A DNA stretch of 60,432 nucleotides, taken from positions 136,895 to 197,326 of the forward strand of contig NZ_QCXQ01000003.1 in the NCBI RefSeq assembly GCF_003124125.1. Reading direction: 5' to 3'. The stretch is from Levilactobacillus bambusae (GTDB taxonomy: Bacteria > Bacillota > Bacilli > Lactobacillales > Lactobacillaceae). Position 1 is the first letter of the stretch; every line of letters begins with the position of its first letter. The position numbers were made by a program, and so were the translations under genes. This document shows positions 1 through 60,432 of the stretch, one piece after another. The notes below the pieces were generated by a model that was given only the letters and a program-made list of their open reading frames with translations, was not told the origin of the DNA and made no database searches.

Positions 1-101
1 GTATGGGGGACCTTCCCTTTAATTAACTCACCCATCATCCCATTATCCAATCTATAACTGCCTAATTACCCCAATCTGCTAATTTTAATTTTATTGGTCA
101 A

Positions 102-130
102 TTTACATGACTTATAAACTAGCCTATAAT
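102..130 (+). promoter_or_regulatory. Sigma-A type promoter of the CpdB-like gene
   Basis: TTTACA at 102-107 and TATAAT at 125-130 are separated by exactly 17 bp. Transcription would start near 137. This falls downstream of an in-frame ATG at 107, so it supports the ATG at 173, which is preceded by GGAGGT, as the true start. Confidence 0.75.
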
Positions 131-172
131 TTCAATATAGTTTATAAAATATTAAGATTGGAGGTCAGTCAA

Positions 173-1738
173 ATGAAACTAACAATTCTGTCAACTAGTG
201 ACACCCACGGTTATATTTTTCCAACGAATTACGTTGAAAAGGGAACGACTATGCCCTTTGGCTTAACCCGGGCAGCAACCGTGATTCACCGGGAAAGCCA
301 AACTGACGGCGCCGTATTAACCGTTGATAACGGTGACTTTTTAGAGGGTTCGCCCTTGGCGTACTACGTTGCTAAGGTTGAACCAGAACACGATCCCAAA
401 CGGCTGATGGCCATTTATAATCTGATTCCATACGACGTTGGTGTCCTTGGCAACCATGAATTTAATTACGGGCAAGAATACCTCCAATCTGCCGTTAACG
501 AGGCAAAACGTGATATTTTATGCGCTAATATCTTAGACGAAAACGGCGACACCGAGTACGGTTCACCTTATAAAATTTATGAAAAAGAGGGCATTCGGAT
601 TGGGGTCCTCGGTTTGACCACGCAAGCAGTGTATAAGTGGGAAAAACCGACCAATATTAGCGGGTTACAGTTCGACTCAGTCGTTGCTACCGCCCGACAC
701 TACATCCCCATCATCCGGGAACAGGCTGACGTCGTAGTAGTCTGTTACCACGGTGGGTTCGAACGCGACCTATTGACGGGAAAGCTAACGGACATTCATG
801 CCGGTGAAAACGAGGCTTACACCTTATTGGAACAAATTCCGGGCATTGACGCGCTTGTGACGGGCCACCAACATCGAAAGCTAGCGACCAAAATTTTTGA
901 CGTTCCCGTGACTCAACCCGGGTCCCGGGGCGAAGACGTGGGCAAAATCACGTTAAACTTACAGCGGTTAGCTAACGGCAAGGTGAGCGTCATCAGCTCC
1001 GAAGCTGAACTCATTCCAACGGGTGACGCAACGTTAGATAGCGATATGATGGCAAAATCCCACCGGTTAGACCGTGACGTTGACCATTGGTTAGATCAGC
1101 CGCTCGGCCACATCAACGGTTCCATGACGTTTAATAATGCATTTAAAGCCCGGATCCGTGAAACGCCCTACATTGAATTCGTCCAAAAGGTCCAGATGGC
1201 CTCCGTCGGCGCTGATATCTCGGCGACCGCCCTGTTTAACGACGAAGCCCGGGGATTTGAAAATCCCATTACCATGCGTAATATTATGACAAATTACGTT
1301 TACCCAAATGGGGTTTCCCTACTCGAAATTACCGGAGAGGATTTACGGGACGCTCTCGAACTTACCGCCAACTATTTCATCATTGAAAATGGTCAGTTAG
1401 CGGCCAATCCGGCCTATATTACACCCAAACGCCGTCAGTATAACTACGATATGTACGAAGGGATTGACTACGTCTTAAACATCGCCAATCCCGTTGGTAG
1501 TCGGGTCACTAAGTTAATGTATCACGGCCAACCCGTGACCGATAAGATGCGGTTAAAAATTGCCCTTAATCAATATCGGGCGGTTGGCGGGGGCCACTAC
1601 CCCATGTATAATGCCCAAAAGATCATCAGTGAAAGTTCCGGTACCATGAGCGAACTGATCGCCGATTATCTCCGTGACCATCCCGTCATTGATGCCACCA
1701 CCAACGACAATTTTCACGTCATTAATGAACCAAACTAA
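173..1738 (+). CDS. CpdB/UshA-type 5'-nucleotidase / 2',3'-cyclic-nucleotide phosphodiesterase
   Basis: This 521-residue protein belongs to the metallophosphatase family that dephosphorylates nucleotides or opens 2',3'-cyclic nucleotides. The N-terminal calcineurin-like domain carries the metal-binding motifs DTHG (10-13) and GNHE (93-96), then a YHGG motif and GHQH. The C-terminal 5'-nucleotidase domain carries NQYRAVGGGHYPM, close to the substrate loop of CpdB enzymes. No signal peptide or cell-wall anchor is visible, so a cytoplasmic role in nucleotide salvage is inferred, unlike the exported relatives. The start at 173 is set by GGAGGT and by the promoter at 102-130. The gene is monocistronic, with a terminator directly after it. 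The exact substrate cannot be read from sequence. Confidence 0.85.
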   Translation: MKLTILSTSDTHGYIFPTNYVEKGTTMPFGLTRAATVIHRESQTDGAVLTVDNGDFLEGSPLAYYVAKVEPEHDPKRLMAIYNLIPYDVGVLGNHEFNYGQEYLQSAVNEAKRDILCANILDENGDTEYGSPYKIYEKEGIRIGVLGLTTQAVYKWEKPTNISGLQFDSVVATARHYIPIIREQADVVVVCYHGGFERDLLTGKLTDIHAGENEAYTLLEQIPGIDALVTGHQHRKLATKIFDVPVTQPGSRGEDVGKITLNLQRLANGKVSVISSEAELIPTGDATLDSDMMAKSHRLDRDVDHWLDQPLGHINGSMTFNNAFKARIRETPYIEFVQKVQMASVGADISATALFNDEARGFENPITMRNIMTNYVYPNGVSLLEITGEDLRDALELTANYFIIENGQLAANPAYITPKRRQYNYDMYEGIDYVLNIANPVGSRVTKLMYHGQPVTDKMRLKIALNQYRAVGGGHYPMYNAQKIISESSGTMSELIADYLRDHPVIDATTNDNFHVINEPN

Positions 1739-1750
1739 TAACCATTATAA

Positions 1751-1786
1751 GCTCAGCCCCGCGTGTACGAGGCTGAGCCTTTTTTG
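1751..1786 (+). terminator. Rho-independent terminator of the CpdB-like gene
   Basis: GCTCAGCC (1751-1758) pairs with GGCTGAGC (1771-1778), followed by CTTTTTT. It lies 12 bp after the stop codon. Confidence 0.9.
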
Positions 1787-1793
1787 TAAAACT

Positions 1794-1819
1794 GGGACAT
1801 CAGATGTTTAGACCATGCC
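1794..1819 (-). repeat. Fragment of a dispersed intergenic repeat (right-end module)
   Basis: Read on the minus strand this 26-bp stretch matches the right ends of the elements at 26121-26307 and 35942-36148 (GGCATGG..TAAAC..ATGTCCC), with one difference from the 26-kb copy. It abuts the tandem repeat that follows. Confidence 0.7.
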
Positions 1820-2117
1820 AAAGACCGGCATACTGCTTTAGCCTTGTTGCTGAAACGCGCAAGTCTCAACAGATTTCTGCGGTTAACTACGAAAAAAGCT
1901 TATCCAACCAAGAACTGGTTGAATAAGCTCAACGAAATTGGCTTCTTTGCCGAATGGCATTCAGCAAGTCAGATTCCTCCGCCTAACAAAATCCCCGAAT
2001 ACATGCCAAAGACCGGCATACTTCTTTGGCCTCGTTGCCGAAACGCGCAAGTCTCAACAGATTTCTGCGGCTAACTACGAAAAAAGCCCATCCAACCAAG
2101 GACCGGTTGAATAAGCT
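1814..2117. repeat. Two direct copies of a 116-bp repeat between convergent genes
   Basis: Copies lie at 1814-1929 and 2002-2117, nearly identical and 188 bp apart start to start. Each begins with a hairpin (ATGCC..GGCAT), contains GCGCAAGTCTCAAC, and ends in a longer hairpin (AAGC..ATCCAACC / GGTTGAATAAGCT). On the minus strand the end hairpin is followed by T6, so each copy brings a terminator for the RNase Y gene, which ends at 2162. GCGCAAGTCTCAAC recurs once more inverted at 2147-2160. An apparent reading frame across this stretch is not convincing. No transposase is present. Confidence 0.8.
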
Positions 2118-2121
2118 TTTT
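2080..2121 (-). terminator. Terminator of the RNase Y gene (within repeat copy 2)
   Basis: On the minus strand AAAAGCTTATTCAACC pairs imperfectly (G-T wobbles) with GGTTGGATGGGCTTTT, followed by a T run. A better-paired version sits at 1891-1930 in repeat copy 1 and could act as a back-up. Confidence 0.6.
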
Positions 2122-2161
2122 TCTAGGTTAGTCCTCAAAATCTCCCGTTGAGACTTGCGCT

Positions 2162-3757
2162 CTATCCCGCCTTTTTCTTCTTCTTTTTCTTCTTCGGGTG
2201 ATCATCCCCGACGTATTCGTCCGCTTCGAAGGTTCTTAAGGCGGTTACCTTAATTTTACCTGGGTAGGTTAAGTCGTGTTCCACTTGGTTCGCTACCTCG
2301 TTTGATAGGGTCGCCGTGGCCTCATCGTCTAGTTCATTTGGCTTAACGATGATGCGGATTTCACGGCCGGCTTGGATGGCGTAACTATCGGAAACTCCAT
2401 CGTGTGACCGGGCGATATTTTCTAAGGCGTGCAGCCGGTTAATGTATTCTTCAACCGATTCACTCCGGGCACCTGGTCGACCCCCAGAGATCGAATCTGC
2501 CGTAGCGACTAACACGGAAATTGGGTTCGTTTTTTCAACGTCTCCGTGACTCGCCTCAATCGCGTTGACAACTAACGGATCTTCACCGTATTTCTCGGCA
2601 ATCTCCGTCCCGATTTCCACGTGCGTTCCGTCAACTTCATGATCTAACGCCTTACCAATATCATGTAATAACCCAGCTCGCTTAGCCAGCCGCACGTCAA
2701 TACCAAGTTCCTGGGCCATTAATCCCGCCAATTCAGCGACTTCAATGGAGTGCAGCAACATGTTTTGTCCGTAACTCGTCCGGTACTTTAACCGACCGAT
2801 CGTCTTCATGAGGTCGGGATGAACCCATCCCACGTGCAGTCGGCTCGCAACCGTTTCACCGGTTTCTCGGAGGCCCTTCATGACTTCTTTTTCGGCAGCC
2901 GCAACCTGGGCTTGAATGGCGCTCACAGAAACCCGACGACCGGCAATCAAGTTTTCCACTGCCGTTCTGGCCACTTCCCGCCGAATGGGATCGTGAGTAC
3001 TGATGTAGAGGGTTAACTTATCATCCGGTTCAAACAGTAAGTCCGTTCCAGTTAAGGTTTCCAGCAGCCGAATATGCTGGCCCTCCCGACCGATAATTTT
3101 ACTTCTAACTTCACCGTTTGGGACGGTAATCGTGTGCTCAATGTGGATTTTTGGGAGGTCTTCTGGGCCCCGTTGAATGGCATCAACGATCAGATCCTTG
3201 GCGCGTCGTTCATTAATGGCCGTGGCAATCTCCGTGAGTTCCCTGACCTGAATATCCCGTTCCCCAGCTAATTCCCGCTGGGTTTCAATTATAACGTGTT
3301 GTCCCGCTTCGTCGTGCGTAATCCCCGCTTGGGTTTCCAGCACTTCGCTCCGTTTTTGAATCAGATCGTTTGCTTGGTGCCGCCGTTCCTTGACGCCCTC
3401 ATTGATCTCTCGATTTTCAGCTCGACGCTGCCGTAAATCTTGGTCGTGGTCGTCCAATCGCTGCTGAGTTTGTTTCATTGCTTCTTCCCGCTGATCAATT
3501 CGGTGTTGCCGAAGGTTAAGATCAGTGTGCTGTTCATCTAACTCGTCTGTCATCGATTGTTGGTAGGTATCGGTTTCTGCTCGATTTTCGTTTTGGATGC
3601 GGGCCACGTCTTGTTGTGTGAGTTGGTCTTTTTCGGCTGTAATTGCTGCCGCTTTTTCACGGGCATTCGCTAGGTCGCGCTGGTGCTGCTTTTCGCGCAC
3701 TAAACCGCCACCTAACAAGCCCACCGCGAGCATAATGACAGCCACTCCTATCATCAT
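2162..3757 (-). CDS. rny: Ribonuclease Y
   Basis: RNase Y is the membrane-anchored endoribonuclease that starts decay of many Firmicutes mRNAs. The 531-residue protein shows the expected order: one N-terminal membrane helix (about 1-20), a long charged coiled coil (about 25-175), a KH domain with GREG..IR, and an HD domain with GLLHDIGKA. The C-terminus ends in a run of eight lysines before Ala-Gly, a variable basic tail. AAGGAGA at 3769-3775 serves the start. A TTG at 3760 and two ATGs (3757, 3754) are in frame and close together; 3757 is chosen, but TTG has slightly better spacing. The gene is convergent with the CpdB-like gene. Length fits the family (about 520). Confidence 0.95.
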   Translation of the reverse strand: MMIGVAVIMLAVGLLGGGLVREKQHQRDLANAREKAAAITAEKDQLTQQDVARIQNENRAETDTYQQSMTDELDEQHTDLNLRQHRIDQREEAMKQTQQRLDDHDQDLRQRRAENREINEGVKERRHQANDLIQKRSEVLETQAGITHDEAGQHVIIETQRELAGERDIQVRELTEIATAINERRAKDLIVDAIQRGPEDLPKIHIEHTITVPNGEVRSKIIGREGQHIRLLETLTGTDLLFEPDDKLTLYISTHDPIRREVARTAVENLIAGRRVSVSAIQAQVAAAEKEVMKGLRETGETVASRLHVGWVHPDLMKTIGRLKYRTSYGQNMLLHSIEVAELAGLMAQELGIDVRLAKRAGLLHDIGKALDHEVDGTHVEIGTEIAEKYGEDPLVVNAIEASHGDVEKTNPISVLVATADSISGGRPGARSESVEEYINRLHALENIARSHDGVSDSYAIQAGREIRIIVKPNELDDEATATLSNEVANQVEHDLTYPGKIKVTALRTFEADEYVGDDHPKKKKKKKKAG

Positions 3758-3827
3758 CAAAATGTGGTTCTCCTTAAATTATAAATTATCGCAAATTAAA
3801 CCTAATTCGCCATATAACCATTATACG

Positions 3828-4460
3828 CTAATTTGTCCCGTTCTTCACCAATGTATCCAGAAGCTCGTCTAAGACCCGCTGATTGGTGGTCCAATTAACT
3901 TTAGAATCACCACCTCCCGCTAGTTGACGCTGAGTTTCGGGCATCACTTCTAAATGAAATTGAAGGCCAACTGCATTTTTAAACTTAAATCCCTGACAAT
4001 GGTCCAGGGCAGAATTAAAGAGTCGTTGGGCCCGGGGCATCACGATTCGGTCATGGGGCTCCTGAAAGACCGTCATTAGATCAGGAAGCTTGACGGTATC
4101 AGCCCGGGTGGCGTTGACGAGCTGCCAGCCCGCTGTCTGATGGGCCATGGACGTAATGGTGCCACCTAAGGCCGACGCTAGCTGTTGAGCGCCTATCCCA
4201 ATTCCGAATTGGGGAATGTTGAACGCGGATAACCGTCGCATAAGTTCCCGTTCAACAGCAAACCATGCCGTTTTCTTGAATTTCAGCAGCTCACCCCCGC
4301 CAAGGCTAATTAATAGGTTTACCCGGTGCGGCTGAATCGTTTGAACGCCATCACTGTCGGTTGGCCGGTGAAGGACCAACTCATGGTGGTGTTTATCCGC
4401 CCATTCCTGAATGAATCCCAGAGAATCATCTTCAGAATGTAAAATCACGTCAATCTTCAT
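3828..4460 (-). CDS. Class I glutamine amidotransferase-like protein lacking the catalytic cysteine
   Basis: The 210-residue protein has the class I GATase fold signature: a nucleophile-elbow segment PQFGIGIGAQQLASALGG followed by a late QFHLE matching the His-Glu of the triad. In active relatives the elbow reads G-I-C-x-G-x-Q; here the cysteine position is glycine, and the usual QFHPE has leucine for proline. Hydrolysis of glutamine is therefore not expected, so this may be a pseudo-enzyme or a binding protein. ATG 4460 is preceded by AAGGGGGTG. A promoter (4483-4510) points to it, and it is divergent from an XRE regulator, which may control it. Function is unknown. Confidence 0.65.
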   Translation of the reverse strand: MKIDVILHSEDDSLGFIQEWADKHHHELVLHRPTDSDGVQTIQPHRVNLLISLGGGELLKFKKTAWFAVERELMRRLSAFNIPQFGIGIGAQQLASALGGTITSMAHQTAGWQLVNATRADTVKLPDLMTVFQEPHDRIVMPRAQRLFNSALDHCQGFKFKNAVGLQFHLEVMPETQRQLAGGGDSKVNWTTNQRVLDELLDTLVKNGTN

Positions 4461-4482
4461 GTTTGGCACCCCCTTTGCCTTC

Positions 4483-4510
4483 ATGATACGGGCTGACAAC
4501 CACGTGTCAA
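4483..4510 (-). promoter_or_regulatory. Promoter of the GATase-like gene
   Basis: On the minus strand TTGACA (4505-4510) and TATCAT (4483-4488) are 16 bp apart. They lie just upstream of the ATG at 4460. Confidence 0.7.
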
Positions 4511-4531
4511 CCAGGTCGACTTCCACGAAGT

Positions 4532-4543
4532 TTCCCGCGGGAA
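4532..4543. promoter_or_regulatory. Perfect 12-bp palindrome between divergent genes (operator candidate)
   Basis: TTCCCGCGGGAA is a perfect palindrome between the minus-strand promoter at 4483-4510 and the plus-strand -10 box at 4571-4576. Its half site TTTCCC recurs at 4547-4552. The adjacent XRE protein is the obvious candidate ligand, by inference only. Confidence 0.4.
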
Positions 4544-4570
4544 TCCTTTCCCATCAAGGCTGAGTTGGGC

Positions 4571-4576
4571 TATAAT
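4571..4576 (+). promoter_or_regulatory. -10 box of the XRE regulator gene
   Basis: TATAAT at 4571-4576 lies 38 bp before the ATG at 4615. A recognisable -35 box is missing (TTTCCC is the best match), as expected for a regulated or weak promoter. Confidence 0.5.
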
Positions 4577-4614
4577 GAAAGCAGAATTAAAATTTGTTGA
4601 AACGGGGGACCAAG

Positions 4615-5025
4615 ATGTTTCCAGAACGCCTTCGAGCTTTACGTCGCGGCCAACACATTACACTTGAACAACTGGCAAACGCACTCAATGCGCAAACCGA
4701 CGGAGATCAGCACGCGAACACCGCCTCCCAGATTGGCAACTGGGAACGTGGCATCCGGACCCCGTCCTACATTGAGGTTCGTAAACTTGCCGAATACTTT
4801 GATGTCACGTTAGACTACCTGACGGGCAAGGCCGAACGTGATGAATACGACCTCGGAAAGCTCTTCCTATCGGGAAAGCAGTTGAGCTTTAACCGGGTCA
4901 TCCTTAGCGGTGAAGACCGGTACGAAATTTACCAGCTCATTGATGGCTACCTACACGGTAAAGAAACCCGCGGTCAAACCGATCCGGGTGATCAAAACGA
5001 ACAGTTAGACCTGCACTTTGATTAA
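4615..5025 (+). CDS. XRE-family transcriptional regulator
   Basis: The 136-residue protein starts with an XRE/Cro-CI helix-turn-helix (about 3-75) in which the recognition part reads ASQIGNWERGIRTPS and is followed by LAEYFDVTLDYLTG, both typical. A short polar insertion (about 24-35) lies before the recognition helix. The C-terminal half has no domain I recognise and is probably for dimerisation. ATG 4615 has GGGGGA upstream. The gene is divergent from the GATase-like gene and is followed, 63 bp later, by the methyltransferase-like gene, possibly co-transcribed. Targets are unknown, though the palindrome at 4532-4543 is a candidate site. Confidence 0.85.
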   Translation: MFPERLRALRRGQHITLEQLANALNAQTDGDQHANTASQIGNWERGIRTPSYIEVRKLAEYFDVTLDYLTGKAERDEYDLGKLFLSGKQLSFNRVILSGEDRYEIYQLIDGYLHGKETRGQTDPGDQNEQLDLHFD

Positions 5026-5088
5026 CCCTAGGAGTCTGTTAGGCGGTGACCCGTCAAGCCAGGCTTCTTTTTAGTCTAGGAGGACCAT

Positions 5089-5940
5089 ATGAATCCCAAA
5101 AAATTAAAGAAACTCAAAAAACAGGTCCAAAAGCACCCCGCTTCCCGGGCTGAACCTTACATCACTCGGATGCAGCGGTACCGAAATCGGTTTGCCCAGA
5201 TTCCGGAAATTCAAGTCCTCGTTAATAACGTATTATTAGCCGATGAGTTACTCACCAAGGGACGACTCCCTCAGGACCTTCCCGTACTTGAACTTCCCGA
5301 CAACATTCAGGACATCCTTTTTCAAAATATTAACGCGCGCTTTGCCCCCCATGATCCTAAGGGCGATCAGCTGTGGAACGAGCTATCGGATGCGCTGCCG
5401 AAGTTAGATCAGGACCTGCGGAATTTCCGGGATTACTTGGAGGACCGTTACGGGATGTGGGCCTACATTTCAGCGCCCTTTGCGGCCGATTTAGCACAGT
5501 ACATCGATGGTAAAAAGACCCTCGAGGTGATGGCCGGTAACGGGTACATCTCTAAGGGGCTTCGAGATCATGATCAGCTTGTCTACGCCACGGACAGCAA
5601 GGACTGGACGAAGGAAAACGAGACCGGCAAACACCCAGTCACAGAAATCGAACGGCTCAGCGCCTTAGACGCCTGGCAAAAGTATGGGAACGAGGTCGAC
5701 GTTGTGATTATGAGTTGGTCGCCAGACGGTCTACCCGTTGACTGGGAACTGCTGCAAGCCATCCGTCGTTCCGAGCATCACGTTGACTTTATTGTCATCG
5801 GTGAGATGAACGGCGCCACAGATTCAAAGGTATTCTGGGACAACCTCCAGCTGACGGGAACGGACGAGTCCCTTGAGCTGCTTAACCGACACCACAAAGT
5901 GTTTGACCTTATTCAGGATCACACCTTTTTAGTACGATAA
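5089..5940 (+). CDS. SAM-dependent methyltransferase-like protein
   Basis: The 283-residue protein has a basic N-terminus, a helical region, then a Rossmann-type core: LEVMAGNGYISKGL (about 145-158) matches the SAM-binding glycine motif, ATDSKDW supplies an acidic residue after strand 2, and VVIMSWSPDG sits where motif IV lies. This supports a class I methyltransferase fold, but I cannot name a substrate. The start has an excellent AGGAGG six bases upstream. It follows the XRE gene in the same direction. Lactobacilli commonly carry such proteins annotated only as hypothetical or SAM-dependent methyltransferase. Confidence 0.65.
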   Translation: MNPKKLKKLKKQVQKHPASRAEPYITRMQRYRNRFAQIPEIQVLVNNVLLADELLTKGRLPQDLPVLELPDNIQDILFQNINARFAPHDPKGDQLWNELSDALPKLDQDLRNFRDYLEDRYGMWAYISAPFAADLAQYIDGKKTLEVMAGNGYISKGLRDHDQLVYATDSKDWTKENETGKHPVTEIERLSALDAWQKYGNEVDVVIMSWSPDGLPVDWELLQAIRRSEHHVDFIVIGEMNGATDSKVFWDNLQLTGTDESLELLNRHHKVFDLIQDHTFLVR

Positions 5941-6060
5941 GAAGAAACAGGGTGTGGAATCACTCGGTAGATCTGGAGGAATAACCGAAGAGATCTGAGT
6001 GATGGAACCCGACTAGGGTGTGGAGCATTTCGGGAACTTCCGAGAATTAACGGAGAAATA
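5941..6060. repeat. Structured intergenic sequence with repeated GGGTGTGGA motif
   Basis: The non-coding stretch begins with a nested inverted repeat: GGGT (5950-5953), ATCACTC (5959-5965) and AGATCT (5969-5974) pair with AGATCT (5991-5996), GAGTGAT (5997-6003) and ACCC (6007-6010). The motif AGGGTGTGGA occurs at 5949 and again at 6015, and ATAACCGAAG/TTAACGGAG follows each, so this looks like two variants of one module. It is followed by a strong terminator. A 3' UTR element or small RNA is possible. Confidence 0.5.
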
Positions 6061-6093
6061 AAAAAAGCCAGCCCATTACGGGTTGGCTTTTTT
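6061..6093. terminator. Bidirectional Rho-independent terminator
   Basis: AAAAAAGCCAGCCC (6061-6074) pairs with GGGTTGGCTTTTTT (6080-6093). It has A and T runs on both sides, serving the methyltransferase-like gene on the plus strand and the 6292-7286 gene pair on the minus strand. Confidence 0.85.
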
Positions 6094-6291
6094 CAGACGT
6101 ATTCAATTGAACAGATTCAGGGAATCCACATTCCCCATTCATCGGGCACGCCACATCCGGTGGTGAAACCTTGTGCCCCGTCTATCAAAATTCGCCTAGC
6201 CAGTAGGACTGGACATTCCTGTTACCAAGAATGCGCGAAATCTCGACTCATCGCATGAGACTAATATACGCTCATGCGATTCAATTTTCAA
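6094..6291. other. Gene-free stretch rich in small inverted repeats
   Basis: No reading frame is convincing. Several hairpins are visible: GGGAAT/ATTCCC near 6120-6135, GGGCAC/GTGCCC near 6146-6181, CCAGT/ACTGG near 6200-6212, and a perfect 10-bp pair ATCGCATGAG (6250-6259) / CTCATGCGAT (6271-6280). On the minus strand these would form the 3' UTR of the gene ending at 6292. Confidence 0.4.
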
Positions 6292-6861
6292 TTACTTTTT
6301 GGTCGTTTTACTAGCGGTTTTCTTAGTTGTTCTTTTGGTCGTTTTCTTTGCGGGCTTTTTTGCTGGCGCTGGCTTTGATTCAGGTTCAGACTCCTCAACG
6401 TTATCCGGCGCATTTTTGAGGATTTCCACTTGTGATAGCAGCCAATCATCCATCTTGACCTTGGCCGAATCAAAGTCATCGACGTAGGCGTCCGCTGAAC
6501 AGACTTCGTCAATCCGAAAGCTGGAGACGTTAATCTTCGGGTCTTGGACCATGATATAAATCATGAGTTCCCGTTCTTCTTCGCCGACGGTAATTTTGCT
6601 GATGACGTTAGGTTCAGCCATTGGCAGGTTAATGACGTTCGTTTCAACCCGAAATGACCCTTCCGTCCCCTCAATTTTTAGTTCGCCCTGGGCGAGGTGC
6701 CCCTCTAAAACCTCATCACGCACAAAGGTGTAGAGGGAGTTCATTCCGGCAACGGGGTCATCAAGAAAGGTTGCCAAACTTAAGGACTTCGTCTGCTTTT
6801 TAAATTGATCGGCGTTAATTTCATCCAAAAACGTTTGTACAGTCAGTTTCATTCGTTTCAT
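6292..6861 (-). CDS. Hypothetical protein with histone-H1-like Lys/Thr/Ala tail
   Basis: I do not recognise the globular part (about 1-145), which is acidic and soluble, without membrane segments. The last 33 residues are a low-complexity basic tail of KKPAKKTTKR-like units, similar in composition to histone H1 or bacterial HU/RNA-binding tails. The gene overlaps the upstream membrane-protein gene by 4 bp (ATGA), so the two are translationally coupled and probably work together. Two ATGs (residues 1 and 4) are possible starts. A nucleic-acid or wall-teichoic-acid binding role for the tail is only a guess from charge. Confidence 0.6.
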   Translation of the reverse strand: MKRMKLTVQTFLDEINADQFKKQTKSLSLATFLDDPVAGMNSLYTFVRDEVLEGHLAQGELKIEGTEGSFRVETNVINLPMAEPNVISKITVGEEERELMIYIMVQDPKINVSSFRIDEVCSADAYVDDFDSAKVKMDDWLLSQVEILKNAPDNVEESEPESKPAPAKKPAKKTTKRTTKKTASKTTKK

Positions 6862-7286
6862 CTCATTTCTTTATGTCCATAACGATCCATATCCCGTTTT
6901 AAGCGCCGCTCATTCCTTAGCCGAATAGCCAGCACGAGCCAATACAGGTTGACGAGCAAGGCAAATACTGAGGCCAGGGTTAGAATCCCATTAATAAAGA
7001 ATCCAGCGGTTCCCTGTGTCCATAGGGTCACGATTCCCCCCGCTAGGCCAACGGAATACATGACCATGACGATTCCTAAGACGTAGTAGGCTGGCCCAAA
7101 ACCGAGTGCTGCCGCCAAAAAAGGAACGAGGTACAGCACGACGACGATGGCTGAAGACGCCAATAGTTCGCTTGATAGCCCGTTTCGTTCAACGACTCCG
7201 GCAATTGGCAGGGACATGATGAGGTTAATTCCTAAAAATAGGACCAGTGAGACCAAGGCCCATTTCAATACTGGACGTTCTTTCAC
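6858..7286 (-). CDS. Small membrane protein, four predicted helices
   Basis: The 142-residue protein has hydrophobic segments at about 8-30, 42-65, 70-90 and 98-122, followed by a highly charged C-terminus (RLRNERRLKRDMDRYGHKEMR) that should face the cytoplasm. No family is recognised. Its stop overlaps the start of the following lysine-tailed protein by 4 bp. The start has GGGGG upstream (plus-strand ccccc near 7293-7297). The pair is flanked by a stress-protein gene transcribed away from it. Confidence 0.6.
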   Translation of the reverse strand: MKERPVLKWALVSLVLFLGINLIMSLPIAGVVERNGLSSELLASSAIVVVLYLVPFLAAALGFGPAYYVLGIVMVMYSVGLAGGIVTLWTQGTAGFFINGILTLASVFALLVNLYWLVLAIRLRNERRLKRDMDRYGHKEMR

Positions 7287-7509
7287 GTTTTTACCCCCTA
7301 AACTAGTCGTTCTTGCTTCATTTTATCGTACATCAGCGACTTGTCCATATGTTTCTGACCATTTCAGTTAAAGTTTTATCTGGCAAGTGCATGGGACCGG
7401 GCTTTGAAAATTTTTCAAGTCATCTCATGGATAAAAAGGCTTACATTTTGTATAATGAATGATATAGTTAAGGTATAGTAAATCATCCAATGTGAGGGGT
7501 GTCATCATT

Positions 7510-7962
7510 ATGTTACAACAATACAAGAACATTCTGTGTCCCGTTGATGGATCTAAGGCAACTGAACCCGTCTTAGAAAAAGCGATTGAAATTGCTAAGG
7601 AAAACGACACGCGTTTAGATATTTTAAACGTCCTTGAAGTCAATCAATTCAGTGATACTTACGGTGGCGCCGTTAGTGGCGATGTCATTTACAAGTTATC
7701 AGAAGACGTTCAATCCCGGCTTTCCGAACTCAAGCGTAAGGCTCAGGATGCCGGCGTTAAAGACGTTGAAATTCACGTTCGGTTCGGTAACCCTAAACCC
7801 GTTATCGCCCGTGAATTCCCAGAGGACCATGACAACCAATTAATTGTCATTGGTTCAACTGGGTTAACCGCCGTTGAACGTTTAATGGTGGGATCGGTAA
7901 CCAACTACGTTAGCCGGAGTGCCATTTGCGATGTCTTAATCGTTAAGCCAGTTAACAAATAA
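7510..7962 (+). CDS. Universal stress protein, UspA family
   Basis: The 150-residue protein matches the UspA fold: N-terminal KNILCPVDGS and the ATP-binding signature GSTGLTAVERLMVGSVTNYV near the C-terminus, ending in DVLIVKP. Family members bind ATP or other nucleotides and rise in stress or stationary phase. The ATG at 7510 is chosen because GAGGGG (7493-7498) lies between it and an in-frame ATG at 7492. A -10-like TATAAT is at 7451-7456, without a clear -35. TTGAAAATTTTTCAA near 7403-7417, an odd palindrome, lies further upstream. The gene is monocistronic. Confidence 0.93.
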   Translation: MLQQYKNILCPVDGSKATEPVLEKAIEIAKENDTRLDILNVLEVNQFSDTYGGAVSGDVIYKLSEDVQSRLSELKRKAQDAGVKDVEIHVRFGNPKPVIAREFPEDHDNQLIVIGSTGLTAVERLMVGSVTNYVSRSAICDVLIVKPVNK

Positions 7963-7985
7963 GTCAATTTGGATAAATGAAGATA

Positions 7986-8032
7986 AATAACCGGTCAACT
8001 TCTCGCATCACGCAAGAGGTTGACCGGTTATT
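7986..8032 (+). terminator. Long hairpin after the usp gene
   Basis: AATAACCGGTCAACTTCT pairs with AGAGGTTGACCGGTTATT (18 bp, one G-T wobble). It lacks a long T run (ATTCGATG follows), so termination may be partial and could allow read-through into the RluA gene at 8063. Confidence 0.65.
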
Positions 8033-8062
8033 CGATGTTAGCCATCAATGAGGAGGAACACC

Positions 8063-8950
8063 ATGTCGCCACAATGGCAGGTCAATCGTCAACTTAGTCC
8101 GACGCAGCCCACCGTTTCGTTACGTAACCTGTTGCAAAAGCAATGGCAGCTACCCAAACGCTTAGTCGGTGACTTACGTCAGCACCGCCGGGTTACCCTA
8201 AACGGAACATACCAGCCCGTGAATACGTTAGTTCACCCGGGCGATCAGCTCCAAATGACCTTCGTCCCCAATGATTTCGGCCACCCATACGCCGACGTTC
8301 GTCCTGATAGTGCCCAGACGGTAGCGGTGCTTTATGAAACGGCCGATCTGGTCGTGGTGAACAAAACCCAGGGGAGCAAGACCCACCCGAACCTCCCCTG
8401 GGAAACCGGGACCACCCAAAACCACGTGGCCGCCTATCTAGGTCCCAATGCTGACGGGCCTTACATTCTAAGCCGGCTCGATCAGGAAACGACCGGGGTC
8501 CTTCTCTTTGCCAAGTCCCCCGTCGTTGTCCCCATTCTAGAGCGGGAAATTGCCAATAAACGGGTTCAGCGAACTTACTTAGCGTGGGTTCATGGTACGA
8601 CGCCCCCAGAGGGCACGTTTACCGATCCCATTGGCTTGGATCCCACGGATAAGCGAAAGCGGCAAATTAACGGGGTGAACCCCCAGACTGCTATCACCCA
8701 CTATCGTACCCTCGACCGACATCACAACAGGTCACTTGTTGCGTTACGGTTAGAAACCGGCCGGACCCACCAACTTCGGGTTCACCTTGCTGGAAACGGT
8801 TATCCAATCGTTGGTGATCCCCTTTACGCCCATGATAAGCCCACCACTCGGTTACGGCTCCACTGCCGCCAATTAATTATTCCCCTCCCGTTTTCAACCG
8901 AACGAGTCACGGTGATTGCTCCCGTTCCCCGGCATTTTAACGCTGTTTAA
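8063..8950 (+). CDS. RluA-family pseudouridine synthase
   Basis: The 295-residue enzyme isomerises uridine to pseudouridine in RNA. An N-terminal S4-like RNA-binding region (about 15-70) is followed by the RluA catalytic domain, whose motif reads SRLDQETTGVLLFAK with the catalytic Asp at about 140. The His usual before RLD is Ser. KRVQRTYLAW and GRTHQLRVHL match later family motifs. ATG 8063 is chosen over 8048 because AGGAGG (8051-8056) lies between them. Its last 14 bases overlap the convergent rpiR-type gene. The target (rRNA or tRNA) cannot be told from sequence. Confidence 0.92.
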   Translation: MSPQWQVNRQLSPTQPTVSLRNLLQKQWQLPKRLVGDLRQHRRVTLNGTYQPVNTLVHPGDQLQMTFVPNDFGHPYADVRPDSAQTVAVLYETADLVVVNKTQGSKTHPNLPWETGTTQNHVAAYLGPNADGPYILSRLDQETTGVLLFAKSPVVVPILEREIANKRVQRTYLAWVHGTTPPEGTFTDPIGLDPTDKRKRQINGVNPQTAITHYRTLDRHHNRSLVALRLETGRTHQLRVHLAGNGYPIVGDPLYAHDKPTTRLRLHCRQLIIPLPFSTERVTVIAPVPRHFNAV

Positions 8951-9725
8951 CAAGCTCCCGGTACTGGTACATTAATAACTCCATGATGATAATAATGGAC
9001 ACGTGAGAGGTCATCTCCACCCCGTTTTGAACTACTTCGTCCGTAAACAGGTAAAAATTGTAGTCACTCATATTTTGAATGGTATTATTATTCGCACCGG
9101 TAATGGAAACCATGGCGCCGTATGTACATTTACGTTCGATTTCCTGCATGAGGGTCACCAGTTCGGGATCTTCACCGCCGTAGTTAAACATAAAGACCAG
9201 GTCGTCCTGCCCAATTTGCCGGTAGGCCACCTGGCGTTCCTCATAGTTGAGTGGAAACAAAATAATGAATCCGTTGAGCGTATAAAGATGCCGAACGTAT
9301 TCAGCAGCGTACTTACTCAACCCCTTAGCGTAAATAATTAGCTTCGGGGCTTTAAGCATGAGTTGCGAAAGGGAAATCAGTTTTTGCCCCTCTAATACCC
9401 GCACCGTTTCCTGAATATTTTTCAAGTATTCTTGCCGGTACGCATTTTGTTCAACCACAAAGTGCGTATCGGCCTTTTCTTCGTCCTCATCCGTTTGATT
9501 TAATAACGTATATTTAATCACCGTTGAAAATTCGCTGTATCCTGAAAATCCGATTTTACGGACAAACCGTAAGAACGTCGTGGTTGACACGAAGCAGGCA
9601 GCGGCGACCTCCCGAATACTTTTACTCTTAACGTCGTCCATATTTTTAATCACGTAGTCCAGCAGAGCGTATTCGTTCTTACTGAGCTTTTCAACGTTCG
9701 GGTTCACAATTTCAAAAAAGTTCAT
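8937..9725 (-). CDS. RpiR/MurR-family transcriptional regulator of the agmatine cluster
   Basis: The 262-residue protein has an N-terminal RpiR-type helix-turn-helix (about 1-75, with SIREVAAACFVSTTTFLRFVRKIGFSGY-like sequence split by a turn) and a SIS domain (about 115-240) of the kind that binds phosphosugars. It lies 17 bp downstream of aguA2 and ends the cluster, matching the L. brevis arrangement in which an rpiR gene closes the agmatine deiminase locus. AAGGAGG lies 12 bases before the ATG, a wide spacing. The ligand and whether it controls the cluster are inferred. Confidence 0.85.
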   Translation of the reverse strand: MNFFEIVNPNVEKLSKNEYALLDYVIKNMDDVKSKSIREVAAACFVSTTTFLRFVRKIGFSGYSEFSTVIKYTLLNQTDEDEEKADTHFVVEQNAYRQEYLKNIQETVRVLEGQKLISLSQLMLKAPKLIIYAKGLSKYAAEYVRHLYTLNGFIILFPLNYEERQVAYRQIGQDDLVFMFNYGGEDPELVTLMQEIERKCTYGAMVSITGANNNTIQNMSDYNFYLFTDEVVQNGVEMTSHVSIIIIMELLMYQYRELVKQR

Positions 9726-9742
9726 GCTGTTTCTATTCCTCC

Positions 9743-10834
9743 TTACTCAGGCAATCCGGCAATCACGCTGTGAATACTACCGCCCCCAAGTAATAATTCA
9801 CGGGAATAAATCGGAATAATCTGACGATCGGGATAAAACGCTTGGTACTGCTGCAGGGCCTGTTCATCCTGGGGTTCCTTAAACGTCGGCACAAATACAG
9901 CGCCGTTAGCCAGGTAGGCGTTAACGTACGTGGCAGTTAACCGGTCGCCCGGATACCGGGGAAGTAGTCCGTTGACGGGATCCACGCCTTCACTCTCCTC
10001 GGCCGTGGCGTAGAGTGGCGTTGGCACCGTGAGCCGGTGAATTTTAAACGGCCGCCCCATGGCATCCGTTGCTGACTGGAGAACTTTTTCGGCCGCCCGG
10101 GAAATGCGGGTTTGGGGATCGTTTTGGTCATCACTCCAAGTCAAGGCCACCTCGCCTGGCCGGATAAAACTCACCATGTTATCAATATCCCCGTTAGTTT
10201 CATCCATAAAGAAGCCCTCTTGCAGCCAAATAATTTTCGTGACGTTTAGGTAGGTTTTCAACACCTCTTCAATTTCATCCTTCGTCATTTCTCCGTTTCG
10301 GCCCTCCGATAGCAGGACCTCTTCGGTAACAATCAGCGTCCCCTCGCCATCCGTCGTGTAGGAACACCCCTCAAGCACAAAATGCTGCAATTTATAGAAA
10401 TCCAGTTGTTCTAAGGCACAAATCTTCTGGGCTACGAGATCGTCCTGATCCCACGGAAAGTAAAGTCCGTCTACTAATCCGCCCCAGGCATTAAACCGCC
10501 AGTCGATGCCCCGACGAATTCCCAGTTGGTTCAACAAGAAGGTGGGGGCCATGTCGCGAATCCAGGCATCGTTATAGCTCATCTCGACCACCCGGACCTG
10601 GTTAGATAACGCTTGGTAGGCATGTTCGTATTGCGCCCGTGAGACCAGCATGGTGACCGGCTCAAAATCCACTAGTTTATTCGCAATCTCCGTAATGACG
10701 CGTTGGGCGGGTTTTCCGCCCTCCCGCCAATTATCCGGCCGTTCGGGCCACATCATGTAAGCTCCCTGGTGTTTGGCCCACTCGGGAACCATATAAAACC
10801 CATCTTTGGTCGGTGTCGACGCCGAAATTTCCAT
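9743..10834 (-). CDS. aguA2: Agmatine deiminase paralogue with altered active site (AguA2)
   Basis: The 363-residue protein aligns without gaps to the paralogue at 11895-12989 through residue 218 and keeps Asp94 (WIRD) and Glu155. However, His216 of the NGHVD motif is Asp (NGDID), and the nucleophilic Cys356 of GGNIHC is Ser (GGSIHS). Since agmatine deiminases need the Cys thiolate and His, hydrolysis of agmatine is unlikely. It may be an inactive paralogue, a regulator, or an enzyme with altered chemistry. A terminator-like hairpin (10887-10935) separates it from the carbamate kinase gene, so it and rpiR may form a separately or weakly transcribed unit. AAGGGAGAGA precedes the ATG. Confidence 0.88.
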   Translation of the reverse strand: MEISASTPTKDGFYMVPEWAKHQGAYMMWPERPDNWREGGKPAQRVITEIANKLVDFEPVTMLVSRAQYEHAYQALSNQVRVVEMSYNDAWIRDMAPTFLLNQLGIRRGIDWRFNAWGGLVDGLYFPWDQDDLVAQKICALEQLDFYKLQHFVLEGCSYTTDGEGTLIVTEEVLLSEGRNGEMTKDEIEEVLKTYLNVTKIIWLQEGFFMDETNGDIDNMVSFIRPGEVALTWSDDQNDPQTRISRAAEKVLQSATDAMGRPFKIHRLTVPTPLYATAEESEGVDPVNGLLPRYPGDRLTATYVNAYLANGAVFVPTFKEPQDEQALQQYQAFYPDRQIIPIYSRELLLGGGSIHSVIAGLPE

Positions 10835-10886
10835 CTTACTCTCTCCCTTAAAGTTTCCTAACTATTAGAGTACCATTTTTATTACC

Positions 10887-10935
10887 AAAAGAACCGCCCG
10901 GCTAAGTCTTTTTGCTTAGTGGGCGGTTCTTTTTG
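10887..10935. terminator. Strong hairpin inside the agmatine cluster
   Basis: AGAACCGCCC (10890-10899) pairs with GGGCGGTTCT (10921-10930), with an inner CTAAG/CTTAG stem. T runs exist on both strands. It lies between arcC and aguA2 and probably limits transcription of aguA2-rpiR. Confidence 0.75.
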
Positions 10936-10945
10936 ATCGTGGGAC

Positions 10946-11881
10946 CTAGGCATGGATTACCGTACCTTCGTCACCACTGATAATTCCTTTAACATCTTCA
11001 AGGGCCCCAATGACTGCGGGATGCCCCGTATTCTTAACAAAGTCGACGGCGGCCTTAACCTTTGGCATCATGCTGCCCTTGGCAAACTCATCCCGGTCGA
11101 TGTGTTGTTGAACCTCATCCACGGCGACGTTCGTGACTTCTTCTTGGTTGGGTTTACCAAAGTTATAGAAGACGCCACCCACCGACGTGAGGATAATTAA
11201 CTTATCAGCATTGATCAGCTGAGCAATCTTTGAAGCGCTAAAATCCTTGTCAATGACGGCTTCCTTGCCCACTAGCTGGTTACCCTTCTTAACAACGGGA
11301 ATGCCACCCCCACCAGACACAATGGGAATAATTCCAGCTTCAATGGTCTTTAAAATTGCTTCGTATTCGTTAATTTCCGTTGGGCGAGGTGATGGGACCA
11401 CCCGCCGGTACCCCCGACCGGCATCTTCCATAAACTGCCAGTCTGGATACTGTTTCTGCATGGCGTCGGCTTCTTCCTTCGTATAGAAGGGGCCAATTGG
11501 TTTGGTCGGAGCCTTAAAGGCCGGATCGTTTTCATCAACGACCGTCTGCGTGATGACCGTCATCACATTTTTCTTAATGCCCTTATCTAACAGTTGTTCC
11601 TGCAAGGCATTCTGGAACCAGTAGCCAATACTCCCCTGCGTCATGGCCACGCAGGTATCAAGGGGCATAGCCGGATTTTTATCGCTAGCTGCCGCCAACT
11701 GTTGGAGCAAGAGGTTCCCGACTTGGGGTCCGTTACCGTGGGTGATAATGAGTTCATCCCCATTTTCCACAAACTTCACGAGTTCCTTAGCCGTATTTTT
11801 AACCGCTTTTTGTTGAGCTTCAGCACTGGCATCATCCGATAAAATGGCGTTTCCACCAAGTGCAACAACGATCTTTGCCAT
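10946..11881 (-). CDS. arcC: Carbamate kinase of the agmatine deiminase pathway
   Basis: Carbamate kinase transfers phosphate from carbamoyl phosphate to ADP, giving ATP, CO2 and ammonia, the energy-yielding last step of agmatine breakdown. The 311-residue protein begins MAKIVVALGGNAI and keeps THGNGPQVGN and the GGGGIPV motif of the amino acid kinase family, at the usual length. It starts 13 bp after aguA1 with GGATG upstream, so it is in the ptcA-antiporter-aguA1-arcC operon. Arginine deiminase pathways use the same enzyme, but the neighbours assign it to agmatine (aguC in some nomenclatures). Confidence 0.95.
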   Translation of the reverse strand: MAKIVVALGGNAILSDDASAEAQQKAVKNTAKELVKFVENGDELIITHGNGPQVGNLLLQQLAAASDKNPAMPLDTCVAMTQGSIGYWFQNALQEQLLDKGIKKNVMTVITQTVVDENDPAFKAPTKPIGPFYTKEEADAMQKQYPDWQFMEDAGRGYRRVVPSPRPTEINEYEAILKTIEAGIIPIVSGGGGIPVVKKGNQLVGKEAVIDKDFSASKIAQLINADKLIILTSVGGVFYNFGKPNQEEVTNVAVDEVQQHIDRDEFAKGSMMPKVKAAVDFVKNTGHPAVIGALEDVKGIISGDEGTVIHA

Positions 11882-11894
11882 CTAAATCCACATC

Positions 11895-12989
11895 CTATCC
11901 TAGGGGTACTTGCTGGGTGATACAGTGAATGTTCCCACCACCAAGCAGAATTTCACGAGCTGGAACGCCGACGACTTTCCGATCAGGGTAAAGTCGTTCT
12001 AACGTTTCCTGGGCCTTTTCATCACTTGGGTCGCCAAACAATGGGTATACAACGCCGCCGTTTGCGGTGTAATAGTTGACGTAACTAGCTGCCAACCGTT
12101 CACCAACGGTCCGTGGCAACGTGCCATCAACGGCATCTACTCCGAGACTTTCCTCTTCAGTAATGGTAATTGGCTTTGGCAGGATCATTTTTTCAACCTG
12201 AATCTGACGGCCCTTAGCATCCGTTGCGTTGCTGAGAATCTCATAGTTTTCCTTGGAGATGGCGTACTGAGGATCGGATTCATCGTCGGTCCAGGCTAAC
12301 GCTACCACCCCAGGTTTCACAAAGTTCGCAATGTTATCAACGTGGCCGTTAGTTTCGTCCAAGTAGATTCCGTTCTTTAACCAGATGACTTTTTCCAAGT
12401 TCAGGTTTTCTTTCAGAACACTTTCAATCTGTTCCTTTGAAAGTTGCGGATTCCGCCCCTTGGATAACAGGCATTCTTCGGTCGCAATTAAGGTTCCTTC
12501 GCCATCAACATGAATGGAGCCACCCTCTAGGACAAAGTCATCTAACCGGTAACGTTCGTCACCCTCAACTTCGATCACCTTTTGGGCTACCCGATCGTCC
12601 TTATCCCAAGGGAAGTAGAGGCCATCGACTAAGCCACCCCAAGCGTTAAAGGTCCAATCAACCCCGCGGACTTCACCCTTATCGTTCTTAACAAAGGTTG
12701 GCCCACAGTCCCGAATCCAGGCATCATTATTCGAAATTTCAATGACCTTAACGTTATCCGGCAGCATGTGCCGAGCGTTTTCAAACTGGTCATCGTTAAC
12801 CCCTACCGTAACGGGTTCAAACTCTGAAATGGCAGCAGCAACGTCGGTAAAGGCCTTTTGGGCTGGCTTCCCCCCGTTGCGCCAGTTATCTGGCCGTTGG
12901 GGCCAAAGCATGTAGACACCCTTATGGGGTTCAAACTCGCCGGGCATTCTGAAGCCGTCTTTTTTTGGTGAAGAATCTAAGGTTTTCAT
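11895..12989 (-). CDS. aguA: Agmatine deiminase
   Basis: Agmatine deiminase (EC 3.5.3.12) converts agmatine to N-carbamoylputrescine and ammonia. The 364-residue protein has the complete active site of the family: Asp94 in WIRD, Glu155 in LEGGSIH, His216 and Asp218 in NGHVD, and the nucleophile Cys356 in GGGNIHC. Its start overlaps the antiporter stop by 4 bp (ATGA), so the genes are coupled. This is the catalytically competent copy; the paralogue at 9743-10834 is not. Length matches known enzymes. Confidence 0.97.
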
Positions 12990-14410
12990 AGTGGGACTCC
13001 TCCTTCATGATTTTTATCATCAGATTTTGATTGATCGCTTTGCTGATCCTTTTTACGACCGTTTAATTGGGCAAAGTAAATGCAGATTTCACCAATCACC
13101 ACGGCAATAATCGTACCGATTAAGACTGGAATTTTAGTGTTAAACTCGGCGGCGCTACCGTTTAGCGGAATGATGGAACAGTAAACCCCGATTAAGAGTA
13201 AGATCACGGGGATAAAAGCCATCAAAGCAATAACGACGGGACCTCCAGGGACCTTGAACGGCCGTTCATGGTCGGGATCCTTCCTTCTCAACTGGAAGAA
13301 GGCCGGGAACATGAGCAGGTAAGCCCCTAAAAGTGCGACCACGTTCAACGAGAAGAACGCCCAAAAAATATTTTGATTTGGAATGAACGGTGCGGCAACG
13401 ATCAGAACTGAGGCAATGATGCCGTTTAAAATCGTTGCACCCGTTGGCATCCCAGTTTTCTTACTGGTAATACTGAAAACACTGGGTAAATCATGATTCT
13501 TGGCGGCATATTCAGCCCCTTCGTTCACCCCAGCCGACCACGAAATCAAGTTTGCAACCAGGGAGTAGGCAAAGAGAATTCCGACGAGAACCACAAACCA
13601 ATTGTGCTGGCCAACTAATAACAGGATACTGTCCATTAATCCACCGGAAGCGGAAAGTTGGTTGGTAGGAATCGCAGCTCCCATTCCAAATGCAGCAAAG
13701 ACGTAGAAGACAGCGATTAAAATCCCGCCAAGTACAATGGCTTCTGGAATCTGTTTCTTCGGGTTCGGCATGTCGCTGGCCATTGTAGTGACCACTTCAA
13801 AACCAAGAAAGTTAAAGAGGATAACGGAAATATAGCTTAAGCTGTGGGCATCAAAACTAGGCAGCATATTGTTTGGCGTAAGTGTCGTTGCCATTCCCTT
13901 CGTGGTTGCCACGTAGATCCCTAATCCCCCTAAGCTCAAGATAATAAAAATCTTGGCGAAGGCGGCTAAGTTCAAAATCCACTTGCTGTCAGCCACTGGG
14001 AAGCAGCAGATAAGCGTCACAATCCAAGTAAAGGCCAGCTCAATTAACACCGACGGCCACGTTCCAAGCTGAACTTGGAAAATCTGGTTAATCACTTCCA
14101 CAAAGAGAACGGCTAAGCTGGCCATCCAAATCGGGAAGTTAATCCAGTAGAGGTAGGCGGCACGCCCGCCCCATTTATGACCAAAGGCTCGGTTGACCCA
14201 ATCATAGATTCCGCCCCCCTCATCATAGGACGTCCCCAATTCGGCAGAAATTAATCCGTACGGTAAGAAGAAGAACAGGAGGAGCAACCCCCACCAGAAG
14301 AACTGGGAGGGGCCGATTGCGGCGGCCGGGGCCACTGATTCAACAACCAGCACAACCACGACAGCCATCAGGACGGCATCAAACAACCTAAATTTTTTCT
14401 TTTTTTCCAT
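12986..14410 (-). CDS. aguD: Agmatine/putrescine antiporter, APC family
   Basis: The 474-residue membrane protein belongs to the amino acid-polyamine-organocation family with about 12 helices; the first follows a basic N-terminus ([11 protein letters not shown]). Between ptcA and aguA it is expected to exchange external agmatine for internal putrescine, which powers the pathway and helps resist acid. ATG 14410 is preferred to 14416 because GGTGA then has normal spacing. The hydrophilic C-terminal tail is rich in Asp, Lys and Ser. Specificity is inferred from gene context. Confidence 0.9.
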
Positions 14411-14450
14411 TATCATTCACCTTCATTGGCTGCGCTAGGGACGGACAGGT

Positions 14451-15485
14451 TTAGAGGGTCGCATCGTCAACGCGGTCCAATAGCATTTCAACTAATTCCG
14501 GATCGTTAAATCCATCTAATTGTGCGTCCGTGTAGTTCATGTAAGGTTCCATCAAGTAAACAAGGAGGGCCCGGATGGAAGTTAAGCGATTTTCGGCTTC
14601 GTCCCAAACCAGTGAGGCCCGTGAGTCAATGACACTATCCGTCACTTCTTCACCCCGGTTGGCTGGTAAACAGTGCATGAACTTAGCGTGTGGAGCTGCC
14701 TTAGCCATTAATTCATCGTTTACCTGGTACTTAGGGTAGAAGATCTTCATCCGTTCGTCGTATGAGAGTGGGGCTTCGTAAAGACCGTACCAAACGTCAG
14801 TGTAGATAAAGTCGGCGCCCGCCATTGCTTCGTCAGCATTATCGGTAACACTGACGCTCCCACCGGATACTGCGGCGTTCTTCTTACCAATTTCAATGGC
14901 GGATTCCTTCATTTGGAAGTCCTTAGGACCAAATTGTACGAAGTCCATTCCCATCTTAGTGGCCATGAACATCATGGAAACACAAACTTGAGTGGCATCC
15001 CCAACAAAGACAACTTTACAGTCACTTAACTTCTTACCAGCTGGTAAGTTTTCCACCATGGTGATAATGTCCCCCATTTCTTGGGTTGGGTGGTTGTAAT
15101 CACTCATCCCGTTTAAGACGGGAACGGTGGAAGTCGCAGCTAATTCCTGGACCGTTTCGTGCTTAGCTACCCGAGCCATTAAAATGTCCGTTAAGCGGGA
15201 AAGAACGGTTCCGGTGTCACCGAGGGATTCACTTTCAGCACTACCCAAGTGAATTTGACCAGGTGCCAAATATTCTGCGTGACCGCCTAATTGGGTCATA
15301 GCCGTTTCAAAGGAAACCCGAGTCCGAGTCGATGATTCTTCAAAAATCATACCTAAAGTCCGGTGTGGCAAAAGTTGGGGGTAGTTCCCCGCCTTGATGT
15401 CCTTCTTAATTTGGAGACCTAATTTAATAATGTATTGGATTTCTTCACGAGAGTAAGAGTTAGTATCAATGTAATCACGTTTCAT
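14451..15485 (-). CDS. ptcA: Putrescine carbamoyltransferase
   Basis: The enzyme splits carbamoylputrescine with phosphate into putrescine and carbamoyl phosphate. The 344-residue protein has the carbamoyl-phosphate motif SSTRTR (51-56), HPTQ, and HCLPANRG, shared with ornithine transcarbamylases. The segment [16 protein letters not shown] and the C-terminal helix are characteristic of putrescine enzymes, and the neighbours agree. It is the first gene of the operon, preceded by AAGGAGTG and by a region with a cre-like sequence and GGAAC palindromes. Confidence 0.95.
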
Positions 15486-15531
15486 AATGGCACACTCCTT
15501 AAATGTTTTTAAATTGGTTAACTAGCTTGCT

Positions 15532-15647
15532 GGTTCCTTGGAACAATTTAAGAATACAAAATGTAAACGCTTTTTTAAACCCTTTTTGCGGTTCCTGACC
15601 CGCCATGTAAGGCGATGAATTTTGTTCCATTTCCCGGAACATGTTCC
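15532..15647. promoter_or_regulatory. Regulatory region of the agmatine operon
   Basis: TGTAAACGCT at 15562-15571 followed by Ts resembles a catabolite responsive element (CcpA site). GGAACATGTTCC at 15636-15647 is a perfect 12-bp palindrome, and related GTTCC/GGAAC pairs occur at 15533-15543 and 15624-15640, suggesting several sites for one regulator. A possible minus-strand promoter (TTTAAA, 17 bp, TATTCT) overlaps the cre-like site. All assignments are by pattern. Confidence 0.45.
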
Positions 15648-15750
15648 ACCCGGACCAAAACGTCATGCCATCAACTTATTTAATCCCCTACACTAATTAA
15701 TTGACCGATCCGATTCTAATTCCTCAATCGTTTTGTTACATTTCGGGTTC

Positions 15751-15817
15751 AAAAAAGCAGAAACCCTAGTTAAATCCGATCGAAAATCGATCGAATGACA
15801 CTAAAGTTCCTGCTTTG
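15751..15817 (-). terminator. Terminator of the YfhO-type gene
   Basis: On the minus strand AAAGCAG..AACTTTAGT pairs with ACTAGGGTT..CTGCTTT, with an inner CGATCGA/TCGATCG stem, followed by a long T run. Confidence 0.85.
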
Positions 15818-15852
15818 TGGTGGAAATGATATCTAATTTGTTTAACGCTTAA

Positions 15853-18800
15853 CTACTCTGAACGGCGCCGACGCCATAGTTGGAATAGCCCGGCACTGAC
15901 GAAAATGATCATTCCGCCCAGCGTCAAAAGCTCACCTAGTTTTAATCCGGGTGTCTGATAGGTTAACTTAATTTTATGGGTCCCAGCCGGTAGGTGTGCG
16001 CCAACAAATCCCACGTTAACCCGGGAGGTTTTTGCTGGGTGTCCATCTACAGTAAGCTGCCATCCCTTGGAGTACGGAATGGAAGTCGTTAAAATGGTGG
16101 CTTGATCCGACGTCGCCGTCCCCGTGACAACATCATTATGAACGGACAATTGGGTCAGCTTTTGCTTCTTCAACTGCTGCATCCGTTGGCTATAGGACTT
16201 GTTCATCGGCACTGCGATGATCTTAGCCGACTTGTACGAAATTCCTTGGACCCCTTCAAAAGTAATATCAACAGTCTTTCTAGCGGTCTTGGAGTACCCC
16301 AAATTGAGTAGTTGACTCGTCTTTGGTTCGTAATCGGAGAGGTTCGTTGACCCTAGTTGGTTGTACCCGGTCAAATTATGCTTGCTCTTCACTTGAACAT
16401 TGTAGGCTCCGTCACCCGTAACCGAGGTTGCCTTGCGCCAGGTTTGAAGCTGGCTGTCAAACGGATATGGCGTGTTATTAAAGGTATTTTTATTTTTGGT
16501 ATTGGTTACCGAGTCCGTCATCGTTCGTGGTTGGACCTTAATCCCATCCAGTTGAAGATAGAGTTCCGTATTCTTGGTTAGTTCCGGTTTACTGAGCGTT
16601 AACCGGTAAGAAAGTCGCTGGCCCGTATTGCTGGAAGTAAGCTCATGCAAGCCATCTTCATTCGCCTTAAGGTTGTTTTTCACAATCTGCTGGTTTTCTC
16701 TTACAGCTGTTTCTAACTGAACCCGGTTTTCAGATAACAATGCTTTCCCTGCTGAACTCTTCTTTAATTTTTCATTGTTGGCAGTTGCCAGCTCCTTATC
16801 CAAGTCTTCGGGCGTACTCAGCCACGTCGATGTCGTTGCCATGGTTGAATCTGTCTTTACGCCGGTACCTTGATGATCCGCAGATTTTTGATCGGCATCA
16901 TCCTGCCGGTTTTGAACCACTTTTTGCAAGGAATCTAAAACGCGGGTCGTATTGACAGAAGTTGTGTAATCCAAAGTTTGGGCCTGGGAGTGATAATCAA
17001 CCGTTTTAACGTTCTTACGGCTACCAGTCGTCAACGCCCCGTAAGTCATTGCCTGTTCACGATCAACACCGTTCAGGTGGTTAAATTGTGTTTGGCTGAG
17101 AATTGAGGTCTGTAAGTAGGCTAACGGCAGCGCGTTATTCGACTTCAGGATGGTAGTTCCCACTCCATTGCCGTATAACCGAGTCGGTTTATCCTTAACG
17201 CTTTTAACTTTGTGGTAACCGTAGGGTAACGTTTGGGTTCCCAGTTGATTTGACCGAATAAACAGGTATTTAACCCCTAACAAATTACTCAAACTCGTCC
17301 GTCCATCTAACTGATTAATGGGTTTATTCATATTGGCCTGCGTGTTTTGAACTGCATTGCTGAACTGCCCCAGCCACTTATTTTGAACCGAGTAGTACGA
17401 CATAATATCGTGGGTGCCGTTATTTAAGCCCACGTTCGTACTGGCGTTAGCTTTATAATCATAATATTTTCCGGTGGAGCTCCTGTAGAACCCAGATTGT
17501 TCCCGGACGTACTTATCCGCACCATCTAAATACTTCTTCTGGTAGGCGGTAGCTAAACCACGGGTTAATAATTCCGAATTAATCCCATCTGGACTGACGT
17601 TCGGACTAAAGAACCCGTAACCATTACTGATCAGATTCAGGCCAAAAATGGCCCAAACCGTGCCCCACGCCATTTTAGATGACAACCCTAGTTGCTGGCG
17701 GAGTGCCAGAACCCCGATTAAGGCGAATAGGAGGCCGTACGACACGGAATCGTGAATGGGATTATCAAAGATAAATCCGTTAGCCACCCAGACTAACCCA
17801 ACCAGAATGATAGCGGCGCCAACCATGACCCGATAATCATACCGGGTGAGCGTACTAAAGTGGTCGACAAAAATCATGAGGGCCAAGCTAAAGAAAAGGC
17901 AGCCCAAAAGAATCCACCGGTCTGACGGGGTTGAGCCCCCGTTCATAATGGCAGCGACCACCGGTGATAAACTCCCCACCAGGATCAAAGTCAACGTCAC
18001 GCTTAACGCCAAGTAACGACGGTAATGACTTAAAACGTACACGATTCCCAGAAAGGTTAACGTACTAATCCCCATACTAAGCCAGAAGCCGGCCCGGCCC
18101 GGAGAAGTGATGATGGAAGATGGTACGCTGAGGTAAAAGTTGACGGGATAGAACCAGTAGCCATTAGCAAACTGCGCCGTTGAATTGACCCGGGTCGATT
18201 GCATCATGGCTATGACGGACGGAATAAACAATATAGCGGATAATAAAAAGCCCGTCACTACCGGTTTCACGAGCTGCCAAAGCGTCTTAAACAACGGCAT
18301 TGGCTGATGATCTATCCACGACCGCGCATACCGCATTGCAGCGTACGCAAAACTACCAATCGCTAATATGTAGGCAAAGTAAAAGTTGCTAGCCAACGTT
18401 ACCGCTACTGCGAGAGCAAGCGGCAGCCAGGATTTCCCCCGGAAAATCCGCTCAATCCCATAGGCCAGCAGTGGAAACAGAATCATCGGCAACAAGAAGA
18501 AGGGATGCCGAACACTCACAAACAGGGAGTAACCCGTAAAGGTGTAGGCTAAACTACCAAGCAACTGACTTTGCGGCTTGAACTTGAACTGCCGTGAAAA
18601 TATCAGGAAAGCTAACCCACTACAGAATAACCGGAGAATAACGAGGAGGTTATACCCCATTTCGATCCTATTCTTGGGAAATACCGCAATAAGGTAAGCA
18701 AACGGATCCCCCGTTACGTAGTAAGAAAAGGTAGTTAACTTATCCGCCCCTAAACCAAGGGCCCAAGACCACCCAAATAAACTCCCCGGAAACCCGTGGT

Positions 18801-18969
18801 GGAGTAAATCATAGAACTTTACCAGGATGGGATAGTGCTGGGCTAATCCATCCCCCCACCAGATAAATGATTTTCCCGTAAGTAGAAAGATTCCGTAAAT
18901 GATGCAGACTAAAATGGTAAATAAAATTGTAAACTGCGCATAAATTTTTTTGGAAGTTAATCGTTTCAC
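15853..18969 (-). CDS. YfhO-family polytopic membrane protein (GT-C type, wall polymer glycosylation)
   Basis: The 1038-residue protein matches the YfhO family: about a dozen helices in residues 10-430 with the early motif WWGDGLAQHYP, then a large extracytoplasmic domain (about 440-1005) and a last helix before a basic end (LWRRRRSE). In Bacillus and Listeria, YfhO-like GT-C proteins transfer sugars from undecaprenyl phosphate to teichoic acids; the same role here is inferred. The start is GTG at 18969 behind AGGGGA. A TATAAT lies at 19005-19010 on the minus strand. The gene stands alone and has a good terminator. Confidence 0.85.
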   Translation of the reverse strand: MKRLTSKKIYAQFTILFTILVCIIYGIFLLTGKSFIWWGDGLAQHYPILVKFYDLLHHGFPGSLFGWSWALGLGADKLTTFSYYVTGDPFAYLIAVFPKNRIEMGYNLLVILRLFCSGLAFLIFSRQFKFKPQSQLLGSLAYTFTGYSLFVSVRHPFFLLPMILFPLLAYGIERIFRGKSWLPLALAVAVTLASNFYFAYILAIGSFAYAAMRYARSWIDHQPMPLFKTLWQLVKPVVTGFLLSAILFIPSVIAMMQSTRVNSTAQFANGYWFYPVNFYLSVPSSIITSPGRAGFWLSMGISTLTFLGIVYVLSHYRRYLALSVTLTLILVGSLSPVVAAIMNGGSTPSDRWILLGCLFFSLALMIFVDHFSTLTRYDYRVMVGAAIILVGLVWVANGFIFDNPIHDSVSYGLLFALIGVLALRQQLGLSSKMAWGTVWAIFGLNLISNGYGFFSPNVSPDGINSELLTRGLATAYQKKYLDGADKYVREQSGFYRSSTGKYYDYKANASTNVGLNNGTHDIMSYYSVQNKWLGQFSNAVQNTQANMNKPINQLDGRTSLSNLLGVKYLFIRSNQLGTQTLPYGYHKVKSVKDKPTRLYGNGVGTTILKSNNALPLAYLQTSILSQTQFNHLNGVDREQAMTYGALTTGSRKNVKTVDYHSQAQTLDYTTSVNTTRVLDSLQKVVQNRQDDADQKSADHQGTGVKTDSTMATTSTWLSTPEDLDKELATANNEKLKKSSAGKALLSENRVQLETAVRENQQIVKNNLKANEDGLHELTSSNTGQRLSYRLTLSKPELTKNTELYLQLDGIKVQPRTMTDSVTNTKNKNTFNNTPYPFDSQLQTWRKATSVTGDGAYNVQVKSKHNLTGYNQLGSTNLSDYEPKTSQLLNLGYSKTARKTVDITFEGVQGISYKSAKIIAVPMNKSYSQRMQQLKKQKLTQLSVHNDVVTGTATSDQATILTTSIPYSKGWQLTVDGHPAKTSRVNVGFVGAHLPAGTHKIKLTYQTPGLKLGELLTLGGMIIFVSAGLFQLWRRRRSE

Positions 18970-19074
18970 CCTAATTCCCCTAACTTAAAACATATCTATT
19001 ATTCATTATACGGCGTTACCTGATGATTTTGGAACTAATGATCATTAAAAATTCAACAAATTTTCCTTAAAACC

Positions 19075-19246
19075 AAAGAAAAATCCCCGCTCTTTTTAAG
19101 GCCAACACCCTTAGAAAGAACGGGGATTTCCCATCCGGTTGATAAACTTGATGAACGATTTAAGTTAAGCAAAACGTATGGACATATCAAGTTAGGTTTT
19201 CGCCAAGCCTATCAAGTCGTCAGCTACCACTCAGCTGTTATCGACA
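19075..19246 (-). ncRNA. Candidate small RNA or leader, about 170 nt
   Basis: An extended -10 box TGTTATAAT (minus strand, 19253-19261) predicts a start near 19246, and the terminator at 19079-19131 ends the transcript. The 5' part folds as a stem of GTCG/CGAC enclosing CAGCT/AGCTG (about 19215-19244). cre-like sequences (TGGGAAACGTTTTACA read on the minus strand, near 19349-19364, and another near 19391-19404) lie upstream. No ORF with a ribosome binding site is seen. It does not match any RNA family I know. Confidence 0.4.
19079..19131 (-). terminator. Terminator-like hairpin in the intergenic region right of the YfhO-type gene
   Basis: On the minus strand AAATCCCCG..CTTTCTAAGG pairs with CCTTAAAAAGAG..CGGGGATTT followed by TTCTTT. 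No gene ends here, so it may end a small RNA or act as an attenuator before the YfhO-type gene. Confidence 0.65.
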
Positions 19247-19496
19247 TGAGTAATTATAACAAAAATGTTTCACACACAGGTAATTTTTATTCGATTGTAA
19301 TATTACAAATCCATAACAGGTAAAACATAATTTGTACCATGTAAACAGTGTAAAACGTTTCCCATTTGCTTTTCTAAGGCTAATTAATACCTGTTAACGT
19401 TTCGAACTACATGTTGCTTTTTTTAGCGGTTGTCTTACTTTGTTAATCTAATATCGGCCCGCTAATATGTTTCACAGAAGGTGCAAAAAAATGGGG

Positions 19497-19603
19497 TTGG
19501 AACATTAGGCCCGCTTCGCTCAAAAAACACAAATCTGCAACTTAACACGACGTCCCTCATCCAAAGTCCGGATGACTTCGTACCAGTAGTTACGTGACAT
19601 TAG
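19497..19603 (+). repeat. Dispersed intergenic repeat, partial copy
   Basis: The left module TTGGAACATTAGGCCCGC (from 19497) and the internal module ACCAGTAGTTACG (19582-19594) match the element at 35942-36148. The right half with the large hairpin is missing. It sits just downstream of the phosphoketolase terminator. Confidence 0.7.
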
Positions 19604-19616
19604 TCAAGCCAAATCA

Positions 19617-19653
19617 AAAAAACACCGGGCAAGTTCAGATTGAACTTGCCCGG
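19617..19653 (-). terminator. Phosphoketolase terminator
   Basis: CCGGGCAAGTTCA (19625-19637) pairs perfectly with TGAACTTGCCCGG (19641-19653). On the minus strand a T7 run follows. Confidence 0.93.
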
Positions 19654-19697
19654 CGCCATAATTAACTAGGTGATGAGCACCTTAGTCGTCGAACAGA

Positions 19698-22079
19698 CTA
19701 CTTAAGTGGCTTCCATTCCCAGTTTTCAACTTCTGGTAAATCAGTTCCCACTTCATCGATGTAGGCAGTGTGCTTAGCAACCATGTCATCCATCTTTTGA
19801 ACGAATGAGGCACCCTTAACGGCGTACTTAGGTTGATCCAAGACAGCTTCCTTAGCCAAGTCGAACCGGTCGAGCTGGTTAAGAACCCGCATGTCAAATG
19901 GTGTGGTAATATCACCGTTTTCACGGTAACCGTGAACGTGTAAGTTATGATTGTGACGATCGAAGAAGAGGTCCTTGATCATGCCTTCGAAACCGTGCCA
20001 TGCAAAGATAACAGGCTTGTCAGTCGTGAAGTAACGGTCGAATTCTTCGTCGCTCAAACCACGTGGGTCCAACTTAGGTGAACGAAGCTTCAAGATATCA
20101 ACAACGTTAATAAAGCGAATCTTCATTTCTGGGAAGTTATCGTGCAAGATAGAAATTGCAGCTAATGATTCCCAAGTTGGTTCAGTCCCAGCAGCGGCGA
20201 ACACAATATCAGGTTCTTCGCCTTGGTCAGTTGATGCCCAATCAATGTAGCCTAAACCATTGTGAACCAGGTTAGTGGCTTCTTCAATTGAGAACCATTG
20301 TGGCCGTGGGTGCTTTGAAGTAACGATCAAGTTGATCTTTTCGCGGCTCCGGAATACGACGTCACCAACGGCTAACAGGGTGTTAGCATCGGCTGGCAAG
20401 TATTCACGGATAAATTCAGGCTTCTTTTCTGACAAGTGAGTCAGCATACCTGGGTCCTGGTGAGTGTACCCATTGTGATCTTGTTGGAATACGGTTGACG
20501 TATCAACGAAGTTCAATGATGGGTAGTCATGACGCCAGTATTGTTCTGAGGCCTTCCGTAACCACTTGAAGTGTTGGGTTAACATTGAGTCGACGACCCG
20601 ACCGAATGCTTCGTAGGTAGCGAAGAAACCATGACGACCCGTCAGAACGTAACCTTCAAGGAAACCTTCATCTTGGTGTTCGGATAATTGAGAATCGATT
20701 ACCCGGCCTTGTGGGGCCATGTTTTCATCGGCTGGTTCGTGGATTGGTTCCATCCATTGACGCTTGCCGTAGTCTAACATTGAGTAAAGACGGTTAGACT
20801 TGGATTCATCAGGACCAAACGCACGGAAGTTGTGTTGGTTTAACTTCATCGTATCGCGGATGTAGTCTGACCATACCACCATATCTTGAGCAACCGTCTT
20901 GCCTGGAGTTGAAGTATCAACAGCGTACTTCTTGTAGTCAGGCAAGTCTAATGGTTCAGGCTTAACCCCACCGTTAGTAATTGGGTTCATGGCCATCCGC
21001 TTAGTACCCTTAGGTGCCATGTCGATGACGTCTTGCTTGATTGAACCGTCTTGGTTGAAGAGATCTTCTGGCTTATAGCTTTCCATCCAAGCTAAGAATT
21101 CTTCCTTGTCGTCCATGTTGCCGGCAGAGAAGTCTAATGGGACTTGGTGGGCCCGGAATGAACCTTCAATTGGGTTACCATCTTTGTCCTTCTTAGGACC
21201 AGTCCAGCCCTTAGGTGAACGGAAGATGATCATTGGCCAAATTGGTTCAGTGTTGTCATTGTTGTCACGAGCATTCTTTTGAATAGCTTGAATCTTTTCG
21301 ATTGCACTATCCATAACCTTAGCCATAGCTTCGGCAGTCCGCATAACATCATCAGCAGCACCGTCAGTTTCAACAAACATTGGATCCCAGCCCATACCCT
21401 TGAAGTAGTTGGTTAACTCTTCATCGGTCATCCGGGAAAGGATGGTTGGGTTAGAAATCTTAAACCCGTTCAAGTTGATGATTGGTAATACCGCACCATC
21501 AGTGATTGGGTTGATAAACTTGTCGGAGAACCATGAAGCAGCTAATGGACCTGATTCGCTTTCACCATCACCAACTTCAACGGCGGCAATCTGGTCTGGG
21601 TTATCTAAGATTGCACCAGTCCCATGGGAAATACTGTAACCAAGTTCCCCACCTTCATGCATTGAACCTGGAGTTTCAGGTGCCGCATGGGAAGCAATTC
21701 CACCTGGGAAGGAGAATTGTTTGAAGAGGCGTTGAAGTCCCTTTTCATCCTGGGTGATGTTAGGGTAGATTTCAGTATAACTACCATCAACGTAAGAGTT
21801 GGAAACCATTACTTGGCCACCGTGACCTGAACCTTCAATGTAGAACATGTTTAAATCATACTTGTTGATGACACGGTTTAATTCTGCGTAAATGAAGTTT
21901 TGAGAAGCAATCGTACCCCAGTGGCCGATTGGCTTGATCTTAACGTCATCAGAAGTTAAATCGCCCTTTAATAATGGGTTGTCACGTAAGAACAATTGAC
22001 CAACTGAAAGGTAGTTGGCGGCGTTCCAGTACTTGATAACACCTTCCAAATATTCTTTGGAATCGTAATCTACTGCCAT
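19698..22079 (-). CDS. xfp: Xylulose-5-phosphate/fructose-6-phosphate phosphoketolase
   Basis: The thiamine diphosphate enzyme cleaves xylulose 5-phosphate (often also fructose 6-phosphate) with phosphate to acetyl phosphate and glyceraldehyde 3-phosphate, the defining step of heterolactic fermentation. The 793-residue protein shows [22 protein letters not shown] and GWTGPKK, all phosphoketolase signatures, at full length. AAGGAGTG precedes the ATG. A good promoter (22176-22203) and a leader hairpin (22143-22163) lie upstream and a perfect terminator follows. Codon use is strongly biased to preferred codons, as for a highly expressed enzyme. Confidence 0.97.
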
Positions 22080-22142
22080 GAATTAACACTCCTTCTTTGA
22101 AATCAAAGTCTAAAACTTGTTGATAGAACTATGGCGTAAGGT

Positions 22143-22203
22143 TTACTCGTTTTCTTCGAGTAATTTACACTGACAATGATAAACCATTTTTACTATAAGT
22201 CAA
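22143..22203 (-). promoter_or_regulatory. Phosphoketolase promoter and leader hairpin
   Basis: On the minus strand TTGACT (22198-22203) and TATCAT (22176-22181) are 16 bp apart. Inside the leader TTACTCG and CGAGTAA form a hairpin (22143-22163). It is not followed by a T run, so stability or regulation rather than termination is likely. Confidence 0.7.
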
Positions 22204-22320
22204 CCTTTTTATAAATTGGACCGTATCAATTCATAAAAACTGATTACCCCAGTATCTGGAGTCCTCTATTATGTCAAATCGGCCCCATAATTGCGAGGAT
22301 TTAGTTCCTGAATGTTTATC

Positions 22321-22370
22321 CAAAAACAACCATCAAGAGTCGGGAAATTCTCCGACTCTTGATGGTTGTT
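22321..22370 (-). terminator. Terminator of the GntR gene at 22378
   Basis: A 19-bp perfect stem runs from 22325-22343 (AACAACCATCAAGAGTCGG) to 22352-22370. On the minus strand TTTTTGG follows. Confidence 0.92.
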
Positions 22371-22377
22371 TAATCCG

Positions 22378-23103
22378 CTATTCTTCATCAAGATTAACGA
22401 ACGTATTGTAATTTAAATATTTATAATGCAGCCTCATATTTGACACTTCAAACGGAGTCCCATCGTCGAGGAAGAAAATTCCCTCCATAATCCCCACCGG
22501 TTCAGTGGGTTTTAGCCGCAATAGGTCTTGGTCCTCAGCGTTAGATGGGGCAGCCTTAATGGTCATAAACGACTTAGTCGCCGTTTTGCCCTGGGTCTCT
22601 AAGTAGTTAAAAATCGACCCCGAGACAATTTGCGCCGTTAAATCCGGGACAATCTTAATGGGAATGTACCCCGTCTCGATCATAAACGGCTGATCATCAA
22701 ACAACCGCAGCCGTTTAATTTCGTACACAAAGTCGCCCGCATCCAAAAATAATTCCTGCTGCAGATCGGGCGTGGCCGAGACAACGTTAAACGCCAGGAG
22801 TTTAATGCCCGGGGTGGCTCCCGCCGACTTCATACTATCGGTTACCCCGAGGTTCGATCCCTCGTATTTAAAAATACTTTGATTTTTTAGGTATAGTGGA
22901 TTAATAAAGGTTCCGGAACCGCGCTTTTTAAAAATAATGCCCTGGTTGGCCAGGACGTTAAGCGCGCGTTTAATGGAACTCCGGCTGACTTGGTACTCTT
23001 CGCTTAAGCTTCGTTCATCCGGTAATTTTTTATTCGGAAACTGATTTTGATATATCCGCTGCTTTAGATCGTGCATTACCTGTCGGTACACTAAATCTGC
23101 CAT
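22378..23103 (-). CDS. GntR/HutC-family transcriptional regulator
   Basis: The 241-residue protein has an N-terminal winged helix (about 1-70, with LPDERSLSEEYQVSRSSIKR and a wing FKKRGSGTFI) and a C-terminal UTRA ligand-binding domain, the HutC type that usually senses sugars, sugar phosphates or amino acids. ATG 23103 is chosen because AGAGGAG lies six bases upstream; an earlier in-frame ATG at 23124 lacks this. It has its own terminator, so it is separate from xfp. The ligand and targets are unknown. Confidence 0.88.
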   Translation of the reverse strand: MADLVYRQVMHDLKQRIYQNQFPNKKLPDERSLSEEYQVSRSSIKRALNVLANQGIIFKKRGSGTFINPLYLKNQSIFKYEGSNLGVTDSMKSAGATPGIKLLAFNVVSATPDLQQELFLDAGDFVYEIKRLRLFDDQPFMIETGYIPIKIVPDLTAQIVSGSIFNYLETQGKTATKSFMTIKAAPSNAEDQDLLRLKPTEPVGIMEGIFFLDDGTPFEVSNMRLHYKYLNYNTFVNLDEE

Positions 23104-23290
23104 GACGACTCCTCTAATCTTCACTGGATGGTCTTTAACCCACCCAGTATAACAGGTTTTAGAACCCGTGTCTTGTTTCTCGCAAAGATATGCGGTCCAG
23201 TCATTTTAAAAGTCCAATCCAATTTCTAAAAACCCGACTCGTCTCGGTCCATAAAACATGCTAAACTAGGCGGTAAGAAGGTGAACCAAC

Positions 23291-23791
23291 ATGGCGAAAA
23301 AAAGCAAGAAGGGGCGGTTGCACAAAACCCTTGTGGAACAGATCCTCGATAAGAACAAAATTCCCTACCAACAGTTAGTGTTTGAAACCTATACGGATGG
23401 TGACGTTCAGTCCGCGGTTCATACCAATGACGACCATCACGTTTATAAAACGCTGGCTCTCCTAGGTAACACAACGGGCCCCGTGATCGGGGTACTTCCC
23501 ATTGACCGACACTTAGATGAAAAAAAGCTGGCTAAGGTGTCCGGCAACAAAAAAGTCAACATGATCCCCTTGAAGGACCTCCAAAAGACCACCGGTTACG
23601 AACACGGCGCCAACACCCCCATCGGCATTTGGGAGAAAAGCAAGTACCCCATTTATATTGATGAGGTCGCCCAAGATCAGGGCCAAATTGCCGTCTCTTC
23701 GGGGCAAATCGGCCGGTCCGTTATTCTCGACGCCAATGACCTGGCCCATCTCGTCTCCGGGACGTTTGCCGATTTAGAAGCCCATGATTAA
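23291..23791 (+). CDS. ybaK: YbaK/EbsC-family aminoacyl-tRNA deacylase
   Basis: The 166-residue protein matches the YbaK family, which hydrolyses mischarged Cys-tRNA(Pro) and related species. It shows the conserved KTLALLGN, VIGVLPIDRHLDEKKLAKV and GYEHGANTPIG motifs and a C-terminal SSGQIGRSVIL segment. A basic start (MAKKSKKGR) is common in lactobacilli. AGAAGGTGA precedes the ATG. It overlaps the following membrane protein gene by 8 bp. Confidence 0.9.
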   Translation: MAKKSKKGRLHKTLVEQILDKNKIPYQQLVFETYTDGDVQSAVHTNDDHHVYKTLALLGNTTGPVIGVLPIDRHLDEKKLAKVSGNKKVNMIPLKDLQKTTGYEHGANTPIGIWEKSKYPIYIDEVAQDQGQIAVSSGQIGRSVILDANDLAHLVSGTFADLEAHD

Positions 23792-24563
23792 GACCCTATT
23801 CGAAGTCAATACGCAGGTGCTTTTGGATCTGGTGGTCGTTCCCGTCCTATTTATCACCCTGTTAACCTGGGTAAACCGCCAAATTAAGGAGTTATTGGCC
23901 CAGTACTTCGGGATGCGCAGCGAGGCCGTATTAGGAAGCTTAGGCATCATTATTCACGAAGCGAGCCATTTAGTGGTGGCTCTTCTGTTTGGCCACCACA
24001 TCACCCATGTCACCCTGTTACGGTTTCCGAAAAACGAGGACCCCGATCTTTCCCTGGGATCCGTTAACCACACCTGGAATCAAAACAACCTGTATCAAAC
24101 GGTCGGTAACCTCTTTATCGGTGTAGCTCCCATTTTCGGCTGTACGGGGGCCCTCCTTGCTTTGATGGCTTGGTTAACGCCCGAGGCCTTTGCGGGGATG
24201 ACCCCTTTAAAGCAGAATCCCACGTGGACTCAACTTCAGCATTTTCTGGCCACCATCAGTCAGTCGTCAACCCCGTGGTGGCACTGGGTAACCTTGATTA
24301 TCCTCTCCCTTAGCATCTGTATTGGCGGCTTTGACCTCAGTACGGCTGATTACCTTAATTCAAAGGTGGGACTGTTAAGCTATCTGGTTCTCATCGTTGC
24401 ATTAACCAGTGGTCTCACCGTCTTTGGCATTGTGACGGCATTTGCCAACGGCGCCACCCGATTTGCGGTGAGTTTGACCGTCATCTTAATGTATTCCTTT
24501 ATTTTAAGCTGCTTGACCTATTTCCTGTTGCGGATAATAATTGCTATAAAAAAGGGTCGCTGA
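23784..24563 (+). CDS. Polytopic membrane protein with HEXXH motif (M50-like peptidase candidate)
   Basis: The 259-residue protein has about six hydrophobic helices. The second to third region contains IIIHEASHLVVALLFG with HEASH at about 58-62, the zinc motif placed in a membrane helix as in site-2 type M50 proteases. A possible third ligand is an Asp in GGFDLSTADY near residue 195. The family cannot be fixed by eye; inactive transport-like functions are possible. It begins within the ybaK stop (8-bp overlap), so the two are coupled, and its stop codon lies inside the following terminator stem. Confidence 0.65.
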   Translation: MIKTLFEVNTQVLLDLVVVPVLFITLLTWVNRQIKELLAQYFGMRSEAVLGSLGIIIHEASHLVVALLFGHHITHVTLLRFPKNEDPDLSLGSVNHTWNQNNLYQTVGNLFIGVAPIFGCTGALLALMAWLTPEAFAGMTPLKQNPTWTQLQHFLATISQSSTPWWHWVTLIILSLSICIGGFDLSTADYLNSKVGLLSYLVLIVALTSGLTVFGIVTAFANGATRFAVSLTVILMYSFILSCLTYFLLRIIIAIKKGR

Positions 24564-24583
24564 TAGTTCAGCGACCCTTTTTT
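24554..24583. terminator. Bidirectional terminator between convergent genes
   Basis: GGGTCGCTGA (24554-24563) pairs with TCAGCGACCC (24568-24577), flanked by A and T runs. It serves both the 23784 gene and the CPBP gene ending at 24585. Confidence 0.93.
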
Positions 24584-24584
24584 G

Positions 24585-25328
24585 CTATTCCACCACTTCA
24601 TACACCCGCTGCGTCTTACTCTTCCGCAACAAGAAGATGGAAACGGCCAACATCAAAATCCAGGGACCTAACAGGGGTAGAATAGCTAGCCCGTGGGTGT
24701 AAATGATTGAACCGCTGACACCAAGTGACGCCTCGAAGTCATTTATTCCGTGAAACAGCATTGGCCAAATTAGGCTTCGGGTCCGCAGGTAGAGGGCTGC
24801 TAAGAATAACCCCAAGAAGAAGGCGTTGAGCCCCTGAACCAGAGTCGCTTCAATGACTTGATGGGCGCCTAGATTGACCATGTGCGTGGCACCAAATAGA
24901 ACACTCACAATGAGAACTGTCCGCCACATTCCGGCATGGCCAGAAAAATGGGATAGGGTCCCAGGAAGTAAGATCCCCCGGAAGAGAAGTTCCTCTGTAA
25001 CCCCAGCGCACACCCCAATAATAAGGGCGGTTTCAACGTTCGCATTTTTAGTTTGAGTCCATACTAGGATTGCCTGTAAGCAGACGATTATGGTTAAGCT
25101 GTTCACCATCAGAATCGTTTTTGCGGGTACGTCCGACTTAAAATGGAGTGGTTGATGAATCCAAAAATAATTTAAAGTGAGGATAACAGCAATAGCAATT
25201 AATTCCTGCACAATAAGCCGGGTGGAAAAATTCCACGACTTAGGGAAAAGGGCGTTAGCACCTAACACGACGATAATAAACGCAAACCAAATGGTAATCA
25301 GTTTTGTCCAACTTGTTTTTTGCATCAT
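24585..25328 (-). CDS. CPBP-family intramembrane glutamic endopeptidase
   Basis: The 247-residue membrane protein has about seven helices and the CPBP (Abi) motifs EELLFRG (EExxxR), FGATHMVN and HGINDF, whose Glu and His residues form the catalytic site of this family. Members in lactobacilli process prenylated or bacteriocin-related substrates, or serve in self-immunity; none can be assigned here. AGGAGG lies 5-8 bases before two adjacent ATGs (25328 and 25325). It starts 18 bp after the HD gene stop, so the pair is an operon. Confidence 0.88.
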   Translation of the reverse strand: MMQKTSWTKLITIWFAFIIVVLGANALFPKSWNFSTRLIVQELIAIAVILTLNYFWIHQPLHFKSDVPAKTILMVNSLTIIVCLQAILVWTQTKNANVETALIIGVCAGVTEELLFRGILLPGTLSHFSGHAGMWRTVLIVSVLFGATHMVNLGAHQVIEATLVQGLNAFFLGLFLAALYLRTRSLIWPMLFHGINDFEASLGVSGSIIYTHGLAILPLLGPWILMLAVSIFLLRKSKTQRVYEVVE

Positions 25329-25346
25329 TTCAACCTCCTAGCTGAC

Positions 25347-26012
25347 CTACTCTTCACCGTGCCATTCCGCTTGGTATTCACCCAGAAAATCGACCATAAC
25401 TTCTTGCCGGTGAGCCGCAATTGATACCGCCACATCCGTGTTCATCAGGTCCTTTAATTTTAAGAGTTTTTCGTAAAAATGATTAATGATCGTTTCGTGA
25501 TCAAGGTTGCGGTATTCATCATGGTTCATGTCCGTTCGGGGAGCAATACTAGGGTCGTATACTTTTTCGCCAAACCGGCCCCCGTAATAAATGGCCCGGG
25601 TAATGCCAATGGCCCCGATGGCATCCAACCGATCTGCATCTTGAACCACCTGTCCCTCCAGCGTAAGCGGCTGAGCGGCCCCCTCTAAGGACTTAGAATA
25701 GGACATATTATCGATAATAGCAAAAATCTGGCTAACCTGATCGGCTGTTAAGCCAATGGTCGTTAAGGTATCGCGGAGTGCCTGCTTAGCCGCCGGAACA
25801 TCAGTCACCAGTTTTTCATCATAGGTGTCATGCAGGTAGGCCGCCGCCAAGGTAATGAGTTCATTGGCCTGAGGGATCCGGCGCAAAATGGTTTTTGCCA
25901 TGCGAACAACGCGCATAATGTGGTCAACCCCGTGACCCGTTTCATCATCGGTCGCCTGACCTAACGCATAATCTTTAATTTGTTCTAACTGTTGCTGTTC
26001 ATTTGCATTCAT
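25347..26012 (-). CDS. HD-domain phosphohydrolase (YpgQ/YedJ-like)
   Basis: The 221-residue protein has an HD-domain arrangement: GHGVDHIMRV (first His), AAYLHDTYDE (HD pair) and QDADRLDAIGAIGI (last Asp). This pattern is typical of the small YpgQ/YedJ hydrolases that act on nucleotides. Substrate is not known. AGGAGG precedes ATG 26012, and the CPBP gene follows closely. A terminator-like hairpin and a dispersed repeat lie upstream. Confidence 0.85.
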   Translation of the reverse strand: MNANEQQQLEQIKDYALGQATDDETGHGVDHIMRVVRMAKTILRRIPQANELITLAAAYLHDTYDEKLVTDVPAAKQALRDTLTTIGLTADQVSQIFAIIDNMSYSKSLEGAAQPLTLEGQVVQDADRLDAIGAIGITRAIYYGGRFGEKVYDPSIAPRTDMNHDEYRNLDHETIINHFYEKLLKLKDLMNTDVAVSIAAHRQEVMVDFLGEYQAEWHGEE

Positions 26013-26070
26013 ACCGCTTCCTCCTTTAGTTGCTCTCCCCTATTTTCCCACGTTCCGTTCCATTCGTCAG

Positions 26071-26104
26071 CAAAAAAAGCACGATCAAAATTCGATCATG
26101 CTTT
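26071..26104 (-). terminator. Terminator-like hairpin upstream of the HD gene
   Basis: On the minus strand AAAGCATGATC pairs with GATCGTGCTTT, followed by T5. It would stop transcripts coming from the LysM gene or repeat element before the HD gene. Confidence 0.6.
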
Positions 26105-26120
26105 AGACAAATAAAAAGGT

Positions 26121-26307
26121 TTAGAACATTAGGACCGCTTCGCTTAAAAAAGCGATTCTTGCGGCATGGTTAACCGCAGAAAGTTGAGAAGCGGATCCCG
26201 ACTAAAGACAGACCACAATCCAATAGGAAAAAGGCCCAAATCCGATCAAAATACAATCAAACTTGGGCCTTTTCCCTATTCGGCATGGTCTAAACATCTT
26301 ATGTCCC
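26121..26307 (+). repeat. Dispersed intergenic repeat with large hairpin, copy A
   Basis: It shares the left module GAACATTAGG.CCGCTTCGC with 19497 and 35942, and the last 102 bp (26206-26307) align without gaps to 36047-36148. The hairpin arms are 26222-26239 and 26263-26280 (17 of 18 pairs). The loop is almost identical to that of copy B although the arms differ in paired fashion. No ORF. Confidence 0.85.
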
Positions 26308-26317
26308 GGCCTCAAAT

Positions 26318-26350
26318 AAAAAGCGGGAGATCAATCGACCTTCCGCTTTA
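26318..26350 (-). terminator. Terminator of the LysM gene at 26381
   Basis: On the minus strand AAAGCGG pairs with CCGCTTT through an imperfect stem, followed by TTA and Ts. Confidence 0.6.
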
Positions 26351-26380
26351 GTCATATATTTGTTTAATGATGGGTTGAAA

Positions 26381-27100
26381 TTATTCGCCCCAGGCAGCCA
26401 TACCTTGTGCTTCATAAACACTAGCAGCCATGTTAACTTGTTCAGCAGCTGACATACCAGAGTGTTCACCATGGCCTAGTAATTGGAAGTAACCGTATGC
26501 ACCTGATGAAGCGTTAGAGATGTTACCGTTACCGCCAGATTCACGCATGATGATCCGTTGCCAAGTCGAAGCAGATACTCCGGTCTTAGCAGCCATTGCA
26601 CTAGCAACTGATGATACTGAGCTTCCTACTGATGAGGAAGAAGTTGAACTAGTTGAAGTTGAGCTCGAGTTGTTGCTTGAACTAGTTGCTGCTGTGTTGG
26701 AGTAGCTCTTAGTTGAAGCAGAAGAACTGTTTGAGCTCGTTGAAGCAGCTGAGCTGTTAGAGTTCGTGTTGTATGAGCTCGTTGTTGATGGTGTGTAAGT
26801 GTACGATGGCGTGTATGAACCAGTGGTTTGTTGGCTACTTGTTGAAGTAGTTGTGGTTGCATCATCATCCGTAGGTACAGTTAATTGATCACCAACGTAG
26901 ATCAGGTCGTTCGTTAAGTTGTTAGCCTTTTCGATGCCAGAAATAGTTGAGTTGTAAGCTTGTGCAATTTCTGAAACCGTGTCGCCGGATTTAACAGTAA
27001 CAGTGGTGTCGGCACTTGCTGAAGTCGTCCCTGCTAATAAGGTAATTCCTAATACAGCTGCGGTACCTAAGGTTGAAGCTAAAGTCTTATTGATTTTCAT
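26381..27100 (-). CDS. Secreted LysM protein with transglycosylase-like C-terminus
   Basis: The 239-residue protein has a signal peptide ending near ASA-DT (about 30), one LysM domain (about 32-75, [15 protein letters not shown]) that binds peptidoglycan, a long Ser/Thr/Asn linker (about 80-170), and a C-terminal domain with [13 protein letters not shown] and [17 protein letters not shown], like lytic transglycosylase or aggregation-promoting-factor proteins; the Glu of RESGG is the likely catalytic acid. ATG 27100 follows AAGGAGGA by 11 bases. It is a paralogue of 28645-29328, and both leaders share sequence features. Confidence 0.9.
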
Positions 27101-27291
27101 GTAAACGAAAGTCCTCCTTGATTTGTGTTGCTTAACTTGATGTCTATTAGAATACACGGTTTGTGTTACTAATAAATTGACATCACATGTCAAACACGTT
27201 AAGAAACCAAGGGTTTTGTTACATTCTGTAATATTTTTAACCGTTTAGTTTAATTAGAGGGCTTTCATTCACATTTCCGTCGGTGACTCGC

Positions 27292-28446
27292 TTACTTTGT
27301 TTGCCCGGTCAAGCCCTGGTGAAGCCAAGTTGCGGCGGTATCAGCAAAGTGTTGACCCTGAGCAAAGATCCCAAACTTATCAAGGAAGGCGTGGCTCATG
27401 CCGTAGTAACACATACTGTGGGAGTTAACGCCAGCCTTAGCCAAGTTCTTTGCGTACAGGTAGCCTTGGGGCCGTAATGGATCAAATTCATCAATGGCAA
27501 TCAAGGCCTGTGGCATCTTTGCCATAATATCATCTGGAATTTCAATTGGTGAAATCCGAGGATCGTCAACATTTTGGCTTCCAACATAGACTTGACGTAA
27601 TGTATCCATTCCTTTTCCTACAAATAATTGATCATTATCATAGCGTTCCTTTGTGACTGAATTGAAATGGTATTTCGATGCCGGCCAGTCAATCTTTTCC
27701 GCAACGTCATGGTCCAACGTCAAACATGGGTAGGCCATAAATTGATGGGTAACGTAATTATGCCCGTCTTTACGGTCTTGGTAAGCAACGGCAGCTGCAG
27801 TGGTTCCCCCTGCACTGTCACCGTATACCGCCACCGTGTTTAAATCAACGTGTAAGTCACCCGCATTATCCACAATCCAGTTCAAGGCAGCGTAACAGTC
27901 GTCAAACCCGGCCATTGCTGGATATTCAGGTGCTAACCGAAAGTCAACGTTAAAGACGCGCATATGAGCCTGTTCAGCCATGTAACGACAGAAGTTTTGG
28001 TTGACTAAAACGTTACCGCCAATCCATCCACCACCATGGTAAGCCACAATGGCCCCTAACTCTTCGTCAGGATCGCTCATTTGTGGGGTATATACTGTAA
28101 TTGGTAATTTAGGATCGCCATCCGTATAGACCTTAGTCGTTGTTACCCCGTGCGACAGATCGATCCCTTCTGACCCCATTCGGTCACGCCAGCGGTACGC
28201 TGCCTGATCAGCTTCACTATTTGGCCGATTTTTAACCTTACTCATAATTTCTGACGTTGGTGCAAAAGCGCCCCCGTTATCCCGTTGAAAATGAGCGTTA
28301 AAATCATCCATACTGTACTGTGGGACCCATGGATCTGTAATTCCCCGAAACCAAACATTATCGTCGTTCTTTGCAAAATCTGCATTCTGTTCCAAACGTC
28401 GAAGCTTAGCATTGTAATCCTTTACAGTTGGTGTCCACGTAATCAT
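27292..28446 (-). CDS. Alpha/beta hydrolase, hormone-sensitive-lipase family esterase
   Basis: The 384-residue protein shows the HSL-family oxyanion motif YHGGGWIGG, the nucleophile elbow YGDSAGG, an Asp in IDEFDPLRPQG and a His in GMSHAFLDK, so a complete catalytic triad is present. Such enzymes hydrolyse short-chain esters. No signal peptide is visible. ATG 28446 is chosen because AGGGGAG lies seven bases upstream. It lies alone between two LysM genes on the same strand. It is longer than the usual 300-320 residues because of an N-terminal cap of about 70 residues. Confidence 0.88.
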   Translation of the reverse strand: MITWTPTVKDYNAKLRRLEQNADFAKNDDNVWFRGITDPWVPQYSMDDFNAHFQRDNGGAFAPTSEIMSKVKNRPNSEADQAAYRWRDRMGSEGIDLSHGVTTTKVYTDGDPKLPITVYTPQMSDPDEELGAIVAYHGGGWIGGNVLVNQNFCRYMAEQAHMRVFNVDFRLAPEYPAMAGFDDCYAALNWIVDNAGDLHVDLNTVAVYGDSAGGTTAAAVAYQDRKDGHNYVTHQFMAYPCLTLDHDVAEKIDWPASKYHFNSVTKERYDNDQLFVGKGMDTLRQVYVGSQNVDDPRISPIEIPDDIMAKMPQALIAIDEFDPLRPQGYLYAKNLAKAGVNSHSMCYYGMSHAFLDKFGIFAQGQHFADTAATWLHQGLTGQTK

Positions 28447-28514
28447 ATGAAACTCCCCTTCCATTAGTTAAGTTGAACCACCCCTATCGTAAACAGTCTG
28501 TCCATAAAATGCAA

Positions 28515-28627
28515 AGAAAAACGCCCGAAGCTTTGGGCCTCAAGCGTTTCACTAATCATTTGTTAGTTGTTTCAAACTAAAAAACCGCTCACCGGCCTAG
28601 GCATACGCCTTAGTCGCTGAGCGGTTT
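28515..28627 (-). terminator. Terminators after the LysM gene at 28645
   Basis: Two hairpins follow the stop. The nearer pairs AAACCGCTCA (28582-28591) with TGAGCGGTTT (28618-28627), with a T run on the minus strand. The farther pairs AAACGC and GCGTTT with an inner GCCC/GGGC (28518-28552). Confidence 0.8.
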
Positions 28628-28644
28628 AACGTTGGTTTTTAAGT

Positions 28645-29328
28645 TTAGTACCAACCGTTAGCTTGCCAGAATGCTTGTGCGGCACTCCATGAACCATAAC
28701 GGGAGCTAACGTAACTGTTAGCAACCTTTTCTTGGTTAGCAGCAGAGTAGTCACCGTTTAAGTATGAAGAACTTAATTGGTACTTTCCGATGTATTGACC
28801 GTTAGTGGCAGTGTATGAACCACCGGATTCCTTACCAGCAATCCATGCCTTAGCAGCTTCTTCAGATGAAGAACCCGTCGTGGTAGAAGCTGATGCAGAA
28901 CTTGTACGAGTCGTGTTAGTTGAAGTAGATGCAGAAGCTTGGTTAGTCGTGCTGCTGTAGTTAGCGGAGCTCGAAACTGAGCTGCTTGCTGAACTGTAGT
29001 TAGCAGCTGGTGTGTAAGATTGTGTTGATGATGCTGATGCAGCGTTGTTGTTTGAAGTCGTGTTGGAACTCGTTGCAACTTGAGCTGAATCTTCGCCAGG
29101 GATAGTTAATGTTTGACCAACGAAGATCACGTTGACGTCACTTAACTTGTTGGCGTTTTGAATTGCATCTAAGGTCGTGTTGAATTCTTGAGAAATTCCC
29201 CAAACCGTGTCACCAGATTTTACGGTAACGTTAGTATCGGCACTCGCAGTTGAAGCAGTAAATGCTAAGCCGCCCCCGATTACTGCAGCTGTCCCCAAAG
29301 TTGTCACTAATGTTTTCTTGATAGTCAT
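28645..29328 (-). CDS. Secreted LysM/Apf-like cell-surface protein
   Basis: The 227-residue protein has a signal peptide ending ASADT, one LysM domain (about 32-75, VKSGDTVWGISQEFN), a Ser/Thr/Asn-rich linker and a C-terminal aggregation-promoting-factor type domain: AWIAGKESGGSYTATNGQY, then YIGKYQLSSSYLNGDYS, ending in FWQANGWY. Apf proteins act in wall maintenance and co-aggregation; the Glu in KESGG is the likely catalytic residue. ATG 29328 lies 12 bases after AAGGAGGA, a wide gap also seen in the paralogue at 26381. Confidence 0.92.
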   Translation of the reverse strand: MTIKKTLVTTLGTAAVIGGGLAFTASTASADTNVTVKSGDTVWGISQEFNTTLDAIQNANKLSDVNVIFVGQTLTIPGEDSAQVATSSNTTSNNNAASASSTQSYTPAANYSSASSSVSSSANYSSTTNQASASTSTNTTRTSSASASTTTGSSSEEAAKAWIAGKESGGSYTATNGQYIGKYQLSSSYLNGDYSAANQEKVANSYVSSRYGSWSAAQAFWQANGWY

Positions 29329-29636
29329 GTACTTGATATCCTCCTTGAATTGCTTAACGAGTAATAAGGATACCTGCTTAATGTTACGAGTGAATTGTCG
29401 TTTTTTTACGTCCATGTTAAAAACGGCGCTTTTTTATTACATTTTGTCTTATTTGTAATCAAACTGAAATGATGTTTTTCAATCAACACCACGCACCATA
29501 GCTTTTTGTATATTGCATTTTGTTTCAAACGCATGAAAAATAACCTGGCTTTTTCGAACTAAATTTGTTTCTTAAAAACGATAAGCTATAATTAATGCAT
29601 ATAATAAACAGTTATTACTAAACGCTATATCATCAT

Positions 29637-29687
29637 AAAAAAGGCACCCCAAATTACCGATCAATACGGTAATTTTGAGGTGCCTTC
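29637..29687 (-). terminator. adhE terminator
   Basis: GGCACCCCAAATTACCG pairs with CGGTAATTTTGAGGTGCC. A T run follows on the minus strand. The remainder of 29329-29636 holds only the LysM gene's leader and no gene. Confidence 0.92.
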
Positions 29688-29722
29688 CTATATTATTAAC
29701 TTAATGCTGCTGTAAAACTGAG

Positions 29723-32341
29723 TTACTTGCCTTCAACGTCCGTACCGTCGTACTCGTTCTTCATAATTTGGGCCAGTTCGGTCACTAATGGTTCACGAGG
29801 GTTAACCGTCGTACATTGATCTTCGTAAGCTAATTCAGCTAAACTGCCAACCTTGGATTCAAATTCATCCTTGTCAACGCCGTTAGCCTTCAGACTTAAG
29901 GTAACGTCAACTGAGTGAGCAAGTTCAATGAACTTTTGAACGAGGGCTTCCACTAATTCATCGTCAGTATTACCCTTTAAGCCGAGGTAACGCGCAACGT
30001 TCGCGTAATCAGAGTTAGCCCGGTAGGCTTCGTACTTAGGCCATGCAGTCATCTTGCTTGGTTCCTGGGCGTTGTAACGGATGACATGTGGCAACGTAAT
30101 GGCAATGGCAATCCCGTGGGTTAAACCAAAGGCCCCACCAAGTTTGTGAGCGATGGAATGGGTAATCCCAAGGAATGAGTTCCCAAAGGCCATCCCGGCA
30201 ATGGTTGCTGCGTTATGCATTTCTTCTCTGGCATGCTGGTCGCCGTTGTATGAAGCGGTCAGGTTATCGAAGACCATCTTGATCGCTTGTAAGGACCATG
30301 GCCGAGTGTAATCAGACGCCATCACGGAAACGTAGGATTCAAGGGCGTGGGTCAAAACATCCAGTCCTGAAGCTGCGATCGTCCGTTTTGGAACCGTCAT
30401 AACGAATTGACTGTCCACAATGGCAACGTCTGGTGTCAAAGCGTAATCAGCTAACGGGTACTTAACGTGGGTCTTAGAATCCGTAATAACAGCAAATGGT
30501 GTCACTTCGGAACCCGTTCCGGACGTGGTTGGGATGGCAACGAACTGGGCCTTGTTAGCCTTATCCAGCTGATAAGTCCGCTTCCGGATGTCCAAGAACT
30601 TCTGCTTAGCACCAAAGAAGTTTGCGTCTGGATGCTCGTAGAACAACCACATTGCTTTGGCAGCATCCAGTGGTGACCCACCACCAAGGGCAATAATGGT
30701 ATCTGGTTGGAATTCACGCATCAGCGCAACCCCACGGTCAACCGTATCCGTATCTGGGTCCGGCGAAATGTCAGAGAACATTGCGTAGCGGAAACCATCA
30801 GGACGCCGTTTTAATTCGTTCAGCACTGTGTCCACGTACCCATTCGAAACCATGGATGGTGACGTTACGATAAATACACGGTGAATACCAGGCATATCGT
30901 TCAGGTAACGGACGGAAGTCTTTTCAAAGTAAACACGAGGTAATTTAATCCATTGCATATTGTTTCGCCGCTTTGCGATAGTTTTAATGTTGATTAAGTC
31001 GAATGAAGAAACGTTGTGAGAAATTGAGTTGTGACCCCATGAACCAGTCCCTAACGTTAATGAAGGAATCATTTCGTTGTAAAGGTTACCGATCCCACCT
31101 AATGAAGTTGGGGTGTTGACTAAGATCCGGGAAGCCTTCATTTGAATTCCGAACTGAGTGGCCACTTCGTCATCTTCAGTTTGGATCCCAGCCGTGTGAC
31201 CCATTCCACCATAGTGAAGGATAGCGTCACAAATCCGGAAGCCGTCTTCTTGATCCTTAGCCTTGTAGACTGAGATTACGGGACAAAGTTTTTCACCAGA
31301 AATTCGTTCATCTGGGCCAACCTTCGAAACTTCAGCTGCTAAAACCTTGGTATCATCAGGGACATCAATTCCAGCCCCCTTAGCAATAGCAACGGCAGAC
31401 ATCCCAGGGATTGGGCCCTTAACGCCGCCATCCGGCTTAAACATGAAGTCAGTTAACTTTTCGATGTCCTCTTGTTTAACAAAGAAGACCCGACGTGCTT
31501 CCATTTCTTCCTTAACGGCATCGTAGATTTCGGCATCGATTACAGCACTGTTTTCAGTGGCACAAACCATCCCGTTATCAAACGTCTTAGAAAGGACAAT
31601 GTCGTTAACGGCCCGTTCAATCTTAGCCGTCTTTTCAATGTAGACAGGACCATTACCAGGTCCAACACCTAGGGCTGGCTTACCGGTGGAGTAAGCGGCC
31701 TTCACCATACCGGGACCCCCGGTAGCTAACGTGCTGGCAACCCCATCGTTGTTGATTAACTTGCTAACGGCTTCAACCCCGTAATCGTTAGTCCCAATCC
31801 ATTGAATAACGTCTTTTGGTGCCCCAGCAGCAACGGCTGCATCATAGACAACCTTTGCAGCTGCCATGGAACATTCCAGGGCTTGAGGGTGAAAACTAAA
31901 GATAATTGGGTTCCGCGTCTTAACGGCAATCAAACTCTTGAAGAGCACCGTTGACGTTGGGTTAGTAACGGGTGTGATCCCGGCTAACACCCCAAGGGGT
32001 TCAGCGACGGAAATCAACTGACGGTCTTGGTCATCATCAATGATGCCAACCGTCTTATCGTTTTTAATTTTGTGCCAAATTTCTTCGGTCGCAAAAATGT
32101 TTTTAATGGCTTTATCTTCTACTGAACCACGGCCCGTTTCTTCAACGGCCATTTCAGCTAATTTCATGTGTTGATCCAATCCAGCGATCGCCATTTGGTG
32201 AACGATGTGGTCAACTTGTTCTTGAGTAAAGTTATCCATAGTATTCAAAGCAACTTGGGCTTTGTCCACCATGTTATTAATATAATCATCTACAGAAACT
32301 GATGGTTTTGGCTTTTCTTGCGTTTTTGTACTTTTAGCCAT
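29723..32341 (-). CDS. adhE: Bifunctional acetaldehyde-CoA/alcohol dehydrogenase
   Basis: AdhE reduces acetyl-CoA through acetaldehyde to ethanol with two NADH and forms long spirosomes. The 872-residue protein has an N-terminal aldehyde dehydrogenase domain (to about 440) with the catalytic Cys in FDNGMVCATE, and a C-terminal iron alcohol dehydrogenase (about 470-870) with GGGSPLDAAK and the metal-binding histidines in GITHSIAHKLGG and LTHGIA. It allows NADH reoxidation in the phosphoketolase pathway. A promoter and a Rex-like operator precede it. Strong codon bias indicates high expression. Confidence 0.97.
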   Translation of the reverse strand: MAKSTKTQEKPKPSVSVDDYINNMVDKAQVALNTMDNFTQEQVDHIVHQMAIAGLDQHMKLAEMAVEETGRGSVEDKAIKNIFATEEIWHKIKNDKTVGIIDDDQDRQLISVAEPLGVLAGITPVTNPTSTVLFKSLIAVKTRNPIIFSFHPQALECSMAAAKVVYDAAVAAGAPKDVIQWIGTNDYGVEAVSKLINNDGVASTLATGGPGMVKAAYSTGKPALGVGPGNGPVYIEKTAKIERAVNDIVLSKTFDNGMVCATENSAVIDAEIYDAVKEEMEARRVFFVKQEDIEKLTDFMFKPDGGVKGPIPGMSAVAIAKGAGIDVPDDTKVLAAEVSKVGPDERISGEKLCPVISVYKAKDQEDGFRICDAILHYGGMGHTAGIQTEDDEVATQFGIQMKASRILVNTPTSLGGIGNLYNEMIPSLTLGTGSWGHNSISHNVSSFDLINIKTIAKRRNNMQWIKLPRVYFEKTSVRYLNDMPGIHRVFIVTSPSMVSNGYVDTVLNELKRRPDGFRYAMFSDISPDPDTDTVDRGVALMREFQPDTIIALGGGSPLDAAKAMWLFYEHPDANFFGAKQKFLDIRKRTYQLDKANKAQFVAIPTTSGTGSEVTPFAVITDSKTHVKYPLADYALTPDVAIVDSQFVMTVPKRTIAASGLDVLTHALESYVSVMASDYTRPWSLQAIKMVFDNLTASYNGDQHAREEMHNAATIAGMAFGNSFLGITHSIAHKLGGAFGLTHGIAIAITLPHVIRYNAQEPSKMTAWPKYEAYRANSDYANVARYLGLKGNTDDELVEALVQKFIELAHSVDVTLSLKANGVDKDEFESKVGSLAELAYEDQCTTVNPREPLVTELAQIMKNEYDGTDVEGK

Positions 32342-32370
32342 GTCTTATGCCTCCGTTTATTGATTCAGGT

Positions 32371-32388
32371 TTGTTATCTCATTCACAA
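32371..32388. promoter_or_regulatory. Rex-like operator at the adhE transcription start
   Basis: TTGTTATCTCATTCACAA has the TTGT...ACAA ends and 18-bp length of redox-sensing Rex sites, though the inner symmetry is partial. It covers the predicted start just after the -10 box, where binding would repress. Confidence 0.5.
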
Positions 32389-32393
32389 TTAAT

Positions 32394-32421
32394 AGTTTAG
32401 CACGTTTTTTTAAAATGTAAA
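32394..32421 (-). promoter_or_regulatory. adhE promoter
   Basis: On the minus strand TTTACA (32416-32421) and TAAACT (32394-32399) are 16 bp apart, with transcription predicted near 32387. Confidence 0.7.
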
Positions 32422-32425
32422 CCCG

Positions 32426-32551
32426 TTTGTTCAAAAAATCACTTATTGTTTTTCTACCCTCCCAGCCCTAACAAACGCCTGTTTTCATTAAATAGGCGTT
32501 GTAAGCGAATACATTATCACCAAATTAATTTTATTTGTTCAAAAAATCACT
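32426..32551. repeat. 18-bp direct repeats upstream of adhE
   Basis: TTTGTTCAAAAAATCACT occurs identically at 32426-32443 and 32534-32551, 108 bp apart. The first copy abuts the -35 box. A hairpin around AACGCCTG / TAGGCGTT lies between them (about 32469-32512). A regulator with two sites is possible. Confidence 0.55.
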
Positions 32552-32601
32552 TTAAGACGTTCACGCTATGGACCAGTCAAATCGAAAGAGTGTGTGAATA
32601 A

Positions 32602-32658
32602 AAAAATAGGCGGATTAGTTCAAACGCAAGCTTTCACTTGGTTTTAGCTAATCCGCCA
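32602..32658 (-). terminator. Terminator of the DUF1836 gene
   Basis: GGCGGATTAG (32609-32618) pairs with CTAATCCGCC (32648-32657). On the minus strand a T7 run follows. Confidence 0.88.
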
Positions 32659-32662
32659 ATCA

Positions 32663-33190
32663 CTATTTCGTTTCCTTAACTTCCTGAAGTGGCCGATGAA
32701 CGATTTGCAATAACCGTTCCGACTGCAACCTAGCTACAATCGCATTAATCGCTACCTGCACCAAGTTTTCGTTCAGGTTGTCCGTTGAACTGACCTCGTA
32801 GGTGTCGCCTAGCCGGTGCAGCTGCATCTCCAGCTGATCCATGAAGTTATCGTAGGCCTGCTTCGGAAACTTACCTGCCGTGATCTGATCAATACCCTCG
32901 CGAACCGTATCCGTTTGAAACATGGGTTTTAGCAGCGAAATCATGATAATGTCAGCGAGCTGCATGGTCTGATACTTTTTCTTGATTGGGGCCATAATCA
33001 CCTTGTGTTTAACGTAGTTATTAATCATGGCGGGCGTGATAGTATCCACTCCTAGGGGGCCTAACGTATCATTGATCAGTGCAATCACTTGGTCCATGTA
33101 CAAATCAAAGTTCGGCAAATCGTCCCACCGGGGTAATTTGATGTGATGCATCTGCTGTTCCCAACGTTTGTACTGTTCAAAATCGTTCAT
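32663..33190 (-). CDS. DUF1836 domain protein
   Basis: The 175-residue protein fits the DUF1836 family of Firmicutes: an N-terminal stretch with KLPRWDDLPNFDLYMDQVI and TITPAMINNYVKHKVI, which resembles a MerR-like helix-turn-helix, followed by a helical region. A regulatory role is likely but not proven. ATG 33190 is chosen because GGAGGG lies seven bases upstream; a TTG six bases earlier is less likely. TATAAT (minus, 33220-33225) and an inverted repeat at 33230-33256 lie upstream, which may be an autoregulatory site. Confidence 0.75.
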   Translation of the reverse strand: MNDFEQYKRWEQQMHHIKLPRWDDLPNFDLYMDQVIALINDTLGPLGVDTITPAMINNYVKHKVIMAPIKKKYQTMQLADIIMISLLKPMFQTDTVREGIDQITAGKFPKQAYDNFMDQLEMQLHRLGDTYEVSSTDNLNENLVQVAINAIVARLQSERLLQIVHRPLQEVKETK

Positions 33191-33219
33191 AAGCAATCCC
33201 TCCTGAGCTTCTTTATTCC

Positions 33220-33256
33220 ATTATATCACGTTACCTAGTTTTAACGACTAGATAAC
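33220..33256 (-). promoter_or_regulatory. Promoter-like box with overlapping inverted repeat, DUF1836 gene
   Basis: TATAAT (33220-33225, minus strand) has no clear -35 box. In its place is an inverted repeat, GTTACCTAGT (33230-33239) / ACTAGATAAC (33247-33256). No T run follows, so it is operator-like rather than a terminator. Confidence 0.45.
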
Positions 33257-33278
33257 ATCATGAAAGTATAAAAAAGAT

Positions 33279-35636
33279 TTACCGCCAATGAATTTTACTG
33301 AAAACCCGTTTGCCTAGGATTCCTTGGACTAAGTAGTAGACGGGATAGGCGCTAATAAGCAGGGGTACGTAGATCACGGCCATTTTCCAATTAAAAATGG
33401 AAGCGAGTGAAAATAGTGGACCGCCCCAGACGAAAATACTAACGAAGCATACGGCCATAAGCGTCACCAGGCCGATCTTCAAACGGTTTAGCGGCCGAGC
33501 GACCAGCAGTAAGGCAAATAGCCCAATCACACCCGTAAACATCACGCTTAACGTTGAAGTCTGCGTGTAATTGAGGGCCAGCAAGTCGCCCAGGTACATA
33601 ATGACTAAAATATACCCCACGTCGCAGATCGCCGCCGGGGCCGCAATCTGCATCACCTTCTCCATGAACTGCCCCGTTAAGCGCTGATAGTTCGGCTCAA
33701 GGGCCAAAAAGAAGGTGGGAATCCCCACGGTCAGAACCGAAATGGGCGTTAATTGAATGGGTTGAAACGGGTAACTACGCGTCATAAAAATAAAAATCAG
33801 CGTTAGCATTACCGAGTACATCGTTTTAATCAGGTATAACGATGCGACCCGCTCAATGTTATTGATAACCCGCCGGCCCTCATTGAGCACGTTAATCATC
33901 GCATCAAAGTTAGAATCCAGCAGGACGAAGTCGGCAATGCTCTTTGTTGCTTCACTCCCACTTGCCATGGCCACGCTGCAGTCCGACTGCCGCATCGCTA
34001 AAATATCGTTGACCCCGTCACCCGTCATAGCTACGGTGTGGCCAGCCCGTTGAAACGCAGCAATGAGTCGTTTCTTCTGAGCGGGCGTAACCCGACCAAA
34101 AATGGTTTCATGGGCCACTAGGTCGTCATATTGTCCGTCGTCTGCCTCATCCGTAATTTGGCTCATGTTAACGAACTGATCGGCTCCGTCTAGCCCGGCA
34201 CGCTTAGCAATGCTGGCCACCGTGGCGGGGTTGTCCCCCGAAATGACCCGCAGCGACACATCTTGATTCTTAAAGTAACGCAGCGTGGACTTGGCGTTTG
34301 GCCGCAGTTCATCGCTGATTAAGACAAGGCCTTGAAGGGTTGGATTCACTAACTGATGATCCCGAACATCTTCGGCCGTCGCCAGGCTTAAGACCCGGTC
34401 CCCCGCTTCAGCGTACCCGTTGATTTGCTCGGTCACCCCGTCTGGAACTGGACTGAAAATAAACTCTGGTGCCCCCATGACAAAAATGCCGTGGTCCCTA
34501 AACTTGGCCCCACTCCACTTCCGTTCCGATGAGAACGGCATAACGCTATCAACGGCCCAGTTTACTTCGGGCAGCGCTGATTGTAATGCCATGGCCGTTT
34601 CATTAGTATCCTCCGTTGCCCGCACAATGGCACTCAGCGCCTGTTTCTGCCCACCTTCATCTAAGGGACCGAGGGGCTTAACTGCCGCTAACTTTAATCG
34701 ACCACTCGTGATGGTCCCGGTCTTATCCAAACACAGGACATCTACTCTGGCTAAGGCCTCAATGGCGGGCAAGTCCCGAACTAGAACGTGTTTCCGGGCT
34801 AAGGTTACCGCTCCAGCAGCTAAAGCCACGGACGTCAATAGCACTAGACCTTCAGGAATCATTCCCACCATGGCAGCGACCGTCCCTAGAATTGACTGGT
34901 TAAGGTCGTTGCCGTGCAGCATTTTGGAGGCAAATAAGATGGCCCCCAACGGAATGATGGTGTACGTCAAAATTTTAATAATTCTGTTAATCGTTGCCAG
35001 TAGCTGACTTGCGCTCTGTTTTTCGTGCTTGGCCTCCGTAGAAAGACGCTTCACAAAGCTATTTTCTCCCACGGCAGTAGCCTGAATCACTGCTTGGCCA
35101 CTCATGAGAATGCTGCCAGACGTGACGGCATCCCCCGTTTGTTTGAAGATTGAATCGGATTCACCCGTAATTTGGGATTCATCCACTTCAATTCCCGTCG
35201 TCTCACGTACAATTCCATCAACGGGCACCTGATCCCCGCGGCCCAATAACAATAAATCGCCTAATACAACCTCTTCCTGTCGGACTTCCAGTGGCTGGCC
35301 ATCCCGCCTAACCGTCATTACCCCCTCAGATAACAGGGTCATTTCATCAATTTGATGTTTCGAGCGAATTTCTTGGTAGATCCCAATGGCCGTATTCACC
35401 ACTGCAACCCCCAAAAAAAGCAGGTTTTTATAACTTCCCGTCACCAAAACTAGGGCTCCAAGAACTAAATTAATGGCGTTAAATAGGGTGAACACATTAT
35501 CCCGAAAGATTTGCTTTACCGATCGAGTCAACGGCGGCAGGGCATCATTTTGCTGTCCGCTAGCAACGCGCTGCTGAACTTCACTAGTCGTTAGTCCGGT
35601 TGCCAAATTAGTTGGCTCCTGCTTTGATTTCTCCAT
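33279..35636 (-). CDS. Cation-translocating P-type ATPase, CtpE-like
   Basis: The 785-residue protein has all P-type ATPase landmarks: TGES in the actuator domain (157-160), a PEGL motif in helix 4 (261-264), phosphorylation motif DKTGTIT (Asp304) and GDGVNDILAM in the hinge, plus six or more C-terminal helices. The PEGLVLLTSVA stretch resembles the CtpE subfamily, linked to calcium uptake in mycobacteria; substrate here is an inference. No metal-binding N-domain is present. ATG 35636 is chosen because GGAGGTG lies nine bases upstream; an earlier in-frame start at 35684 (TTG) overlaps a -10-like TACAAT. Confidence 0.88.
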   Translation of the reverse strand: MEKSKQEPTNLATGLTTSEVQQRVASGQQNDALPPLTRSVKQIFRDNVFTLFNAINLVLGALVLVTGSYKNLLFLGVAVVNTAIGIYQEIRSKHQIDEMTLLSEGVMTVRRDGQPLEVRQEEVVLGDLLLLGRGDQVPVDGIVRETTGIEVDESQITGESDSIFKQTGDAVTSGSILMSGQAVIQATAVGENSFVKRLSTEAKHEKQSASQLLATINRIIKILTYTIIPLGAILFASKMLHGNDLNQSILGTVAAMVGMIPEGLVLLTSVALAAGAVTLARKHVLVRDLPAIEALARVDVLCLDKTGTITSGRLKLAAVKPLGPLDEGGQKQALSAIVRATEDTNETAMALQSALPEVNWAVDSVMPFSSERKWSGAKFRDHGIFVMGAPEFIFSPVPDGVTEQINGYAEAGDRVLSLATAEDVRDHQLVNPTLQGLVLISDELRPNAKSTLRYFKNQDVSLRVISGDNPATVASIAKRAGLDGADQFVNMSQITDEADDGQYDDLVAHETIFGRVTPAQKKRLIAAFQRAGHTVAMTGDGVNDILAMRQSDCSVAMASGSEATKSIADFVLLDSNFDAMINVLNEGRRVINNIERVASLYLIKTMYSVMLTLIFIFMTRSYPFQPIQLTPISVLTVGIPTFFLALEPNYQRLTGQFMEKVMQIAAPAAICDVGYILVIMYLGDLLALNYTQTSTLSVMFTGVIGLFALLLVARPLNRLKIGLVTLMAVCFVSIFVWGGPLFSLASIFNWKMAVIYVPLLISAYPVYYLVQGILGKRVFSKIHWR

Positions 35637-35735
35637 GTGATCCCACACCTCCATCGTTTTACCTACACTTTCTATTGTACTCAATTCTGCTCACTTTCGC
35701 CCGTGAGACCGTTGATTCTTGAGGAGGATTTAAGG

Positions 35736-35769
35736 AATAAAAAAATCCCTTCTCCAAGAGAAGGGATTA
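35736..35769 (-). terminator. tRNA-Glu terminator
   Basis: AATCCCTTCTC pairs with GAGAAGGGATT around a 3-nt loop, followed by a T run on the minus strand. Confidence 0.92.
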
Positions 35770-35773
35770 CTGC

Positions 35774-35845
35774 TGACCCGTACGGGATTTGAACCCATGT
35801 TACCGCCGTGAAAGGGCGGTGTCTTAACCACTTGACCAACGGGTC
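35774..35845 (-). tRNA. tRNA-Glu (anticodon TTC)
   Basis: The minus strand folds as a 72-nt cloverleaf: acceptor GACCCGT/ACGGGTC, anticodon stem CCGCC/GGCGG with loop CTTTCAC (anticodon TTC), and TGGGTTCAAATCCCG T-arm. The discriminator is A. CCA is not encoded. It is a single tRNA gene with its own terminator. Confidence 0.95.
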
Positions 35846-35941
35846 GCTTTAATATGTTACTATCATATCGAAATTAATTAGGAAAATCTACTGACAAACG
35901 GATAAATTTGCCTAATTATATTGATACAACAAAGAGAATAA

Positions 35942-36148
35942 TTGGAACATTAGGCCCGCTTCGCTTAAAAATCTGACTCTTGCAACATGGTCCGAAAGCT
36001 CTTCATCCTTAGCAGAATGCTTTCGAACCAGTAGTTACGGGACATAAGACAGACCACAACCAAATAGGATAAAGGACCAAATCCGATCAAAATACAATCG
36101 AACCTGGTCCTTTATCCTATTTGGCATGGCCTGAACGTCTTATGTCCC
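35942..36148 (+). repeat. Dispersed intergenic repeat with large hairpin, copy B (most complete)
   Basis: Left module TTGGAACATTAGGCCCGC starts at 35942, ACCAGTAGTTACG at 36027-36039. The right 110 bp (36039-36148) is bounded by a perfect 12-bp inverted repeat GGGACATAAGAC / GTCTTATGTCCC, with an 18-bp perfect inner stem at 36062-36079 / 36105-36122. It lies between tRNA-Glu and hsp20 and has no ORF. It may also act as the hsp20 terminator. Confidence 0.88.
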
Positions 36149-36165
36149 TGCCCCCATCTTTTTGC

Positions 36166-36570
36166 CTATTCAATTGGAATATTATGCATTCCTTCGCCGT
36201 CCTGATTAATCTTGGGAAGGCTTAAGTGTAAGACGCCATCTTCAAAAGTGGCTTCGATCTTGTCACGATCAACGTTAGGCAGATAAAAGGCCCGCGAAAG
36301 GTCCTCCGTCAATCTTTCTTGAAGCATAAGATGATCAGACGAATTTTCAACCGTTCCTGCTGCTTCATACTTCGCTGCAATTCGCAAAGTATCCTCACGG
36401 TAATCAACGTGTAAATGACGTTTTTTGAACCCTGGCAAGTCAACATCCACCAAATATTGGGTTTTAGTCTCCACAATATCCGTCTTCATTAACTTTGGCG
36501 CTACCATTTGGTTGAAATGTTCCCCCACCTGATTAAAAAGGTGCTTGGGGTCCAGATTAAGGTTTCCCAT
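36166..36570 (-). CDS. Small heat shock protein, Hsp20 family
   Basis: The 134-residue chaperone has an alpha-crystallin domain (about 30-125) with VDLPGFKKRHLHVDY and FEDGVLHLSLPK, and a C-terminal HNIPIE that provides the I-x-I type oligomerisation motif. Small Hsps hold unfolding proteins in stress. AGGGGGA precedes the ATG. The 36604 gene lies 33 bp upstream on the same strand, so co-transcription is likely. No CIRCE operator was found. Confidence 0.93.
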   Translation of the reverse strand: MGNLNLDPKHLFNQVGEHFNQMVAPKLMKTDIVETKTQYLVDVDLPGFKKRHLHVDYREDTLRIAAKYEAAGTVENSSDHLMLQERLTEDLSRAFYLPNVDRDKIEATFEDGVLHLSLPKINQDGEGMHNIPIE

Positions 36571-36603
36571 TCTAAATTCCCCCTTGGTTAAGGTTGCTTA
36601 GCC

Positions 36604-36948
36604 TTAGAAGACATCACCGGCATCCGTTTGGATCTTTTGGCCGATGGCATTCGCCAGCAACTTTTGGGCTTGTTCACGTGGAATTTGATCCATGTTAAAA
36701 ATAATGCTGTCCGTATCTCCACCCACAAAGTCAAATTCTTCGTAGTAAACAAATGGATCGTGATCTTCATCATTTAAGAAATGGCCTTCAACTTCACCAG
36801 CAAAAGCCTTTGCCCAATCTGGATCATCCATTTCGGGGATGTCCTTTTTGGTGACGTAACCCTGGTCCAAAATTACTTCAGCCGCTTGATTAACCGTTTC
36901 ATCATCAAAAGCAAACGTCTTTTCTGTTTCCTGTTCTTTATCAGCCAT
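36604..36948 (-). CDS. Hypothetical acidic protein upstream of hsp20
   Basis: The 114-residue protein is strongly acidic and soluble, with no membrane segment and no family I recognise. It contains GYVTKKDIPEMDDPDWAKAF and a DPFVYYEEFDFVGGDTD patch. AAGGAGA lies upstream of the ATG and a TATACT box 15-20 bases further. It is probably co-expressed with Hsp20 (33-bp gap), so a stress-related role is possible but unproven. Confidence 0.65.
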   Translation of the reverse strand: MADKEQETEKTFAFDDETVNQAAEVILDQGYVTKKDIPEMDDPDWAKAFAGEVEGHFLNDEDHDPFVYYEEFDFVGGDTDSIIFNMDQIPREQAQKLLANAIGQKIQTDAGDVF

Positions 36949-37093
36949 AACTAAGATCTCCTTCGTTCAGTATACCTCCATTCTATGCCCAATCTTTTAA
37001 AACGAAAAGCGAAGTGACCGACCAATTCACAATTAATGTCGAAATTTTTCATCCAATTAAGCACCTTGACTTAAAAAACACCCGCATCCGCTG

Positions 37094-37099
37094 TATAAT
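37094..37099 (+). promoter_or_regulatory. -10 box of the CorC-type transporter gene
   Basis: TATAAT at 37094-37099. The only strong -35-like TTGACT is 22 bp away, which is too far. TTAAAA at 37071-37076 gives 17 bp but is weak. Confidence 0.45.
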
Positions 37100-37138
37100 T
37101 AGACAAGACTATTGAAAACATGAAATGAGGAATGATTT

Positions 37139-38491
37139 TTGGCTAGTGGTCAATTAATAAGTAGTCTCGTGATCATTATCGTGACTTTCTTTTTCGCAGC
37201 CTTCTTTGTGGCCTGCGAATTTGCGCTTGTACAAACCCGTCCAAGTGCGTTAGAAGATGAAATGAGTAAGCACGATAATCCATCGGTTAAGATGAAACGT
37301 GCTATGAAAATGATTACGAACTTAAATGAATATCTTTCAACAACACAAGTTGGGGTCTCACTTGCAGGAATTATTCTCGGGTGGATTGGTGAGACCTTCT
37401 TTATTGATATTTTGATGGATCTATTTGGGTTAGAAAAGTTTGTTGGTCCATATGCACATATCATTGGTGTGCTTTTAGGGGTTCTGATTTTGACCTACCT
37501 TGAAGTGGTCTTAACGGAAATTGTTCCTAAGAACGTGGCCATTGACATGCCGATGAAGGTCTTAAAGCTCGTGGTAACACCGTTACACTATTTCCACATT
37601 CTGTTTTATCCGTTTGTATGGTTGCTGAATACTTCCGCAACTGGCGTCGTTAAGTTATTCGGAATTCCCGTCGCTAACGAAAGCGATGAGGTTTTCTCAC
37701 AATCCGAAATTTTAAGCCTGTCCAAAAATGCCGTAGCTGGTGGTGAATTAGAAAAAAACGATTTAGTTTACATGCAGCGGGCCTTTGAATTAAACGATAA
37801 GGTCGCTAAAGATATCATGATTGATCGTACCCAACTGGTCGTGATTGATATTACGGCAACCGTTAAGGAAGCGTTGAACGTCTACCTCCAAGAACGGTTC
37901 AGCCGGCTCCCCGTCGTTGCAGATGGTGATAAAGATAAAATCTTAGGTTACGTCTACAACTACGATTTAATTCGACAATCTCAGGTCAACCCTAACATTC
38001 GGATTGACCGGCTGCTTCGTAACATTGATACCACACCTGAAACGATGCCAATCACGCAAGTGCTCCAACAAATGATTCAGCACCGAACCCCAATCGTGGT
38101 CGTGGTGGATGAATATGGTGGAACATCAGGGATCATCACGGACAAGGATATCTATGAAGAATTATTCGGAACCGTGCGTGATGAAATTGATGACGCCAAC
38201 GATGAATATATCTTTAAGCAGCCCAATGGCACCTACCAAGTTAGCGGCAAGATGACCACGTATGACTTTGAACGTTTCTTTGATACTGATATTAAGGGAT
38301 TTGAAGCTTCTGAATCAGTTACCCTATCCGGCTATGTTATTGATAATTACCCGGACGTTAAGTCCGACGACATTATCCACATCGAGAACTTTGACCTAAA
38401 AGTCCTCGATTATGAAAATTCCTTTATCAATTGGTTTGCCGTCACGGTAAACGACCCTAAACCGGTCAATGAGAACGATAAGGATAAATAA
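37139..38491 (+). CDS. HlyC/CorC-family transporter (DUF21-CBS-CorC)
   Basis: The 450-residue protein has an N-terminal DUF21 domain with four helices (about 5-180), a CBS pair (about 205-330, including RFSRLPVV and TPIVVVVDEYGGTSGI) and a C-terminal CorC_HlyC domain (about 350-435). Family members export Mg2+ or Co2+ or act in metal resistance; they were first called hemolysins, wrongly in most cases. Translation starts at TTG 37139, with GAGG eight bases upstream; no ATG fits. A terminator shared with the convergent ABC-F gene follows. Confidence 0.9.
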   Translation: MASGQLISSLVIIIVTFFFAAFFVACEFALVQTRPSALEDEMSKHDNPSVKMKRAMKMITNLNEYLSTTQVGVSLAGIILGWIGETFFIDILMDLFGLEKFVGPYAHIIGVLLGVLILTYLEVVLTEIVPKNVAIDMPMKVLKLVVTPLHYFHILFYPFVWLLNTSATGVVKLFGIPVANESDEVFSQSEILSLSKNAVAGGELEKNDLVYMQRAFELNDKVAKDIMIDRTQLVVIDITATVKEALNVYLQERFSRLPVVADGDKDKILGYVYNYDLIRQSQVNPNIRIDRLLRNIDTTPETMPITQVLQQMIQHRTPIVVVVDEYGGTSGIITDKDIYEELFGTVRDEIDDANDEYIFKQPNGTYQVSGKMTTYDFERFFDTDIKGFEASESVTLSGYVIDNYPDVKSDDIIHIENFDLKVLDYENSFINWFAVTVNDPKPVNENDKDK

Positions 38492-38496
38492 ACCAA

Positions 38497-38535
38497 TAAA
38501 AGAAGCGATCGGAGTGTAACCGATCGCTTCTTTTA
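38497..38535. terminator. Bidirectional terminator, CorC and ABC-F genes
   Basis: TAAAAGAAGCGATCGG (38497-38512) pairs perfectly with CCGATCGCTTCTTTTA (38520-38535). Confidence 0.93.
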
Positions 38536-40032
38536 TTTCATCATCTTCCTCAGCCGCCGAATTTCATCCCAGTCCACTTCTTCCGCCAACATCATCTGAT
38601 CAATTTTAAACCGGAGCATCGTTTGATCCGCTGATAAAGTATCATCAACCGCTGTCAAGGTGGGGTCAATGAGTTGCTGGTTTTGAATGGATAGTTCCCG
38701 GGTGGCAACGGCTTCCCGAAAGCTCATGTCGTGGGAAACAAAAATAACGGTACCAGGATAGGCCGACAAGAAGTTCTGGAGCGCCCCAATTGCGGACATG
38801 TCTAAAAAATTAGTGGGTTCATCAAGAATCAGGACGTTATAGTTTCCTGTAATGACCTGAACGAGCTGAACCTTAACCAGCTCTCCCCCGCTTAAGCTAT
38901 GAACGGGTTGATCGTAAAACTGAGCGGGTAATCCCAGTGCCCCCATGACTTGTCGGACCCGATTTTCATCAAGCTTCGTATGGGCCAACACCGTTTGTAG
39001 CACGGTGAGTGAACCGGTAAGCTCCGTTAAGTCCTGTTGAAAATAGCCGATTTGGGCGGAGTCAGAGAGATGGATGCCGTCTTCTCGCGTCACGATTCGA
39101 TGAAGTAGTGTGGTTTTACCACTCCCGTTGGGTCCCGTAATCGCAACCCGTTCGCCCGGTTTAACCGTAACGTTAGCGTTGCGTAACAACCGTTGCGTTC
39201 CCCGTGAAAGGGTCAGGTGGCGAACTGACACAACGGTTTTACCCGTAAACGGTGGCAAGTCGGTGGCCATGACCTTAATTCCCTGATCTTCAAATGGTTT
39301 TTCGGGGGTTACCTGACGATCAGCTCGTTTAGCTAGCTTTTTGGCGTTACGTTCCATTTTCCCCGCCGTTTTTTCCAATAGGCTCCGCCCGTTGCCCCGC
39401 TCTTTACGTGTCATCCCCTTGCCCTGACGGATTTGATTGGCCTTGTTTTTACGTTCGTTAACGGTGGCCTGCAGTCGATGATGTTGCCGGCGGTCACGTT
39501 CATAGTCGGTTAATTGTTGCTGATACCGGTGGTTCGCCCAATCTTGGTACTGCTCGAAGTTTCCCTCAAAAACCGTTACGTGCTGTTCCTTAAGCGCCCA
39601 AATCCGGGTCGCCACTGCGTTTAGCAGGTGCCGATCGTGGGAAATAACAATCAGTAAGCCGGGGTACTGCTGCAACTCCTTAATGAGTTGGGCCTGATGG
39701 TTTTCATCCAGGTTAGCGCTTGGCTCGTCTAAGATTAAGGCTGCGGGGTGGGCCATCAGCGCCGTTCGAATGCGTTGAAACTCGGCTTGACCCCCGCTTT
39801 TGTCATGAGTTGCCACCATTTGGGGAACGTAGGTCACCGCCGAATCCACATTAATTCGGCCGGTACTGGCTGAATCCACGCCACAAATTAGTTTGGCGAG
39901 GGTCGACTTGCCGACCCCGTTGCGACCAATCAATCCAATTCGATCCCCCGTTTGGGCGGATAACCGGGTTATTTTAAATAGGGTTTGACCCCGCTGAATT
40001 TGAGTTAAGTTCGTAATCGTTAATTGCGTCAT
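38533..40032 (-). CDS. ABC-F protein, Vga/Msr-like ribosome-protection type
   Basis: The 499-residue protein has two ATP-binding domains and no membrane domain. Walker A motifs are GRNGVGKST and GPNGSGKTT, Walker B LILDEPSANLD and LILDEPTNFLD, separated by a basic, Arg/Lys-rich linker (about 190-270) that enters the ribosome. As in Vga(A), the first domain is short, with the signature (KSGGQ) only about 10 residues after the YVPQ loop. Vga-type members displace lincosamides, streptogramin A or pleuromutilins from ribosomes; drug range here is untested. AGAGGGA precedes ATG 40032. The leader has an attenuator and mini-ORF. Confidence 0.88.
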   Translation of the reverse strand: MTQLTITNLTQIQRGQTLFKITRLSAQTGDRIGLIGRNGVGKSTLAKLICGVDSASTGRINVDSAVTYVPQMVATHDKSGGQAEFQRIRTALMAHPAALILDEPSANLDENHQAQLIKELQQYPGLLIVISHDRHLLNAVATRIWALKEQHVTVFEGNFEQYQDWANHRYQQQLTDYERDRRQHHRLQATVNERKNKANQIRQGKGMTRKERGNGRSLLEKTAGKMERNAKKLAKRADRQVTPEKPFEDQGIKVMATDLPPFTGKTVVSVRHLTLSRGTQRLLRNANVTVKPGERVAITGPNGSGKTTLLHRIVTREDGIHLSDSAQIGYFQQDLTELTGSLTVLQTVLAHTKLDENRVRQVMGALGLPAQFYDQPVHSLSGGELVKVQLVQVITGNYNVLILDEPTNFLDMSAIGALQNFLSAYPGTVIFVSHDMSFREAVATRELSIQNQQLIDPTLTAVDDTLSADQTMLRFKIDQMMLAEEVDWDEIRRLRKMMK

Positions 40033-40070
40033 ATTAAGTCCCTCTTTCACCAGGGATTAGTCAGCGCACA

Positions 40071-40104
40071 CAAAAAGCGTACTTTTAATTAAGGAAAAGT
40101 ACGC
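40071..40104 (-). terminator. Leader terminator (attenuator) of the ABC-F gene
   Basis: On the minus strand GCGTACTTTT pairs with AAAAGTACGC, followed by T5. It lies within the leader, 40 bp before the ATG. An upstream GTACGC (in GGGCGTACGCAG, near 40119-40130) could pair with its left arm as an antiterminator. Confidence 0.8.
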
Positions 40105-40130
40105 CGCATTTTAGATTCTGCGTACGCCCA

Positions 40131-40178
40131 TCATCCCTGAAAAACTGCCCAGTTTCCCCTTTGGGTGTCCTGGTTCAT
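40131..40178 (-). other. Possible second leader ORF, 15 codons
   Basis: ATG at 40178 opens a 15-residue frame (MNQDTQRGNWAVFQG) that stops at 40131, just before the antiterminator region. Its ribosome binding site is weak (GAAGAAC), so it is less convincing than the mini-ORF at 40196-40207. Confidence 0.3.
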
Positions 40179-40195
40179 TGTTCTTCAATCGATGA

Positions 40196-40207
40196 TTAGA
40201 TGCGCAT
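40196..40207 (-). CDS. Three-codon leader mini-ORF (Met-Arg-Ile) of the ABC-F gene
   Basis: ATGCGCATCTAA lies 9 bases after a perfect GGAGG (40217-40221), about 30 nt from the predicted transcript start and upstream of the attenuator. Very short upstream ORFs with strong ribosome binding sites control ABC-F genes by ribosome stalling in other Firmicutes. The ORF lies inside a palindrome, GATGCGCATC. Confidence 0.6.
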   Translation of the reverse strand: MRI

Positions 40208-40243
40208 CCGCTGAATCCTCCATTTTTCGTTTAGAATAGCCAG

Positions 40244-40272
40244 ATTATAGCACGGCAGAGCGCGCGCCGCAA
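40244..40272 (-). promoter_or_regulatory. ABC-F gene promoter
   Basis: On the minus strand TTGCGG (40267-40272) and TATAAT (40244-40249) are 17 bp apart. The -35 box begins 3 bp after the stop of the antiporter gene, so the ABC-F gene has its own transcript with a leader of about 205 nt. Confidence 0.78.
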
Positions 40273-40274
40273 CC

Positions 40275-42266
40275 TTACTTCATATATACCGCACTGTTAC
40301 GAATGTAAGAAATCTCGTCAAACGTAATCTGTTGCTGTAGGTCTTCGGAAAGGCCCATCGAAATATCGCCGTCGCTCACCGCCTGCTGGATCAGCTCATA
40401 CTCCGCGTGGAAGGCCGACATAAAGAGTTGGTAAATCACCCGTTGATCTGGTTCCGGCTGCTGCATTCGCCGGTGCCGGTTACGTAGCCCCCGCCGCGTT
40501 AGGTTAACCTCGGCCTGGTTCTCGCTATTCTCAATATCGTGAAGCCGCTGCATTGCTGCCGCATACCCCGCGTTTTCTAAGGGCCGAATATCCTCGCCGT
40601 GGTTATCAAACGCCCGCCGCCAGTAAATTTCTTCCATTACAAGTGGTGACGTTAAAAAGGTGTTTTGGGCCGTCCGAAAATCCTTGGAAATAAACCCCAT
40701 ATGAATGCTAAACCGAACCCGCATCCAGAGGTCATGAACCAAATTTCGTTTCGAACTGGCTTCGTTTAAGGCGAGAAACTGATTATAATATTTTTCTTCG
40801 GCTGGTGTAACCTTGCCGTCCTGGACTAGCTGATGAATCACTTCGCGTTCAGCATCCCCTGCTTCACCCAAAACGATCCGGTGCTGCCGGTGCTTGGGGA
40901 CTTGGTTTAAGGTCAATTGCTGCACGAGGGCATCAATCACAATCTGGGCCTCCGCTGGATGATCAACTCGTTGTTTTCGCACACTTGAAATCGCAGCATC
41001 CAGCATCCGTCGTTTCCATAGGTTTGCATTATCTTCGTCTGGTGATGCCGGCTTGGCAACCAAGTGGGGAAAGGCGAGGGTGGGTGCAATTAAACTCAGT
41101 AAAATGACGACGGCCGCCACAAAGATTAGCACGTCCCTCAGGGCAAATAAGTGGTGGGAAACATAGACGGGCATTGAGAAGGCTAACGCCAGCGTAATTG
41201 TTCCGCTGGCCCCGCCAAGGGCAATCACCCAGCTTTCCTTCCAGCTCGGAACGGAATGGTCCTCGAACCGCAGGAAAAAGTGGGACCATAGGAGCCGAAT
41301 TGCCACCCGGGAAACGTAAATGAAGACCCCCATTCCAAACAGCAGGAACAGCATTCGCCAACTATTCCCCCAAATTTGTCGGATCACAACGGGCAGCGAC
41401 AAACCAAGCAAAACAAAGACCATCCCGGATAAAATCCCGTTAATAATTTCCCAGACGTTAGCATTCACTAACTGCATGTGAGAAGACGTCAGCCGCAGCC
41501 GGTCCCGATTTTCCCCCTGCACTAACCCGGCAGCAACAACGGCTAAAATTCCGGACGCTCCCACCTTAGTGGCTAAGTAATAAACCACAAAGGGCGTTAA
41601 AAGCTGCATAGTCACCATAATTAACGGTGTATCATCGTGCCACCGAATTAATGCGGTCGACGTCCACATAATGAAGAGACCGAAGAGGGCCCCCAAAATT
41701 AGCCCCCCGAAGAACTCCTGCAAAAAATCCATGATGGCGAGGTTGGCCGAAAACTCCCCGGAAATGTACGCCCCAATGGCGAGGTTAAAGGCCACGATTC
41801 CGGCCGCATCGTTAAATAATGACTCACTGGATAACATCTGCATGGGTAAGGAATCACTGTGACCACTAATTGCACTGACAGCCGAAGCGTCCGTTGGGGT
41901 CACAATGGCGACTAATGCAAACGCTAAACTCAGCGGTAGGAGCGGGAATAACCAGTAAACGCCGTACCCCACGACTAAAATCGTTGTGATAACCAACCCA
42001 ACCGCTAAGGATAAAATATTGGTTAACGACCGACCAATCCAAGACCGAGAGGCGTTTTGAGCTTCGTCGTAGAGCAGCGGTGAAATGAGGGCAAACGAAA
42101 AGACGGCCGGGTTAAACTGATAGTTATGGTAGGCTGGAAACAGCGCAAAAACAACTCCGAGCCCAATTAGCCAAAACGGCAGTGGCACCTTGGTGAAGTG
42201 CCGGGTCAAAATATTTCCAACGATAACGGCAACAAGCAACTGTGTAATTAAAAAGGTCTGAGTCAT
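40275..42266 (-). CDS. Na+/H+ antiporter, NhaP/CPA1 family
   Basis: The 663-residue protein has about 12 helices in residues 1-400 with the CPA1 motif ESLFNDAAGIVAF (in LSSESLFNDA), where the ND pair binds the cation, and a C-terminal cytoplasmic region (about 410-663) rich in Arg, Glu and Gln. Family members exchange Na+ or K+ for H+ in pH homeostasis. ATG 42266 follows AGGAA; an earlier in-frame start at 42287 lacks a site. The long cytoplasmic tail is typical of Lactobacillus forms. Confidence 0.92.
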   Translation of the reverse strand: MTQTFLITQLLVAVIVGNILTRHFTKVPLPFWLIGLGVVFALFPAYHNYQFNPAVFSFALISPLLYDEAQNASRSWIGRSLTNILSLAVGLVITTILVVGYGVYWLFPLLPLSLAFALVAIVTPTDASAVSAISGHSDSLPMQMLSSESLFNDAAGIVAFNLAIGAYISGEFSANLAIMDFLQEFFGGLILGALFGLFIMWTSTALIRWHDDTPLIMVTMQLLTPFVVYYLATKVGASGILAVVAAGLVQGENRDRLRLTSSHMQLVNANVWEIINGILSGMVFVLLGLSLPVVIRQIWGNSWRMLFLLFGMGVFIYVSRVAIRLLWSHFFLRFEDHSVPSWKESWVIALGGASGTITLALAFSMPVYVSHHLFALRDVLIFVAAVVILLSLIAPTLAFPHLVAKPASPDEDNANLWKRRMLDAAISSVRKQRVDHPAEAQIVIDALVQQLTLNQVPKHRQHRIVLGEAGDAEREVIHQLVQDGKVTPAEEKYYNQFLALNEASSKRNLVHDLWMRVRFSIHMGFISKDFRTAQNTFLTSPLVMEEIYWRRAFDNHGEDIRPLENAGYAAAMQRLHDIENSENQAEVNLTRRGLRNRHRRMQQPEPDQRVIYQLFMSAFHAEYELIQQAVSDGDISMGLSEDLQQQITFDEISYIRNSAVYMK

Positions 42267-42399
42267 GTGGTTCCTTTCCTTCTTCAAACTTCAACATTAT
42301 TAATTTCTTAAATTGATCATAACCCAAAACTCGGGGATGAATTATAAAAAAATTCCGTGTACACTAAAAATAAAATAAATTGTTAGAGAGGCGACACAC

Positions 42400-42873
42400 A
42401 TGCAACCCTTAAACGTACTCTATATTTCCATCGAAGGTAACACCCGCAACTTCGTTAAGAATCTTACCCGGTATGCGGCGGAGCAACACGCTCAAAATCC
42501 TGATTTGCCCGAGTTAAACGCTAAGGAAGTCTCCGAGCAAACCGACTTTGATGATCTTGATAAGGACTACTTCTGCTTTGTCCCAACTTACTTAGACGGC
42601 GGGGACGGCGTTAACTCCGGGGTTAAAGAACTCATGACCAACGTTTGTGGCGAATATATTGCGTATCACCAAAATGCCAGCCATTTAATTGGGGTCGTTG
42701 GCAGCGGCAACCGGAACTTCAACCTGCAGTACTGTTTAACGGCCCGTCGGTATGCCTACATGTTTAAGGCACCGTTCATTGCTGATTACGAACTCCGCGG
42801 AGTCCCAGCAGATGAAGTCCGGATTTACGACGCCCTCGTCAAGCGGGCCGAAGAAGTCGCTAGCGCCGAATAG
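42400..42873 (+). CDS. nrdI: NrdI, flavodoxin-like activator of class Ib ribonucleotide reductase
   Basis: NrdI is the flavodoxin that supplies oxidant for assembling the dimanganese cofactor of NrdF. The 157-residue protein has the flavin-binding SIEGNTRNF (phosphate loop), FVPTYLDGGDG and GVVGSGNRNFN loops typical of NrdI. No nrdE/nrdF/nrdH genes are near, as is common in lactobacilli. GAGAGGCG precedes the ATG. It may be co-transcribed with the nitroreductase gene 38 bp downstream. Confidence 0.93.
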   Translation: MQPLNVLYISIEGNTRNFVKNLTRYAAEQHAQNPDLPELNAKEVSEQTDFDDLDKDYFCFVPTYLDGGDGVNSGVKELMTNVCGEYIAYHQNASHLIGVVGSGNRNFNLQYCLTARRYAYMFKAPFIADYELRGVPADEVRIYDALVKRAEEVASAE

Positions 42874-42910
42874 CCACCCTAAGTTTACCCCAAAAGAAGG
42901 AATTCATCTC

Positions 42911-43681
42911 ATGACACGCATTACGGAATCCAACCCCGAGAACCCGGTCTTAGCCACATTGATGACCCACCGCAGCGTCCGGTCGTTTCGGGCTGAAAAG
43001 CTGACGCCGGATGACGTCGCCCAATTAGTGGCCGCAGCCCAGCACGCACCCACAAGCACCTTTTCACAGCAGTTCAGTCTCATTAGCGTCACCGATCCTG
43101 AAAAGCTTGCCGTTATCAGTCAAATTACGGGCCATCACTGGGCCGAAACGGCCGGCCACTATTTCGTTATTCTGGTAGACCAATTCCGCAACCAAACGAT
43201 GGTGACTGCAGCCGGAGCATCGGATACCGTCCTGCACAGCACGGACAAGTTTTTAGCCGGCGTTCTAGATGCCGCCATTGCGGCCGAAGCTATGGTAACC
43301 GCTGGAGAAAGCATGGGGATTGGCAGTACCATTATGGGTAGTATTTTAAACGATGCTCAAGCGATGATTGATTTACTTAACTTGCCGTCCCTCACCTTTC
43401 CGATTTTAGGGTTGGCCATGGGATACCCAAAGGAGCAGCCTGAGCTCAAACCCCGACTGCCCCAATCTCTCGTTCACTTTACCAATCGTTATGAACCCCT
43501 CTCCGTGCAAGAACCAGACTTTGTGGCTTATAACCAACTTGTTGCCGATTACTACGCCTCCCGTGGGCCTAACGAGTCCACCCAAACCTACGTGGATCAC
43601 ATGCTGCATGAAGTGGCCCGTGATCCAGAAGCCCGGGCTAATTTAGCTCAGGTAATAAAACGGCAGGGGTTTGAATTGTAG
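42911..43681 (+). CDS. NADPH-dependent nitroreductase, NfsA/FRP family
   Basis: The 256-residue flavoprotein matches NfsA-type oxygen-insensitive nitroreductases: THRSVRSF near the start, AAQHAPTSTFSQQFS, ESMGIGSTIMGSI and FPILGLAMGYP binding segments, and a C-terminal extension. Such enzymes reduce nitro compounds, quinones or flavins with NAD(P)H. ATG 42911 is chosen because AGAAGGA lies upstream and the remaining upstream frame overlaps nrdI. Physiological substrate is unknown. Confidence 0.9.
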   Translation: MTRITESNPENPVLATLMTHRSVRSFRAEKLTPDDVAQLVAAAQHAPTSTFSQQFSLISVTDPEKLAVISQITGHHWAETAGHYFVILVDQFRNQTMVTAAGASDTVLHSTDKFLAGVLDAAIAAEAMVTAGESMGIGSTIMGSILNDAQAMIDLLNLPSLTFPILGLAMGYPKEQPELKPRLPQSLVHFTNRYEPLSVQEPDFVAYNQLVADYYASRGPNESTQTYVDHMLHEVARDPEARANLAQVIKRQGFEL

Positions 43682-43750
43682 TCAAAAAGTTCCTCCTTTC
43701 GTTTTTTCTGACGTATACTAAAGGGGAACGAAAATAAGGATGGTGATCTT

Positions 43751-44248
43751 ATGTTTGAAGTAACCCGCGCTGATAAACATGACGTCCAAACGGTTAAGTT
43801 CGTTGGGCGTCGCTATACTGAAAGTGACCGCAATGCAGACGGCAACTTTAAGGACCAGTGGCAGCAATGGCTGACCAACGGTTGGTTCACTGAAATTGAA
43901 AACATCGGTTCCATTGCGGATCCCGCCAAAATGGGCGTCATTCTCATGGAAAAGGATAACTTCAGTTACTGGATCGGGTACGCCTGTACCATGGATTCCG
44001 CAATTCCAGACGGTTGCAGTTCGTTAATTCTCCCCGAAGGTGAAATTATCGATACCCACGTCCACGGTAGCTTTAAAAACGGTGAAATTTTGGGGTCCGC
44101 CCCAATTTCACAGGCTTACCAATACGCCGTTGCCCGTGGCTTAGCTAAGAGCGGGACCAAGCCAACGCGAATCATGGAACGCTTTGACGATCGCCGCTTT
44201 AACCCTAACGATGACGAAACAACCGTAGATTACTGTTTCTATGGTTAA
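43751..44248 (+). CDS. GyrI-like/effector-binding domain protein
   Basis: The 165-residue protein is a single domain that resembles the effector-binding (GyrI-like/AraC effector) fold: KFVGRRY at the start, YWIGYACTMD, then a FKNGEILGSAPISQAYQYA helix. No DNA-binding domain is attached. Members bind small molecules or inhibit gyrase in Escherichia coli; here function is not known. AAGGATGGTGATCTT precedes the ATG. TATACT (43714-43719) is a possible -10 box. A strong terminator follows. Confidence 0.6.
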   Translation: MFEVTRADKHDVQTVKFVGRRYTESDRNADGNFKDQWQQWLTNGWFTEIENIGSIADPAKMGVILMEKDNFSYWIGYACTMDSAIPDGCSSLILPEGEIIDTHVHGSFKNGEILGSAPISQAYQYAVARGLAKSGTKPTRIMERFDDRRFNPNDDETTVDYCFYG

Positions 44249-44256
44249 TTGTATCC

Positions 44257-44310
44257 TAAAAAGACTGGTTTCCTCTGAACGGCTATGTTCAGAGGAAGCC
44301 AGTCTTTTTA
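44257..44310 (+). terminator. Terminator of the GyrI-like gene
   Basis: AAAAAGACTGG and CCAGTCTTTTT close an inner perfect stem TTCCTCTGAAC/GTTCAGAGGAA. Confidence 0.93.
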
Positions 44311-44354
44311 GCCATGTACTATGACTATGGTCAAATTGACGTCATCTTTCAACC

Positions 44355-45527
44355 CTAATCCGGGACCGTCTTTTTAGGCAGTCGTTTCGTCCATATCATA
44401 ACGAGTGCTAACCCGATTAACATGAGAACGGTCACCGAAATAAAGAGGGGCCGGTAGCTCGCATAGTCGATGACGAGGCCGCCGTAAAGGGGGCCTACCG
44501 CACGACCCAGAGATAGAGCCATGTTATTCATACTTTGGTACTTTCCCTTATTGGCGTTCGGTCCCGCCAAGTAGTCAATCCAAGCGGGCATGCCTGGAAA
44601 TCCAATCATTTCACCAAACGTCAAAATCACCATTGCCAATACGAACATGGCATAGGTCTTCGCAAAAATGAGGACCACAAACGAAAGGGCAAAAATAAAG
44701 GCACCGACCCAAATCTGATGGGCTAACTTAAAGTGCAGCCCAATGTGATTGGTGATTGGTTGGCCAATGACAATTAACACCCCGTTTAACGTCCACAACC
44801 AGCTGTATTTTTCAAACGGAATTCCCAGGCTGGTCATATGGACCGAGATGTCGCTTTCCCACAGGGAGTAGCCTAACCATAGTGCAAAGATGAGAAAACA
44901 AATCAGGTAAATCAAATGTAAGTTAGCCGGTGCCGGTTTCGCATCCCCGCTGTCACCCGACCATTTTTTAACGGGTACGTGGAAGTCCGTGGCCATAATT
45001 GCTAGTAACACAACGTAACATAACGCCGCAATCGTGAAGACAATCCACACACCATCATCCAATAAGTAACCAACCAGCAGCGTTCCGATCACAACCCCCA
45101 CGTTTTGCGCAATATAGATCAGGTTAAACACAAACCGGCTGCTCCGCGACGTAATTAACGTGGCGTAAGAGTTCACCACGGTCATTGCGATACCATCACC
45201 TAGTCCGGTCAGCGGCAGCAAAATCCCAAAAATGGGCCACCCGTGCCAAAAAATTAAAATGGCAATGGTAACGAGTGAGATCAAAGATCCCACAATTCCC
45301 GACCAGTACGGCGACCACCGATCAAACATCTTGCCGCCTAACCAACTTCCTAAAATCATCATCAGCGAGGTCAGGAGGAGTACCACCCCTGCTAGCGCTA
45401 ATGATTGATGCAAATAATTGTGCATGTAGACTGTCACCAGCGGCCACATAAAGGCGGCCCCGGTGTTTAAAAGAAACGTTGCTGAAAACACCCCTAGCAA
45501 CGTTACTTCTTGTCGTTTACGTCCCAT
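44355..45527 (-). CDS. MFS transporter, 12 helices
   Basis: The 390-residue protein has the MFS pattern, including GSWLGGKMFDRW in the loop between helices 2 and 3 and a second half starting after a central cytoplasmic loop (about 185-205). The substrate is unknown; the subgroup resembles drug or sugar efflux proteins of lactobacilli. It lies 21 bp downstream of the zinc-less alcohol-dehydrogenase-like gene and is probably in one operon with it. GGGGAAGA precedes the ATG. Confidence 0.85.
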   Translation of the reverse strand: MGRKRQEVTLLGVFSATFLLNTGAAFMWPLVTVYMHNYLHQSLALAGVVLLLTSLMMILGSWLGGKMFDRWSPYWSGIVGSLISLVTIAILIFWHGWPIFGILLPLTGLGDGIAMTVVNSYATLITSRSSRFVFNLIYIAQNVGVVIGTLLVGYLLDDGVWIVFTIAALCYVVLLAIMATDFHVPVKKWSGDSGDAKPAPANLHLIYLICFLIFALWLGYSLWESDISVHMTSLGIPFEKYSWLWTLNGVLIVIGQPITNHIGLHFKLAHQIWVGAFIFALSFVVLIFAKTYAMFVLAMVILTFGEMIGFPGMPAWIDYLAGPNANKGKYQSMNNMALSLGRAVGPLYGGLVIDYASYRPLFISVTVLMLIGLALVMIWTKRLPKKTVPD

Positions 45528-45548
45528 TCAAATCTTCCCCGCCCTTCA

Positions 45549-46580
45549 CTATTCGTTGACCTGACCGTTAAACGGACCTGAAACAACCACTTTACCGACC
45601 ACGTGACCCTCTTCAACAACCTGATGGGCTTCGCGCAAGTTTTTCGCGTTTAGCCCACTGTCAATCGTTCGGGATAGCGTCGTGTGAACAAAATTATTAT
45701 CAACCAGCTGGGCAATTTGTCGGAGGGCCTCACCCTGGGTTTCCATGCGGAAATCAAAGTCGCCCTTTGCAAACATGTACTCCCAGTCTAAACTCAACGA
45801 CTTGCTCTTTAATTGTTCCATATTCAGTTTGGCTTGGGTCCCAACAATGGCCCCAATGTGCCCTCCAGGTGCCACTAACTTAGTCACCGCATCGTAATAG
45901 CTCGGGACATCGTACAAAATAACGGCGGCGTCAACAAAGTGATGCCCGAGCCCCTGAACTTGGGTTTCTAAGTCATCGTGATAGTCAATGGGCTGATCAA
46001 CCCCGTTGGCCCGAAGCCAGTCGAAGTTAGCTGGGCTCGCCGTGGCAATTACGGTAAAACCGGCCCACTTTGCGAGTTGGCTTAACACGGATCCCACACC
46101 GCCAGCCCCGTTAACAATCAGGAGGGTTTTTCCCGGGTTCGCCAGCTGACCAAAGTTGGCACCCATCTTTTCGAAGAGTAATTCATAGGCCGTAATCGAG
46201 GTTAAGGGCATGGCTGCCGCTGCTTCATCCGTTAGGGATCGGGGTGCTTTAGCCACTAGCCGTTCATCCACTGCTTGATAGGCTTCGTTGCTCCCCGGCC
46301 GCTTTGTCGTCCCCGAGTACCAAACCCGGTCGCCCTTGCTAAACTTTGTGGTGTTCGATCCCGTCTTAACCACTATCCCCACGGCATCAAACCCCAGGAT
46401 CAGCGGTTCCTTTTGGCTAGGGGCTCCCGCCCGGAGTTTAGTATCGACCGGGTTGACAGATACCGCCTTTACTTCCACGAGAACGTCGTGTTCCGCTAAG
46501 TCAGGGGTTGGAACCTCAACGTCGACTAATGAGTCAGAATCCGTAATGGGTTCGCCCTTAAAGCTGCCAATTGCTTTCAT
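45549..46580 (-). CDS. Zinc-independent quinone oxidoreductase-type MDR reductase
   Basis: The 343-residue protein belongs to the medium-chain dehydrogenase superfamily, zinc-binding ADH-like quinone reductase branch. MKAIGSFKGEP at the start, SVNPVDTKLRAG, the GFDAVGIV segment and the NAD(P)H fold GAGGVGSVLSQLAK are visible. Catalytic zinc ligands are missing. Such enzymes reduce quinones or enones. ATG 46580 follows AAGGAGCG; upstream in-frame sequence is not protein-like. It pairs with the MFS gene. Confidence 0.9.
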   Translation of the reverse strand: MKAIGSFKGEPITDSDSLVDVEVPTPDLAEHDVLVEVKAVSVNPVDTKLRAGAPSQKEPLILGFDAVGIVVKTGSNTTKFSKGDRVWYSGTTKRPGSNEAYQAVDERLVAKAPRSLTDEAAAAMPLTSITAYELLFEKMGANFGQLANPGKTLLIVNGAGGVGSVLSQLAKWAGFTVIATASPANFDWLRANGVDQPIDYHDDLETQVQGLGHHFVDAAVILYDVPSYYDAVTKLVAPGGHIGAIVGTQAKLNMEQLKSKSLSLDWEYMFAKGDFDFRMETQGEALRQIAQLVDNNFVHTTLSRTIDSGLNAKNLREAHQVVEEGHVVGKVVVSGPFNGQVNE

Positions 46581-46707
46581 AATGTATCGCTCCTTTTCCC
46601 ACCTTAAACGGCACAAATTACCTCCATTATGCACCAAAATCAACGAAGTTTGTACCTTGGGGTTTTTACCTATGATATGATAAATCAAACGAAAGGAGTG
46701 CTTGACC

Positions 46708-47424
46708 ATGTCCCATATTACCTGCCACATGCTGACCACGCTGGACGGTCAGATTAGCGGTGACTTCATCACGAACCCCCGGCTCAGTTACTTTCTCGCC
46801 GTATACAATCAAATCCACGATGAAGCCGCAGCTGACGCTTGGATCTGCGGGCGCCAAACGTTTGAACAAGATTTTACGGGGGGCCGTCAAGTCGACCTGA
46901 CACCGTATTCAAATCAGTCGGTTCCCGCCGGTGATTTCATTGCCACATCGACCGCCAAAGAATATGCGATTGCGATTGACCCCATGGGCAAACTAGGATG
47001 GGATGCCCCGGTCATTGGCAACCCTGCGGTCCCCGGAGAGGGCGAGGCCATCATTGAAGTTGTCTGTGATCAGGTGGCTCCCGCTTACTTAGCTTTTCTG
47101 CGCGACCTGGGAATCTCCTACGTTTTTGCTGGAAAGACTCCCGATCTTGACCTTCCCTACCTTATCCAGCGGTTAGAAGACACCTTCCAACTGACTGATT
47201 TCATGCTGGAGGGCGGTGGAATTGTCAACGCCAGCTTTCTTGAAGCCGGGCTGATTGATGCCTTAAGTTTAGTGACCGTGCCCATGGTCGCTGCTGACAA
47301 AACGGCTCCGAAGCTCTTTAATAACCAAACCCCCAATCCAAGCGTTCCTAAACATTTCCAACTCAAAAAAGCCACCCCGTTAAAGGATAGTGGCTTATGG
47401 TTACAGTACGAAACGATTTACTAA
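46708..47424 (+). CDS. RibD C-terminal / dihydrofolate reductase-like protein
   Basis: The 238-residue protein matches the RibD_C domain family, with MLTTLDGQISGD at the N-terminus, a central AWICGRQTFEQDF segment and a C-terminal MLEGGGIVNASFLEAGLIDALSLVTVP. In riboflavin synthesis the domain reduces a pyrimidinone, but stand-alone copies are of unknown use. ATG 46708 lies eight bases after AAGGAGTG; an in-frame TTG at 46702 is an alternative. It is divergent from the oxidoreductase gene and convergent with 47436. Confidence 0.85.
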   Translation: MSHITCHMLTTLDGQISGDFITNPRLSYFLAVYNQIHDEAAADAWICGRQTFEQDFTGGRQVDLTPYSNQSVPAGDFIATSTAKEYAIAIDPMGKLGWDAPVIGNPAVPGEGEAIIEVVCDQVAPAYLAFLRDLGISYVFAGKTPDLDLPYLIQRLEDTFQLTDFMLEGGGIVNASFLEAGLIDALSLVTVPMVAADKTAPKLFNNQTPNPSVPKHFQLKKATPLKDSGLWLQYETIY

Positions 47425-47435
47425 TCCGCTTCGAT

Positions 47436-48218
47436 TTACTTCGTCTTTGTAAACGTGTTGTAGGTTGTTTTCACGGCGGTTCCCTTGCTGTTCACTAAGT
47501 GGAACTTCTTGTTCGACGTGAACTTAACGTAGAACGTCGTGGCCTTCTTAGCACCCTTAGCCTTCTGGGTCATCTTCCAAAACGAAGTTGTCTTTGGCGA
47601 AACCTTATAGGTAGCGTAGGAGAGGAGCGTCTTCGTCTTCTTACCCTTTTGGTACTGTTTTTCGTTCAAGCCCGTCTTCTGGCTGAAGGACCAAACTTGG
47701 TAGGCTCCCTTAGACGTATTTGACTTCCAGGTTCCCGTTGGGGTCTGAACGTTGACGGCACTGGTCTTTACCGTCGACTTGCTCGTGTTCTTCTTAGTCG
47801 TAGTCTTGGTTGACGTCTTCTTCGAAGTTGATGTCTTCACTGCTGACTTAGCGGCTTGGTTAACGTGGACAATGTTATAGAAGGAGAGCTTCGTCTTGGG
47901 GTTAATGGCGTAGACGTAGAGCCGGGTACTCTTCGATTGTTTGGCAATCTTAACGGTCCACTTCCCGGTCTTCTTTGAAGCCGTCGTCTTAGCAATCACC
48001 TTCTTATTGTTGGCTTTCACTTCGATCTTGGAACCCTTCGTGGCCGTTCCGGACATGGACGTGGACGAGGTTTTAATGCTGCCTGCCGTGCTAAGGCTAG
48101 GTCCAATGTGCTTTGCCTGGGCGGTCATGGGTGTCATCGCAGTAACGGCAGACGTTGCAACGCCCCCAACCGTGGCTAAGACGGCTAAACTAGAAATCAA
48201 CGCAATCTGTTTTTTCAT
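47436..48218 (-). CDS. Secreted basic protein with bacterial Ig-like domain
   Basis: The 260-residue protein has a signal peptide ending near TAQAKH (about 35), a bacterial Ig-like repeat (about 45-115; SMSGTATKGSKIEVK and YVYAINPKTKL), a Lys/Thr/Ser spacer (about 122-145), and a C-terminal domain with SNTSKGAYQVWSFSQKTGLN, which I do not recognise. It is strongly basic and likely to bind the cell surface. AAAGGAGAG precedes ATG 48218. No LPXTG or other anchor is seen. Confidence 0.7.
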   Translation of the reverse strand: MKKQIALISSLAVLATVGGVATSAVTAMTPMTAQAKHIGPSLSTAGSIKTSSTSMSGTATKGSKIEVKANNKKVIAKTTASKKTGKWTVKIAKQSKSTRLYVYAINPKTKLSFYNIVHVNQAAKSAVKTSTSKKTSTKTTTKKNTSKSTVKTSAVNVQTPTGTWKSNTSKGAYQVWSFSQKTGLNEKQYQKGKKTKTLLSYATYKVSPKTTSFWKMTQKAKGAKKATTFYVKFTSNKKFHLVNSKGTAVKTTYNTFTKTK

Positions 48219-48476
48219 GGAATGCTCTCCTTTAGTCCTCAAGGGACTAACTAAATTTATCAATCTGTAGGTCATTATACCAATCTCACCTCAGATAAAA
48301 CTCAAAATCAAAAAGTTTTAATTCTTTTTAAGCGCCAAAATTCCACCCGAATTAGTTTCATCCGTTTTCTCGAAATGACCGTTTTGATTTGTTTTCAAAC
48401 TTCTTTTCATACCTTAAACAATAAGATGTAACTAATTGCCGTCATATCACGTATGCAACCGGATGCATCATTTTTA

Positions 48477-48590
48477 AAAAAACGTTTACAAAACGGGTGC
48501 TAAATTAGTGAAAATGGGTTATAATACCTGTGAAGTGGTCTAGACGATCAGTCAACCCTTTACGTTTATTTTGTTTCACTGCAATAAACG
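48477..48590 (+). promoter_or_regulatory. Regulatory region of zwf: cre-like site, -10 box, leader hairpin
   Basis: AAAAAACGTTTACA (48477-48490), reading TGTAAACGTT on the minus strand, resembles a cre site. TATAAT at 48520-48525 lacks a clear -35 box. The leader forms a hairpin CGTTTATT (48563-48570) / AATAAACG (48583-48590). Confidence 0.5.
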
Positions 48591-48635
48591 AACTGAATCG
48601 ACAAAAAATACCGACTATTCAAGGAGTGAACATCA

Positions 48636-50120
48636 TTGGCAACTGAACGAGATGCAGAATTCTTAATGTTTGGGGCAACGGGTGACTTAGCAAAACGGAA
48701 GCTTTACCCTTCCCTCTACAATCTTTACCAAAAAGGTACGTTAGGCACTCACTTTGTTTTACTGGGAACATCACGGGCTAAATTAAACGACGATGAATTC
48801 AGAGACGTCGTTAAGCAATCCCTTGTCCACGCCGGCGAAAAGGCGGATACCAAGGAAGCTGCTGAATTTCTCTCTCGTTTCTACTACGTTCAACATGATG
48901 TTACCGACAAAGCTCACTACTCCGTCTTACGCGACCGCCTAAACGAACTGGACAAGAAATACAAAGCTAACGGGAACCGGATTTTCTACTTATCAATGGC
49001 ACCCCAATTCTTTGGTCCCGTGGCGGGCTACATCAAGACGGAAGGCTTACAATCCACTAACGGCGGATTTAACCGCTTAGTCATTGAAAAGCCCTTCGGC
49101 CGTGACTTTGAATCAGCCAAGAAATTAAACGATGAATTAAGCAAGTCCTTCGATGAAAACCAGATTTTCCGGATTGACCACTACTTAGGTAAGGAAATGA
49201 TCCAAAACATCATGGCCTTACGGTTCGGCAATACCGTCCTCGAATCCTTGTGGAACAACCGGTACATCGATAACATCCAGGTGACCCTTGCTGAAAAGCT
49301 GGGGGTTGAGGAACGGGCCGGCTACTATGATAACAGCGGAGCCCTGCGCGACATGGTTCAAAACCACATCATGCAGATTGTTTCCCTGTTAGCCATGGAA
49401 CAACCCGTCGCCTTCCTGGATAGCGATATCCGGACTGAAAAGGTGAAGGCCCTCCGTTCGCTACGGGTTTACGACGTTGCGGAAGCCGCCACCAACTTTA
49501 TTCGGGGGCAATATGGCTCGTACGGTGATGAACCCGACTACCGTCACGAAGACGATGTTCCACGTGATTCCAACACCGAAACGTTCGTGGCCGGAAAGCT
49601 GCTGTTTGACAACTACCGTTGGTCAGGCACCCCATTCTACATCCGGACCGGGAAGAAGTTAGCCGGGAAGTTTACCCGGATCGACGTTGTCTTCAAGAAG
49701 CCGTTAGTGGACATCTTCGCTTTCCCACAAAGCGGCGAAAAGCCATTATCCGCTAACGTGTTAACCATTTTCGTTGAACCAAACGCTGGTTTCTCGCTGC
49801 AATTAAACGCTAAGAATAACGAACCCGGTTTCCAAACCGAACCCGTTAACTTAACGTACATGATCGACCAAGCCCACTCCGATCAGACGCCAGAACCTTA
49901 CGAACGTCTGCTTCATGATGTCTTAAAGGGTGATGGAACCAACTTCTCTAGCTGGTCAGAAGTGGCCTACTCCTGGAAGTTTGTTGATCAGATTCGCCGG
50001 GTTTGGGATCTGTCAGAACCCGATTTCCCTAACTACACGCCATACTCCATGGGACCAGCTAGTGCCCATGAACTATTGGAACGTGACCACCGCGAATGGG
50101 TCTACCATTTGAACCACTAA
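48636..50120 (+). CDS. zwf: Glucose-6-phosphate 1-dehydrogenase
   Basis: The enzyme oxidises glucose 6-phosphate to the lactone, producing NADPH/NADH, at the start of the phosphoketolase pathway. The 494-residue protein has GATGDLAKRKLYP (coenzyme site), RIDHYLGKE with the catalytic His, and IEKPFG. Translation begins at a TTG (48636) behind AAGGAGTG; no ATG is available nearby. A cre-like site and a leader hairpin lie upstream, and a terminator follows. Confidence 0.97.
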   Translation: MATERDAEFLMFGATGDLAKRKLYPSLYNLYQKGTLGTHFVLLGTSRAKLNDDEFRDVVKQSLVHAGEKADTKEAAEFLSRFYYVQHDVTDKAHYSVLRDRLNELDKKYKANGNRIFYLSMAPQFFGPVAGYIKTEGLQSTNGGFNRLVIEKPFGRDFESAKKLNDELSKSFDENQIFRIDHYLGKEMIQNIMALRFGNTVLESLWNNRYIDNIQVTLAEKLGVEERAGYYDNSGALRDMVQNHIMQIVSLLAMEQPVAFLDSDIRTEKVKALRSLRVYDVAEAATNFIRGQYGSYGDEPDYRHEDDVPRDSNTETFVAGKLLFDNYRWSGTPFYIRTGKKLAGKFTRIDVVFKKPLVDIFAFPQSGEKPLSANVLTIFVEPNAGFSLQLNAKNNEPGFQTEPVNLTYMIDQAHSDQTPEPYERLLHDVLKGDGTNFSSWSEVAYSWKFVDQIRRVWDLSEPDFPNYTPYSMGPASAHELLERDHREWVYHLNH

Positions 50121-50134
50121 TGAACTAAACATTG

Positions 50135-50178
50135 AAACCGACTCACCTTTCACAACTGGAATTGGTGAGTCGGTTTTT
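50135..50178 (+). terminator. zwf terminator
   Basis: AAACCGACTCACC (50135-50147) pairs with GGTGAGTCGGTTT (50164-50176), followed by Ts. Between here and 50386 nothing further is seen. Confidence 0.92.
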
Positions 50179-50385
50179 ATGATGGTCCTTTTGTGACCTA
50201 CTGTGTGTTGCTTCCATTTTATTCCCAACGCCATTAACGATAATTGAAAGCCAATTTTTTCTTATTTTCACAAACTTTTAACTTTTCAATTGAATTCTAG
50301 CTATTTACCCTTGTGAAACAGCAGATTCACAATCTAACGTGGCTGGAATAAAATTGTAAAATATTAAAAAAATGGCACGAATTAG

Positions 50386-50414
50386 TTCACATTCTTTTTG
50401 TGAGATGATACACT
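50386..50414 (+). promoter_or_regulatory. gnd promoter with overlapping inverted repeat
   Basis: TTCACA (50386-50391) and TACACT (50409-50414) are 17 bp apart. The inverted pair TCACA / TGTGA (50387-50403) overlaps the -35 box and could be an operator. Confidence 0.65.
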
Positions 50415-50465
50415 ATATACGTAATATCGAAATTAAAAATTCTTTTTGATAAAGGAAGGTTAGTA

Positions 50466-51908
50466 ATGGCAGATACAGCAAAAAAAGCAGATATCGGCGT
50501 TGTCGGTATGGCTGTCATGGGCAAGAACTTAGCCCTGAACATTGAAAGTCGTGGATACACGGTAGGAATCACTAACCGGACTCCAGCAAGAACTCAACAA
50601 GTTATCAAGGATCACGGGGACAAGAACTTAATCCCAACCTACTCCTTACAAGAATTCGTTGATTCCTTACAGAAGCCTCGTCGGATTTTGATGATGGTCA
50701 AGGCTGGTCAACCAACTGACGACATCATTAATGAATTGCTCCCAATGCTTGATAAGGGCGATGTCTTAATCGATGGTGGGAATACTAACTTCCACGACAC
50801 CATGGCACGGAACGCACGGCTTGATGAATCAGGCATCAACTTCATCGGGATGGGTGTTTCCGGTGGTGAATTAGGTGCCTTAGAAGGTCCTTCATTAATG
50901 CCAGGTGGTCAAAAGGACGCTTACGACCTCGTTGCCCCAATCTTAGAAAAGATTGCTGCTAAGGCCCCACAAGATGGTAAGCCATGTGTTGCTTACATCG
51001 GCCCTAACGGTGCTGGTCACTACGTCAAGATGGTTCACAACGGGATTGAATACGGTGATGAAGAACTGATCGATGAAAGTTACAACATCATGCGTAACGT
51101 TGGTGGCATCGGTGTTGACGACCAAGCTAAGATCTTTAAGGACTGGAACAAGGGCGAACTTGACAGTTACTTAATCGAAATCACCGCTGACATCTTAACT
51201 CGTAAGGATGACTTAGGCGATGACAAGAGCAAGCCAATCGTTGACATGATCCTCGACCGTGGGAACAACAAGGGTACCGGTAAGTGGTCTTCAGAAGACG
51301 CTTTAGCTATCCAAGTGCCACAATCAGTGATCACTGAATCAGTTTACGCTCGTTACATCTCCATGATGAAGGACGAACGGGTTGCTGCTTCTAAGGTCTT
51401 GGCTGCTCCTGACAACAAGGTTGACTTACCTGATCGCGATACGTTCGTTGAAAAGGTTCGTGAAGCCCTCTACTTCTCGAAGATCATGAGTTATGCTCAA
51501 GGCTTCGAACAACTTCGGGTTGCTTCTGACACTTACAACTGGGACCTTAAGTACGGCGAATTAGCCCAAATCTGGCGTGCCGGCTGTATCATCCGGGCTC
51601 GTTTCTTACAAAACATCACTGATGCTTACGAAAAGAACCCAGACTTGAAGAACTTGTTACTTGATGACTACTTCAAGGAAATCGCTGCTAAGTACCAACA
51701 ATCAACACGTGACGTTATTAACTGGGCCGTTCAAGCTGGGGTACCCGTACCTTCGTTTAGTGCCGCAATTACTTACTACGACTCATACCGTGCTGAAGTC
51801 TTACCAGCCAACTTACTCCAAGCTCAACGTGATTACTTCGGTGCTCACACGTACGAACGTGTTGATCGCCCAGGTGACTTCCACTACACTTGGTACGAAG
51901 AACAATAA
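50466..51908 (+). CDS. gnd: 6-phosphogluconate dehydrogenase, decarboxylating
   Basis: The enzyme converts 6-phosphogluconate to ribulose 5-phosphate and CO2, giving NADPH, and feeds the phosphoketolase. The 480-residue protein shows [16 protein letters not shown] (NADP fold), [19 protein letters not shown], and the catalytic Lys in [18 protein letters not shown], at full length. AAAGGAAGG precedes the ATG. Codon use is strongly biased, as for a highly expressed gene. It is separate from zwf (own promoter). Confidence 0.97.
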
Positions 51909-51945
51909 ATCCATTTCTCGCTTAGGCGTTGAAATAAAATCATAC

Positions 51946-51986
51946 AAAAAAGGGTCGCTCGGTTTAACACTGAGCGACCCTTTTTA
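51946..51986. terminator. Bidirectional terminator, gnd and amidohydrolase genes
   Basis: AAAAAGGGTCGCTC pairs with GAGCGACCCTTTTT around a loop of 11 nt. Confidence 0.93.
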
Positions 51987-51993
51987 CCTTCAT

Positions 51994-52992
51994 CTAAAGG
52001 TTCAATAGTTTTTGTGCGTTGCCGTAGGCAATCTGTTTCTTCACGTCCTCTGGTAAGGCTAATTGGTCAAACCAGTTAGCAGCATCGGCATTATCTTCAT
52101 ACGGATAATCAACCGAGAACATTACCCGGTCCGGCCCAAAGGCGGCAATGGCACTCTTAAAGTCATCCGTATTAAAATGGCCGGAAGTCGTGCACATGAA
52201 GTTCGTTTGCAGGTAGCTCGTTAACGGTCGCTGGTTTTTTCCGTTAACTTCGCCGTTTCGTTGCCGGTAAAGCCGGTGTTCCGTCCGTGGCAAGGTCTGT
52301 GATAATCCCTCGCCAAGGTGGCCCAGAATAACGGTTAGGTCAGGGTACCGGTCAAACAGGCCGCTCATAATTAACCGAATGGCGTGAACGGCCGTTTCCT
52401 GGGTAAAACCCCAAGCTGAACCAATTAATTCGGGGTAGCCTTGATAAATCTGGGTTGAAGCTGGCATCGGTTCGCGGGGGTGCAGGTACACTGGCACGTG
52501 TAAGTCATTGATCCGGCTCCAAAAACCATCTAACCGCGCATCATCTAAGTACATGGCTTGATTAACGTCACCCATATTGGTGTAGCCGTTAATTAAAATT
52601 CCCTTAGCACCTAACTCTTTCACTGCCCGTTCAGCTTCATCCGCCGCTGCCTTGGGATCCTGCAGGGCGACCGCAGCAAACAGGCTGAAACGATTGGGGT
52701 TGGCTTTGACGTAGTGTTCATAAGCTTCATCATTGCTCTTATGTGCTAAGTCAACGGCCGTCTGAGGGTCGTTAATGCCTTGAACCCCTGGTGAAGTCAG
52801 GGACATGACGGCCCTTTCAATTCCTAACCGGTTAAGTTCATCTAAGTAAGCCTGGTTGTCATCCCAAAGCCGATCCACAATAAAGTCCGTGTAGGATTGA
52901 CCATTTCTAGCAGCTTCACCGGAGTCATTCCATAGTTGACTGTTTTGCGGGGTTGAAAAGTGTTCTTCTAACGCAATTTTTTTCGTATCCAT
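51994..52992 (-). CDS. Gamma-resorcylate decarboxylase-like amidohydrolase (ACMSD family)
   Basis: The 332-residue protein is closest to metal-dependent decarboxylases such as gamma-resorcylate and 2,3-dihydroxybenzoate decarboxylase. LEEHF at 8-12 gives metal ligands Glu9 and His11, YLHPREP gives His171, and SVDYPYE gives Asp295, all conserved. The likely reaction is reversible non-oxidative decarboxylation of a hydroxybenzoate; the actual substrate is unknown. It is divergent from a GntR regulator (53200-53916) with a 207-bp gap, so this pair may form a plant-phenolic response unit. A terminator shared with gnd follows. Confidence 0.85.
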   Translation of the reverse strand: MDTKKIALEEHFSTPQNSQLWNDSGEAARNGQSYTDFIVDRLWDDNQAYLDELNRLGIERAVMSLTSPGVQGINDPQTAVDLAHKSNDEAYEHYVKANPNRFSLFAAVALQDPKAAADEAERAVKELGAKGILINGYTNMGDVNQAMYLDDARLDGFWSRINDLHVPVYLHPREPMPASTQIYQGYPELIGSAWGFTQETAVHAIRLIMSGLFDRYPDLTVILGHLGEGLSQTLPRTEHRLYRQRNGEVNGKNQRPLTSYLQTNFMCTTSGHFNTDDFKSAIAAFGPDRVMFSVDYPYEDNADAANWFDQLALPEDVKKQIAYGNAQKLLNL

Positions 52993-53199
52993 TAATTAAA
53001 CCTCCCAATTAACGTGCTGTAAACAGGTTCACCATAGTCCCCTGACCGCGCCGCGTCAAAATTTTATCGGGATCTTTTTGAATAGAACAAGTTGCGGCGA
53101 AGACCCAAAAATGCGTTAAAATGAGGTGGGTTCCCCATCTTCGTTTGCATCGTTTTAAACTCAAATAAACTTATCTTAACAACCAGACAGGTGATTAAA

Positions 53200-53916
53200 A
53201 TGGCCATTAAAATTCCGCTTTATCAGCGCCTGCAAAACGCCTTAATTCGTCGGATTGAATCCGGTGATTGGGCTGCCGATGATAAATTACCCTCCGAGTC
53301 CCAGCTGCAACGCCACTACCACATGGGGCGGGTGACCGTTCGCCGGGCGCTTGCCGAACTCGCTAATCAAGGCTACATTATTAGCCGCCAGGGGCAGGGT
53401 TCCTTCGTCTTAGAACGGCAAAACCACGATCCGAGTTTCCACTACTATAACGTCAAAGAAACGGTCATGAATCTAGGGGCAGTTCCCACCGTTAAACTCA
53501 CTGGCTTTACCCTGATTGTCGACGGGGGACTGCCCGACATCCGGGCGCAAATGGGCCTAACCCGGGATGATTACTTGTATCAGATCCAGTACGTCACTTA
53601 CGCTAATGCCGTTCCCGTCTTTTTCGATACGATCTACCTGCCCTACCTGCGTTTTCCCCAACTCTTCATTAGTGAACTGAACCATACGGCCATTATTCCG
53701 CTGCTCCGCCAAAAGTATCAGTTTCAGGGTGAGTTTCACACGACCAGTCAGCCGGTAGTCACTAATCGGCCCGGATCAGATGAGCCGGAATCCGCCATGC
53801 AAGTGGAAACGGTGGCCGACGAAATCAGTCGGGGCACCCGAAAAGTTGCCCTATTAAGTCGGGCCCTTTCATTTGGCAAACTCATGCGCCATTTGCAGCA
53901 CCGCCGCTTTTCTTAG
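53200..53916 (+). CDS. GntR/HutC-family transcriptional regulator
   Basis: The 238-residue protein has an N-terminal GntR winged helix (about 1-72, PSESQLQRHYHMGRVTVRRALAELANQG split by turns, and wing SRQGQGSFV) and a UTRA ligand-binding domain (about 90-235). ATG 53200 is used rather than GTG 53191 since AGGTGA lies five bases upstream. Divergence from the resorcylate-decarboxylase-like gene suggests it controls that gene, by inference. A weaker alternative target is pncB, downstream with its own promoter. Confidence 0.88.
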   Translation: MAIKIPLYQRLQNALIRRIESGDWAADDKLPSESQLQRHYHMGRVTVRRALAELANQGYIISRQGQGSFVLERQNHDPSFHYYNVKETVMNLGAVPTVKLTGFTLIVDGGLPDIRAQMGLTRDDYLYQIQYVTYANAVPVFFDTIYLPYLRFPQLFISELNHTAIIPLLRQKYQFQGEFHTTSQPVVTNRPGSDEPESAMQVETVADEISRGTRKVALLSRALSFGKLMRHLQHRRFS

Positions 53917-53940
53917 CCTAAAACGACCGTCCGTCTTTCA

Positions 53941-53968
53941 TTGACAGTTCAATGAAAACTGTTACAAT
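53941..53968 (+). promoter_or_regulatory. pncB promoter
   Basis: TTGACA (53941-53946) and TACAAT (53963-53968) are 16 bp apart, with TGT directly before the -10 box (extended -10). Inverted copies of TTGA/TCAA (TTGACAGTTCAA) are visible at 53941-53952. Confidence 0.75.
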
Positions 53969-54011
53969 TTAAGCAATACGACAAGGTTCCTTAGGAGGAA
54001 TTAATTTACTG

Positions 54012-55451
54012 ATGAAAATCTCTGATTTATCTATGCTCACTGACCTATACGAATTCTCAATGGCCAATGGGTTTCAACAAGCCCTACCAAATGCGACCGG
54101 GGTATTCGATATCTTCTTTCGGCGGGTTCCCGACCAAGGAAGTTTCGTGATTTTCGCTGGCCTTGAGCAAGTCATCGATGCTTTATCAGATCTTCAATAC
54201 ACACCGGAAGATATTGACTATTTGGCATCCCTGCACATTTTTAATCAGGACTTCTTAGACTATCTTGCAAACTTCAAGTTTGAATGTACCATTACAGCAA
54301 TTCCTGAAGGCACCCCCGTGTTTCCCCAGGAACCGCTATTAACGGTAGAGGGTCCTCTCATTCAGGCCCAGCTGTTAGAAACGATTTTACTGAACATTTT
54401 AAACCACGAATCCTTAATTGCCACTAAGGCCCGGCGAATTGTCCACGCTGCGTCCGGGCGCCCCGTTATGGAATTTGGGGCTCGCCGGGCTCAAGGACCC
54501 GACGCCGCTGCTAACGGTGCCCGGGCTGCCCTGATCGGCGGTTGCGACAGTACCTCCAACGTCTACGCTGCCGAACACTTTGGCGGCACGCCATCGGGAA
54601 CGATGGCCCATGCCTGGGTTGAAGCCTTCCCGAACGAACAGGAAGCCTTTGACGCTTGGGCCGACCTTTACCCCGATAACTGTGCCCTCCTCGTGGACAC
54701 CTTTGACGTCCTCACTTCTGGGCTGCCACACGCCATCGAGACGTTTAAAAAATTACGTGCTAGCGGACACGAGCCCTTAGGCATCCGGATTGATTCCGGT
54801 GACATTTCCTACCTAACCATGGAGTCGCGGCGAATGCTTGATGCAGCTGGCTTTAATGACGTTAAAATCACGGTCTCTAACTCCATGGATGAACACGTCA
54901 TCCGCACCCTGCTGGAAAATGATGCGCCCATCGATAGTTTTGGGGTCGGTGAAAATCTCATTACCAGTGCGTCCAGTCCCGTATTAAGCGGCGTTTATAA
55001 GCTGGCCGGGGTTGAACAAAACGGCGTCTTTACGCCGAAACTCAAGGTTAGCGCCACGCGTGCCAAACTGACGCTGCCCGGGTTAAAACGGGTCTACCGG
55101 TTATACAACGAATCCGGCAAGGCCTTCTCGGATGTCATCGCGCTGGCGGATGAATCGTTAGACGCTCCCATCACCGTAGTGGACGCAGACCCGATGGCCA
55201 CCATTCCCGCCCATGAACTCACTGAATTCCGGTACGAACCGCTTCAGCAGACGATCTTTGATCATGGCAAACTGGTCTACACCTCACCATCAATTGCTGA
55301 AATTAAGTCTTACATGCAGCGTAAACTAGACGAACTTTGGCCTGAAACCAAACGATTAATCAATCCTAGTACCTACCACGTTTCAACGACGGTCGCCTTA
55401 AAGGATTTGCAGACCCGGTTAGTTCAAGATCACTTAGAGGGCCAGGCTTAG
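54012..55451 (+). CDS. pncB: Nicotinate phosphoribosyltransferase
   Basis: The enzyme joins nicotinate and PRPP, with ATP hydrolysis, to nicotinate mononucleotide for NAD synthesis; lactobacilli often depend on external nicotinate. The 479-residue protein starts with MLTDLYEFSMANGF and has the conserved EFGARRAQGPDAA loop (with the catalytic His in the preceding RRIVHAASG), GTMAHAWV, and LGIRIDSGD. AGGAGG lies 13 bases before the ATG, which is long, but no other start fits. It has its own promoter. A 46-bp palindrome follows. Confidence 0.95.
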   Translation: MKISDLSMLTDLYEFSMANGFQQALPNATGVFDIFFRRVPDQGSFVIFAGLEQVIDALSDLQYTPEDIDYLASLHIFNQDFLDYLANFKFECTITAIPEGTPVFPQEPLLTVEGPLIQAQLLETILLNILNHESLIATKARRIVHAASGRPVMEFGARRAQGPDAAANGARAALIGGCDSTSNVYAAEHFGGTPSGTMAHAWVEAFPNEQEAFDAWADLYPDNCALLVDTFDVLTSGLPHAIETFKKLRASGHEPLGIRIDSGDISYLTMESRRMLDAAGFNDVKITVSNSMDEHVIRTLLENDAPIDSFGVGENLITSASSPVLSGVYKLAGVEQNGVFTPKLKVSATRAKLTLPGLKRVYRLYNESGKAFSDVIALADESLDAPITVVDADPMATIPAHELTEFRYEPLQQTIFDHGKLVYTSPSIAEIKSYMQRKLDELWPETKRLINPSTYHVSTTVALKDLQTRLVQDHLEGQA

Positions 55452-55466
55452 GCCCATCACAATCAA

Positions 55467-55512
55467 AAGGGTCCCGGTCATCTGATTAATTAATCAGATG
55501 ACCGGGACCCTT
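55467..55512. terminator. 46-bp perfect palindrome between convergent genes
   Basis: AAGGGTCCCGGTCATCTGATTAA and its exact reverse complement abut without a spacer (55467-55489 and 55490-55512). RNA from either strand would fold to a 20-bp stem with a small TTAA loop. The T run is short (TTAGTTATTTT). It probably terminates pncB and the 55540 gene. Confidence 0.8.
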
Positions 55513-55539
55513 AGTTATTTTATGCTTCCATCCATTCGA

Positions 55540-55812
55540 TTACTGCCGGGTTTGTCCGCCATGGGCGTAACCCGCTAACCGATCTTGCAATTCAAGTTGA
55601 ATTTGGTGCAGGGCTTCCCAATCGTCAATTTCAGCGGATAACCCGGCCACCCATTCAGCTTTACGCCGGCTCTTATTAATAAATTCATCCCAACTTTGGG
55701 CGGTTGTATCCGGATCCTGACTTTGACGCCAGGTGGACCATTCCTTCAAGTGATCTTCCAATAACTTCACTTCGGCTGGTGATAACGGTGCTAAAAGTAA
55801 TTTTTCAGGCAT
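55540..55812 (-). CDS. Small hypothetical protein (90 residues)
   Basis: The protein is helical and charged, with Trp residues in EWSTWRQ and KAEWVAGL, no membrane segment and no recognised family. AAAGGAGG lies upstream of the ATG at a good spacing. It stands between pncB (convergent) and another small gene on the same strand. Function unknown. Confidence 0.6.
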   Translation of the reverse strand: MPEKLLLAPLSPAEVKLLEDHLKEWSTWRQSQDPDTTAQSWDEFINKSRRKAEWVAGLSAEIDDWEALHQIQLELQDRLAGYAHGGQTRQ

Positions 55813-55944
55813 CAGGAGGACCTCCTTTAACTAACTGTCTGCAACATTCACTTTTAATCCTTTAACTTGGCCCCATTATAACAAATCCGGTTCAGTTTGG
55901 CGAATAAAAAAAGAGCCGTGACCTTAGCCACCGCCCAATTCCAA

Positions 55945-56286
55945 TTACCGACTTGACACGCCATCATACAGCTTACGATACCAATTCTCCCAGGAACCAT
56001 CCGCTGGCATCCCCGTTTGATTCAGGTCAACGTCAATCTTAGTTAGCATATCCGTTAAAATCTCTTGCTTTTGGGCCAGCGCCTTATCGTGCAGTTCAAC
56101 ACTGGTGAAGTTATGGTTCGCAAACAACCAGGCATTTAAGTCCGACATATCGGCGTCGATCGGAAAACTGGATAAAATTTCAAGGTTGTTCTTCTTGAAA
56201 TAAGCCACGTAAAACGTTAGAAAATCACTGATTGCCCGCTCTTTTCCTGCGTCGTTAAGATCATTAAAGTGTATAGTTTCAGCCAA
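55945..56286 (-). CDS. Small hypothetical protein (113 residues), TTG start
   Basis: The protein is soluble and helical with a DLNAWLFANHNF segment and a Trp-rich end (GSWENWYRKLYDG). Its start is TTG at 56286, with AAGGGGGA upstream. No family recognised. It is divergent from the multicopper oxidase gene. Confidence 0.6.
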   Translation of the reverse strand: MAETIHFNDLNDAGKERAISDFLTFYVAYFKKNNLEILSSFPIDADMSDLNAWLFANHNFTSVELHDKALAQKQEILTDMLTKIDVDLNQTGMPADGSWENWYRKLYDGVSSR

Positions 56287-56490
56287 AGCGACTGTTCCCC
56301 CTTAAAGTAATTCACATTGTTAGCCATCGTTGTCACACATCAGTGCAACCCTTTATTTCCATTATGACACAATTTTTAGTTTCGTACATCATCCGCACTG
56401 AATTAAAACGATTACAAATGTTATTCGTTCAAACTTTTTCTTCTCTGGTGTATGATGGAAGCGTACTGAATAGCCCGAAAGGAGATTCCT

Positions 56491-58026
56491 ATGACACAGA
56501 AAGTTTACGATTCCTACTTTTTTAATGAGGCCGCCTTTAACACACACGATGAGGCGTACATACCTTTGGAGCCCGCTAACGTAGCGCCGCAACCTTTAAA
56601 TATTCCGCCCCTATTGCAGCCAGATAAATCGACTGACACGGATACTTACTACACCGTTGAAGCCCAGGAAGGTGAAACCCAGTTTCTCCCCGGTGCTAAA
56701 ACGAAGACATGGGGTTACAATGCTCCATACCTGGGACAAACCATTGTCTTTGAAAACGGTAAAAATGTCCACATTGACCTTAAAAATAGCGTTCCTGAAT
56801 TGACCACCTTCCACTGGCACGGTCTGAACGTCTCCGGTCCCATTATCGATGGCGGCTGCCACGCTCCCGTGTACCCCGGCGAAACCTCGCACATTGATTT
56901 TAAGGTGGATCAGCCTGCAGCCACATTATGGCTGCACGCTCACCCTTGCCCAGCCACAGCCGAACAGGTTTGGAAGGGATTAGCCGGTATGGTTCTGGTT
57001 AAGGATGACGTGGAAGCTAAGCTGCCGTTTCCACGCAACTACGGGGTTGACGACATTCCCGTAATCTTGCAGGACCGGAAGTTCCACGAAAATAACCAGC
57101 TGGATTACCGGGCCGACTATGATCCTGATGGTGCCCAGGGCCCAACCGCAGTGATTAACGGGACCATTAACCCCTACTTTGACGTGACCACCCAGCGAGT
57201 TCGGTTACGCCTATTGGATGGCGCAAACCGGCGTGAGTGGCGGCTCCACTTGACTGATGACCTGCCGTTTGCCCAAATCGCAACGGACGGGGGTATCCTG
57301 CCAAAACCCGTTTACCTGAATCGGCTCATGATGACCGCCGCAGAACGGGCCGAAATCATCATTGATTTTAGCGACTACAAGGAAGGCGACACCGTGACCC
57401 TATACTCCGATGACGCTCCCCTCATTAACTTCCGAATCCACTCGTTTGAACCAGAGGACCGGAAGCTGCCCGACCACTTAGTCGATATTCCAAACCCTGA
57501 TGTGACCCCTGGAACCCACGTTCACCAAGCGGTAATGTCCGGAATGGACGAAGAAGTTGAACTGAACGGGAAGAAGTTTGACATGCAGCGAATCGATGAT
57601 AAGCAACAGGTGGGCAACGTCGAATACTGGGACGTGACGAACACGAACGAAATGGACGGCGGGATGCTGCACCCTTACCACATGCACGGAACACTATTTA
57701 CCGTCGTTTCCCGGAACGGTCACGAACCTAACCCCAACGAATTCGGCCTCAAAGACACGATTGCCGTCAATCCTGGTGAAACGGTACGGTTAAAGGTCCA
57801 ATTCCAAATGACGGGGGTCTACATGTACCACTGCCACATTATTGAACATGAAGACGGTGGGATGATGGCCCAAATTGAGGCTTACGACCCGAACCACCCC
57901 CAAACGTATAAACTGATGGACATGGATACCCTAATGAACGCATTTGCTAAGGAACGCCACGAAAACGTTCAAGACGTGTGGTTGCCCGGCATGGATTCCT
58001 ACAAAAAAATGGGAATGAAAATGTAA
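56491..58026 (+). CDS. Multicopper oxidase (laccase/CumA/SufI type)
   Basis: The 511-residue protein has all four copper motifs: HWHG (108-111), HAHP (149-152), HPYHMHG (about 391-397) and HCHIIEHEDGGMM (447-459; Cys448 and Met458 give the type 1 site). It has no signal peptide, so it is cytoplasmic. Multicopper oxidases of lactobacilli can oxidise phenols and, reportedly, biogenic amines; the physiological role may be copper tolerance. AAAGGAG precedes the ATG. The gene is monocistronic; the stop is followed 10 bp later by the M-box promoter. Confidence 0.95.
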   Translation: MTQKVYDSYFFNEAAFNTHDEAYIPLEPANVAPQPLNIPPLLQPDKSTDTDTYYTVEAQEGETQFLPGAKTKTWGYNAPYLGQTIVFENGKNVHIDLKNSVPELTTFHWHGLNVSGPIIDGGCHAPVYPGETSHIDFKVDQPAATLWLHAHPCPATAEQVWKGLAGMVLVKDDVEAKLPFPRNYGVDDIPVILQDRKFHENNQLDYRADYDPDGAQGPTAVINGTINPYFDVTTQRVRLRLLDGANRREWRLHLTDDLPFAQIATDGGILPKPVYLNRLMMTAAERAEIIIDFSDYKEGDTVTLYSDDAPLINFRIHSFEPEDRKLPDHLVDIPNPDVTPGTHVHQAVMSGMDEEVELNGKKFDMQRIDDKQQVGNVEYWDVTNTNEMDGGMLHPYHMHGTLFTVVSRNGHEPNPNEFGLKDTIAVNPGETVRLKVQFQMTGVYMYHCHIIEHEDGGMMAQIEAYDPNHPQTYKLMDMDTLMNAFAKERHENVQDVWLPGMDSYKKMGMKM

Positions 58027-58035
58027 GCAGGCGGG

Positions 58036-58064
58036 TTGAAAATAGTAACCGATCCCGTTATAAT
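58036..58064 (+). promoter_or_regulatory. Promoter of the M-box transcript
   Basis: TTGAAA (58036-58041) and TATAAT (58059-58064) are 17 bp apart. It lies 10 bp past the multicopper oxidase stop, so the M-box RNA is independently transcribed (start near 58071). Confidence 0.8.
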
Positions 58065-58084
58065 ACAGGTAAGGTAAATAAAGA

Positions 58085-58247
58085 GAAGCTGTTAGGTGAG
58101 GCTCCTATACGGAAAATGCTACTACTCAGAAACGTCGAGAAACGCCAATGAGTCAGCAGTTTATGTCAAAGCAAGGCATAAACTAACGTAGCTGTTACAA
58201 TTGCTTGTAACTACGCCGTATAGTGCTAAAACTCAACGATTGGCTAA
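58085..58247 (+). promoter_or_regulatory. M-box (ykoK) Mg2+ riboswitch aptamer
   Basis: The sequence follows the M-box consensus closely: GTTAGGTGAGGCTCCTATAC (58091-58110), GCTACTACTCAGAAACGTCG, AACGCCAATGAGTCAGCAG, and GCCGTATAGTGCTAAAACTC near the 3' end. Mg2+ binding compacts the three long helices and stabilises the closing stem, turning expression off. The closing stem's right side (58237-58247) is shared with an alternative hairpin leading to the terminator at 58262-58296. M-boxes normally control Mg2+ transporters such as mgtE, corA or mgtA; none follows here. Confidence 0.9.
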
Positions 58248-58296
58248 AAGTTCTTTTTTGGAGTGCACTTAGCCAATCGGTTAAGCGCACTTTTTG
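58237..58296 (+). terminator. M-box expression platform: antiterminator and terminator
   Basis: CGATTGGCTAA (58237-58247) pairs perfectly with TTAGCCAATCG (58269-58279). The competing terminator pairs AGTGCACTTA (58262-58271) with TAAGCGCACT (58282-58291), one mismatch, then TTTTG. High Mg2+ would sequester the 5' strand in the aptamer and allow the terminator to form. Confidence 0.85.
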
Positions 58297-58947
58297 TTTA
58301 CCAAACTAACCAAAGGTGGTGATGAACAATGACAATGTCAATAATCGATTTAGACCCCGGAGCGACTCCTAACGAGCGGCAGGGAAAGCGTAGCCAGTGT
58401 TCATCACTCGTTGCGCAGCGAGGCTTGATTCCATAGCTAGGCTTTCCCTTGCTCATCGTTTCTGCTTGAAACGGTGGTATGACAATCTGAACGTTAGCGC
58501 CGACTTTCAAGATTAGGCTGCAATTGATTTTGCTATCAATTTGAAGCAGCAGACTGAGTTTAACGGTCACAAAAGTCCGGTTCTAACACCAGAAAAAGCT
58601 TGAGCAATGGGATTAAGTCTCAGTTCACCAGAATGGCAAAGATGCATTGACGTGCGAGTCATGGTGCGCTTCACATCGTAGGGAACTGCGTTGGGAGCCT
58701 AATCTTCATTACTGACGTACCCGGAAATTAGGGTGCCTGGTGGTTCAACGATCTTCATATCACAGTCACGGGAATTCAGTAACGAACCGAAACGGTCTAA
58801 GGCTGATGGGAATCACCCGAACCCGAATCCGTTTGACACTAAGTTCTCACCCAAAACTTACTCATTATAATGCTTGGGAGGTAAGTGATCTCCTAATCAT
58901 GCAAGTAAAAGCCGTGAAACTGATTACTATCAGCTTCACGGCTTTTT
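58297..58947 (+). ncRNA. Long ORF-poor structured RNA downstream of the M-box
   Basis: About 650 nt between the M-box terminator and the terminator at 58908-58947. No long ORF fits either strand. A short frame with a good ribosome binding site (AAAGGTGG) begins at 58329 and stops at 58436 (35 codons), and a 16-codon frame begins at 58322. Hairpins seen: AGGGAAAGC.TAGC (58381-58394) with GCTA.GCTTTCCCT (58436-58449); CTCG/CGAG inside it; CGTTTC/GAAACG (58457-58473); CTGCAATTGAT / ATCAATT..GCAG (58518-58549). The short frames lie within or across hairpins. It does not resemble RNase P RNA, tmRNA, SRP RNA or a group II intron. ROOL or GOLLD are possible by size. Confidence 0.5.
58908..58947. terminator. 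Terminator of the M-box transcript and of the symporter gene
   Basis: AAAAGCCGTGAA (58908-58919) pairs with TTCACGGCTTTT (58936-58947), with an inner CTGA/TCAG stem. A T run follows on both strands. Confidence 0.92.
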
Positions 58948-58949
58948 AA

Positions 58950-60257
58950 TTAACTATTTTCAACGGCGTGGTCAGCCGCATTATCACCTAAGTACTTCCG
59001 GACAAACGCTTCATTTTTTTCAGCGTCGTATTCATTTTCTGATTTCCCAATAATCACGGTTGCCAGCGAGTTTCCAATTACATTCACACAGGTCCGCCCC
59101 ATGTCAATCACCCGATCAATTCCCGCAATGAACGTCATTCCCGCAATCGGAATCCCAACGGTTGGAATCGTCGCCAGCAGCACCACAAATGAGGCACTGG
59201 GAACCCCCGCCATTCCCTTCGACGTAATCATGAGAACGACTAACAGCGTAATCTGCTGGCCCAGGCTCAGATTAATGTGGTAGGCCTGGGCTAGGAACAG
59301 CGCCGCAATGGACTGATAAATGGCCGAACCATCAAGGTTAAACGTATATCCGGTCGGAATCACAAAGGACACAATGCTGCGGGAAACCCCGTAGTTTTCC
59401 ATCTTATCCATCATTTTAGGGAGGGCCGCTTCTGAACTAGCAGTCGAAAAGGCCAATACGGCTTCATCCTTAATTACCCGCATTAACTCCCAGAACCGAA
59501 CGTGGAAAAAGTAGCCGGCTAGACTCATAAAGATGGCTACAAAGACCGCCATCGTGGCATAAACCAGTAAAATAAAGTAGCCTAGTGGAATTAAGGAACT
59601 TAGCCCCATCTGAGCAATCGTATTCCCAATGAGGGCACATACCCCCAGGGGAGCCAAATGCATAATCCAGTTCGTGATCTTAAACATGACCTCTGAAACC
59701 GCCTGGAGAAAATCAGTAATAATTTTGCCCCGTTCGCCAATGGCCGCAGTCCCAAGACCAAAGAACACGGAGAACAGGATCACCGGCATCATATCGCCGG
59801 CTGATAATGATTTAAAAATATTAGTTGGAATAATCCCAATAATGGTGCCCCATAAGCCAGTATGGTTAGCTGCTTTAGCCGAAGACAAATACTGACTAAT
59901 ATTTGAACTGTGCAGGGAATGAATATCAACAAACGTTCCTGGGTGAAAAATGTTTCCCACGACTAGCCCCAGTGCAAGTGCAATGGTTGTCATGACTTCA
60001 AAGTAGATGATGGCCTTTCCACCTACTCGGCCCAGTTTCTTAATGTCCCCCATGTTTGCAATCCCAACGGTTAAACAAGAAACCACAATGGGTAAGACAA
60101 TCATTTGGATCAAGTTAATAAACATGGTTCCAATACTTTCCATTGCGGTAATTGCCATTTTATTCTGGTAAAAGACAACCCCCAAAAGAACCCCTAACCC
60201 TAATCCAATCCAGATTTGCCATCCTAACGATAACCGAAAACGATGGTATTTCTTCAT
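58950..60257 (-). CDS. Dicarboxylate/amino acid:cation symporter (DAACS, GltP/DctA-like)
   Basis: The 435-residue protein has the DAACS fold of eight helices and two hairpins: AFSTASSEAALP (first re-entrant loop), GYTFNLDGSAIYQ (NMDGT-like motif) and TSKGMAGVPSASFVVL. Such carriers import glutamate, aspartate, serine or C4-dicarboxylates with Na+ or H+. Substrate cannot be fixed by sequence. GGATTGGTGAG precedes the ATG. It is single and convergent to the M-box RNA. Confidence 0.93.
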   Translation of the reverse strand: MKKYHRFRLSLGWQIWIGLGLGVLLGVVFYQNKMAITAMESIGTMFINLIQMIVLPIVVSCLTVGIANMGDIKKLGRVGGKAIIYFEVMTTIALALGLVVGNIFHPGTFVDIHSLHSSNISQYLSSAKAANHTGLWGTIIGIIPTNIFKSLSAGDMMPVILFSVFFGLGTAAIGERGKIITDFLQAVSEVMFKITNWIMHLAPLGVCALIGNTIAQMGLSSLIPLGYFILLVYATMAVFVAIFMSLAGYFFHVRFWELMRVIKDEAVLAFSTASSEAALPKMMDKMENYGVSRSIVSFVIPTGYTFNLDGSAIYQSIAALFLAQAYHINLSLGQQITLLVVLMITSKGMAGVPSASFVVLLATIPTVGIPIAGMTFIAGIDRVIDMGRTCVNVIGNSLATVIIGKSENEYDAEKNEAFVRKYLGDNAADHAVENS

Positions 60258-60368
60258 TTTCTCACCAATCCTTATTCTGTCTTAGCATTCTTCCTATCTA
60301 GGATACCATAAACCGGACGAAATTCGAATTGCTCCCCTGAAATTTTCGTGTTTTTTTGGTTTAAGGTT

Positions 60369-60410
60369 TAAAAAAAACGTTGAACTTCGATAAAATCGAA
60401 ATTCAACGTT
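60369..60410 (-). terminator. Terminator of a gene beyond the right edge
   Basis: On the minus strand AACGTTGAA pairs with TTCAACGTT through an inner TTCGAT/ATCGAA stem, followed by T7. A TAA at 60409-60411 on the minus strand could be the stop of a gene that starts outside the window. Confidence 0.7.
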
Positions 60411-60432
60411 AGTTGCGCGGCAACGTCCTATC

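Follow-up and report, generated by a model that had tools for sequence, protein, structure and literature searches.

The M-box (ykoK; Rfam RF00380) is an aptamer coupled to an OFF-type terminator switch, and control of a Mg2+ transport gene is its usual, not its defining, property. The enteric mgtL and corL leaders contain a small ORF with acidic and proline codons and a stem that sequesters the Shine-Dalgarno (SD) sequence, and their RNA has two states that exclude each other (PMC11552253). An M-box in Mycobacterium controls the upstream ORF Rv1805A, which has a conserved proline and of which an M-box-free homologue exists (PMC12810186), Rli55 of Listeria is a non-coding RNA controlled by a B12 riboswitch (PMC8079631), and OLE RNA is linked to Mg2+ (PMC10898510).

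Here we describe an M-box unit found in a window of 60,432 nucleotides (the whole stretch of DNA analysed) from a Levilactobacillus genome of 1.97 Mb; all features of the unit lie on the + strand. It carries a structured RNA and a small ORF, and both are real conserved features. We moderately favour the reading that this is a Mg2+-repressed unit which makes the structured RNA and one small ORF and which derives from the leader of an mgtA-type pump gene. No earlier description of such a unit was found in open-licence PMC papers.

The unit begins with a promoter at 58036-58064 (-35 TTGAAA, 17 nt, -10 TATAAT) that has 11 of 12 consensus matches; since shuffled sequences average 1.7 promoter-like sites, this match alone is no proof. 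The M-box aptamer follows at 58081-58251, covers positions 1-169 of the 169 in RF00380 and scores 138.2 bits against a gathering cut-off of 44; no other Rfam family exceeds its cut-off in 58000-59000. The 3′ strand of its P1 helix (58237-58247) is perfectly complementary to the 5′ portion of the terminator stem (58269-58279), which gives an antiterminator over 58237-58279. The riboswitch terminator itself occupies 58263-58297, with a stem at 58263-58290 (inner stem 58268-58285) and a U run. From its sequence, this arrangement is predicted to be the usual OFF switch of M-boxes. The final intrinsic terminator, recognised by sequence and fold, lies at 58907-58947 and is followed by a convergent SDF symporter gene (58950-60257; PF00375). 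A sequence-only reading of this DNA had pointed out the consensus promoter, the complete M-box, the terminator/antiterminator and the strong terminator before a convergent symporter, all of which we recover. The presence of the M-box implies Mg2+ control of the unit: by homology to other M-boxes, plentiful Mg2+ would lead to termination and Mg2+ shortage to a full RNA of about 870 nt.

About 620 nt separate the riboswitch terminator from the final terminator. A Pfam scan of five of the larger frames of 58298-58949 gave no meaningful match (the best, a RINGv fragment at E 0.073, is below the cut-off), and five ATPase proteins taken from M-box loci of relatives gave a best E of only 0.24 in tblastn against 58251-58955. 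Both searches bear out the earlier statement that no transporter follows, and a decayed or missed transporter, which had been named beforehand as counter-evidence, left no remnant in either of them. The description of this stretch as one with no credible gene stands for a transporter and falls for the small ORF at 58329-58436, which is conserved and probably coding. The structured RNA and the very short peptide frame (58329), proposed there as options behind the M-box, both proved to be conserved in relatives. A further suggestion, made from the size range, was membership of the ROOL or GOLLD RNAs; identity with these or with OLE was dropped, because the Rfam models gave no match in the window at 58000-59000 with E up to 10, nor in the homologous locus L054 at 1900-2800 with E up to 5. 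A mobile element was dropped as well after blastn against phage and plasmid collections returned no match. Elsewhere in the window, RF02840 (Enterococcus sRNA 68 / Lacto-3 RNA) matches 6121-6255 on the - strand.

The region 58300-58950 folds better than its shuffles, with z of -6.4 including the terminator (20 shuffles) and -3.5 without it (40 shuffles). Across eight homologues z ranges from -0.67 to -7.06, and two Levilactobacillus copies fold barely better than shuffles (L045, z -0.67; L043, z -1.9). Folding energy is a weaker witness than the covariation found in the domain that we call D3.

The small ORF of the window would encode a peptide of 35 aa, MTMSIIDLDPGATPNERQGKRSQCSSLVAQRGLIP (58329-58436, with a second in-frame ATG at 58335), and is preceded by the SD sequence GGTGGTGAT at 58315-58323. 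A short ORF that carries [DE]-P-G-[AS] close to its beginning is found in 77 of 77 loci (33 from Levilactobacillus, the window, 19 from g14, 13 from g20, 7 from g23, 2 from g55 and 1 each from g59 and g49, the g numbers being our codes for genera), the search having itself included this motif. From the nearest ATG onwards, the homologous ORFs run for 26-33 codons, compared to 35 from 58329 in the window. Among 48 non-redundant loci, the Asp/Glu of the motif is residue 7 or 8, the Asp and Pro codons differ only at the third base, the Ala/Ser codon differs only at the first base, and of the 96 alternative frames (two per locus) 92 are closed. Neither GGA nor the CG of the codon after it changes in any of these 48 loci; accordingly, an RNA constraint also acts on the ORF. 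Conservation is poor in the C-terminal half of the peptide, where the RNA is engaged in pairings. The window peptide has no Pfam match.

We found three pairings around the ORF, each compared with permuted partners in tests that ignore relatedness. In helix a-a′ (58317-58409), the region of the SD and the start codon (58317-58332) pairs with 58394-58409, in the 3′ half of the ORF. For the 48 of 77 loci kept after de-replication, the mean cognate duplex energy is -16.6 kcal/mol compared to -12.7 (sd 0.38) for permuted partners (0 of 5000 permutations). At least half of the partners from other genera pair equally well in 10 of the 48 loci (L189, L193, L196, of which a′ was mis-cut, L198, L199, L201, L202, L207, L211 and L226). 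Judged by these modelled duplexes, closure of the SD by a-a′ is supported as strong on average, not in every locus.

Helix b-b′ (58382-58448) pairs GGGAAAGC at 58382-58389 in the ORF with GGCTTTCCC at 58440-58448, that is GGGAAA inside the ORF with TTTCCC behind it (-22.3 versus -17.0 permuted, 0/5000). An alternative helix b′-d (58428-58614) joins 58428-58449 with 58590-58614, the d strand being the first strand of D3, and competes with b-b′; its energies are -17.8 versus -12.5 (sd 0.63) permuted, 0/5000 in 33 loci. These two tests, together with a repeat for a-a′ in which the cognate pairing again beat all 5000 permutations, were run on 36 of 40 loci (without L196, L200, L203 and L226), of which 33 remained after de-replication. 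The b′-d helix is weaker than -9 kcal/mol in 5 of the 33 (L035, L038, L045, L107 and L122), and the strict form of the b motif is absent from some M-box-free loci (L191, L196 and L198). Throughout the pairing tests, the mean for other-genus partners is also weaker than the cognate mean. Among the control pairings, b-d (2364/5000) and a-d (3516/5000) are flat and b′-e is weakly positive (77/5000). The d-e pairing, tested with windows that did not fully cover D3 helix 1, is not significant (934/5000); helix 1 is supported by both alignments used for D3 pair counts (23 and 40 sequences). In local folds a′ sits inside the b-b′ hairpin and is largely paired there, so SD closure competes with b-b′. 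The cognate tests support all three pairings, and we infer that they exchange in the cell.

D3 (58586-58726), defined by pair counts and by the covariance models R1 and R2, has five helices, a UUGACG loop in 58644-58655 and a GNRA-type hairpin at 58678-58689. In the alignment A3 of 23 sequences 93.2% of cells are paired, 17 of 27 pairs vary in both partners compared to 7.3 in shuffles (0/500), and pairing falls to 36-49% when the partners are slid. The alignment of 40 sequences gives 24 of 27 covarying pairs versus 18.7, with 1 of 500 shuffles as high, and leans towards the model to which it was fitted. Of the 26 pairs for which the window has a letter on each side, 21 form there. The loops are invariant, and D3 has no match in Rfam.

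Model R1, built from A3 without any M-box sequence and applied to 397 Lactobacillaceae genomes with E up to 0.1, matches 76 genomes from 7 of 40 genera: 24 in g1, 21 in g14, 15 in g20, 12 in g23, 2 in g55 and 1 each in g59 and g49, with several g23 matches and the g49 match being weak (E 0.001-0.04). Model R2, whose training copies represent all seven genera, scores better on those copies by construction; it matches 34 genomes out of 201 from the family, which likewise come from 7 of 40 genera, and additionally finds two untrained g23 genomes that have no R1 match (G057, E 4.5e-15; G132, E 1.6e-12). In a sample of the order R2 matches 16 of 395 genomes, all of them Lactobacillaceae and none from other families.

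These properties of D3 bear on the possibility that the microprotein is the only product, its expression being set by the M-box, a-a′ and b-b′, with D3 as a stabilising 3′ UTR. The ORF in all 77 loci and the coding signature at the DPG codons argue for it, and PMC12810186 describes an M-box peptide with a conserved proline and an M-box-free homologue in mycobacteria. We nonetheless consider a microprotein-only unit doubtful: D3 covaries strongly and has invariant loops, and in its C-terminal half the peptide shows little conservation, the RNA there being taken by pairings.

Downstream of D3 lies a 3′ motif, GGCTGATGGGAATCACCC (58801-58818; core TGATGGGAATCA), which may resemble the 3′ end of 16S rRNA. 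Its possible structures are a GNRA-type hairpin and a helix with the SD, the latter being predicted by the consensus fold. The core is present in 34 of 34 Levilactobacillus and 13 of 13 g20 loci and in none of 30 other loci (19 g14, 7 g23, 2 g55, 1 g59 and 1 g49), which places it outside the shared core of the family. The long-range pairing of SD and 3′ motif is nearly invariant and so beyond the reach of covariation; with the motif core absent from the loci of five genera, this pairing was rejected as part of the shared core.

A first blastn against 99 relatives returned the window's own copy and one short match, as if the RNA were unique to its genome; a permissive blastn over 36 genomes of the genus overturned this and gave short collinear blocks genus-wide. 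The M-box is found in 34 of 36 Levilactobacillus genomes by RF00380 scan, and the RNA in the same 34. For 33 of these 34 the M-box preceding the RNA is the sole one found, the exception being L. brevis G016, which has a second. Neither M-box nor RNA was found in G030 (99% complete; blastn, RF00380 and R1 searches) or in G006 (72% complete; blastn and RF00380 scan only). An M-box core string lies 741-792 nt upstream of the 3′ motif in 33 of 33 fetched Levilactobacillus places (713 nt in the window), and terminators, judged by eye, follow the 3′ motif in the fetched loci of the genus. The window copy is an outlier, with 42-48% identity to other copies over the RNA and with order and motifs retained.

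The order of M-box, small ORF and D3 is retained in Levilactobacillus and two more genera. For g14 and g20, both positions were shown in 35 of the 36 R1-positive genomes, and in all 35 the M-box is followed by D3 at a distance of 287-379 nt, with both on one strand. In a collection of 84,980 species a gapped pattern found 33 stretches, 28 from Levilactobacillus, 3 from Secundilactobacillus and 2 from unassigned Lactobacillus records. Two matches were dropped: one in G177 (L090), which has only the SD/start string in common with small hydrophobic ORFs, and L089 from g55, which gave no Rfam match and by eye seems to be coding. The g55 copy with conserved order came from the R1 search. By eye, L090 (G177:C1, about 2121900-2122700) holds three copies of the SD/start string before hydrophobic ORFs that resemble Fst-type toxins.

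The RNA is also found without a riboswitch. No M-box match was obtained in any sampled genome of g23, g49, g55 and g59 with strict filters, nor did Rfam detect one in the 11 fetched loci of these genera. These 11 loci retain the ORF, D3 and the neighbourhood, the symporter being convergent in all 11. With four genera that have the RNA and no M-box match, Mg2+ control by an M-box is not essential to the RNA. A multicopper oxidase gene lies upstream of the unit in the window and in 16 of 19 g14, 7 of 7 g23, 2 of 2 g55 and 1 of 1 g59 loci, compared to 0 of 32 other Levilactobacillus, 0 of 13 g20 and 0 of 1 g49 loci. rRNA genes are nearby in 11 of the 20 loci scanned.

A convergent symporter is present in 66 of the 73 loci whose sequence reaches far enough, and the remaining 7 have no symporter match and still have the RNA. 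One might therefore think of an antisense role, in which the low-Mg2+ transcript enters the convergent symporter gene and lowers its expression; a survey counts 27 antisense-acting and 828 sense-acting ykoK/M-box riboswitches (PMC9943018). Such a role is very unlikely, as the terminator stops the unit ahead of the symporter, the RNA persists in the 7 loci with no symporter match, and antisense action would require neither the ORF nor D3.

No same-direction gene was found behind the unit. Regulation could still act in cis via readthrough of the final terminator or via a second short ORF, and attenuators typically have pairings that exclude one another. In 23 of the 77 loci, the stretch from the small ORF to the first T run contains a further ORF of at least 12 codons with an SD-like string; these ORFs differ in start and sequence among genera, and 54 loci have none. 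With the convergent symporter coming next in 66 of 73 loci, we rate persisting cis regulation as quite unlikely.

For the origin of the unit, 15 M-box loci from genera without an R1 match were inspected. Nine M-box-linked proteins, including the product of the gene behind the second L. brevis M-box, were compared with NCBIfam, a scan that left out L233, L236, L237, L240, L241 and L242. MgtA is above the cut-off in L228, L229, L230 and L238. The short proteins of L232, L234 and L239 hit P-type ATPase models with scores under the cut-off (best E 2.8e-16, 6e-4 and 6e-6, respectively), the L235 protein has no family match in NCBIfam, and that of L231 matches Pfam E1-E2_ATPase over 343 aa. The genera in which MgtA is seen behind an M-box have no R1 match.

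Some of these loci have features of their own. Open frames of 220-343 aa lie behind the M-boxes of L232 (1561-2406), L234 (732-1391), L235 (1497-2432), L239 (731-1543) and L231 (586-1614); four of the five proteins match P-type ATPase models in part and L235 none. By eye, a gene like that of a pyruvate dehydrogenase E1 subunit comes next in L232, L234 and L239. The second L. brevis M-box (L131, 1501-3163) precedes an ABC-type permease (PF00528), and the M-boxes of L236 and L237, from two other genera, precede proteins that look alike by eye. An unusual Mg2+-regulated transporter is possible in these three loci.

Six of the M-box loci (L232, L234, L235, L238, L239 and L241) have an ORF of 27-32 aa after the M-box whose SD is closed by its own 3′ part. 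In five of the six this closure is at or below 1 in 500 letter shuffles, and in L232 it is at 4 in 500. The peptides of L232 (SKPGATDKGDQQRKLDV) and L239 (ADPG) resemble the DPG peptides by eye. Within Levilactobacillus 0 of 36 genomes have a protein above the TIGR01524 cut-off (best 449 bits versus 610.75), and other P-type ATPases match this model below the cut-off. What putatively links the unit to an mgtA leader is the likeness of the small ORF and the shared SD pairing, not a D3 match. The unit is probably the control region of a lost pump gene that survives as its own product, and a leader that lost its ATPase gene would be the simplest history.

The same history could have left a decaying mgtA-leader relic with no present function, as elsewhere in the family M-boxes stand before MgtA or shortened ATPases and the gene could simply be lost. 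We regard a functionless relic as extremely unlikely given the conservation in seven genera, the covarying helices, the cognate alternative pairings and the intact ORF; moreover, tblastn found no ATPase remnant. Overall, the observation made by the sequence-only reading is confirmed and extended, and its interpretation is partly supported. It overlooked the presence of the small ORF in every locus examined, the RNA without an M-box hit in four genera and the resemblance to a pump leader.

How might a Mg2+-repressed unit of this origin work? Once the riboswitch lets the full RNA through, the ribosome-binding site of the ORF would be closed by a-a′ and freed as a′ also lies within the b-b′ hairpin. 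Next, b′ would take one of two partners, b in the ORF or d, the first strand of D3, so that the occupancy of the ORF by ribosomes would decide how D3 folds. At low Mg2+, ribosomes could be slowed or ejected by the acidic and proline residues with which the peptide begins ([DE]PG), as is reported for enteric MgtL. A fold gated by ribosomes is a supported hypothesis. Finally, the RNA, the peptide or both may act in trans on Mg2+ or ribosome physiology, which we infer because no same-direction gene was found behind the unit. Tentatively, and with somewhat less than even confidence, we propose a new family of stand-alone, trans-acting Mg2+-starvation RNAs, the fold of which is gated by ribosomes on their own DPG micro-ORF, born from an M-box/uORF leader that lost its MgtA gene and riboswitch-free in four genera.

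If true, a Mg2+ riboswitch would control an RNA and a microprotein instead of a pump, and a regulatory leader would have outlived its gene and turned into a regulator itself. Food bacteria would offer in this unit a small RNA device, open to testing, in which three Mg2+ sensors may be combined, namely an aptamer, a nascent peptide and an RNA fold. It also raises the question of how Mg2+ shortage is handled in Levilactobacillus, which has no MgtA above the NCBIfam cut-off.

Compared with the usual M-box, this one has no Mg2+ transport gene, as frame or remnant, in 58300-58950. As in mgtL-mgtA and corL-corA, the unit has an acidic/proline small ORF (77 of 77 loci), a paired uORF SD (cognate test of a-a′) and two mutually exclusive RNA states; it differs from them in the M-box in front, in the missing pump gene and in a regulated part that is apparently an RNA domain. 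No Mg2+ transporter lies downstream, the symporter being convergent in 66 of 73 loci. The unit would work like these leaders by analogy, a likeness in working that does not imply kinship. It shares with Rv1805A an M-box over a conserved proline-bearing small ORF and an M-box-free homologue; the mycobacterial case has a translational/Rho mechanism and downstream pe20 genes, whereas here we find an intrinsic terminator and a structured RNA. As with Rli55, the making of a longer regulatory RNA would depend on a riboswitch, but Rli55 has another ligand and an ANTAR element, and the available part of PMC8079631 does not mention a small ORF. The ornate RNAs ROOL, GOLLD and OLE are in a similar size range (PMC12286853), whereas the RNA of this unit has no Rfam match and bears an ORF at its 5′ end. 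Each part is thus known separately, and what is new is their combination on a pump-less unit with a family-specific RNA domain.
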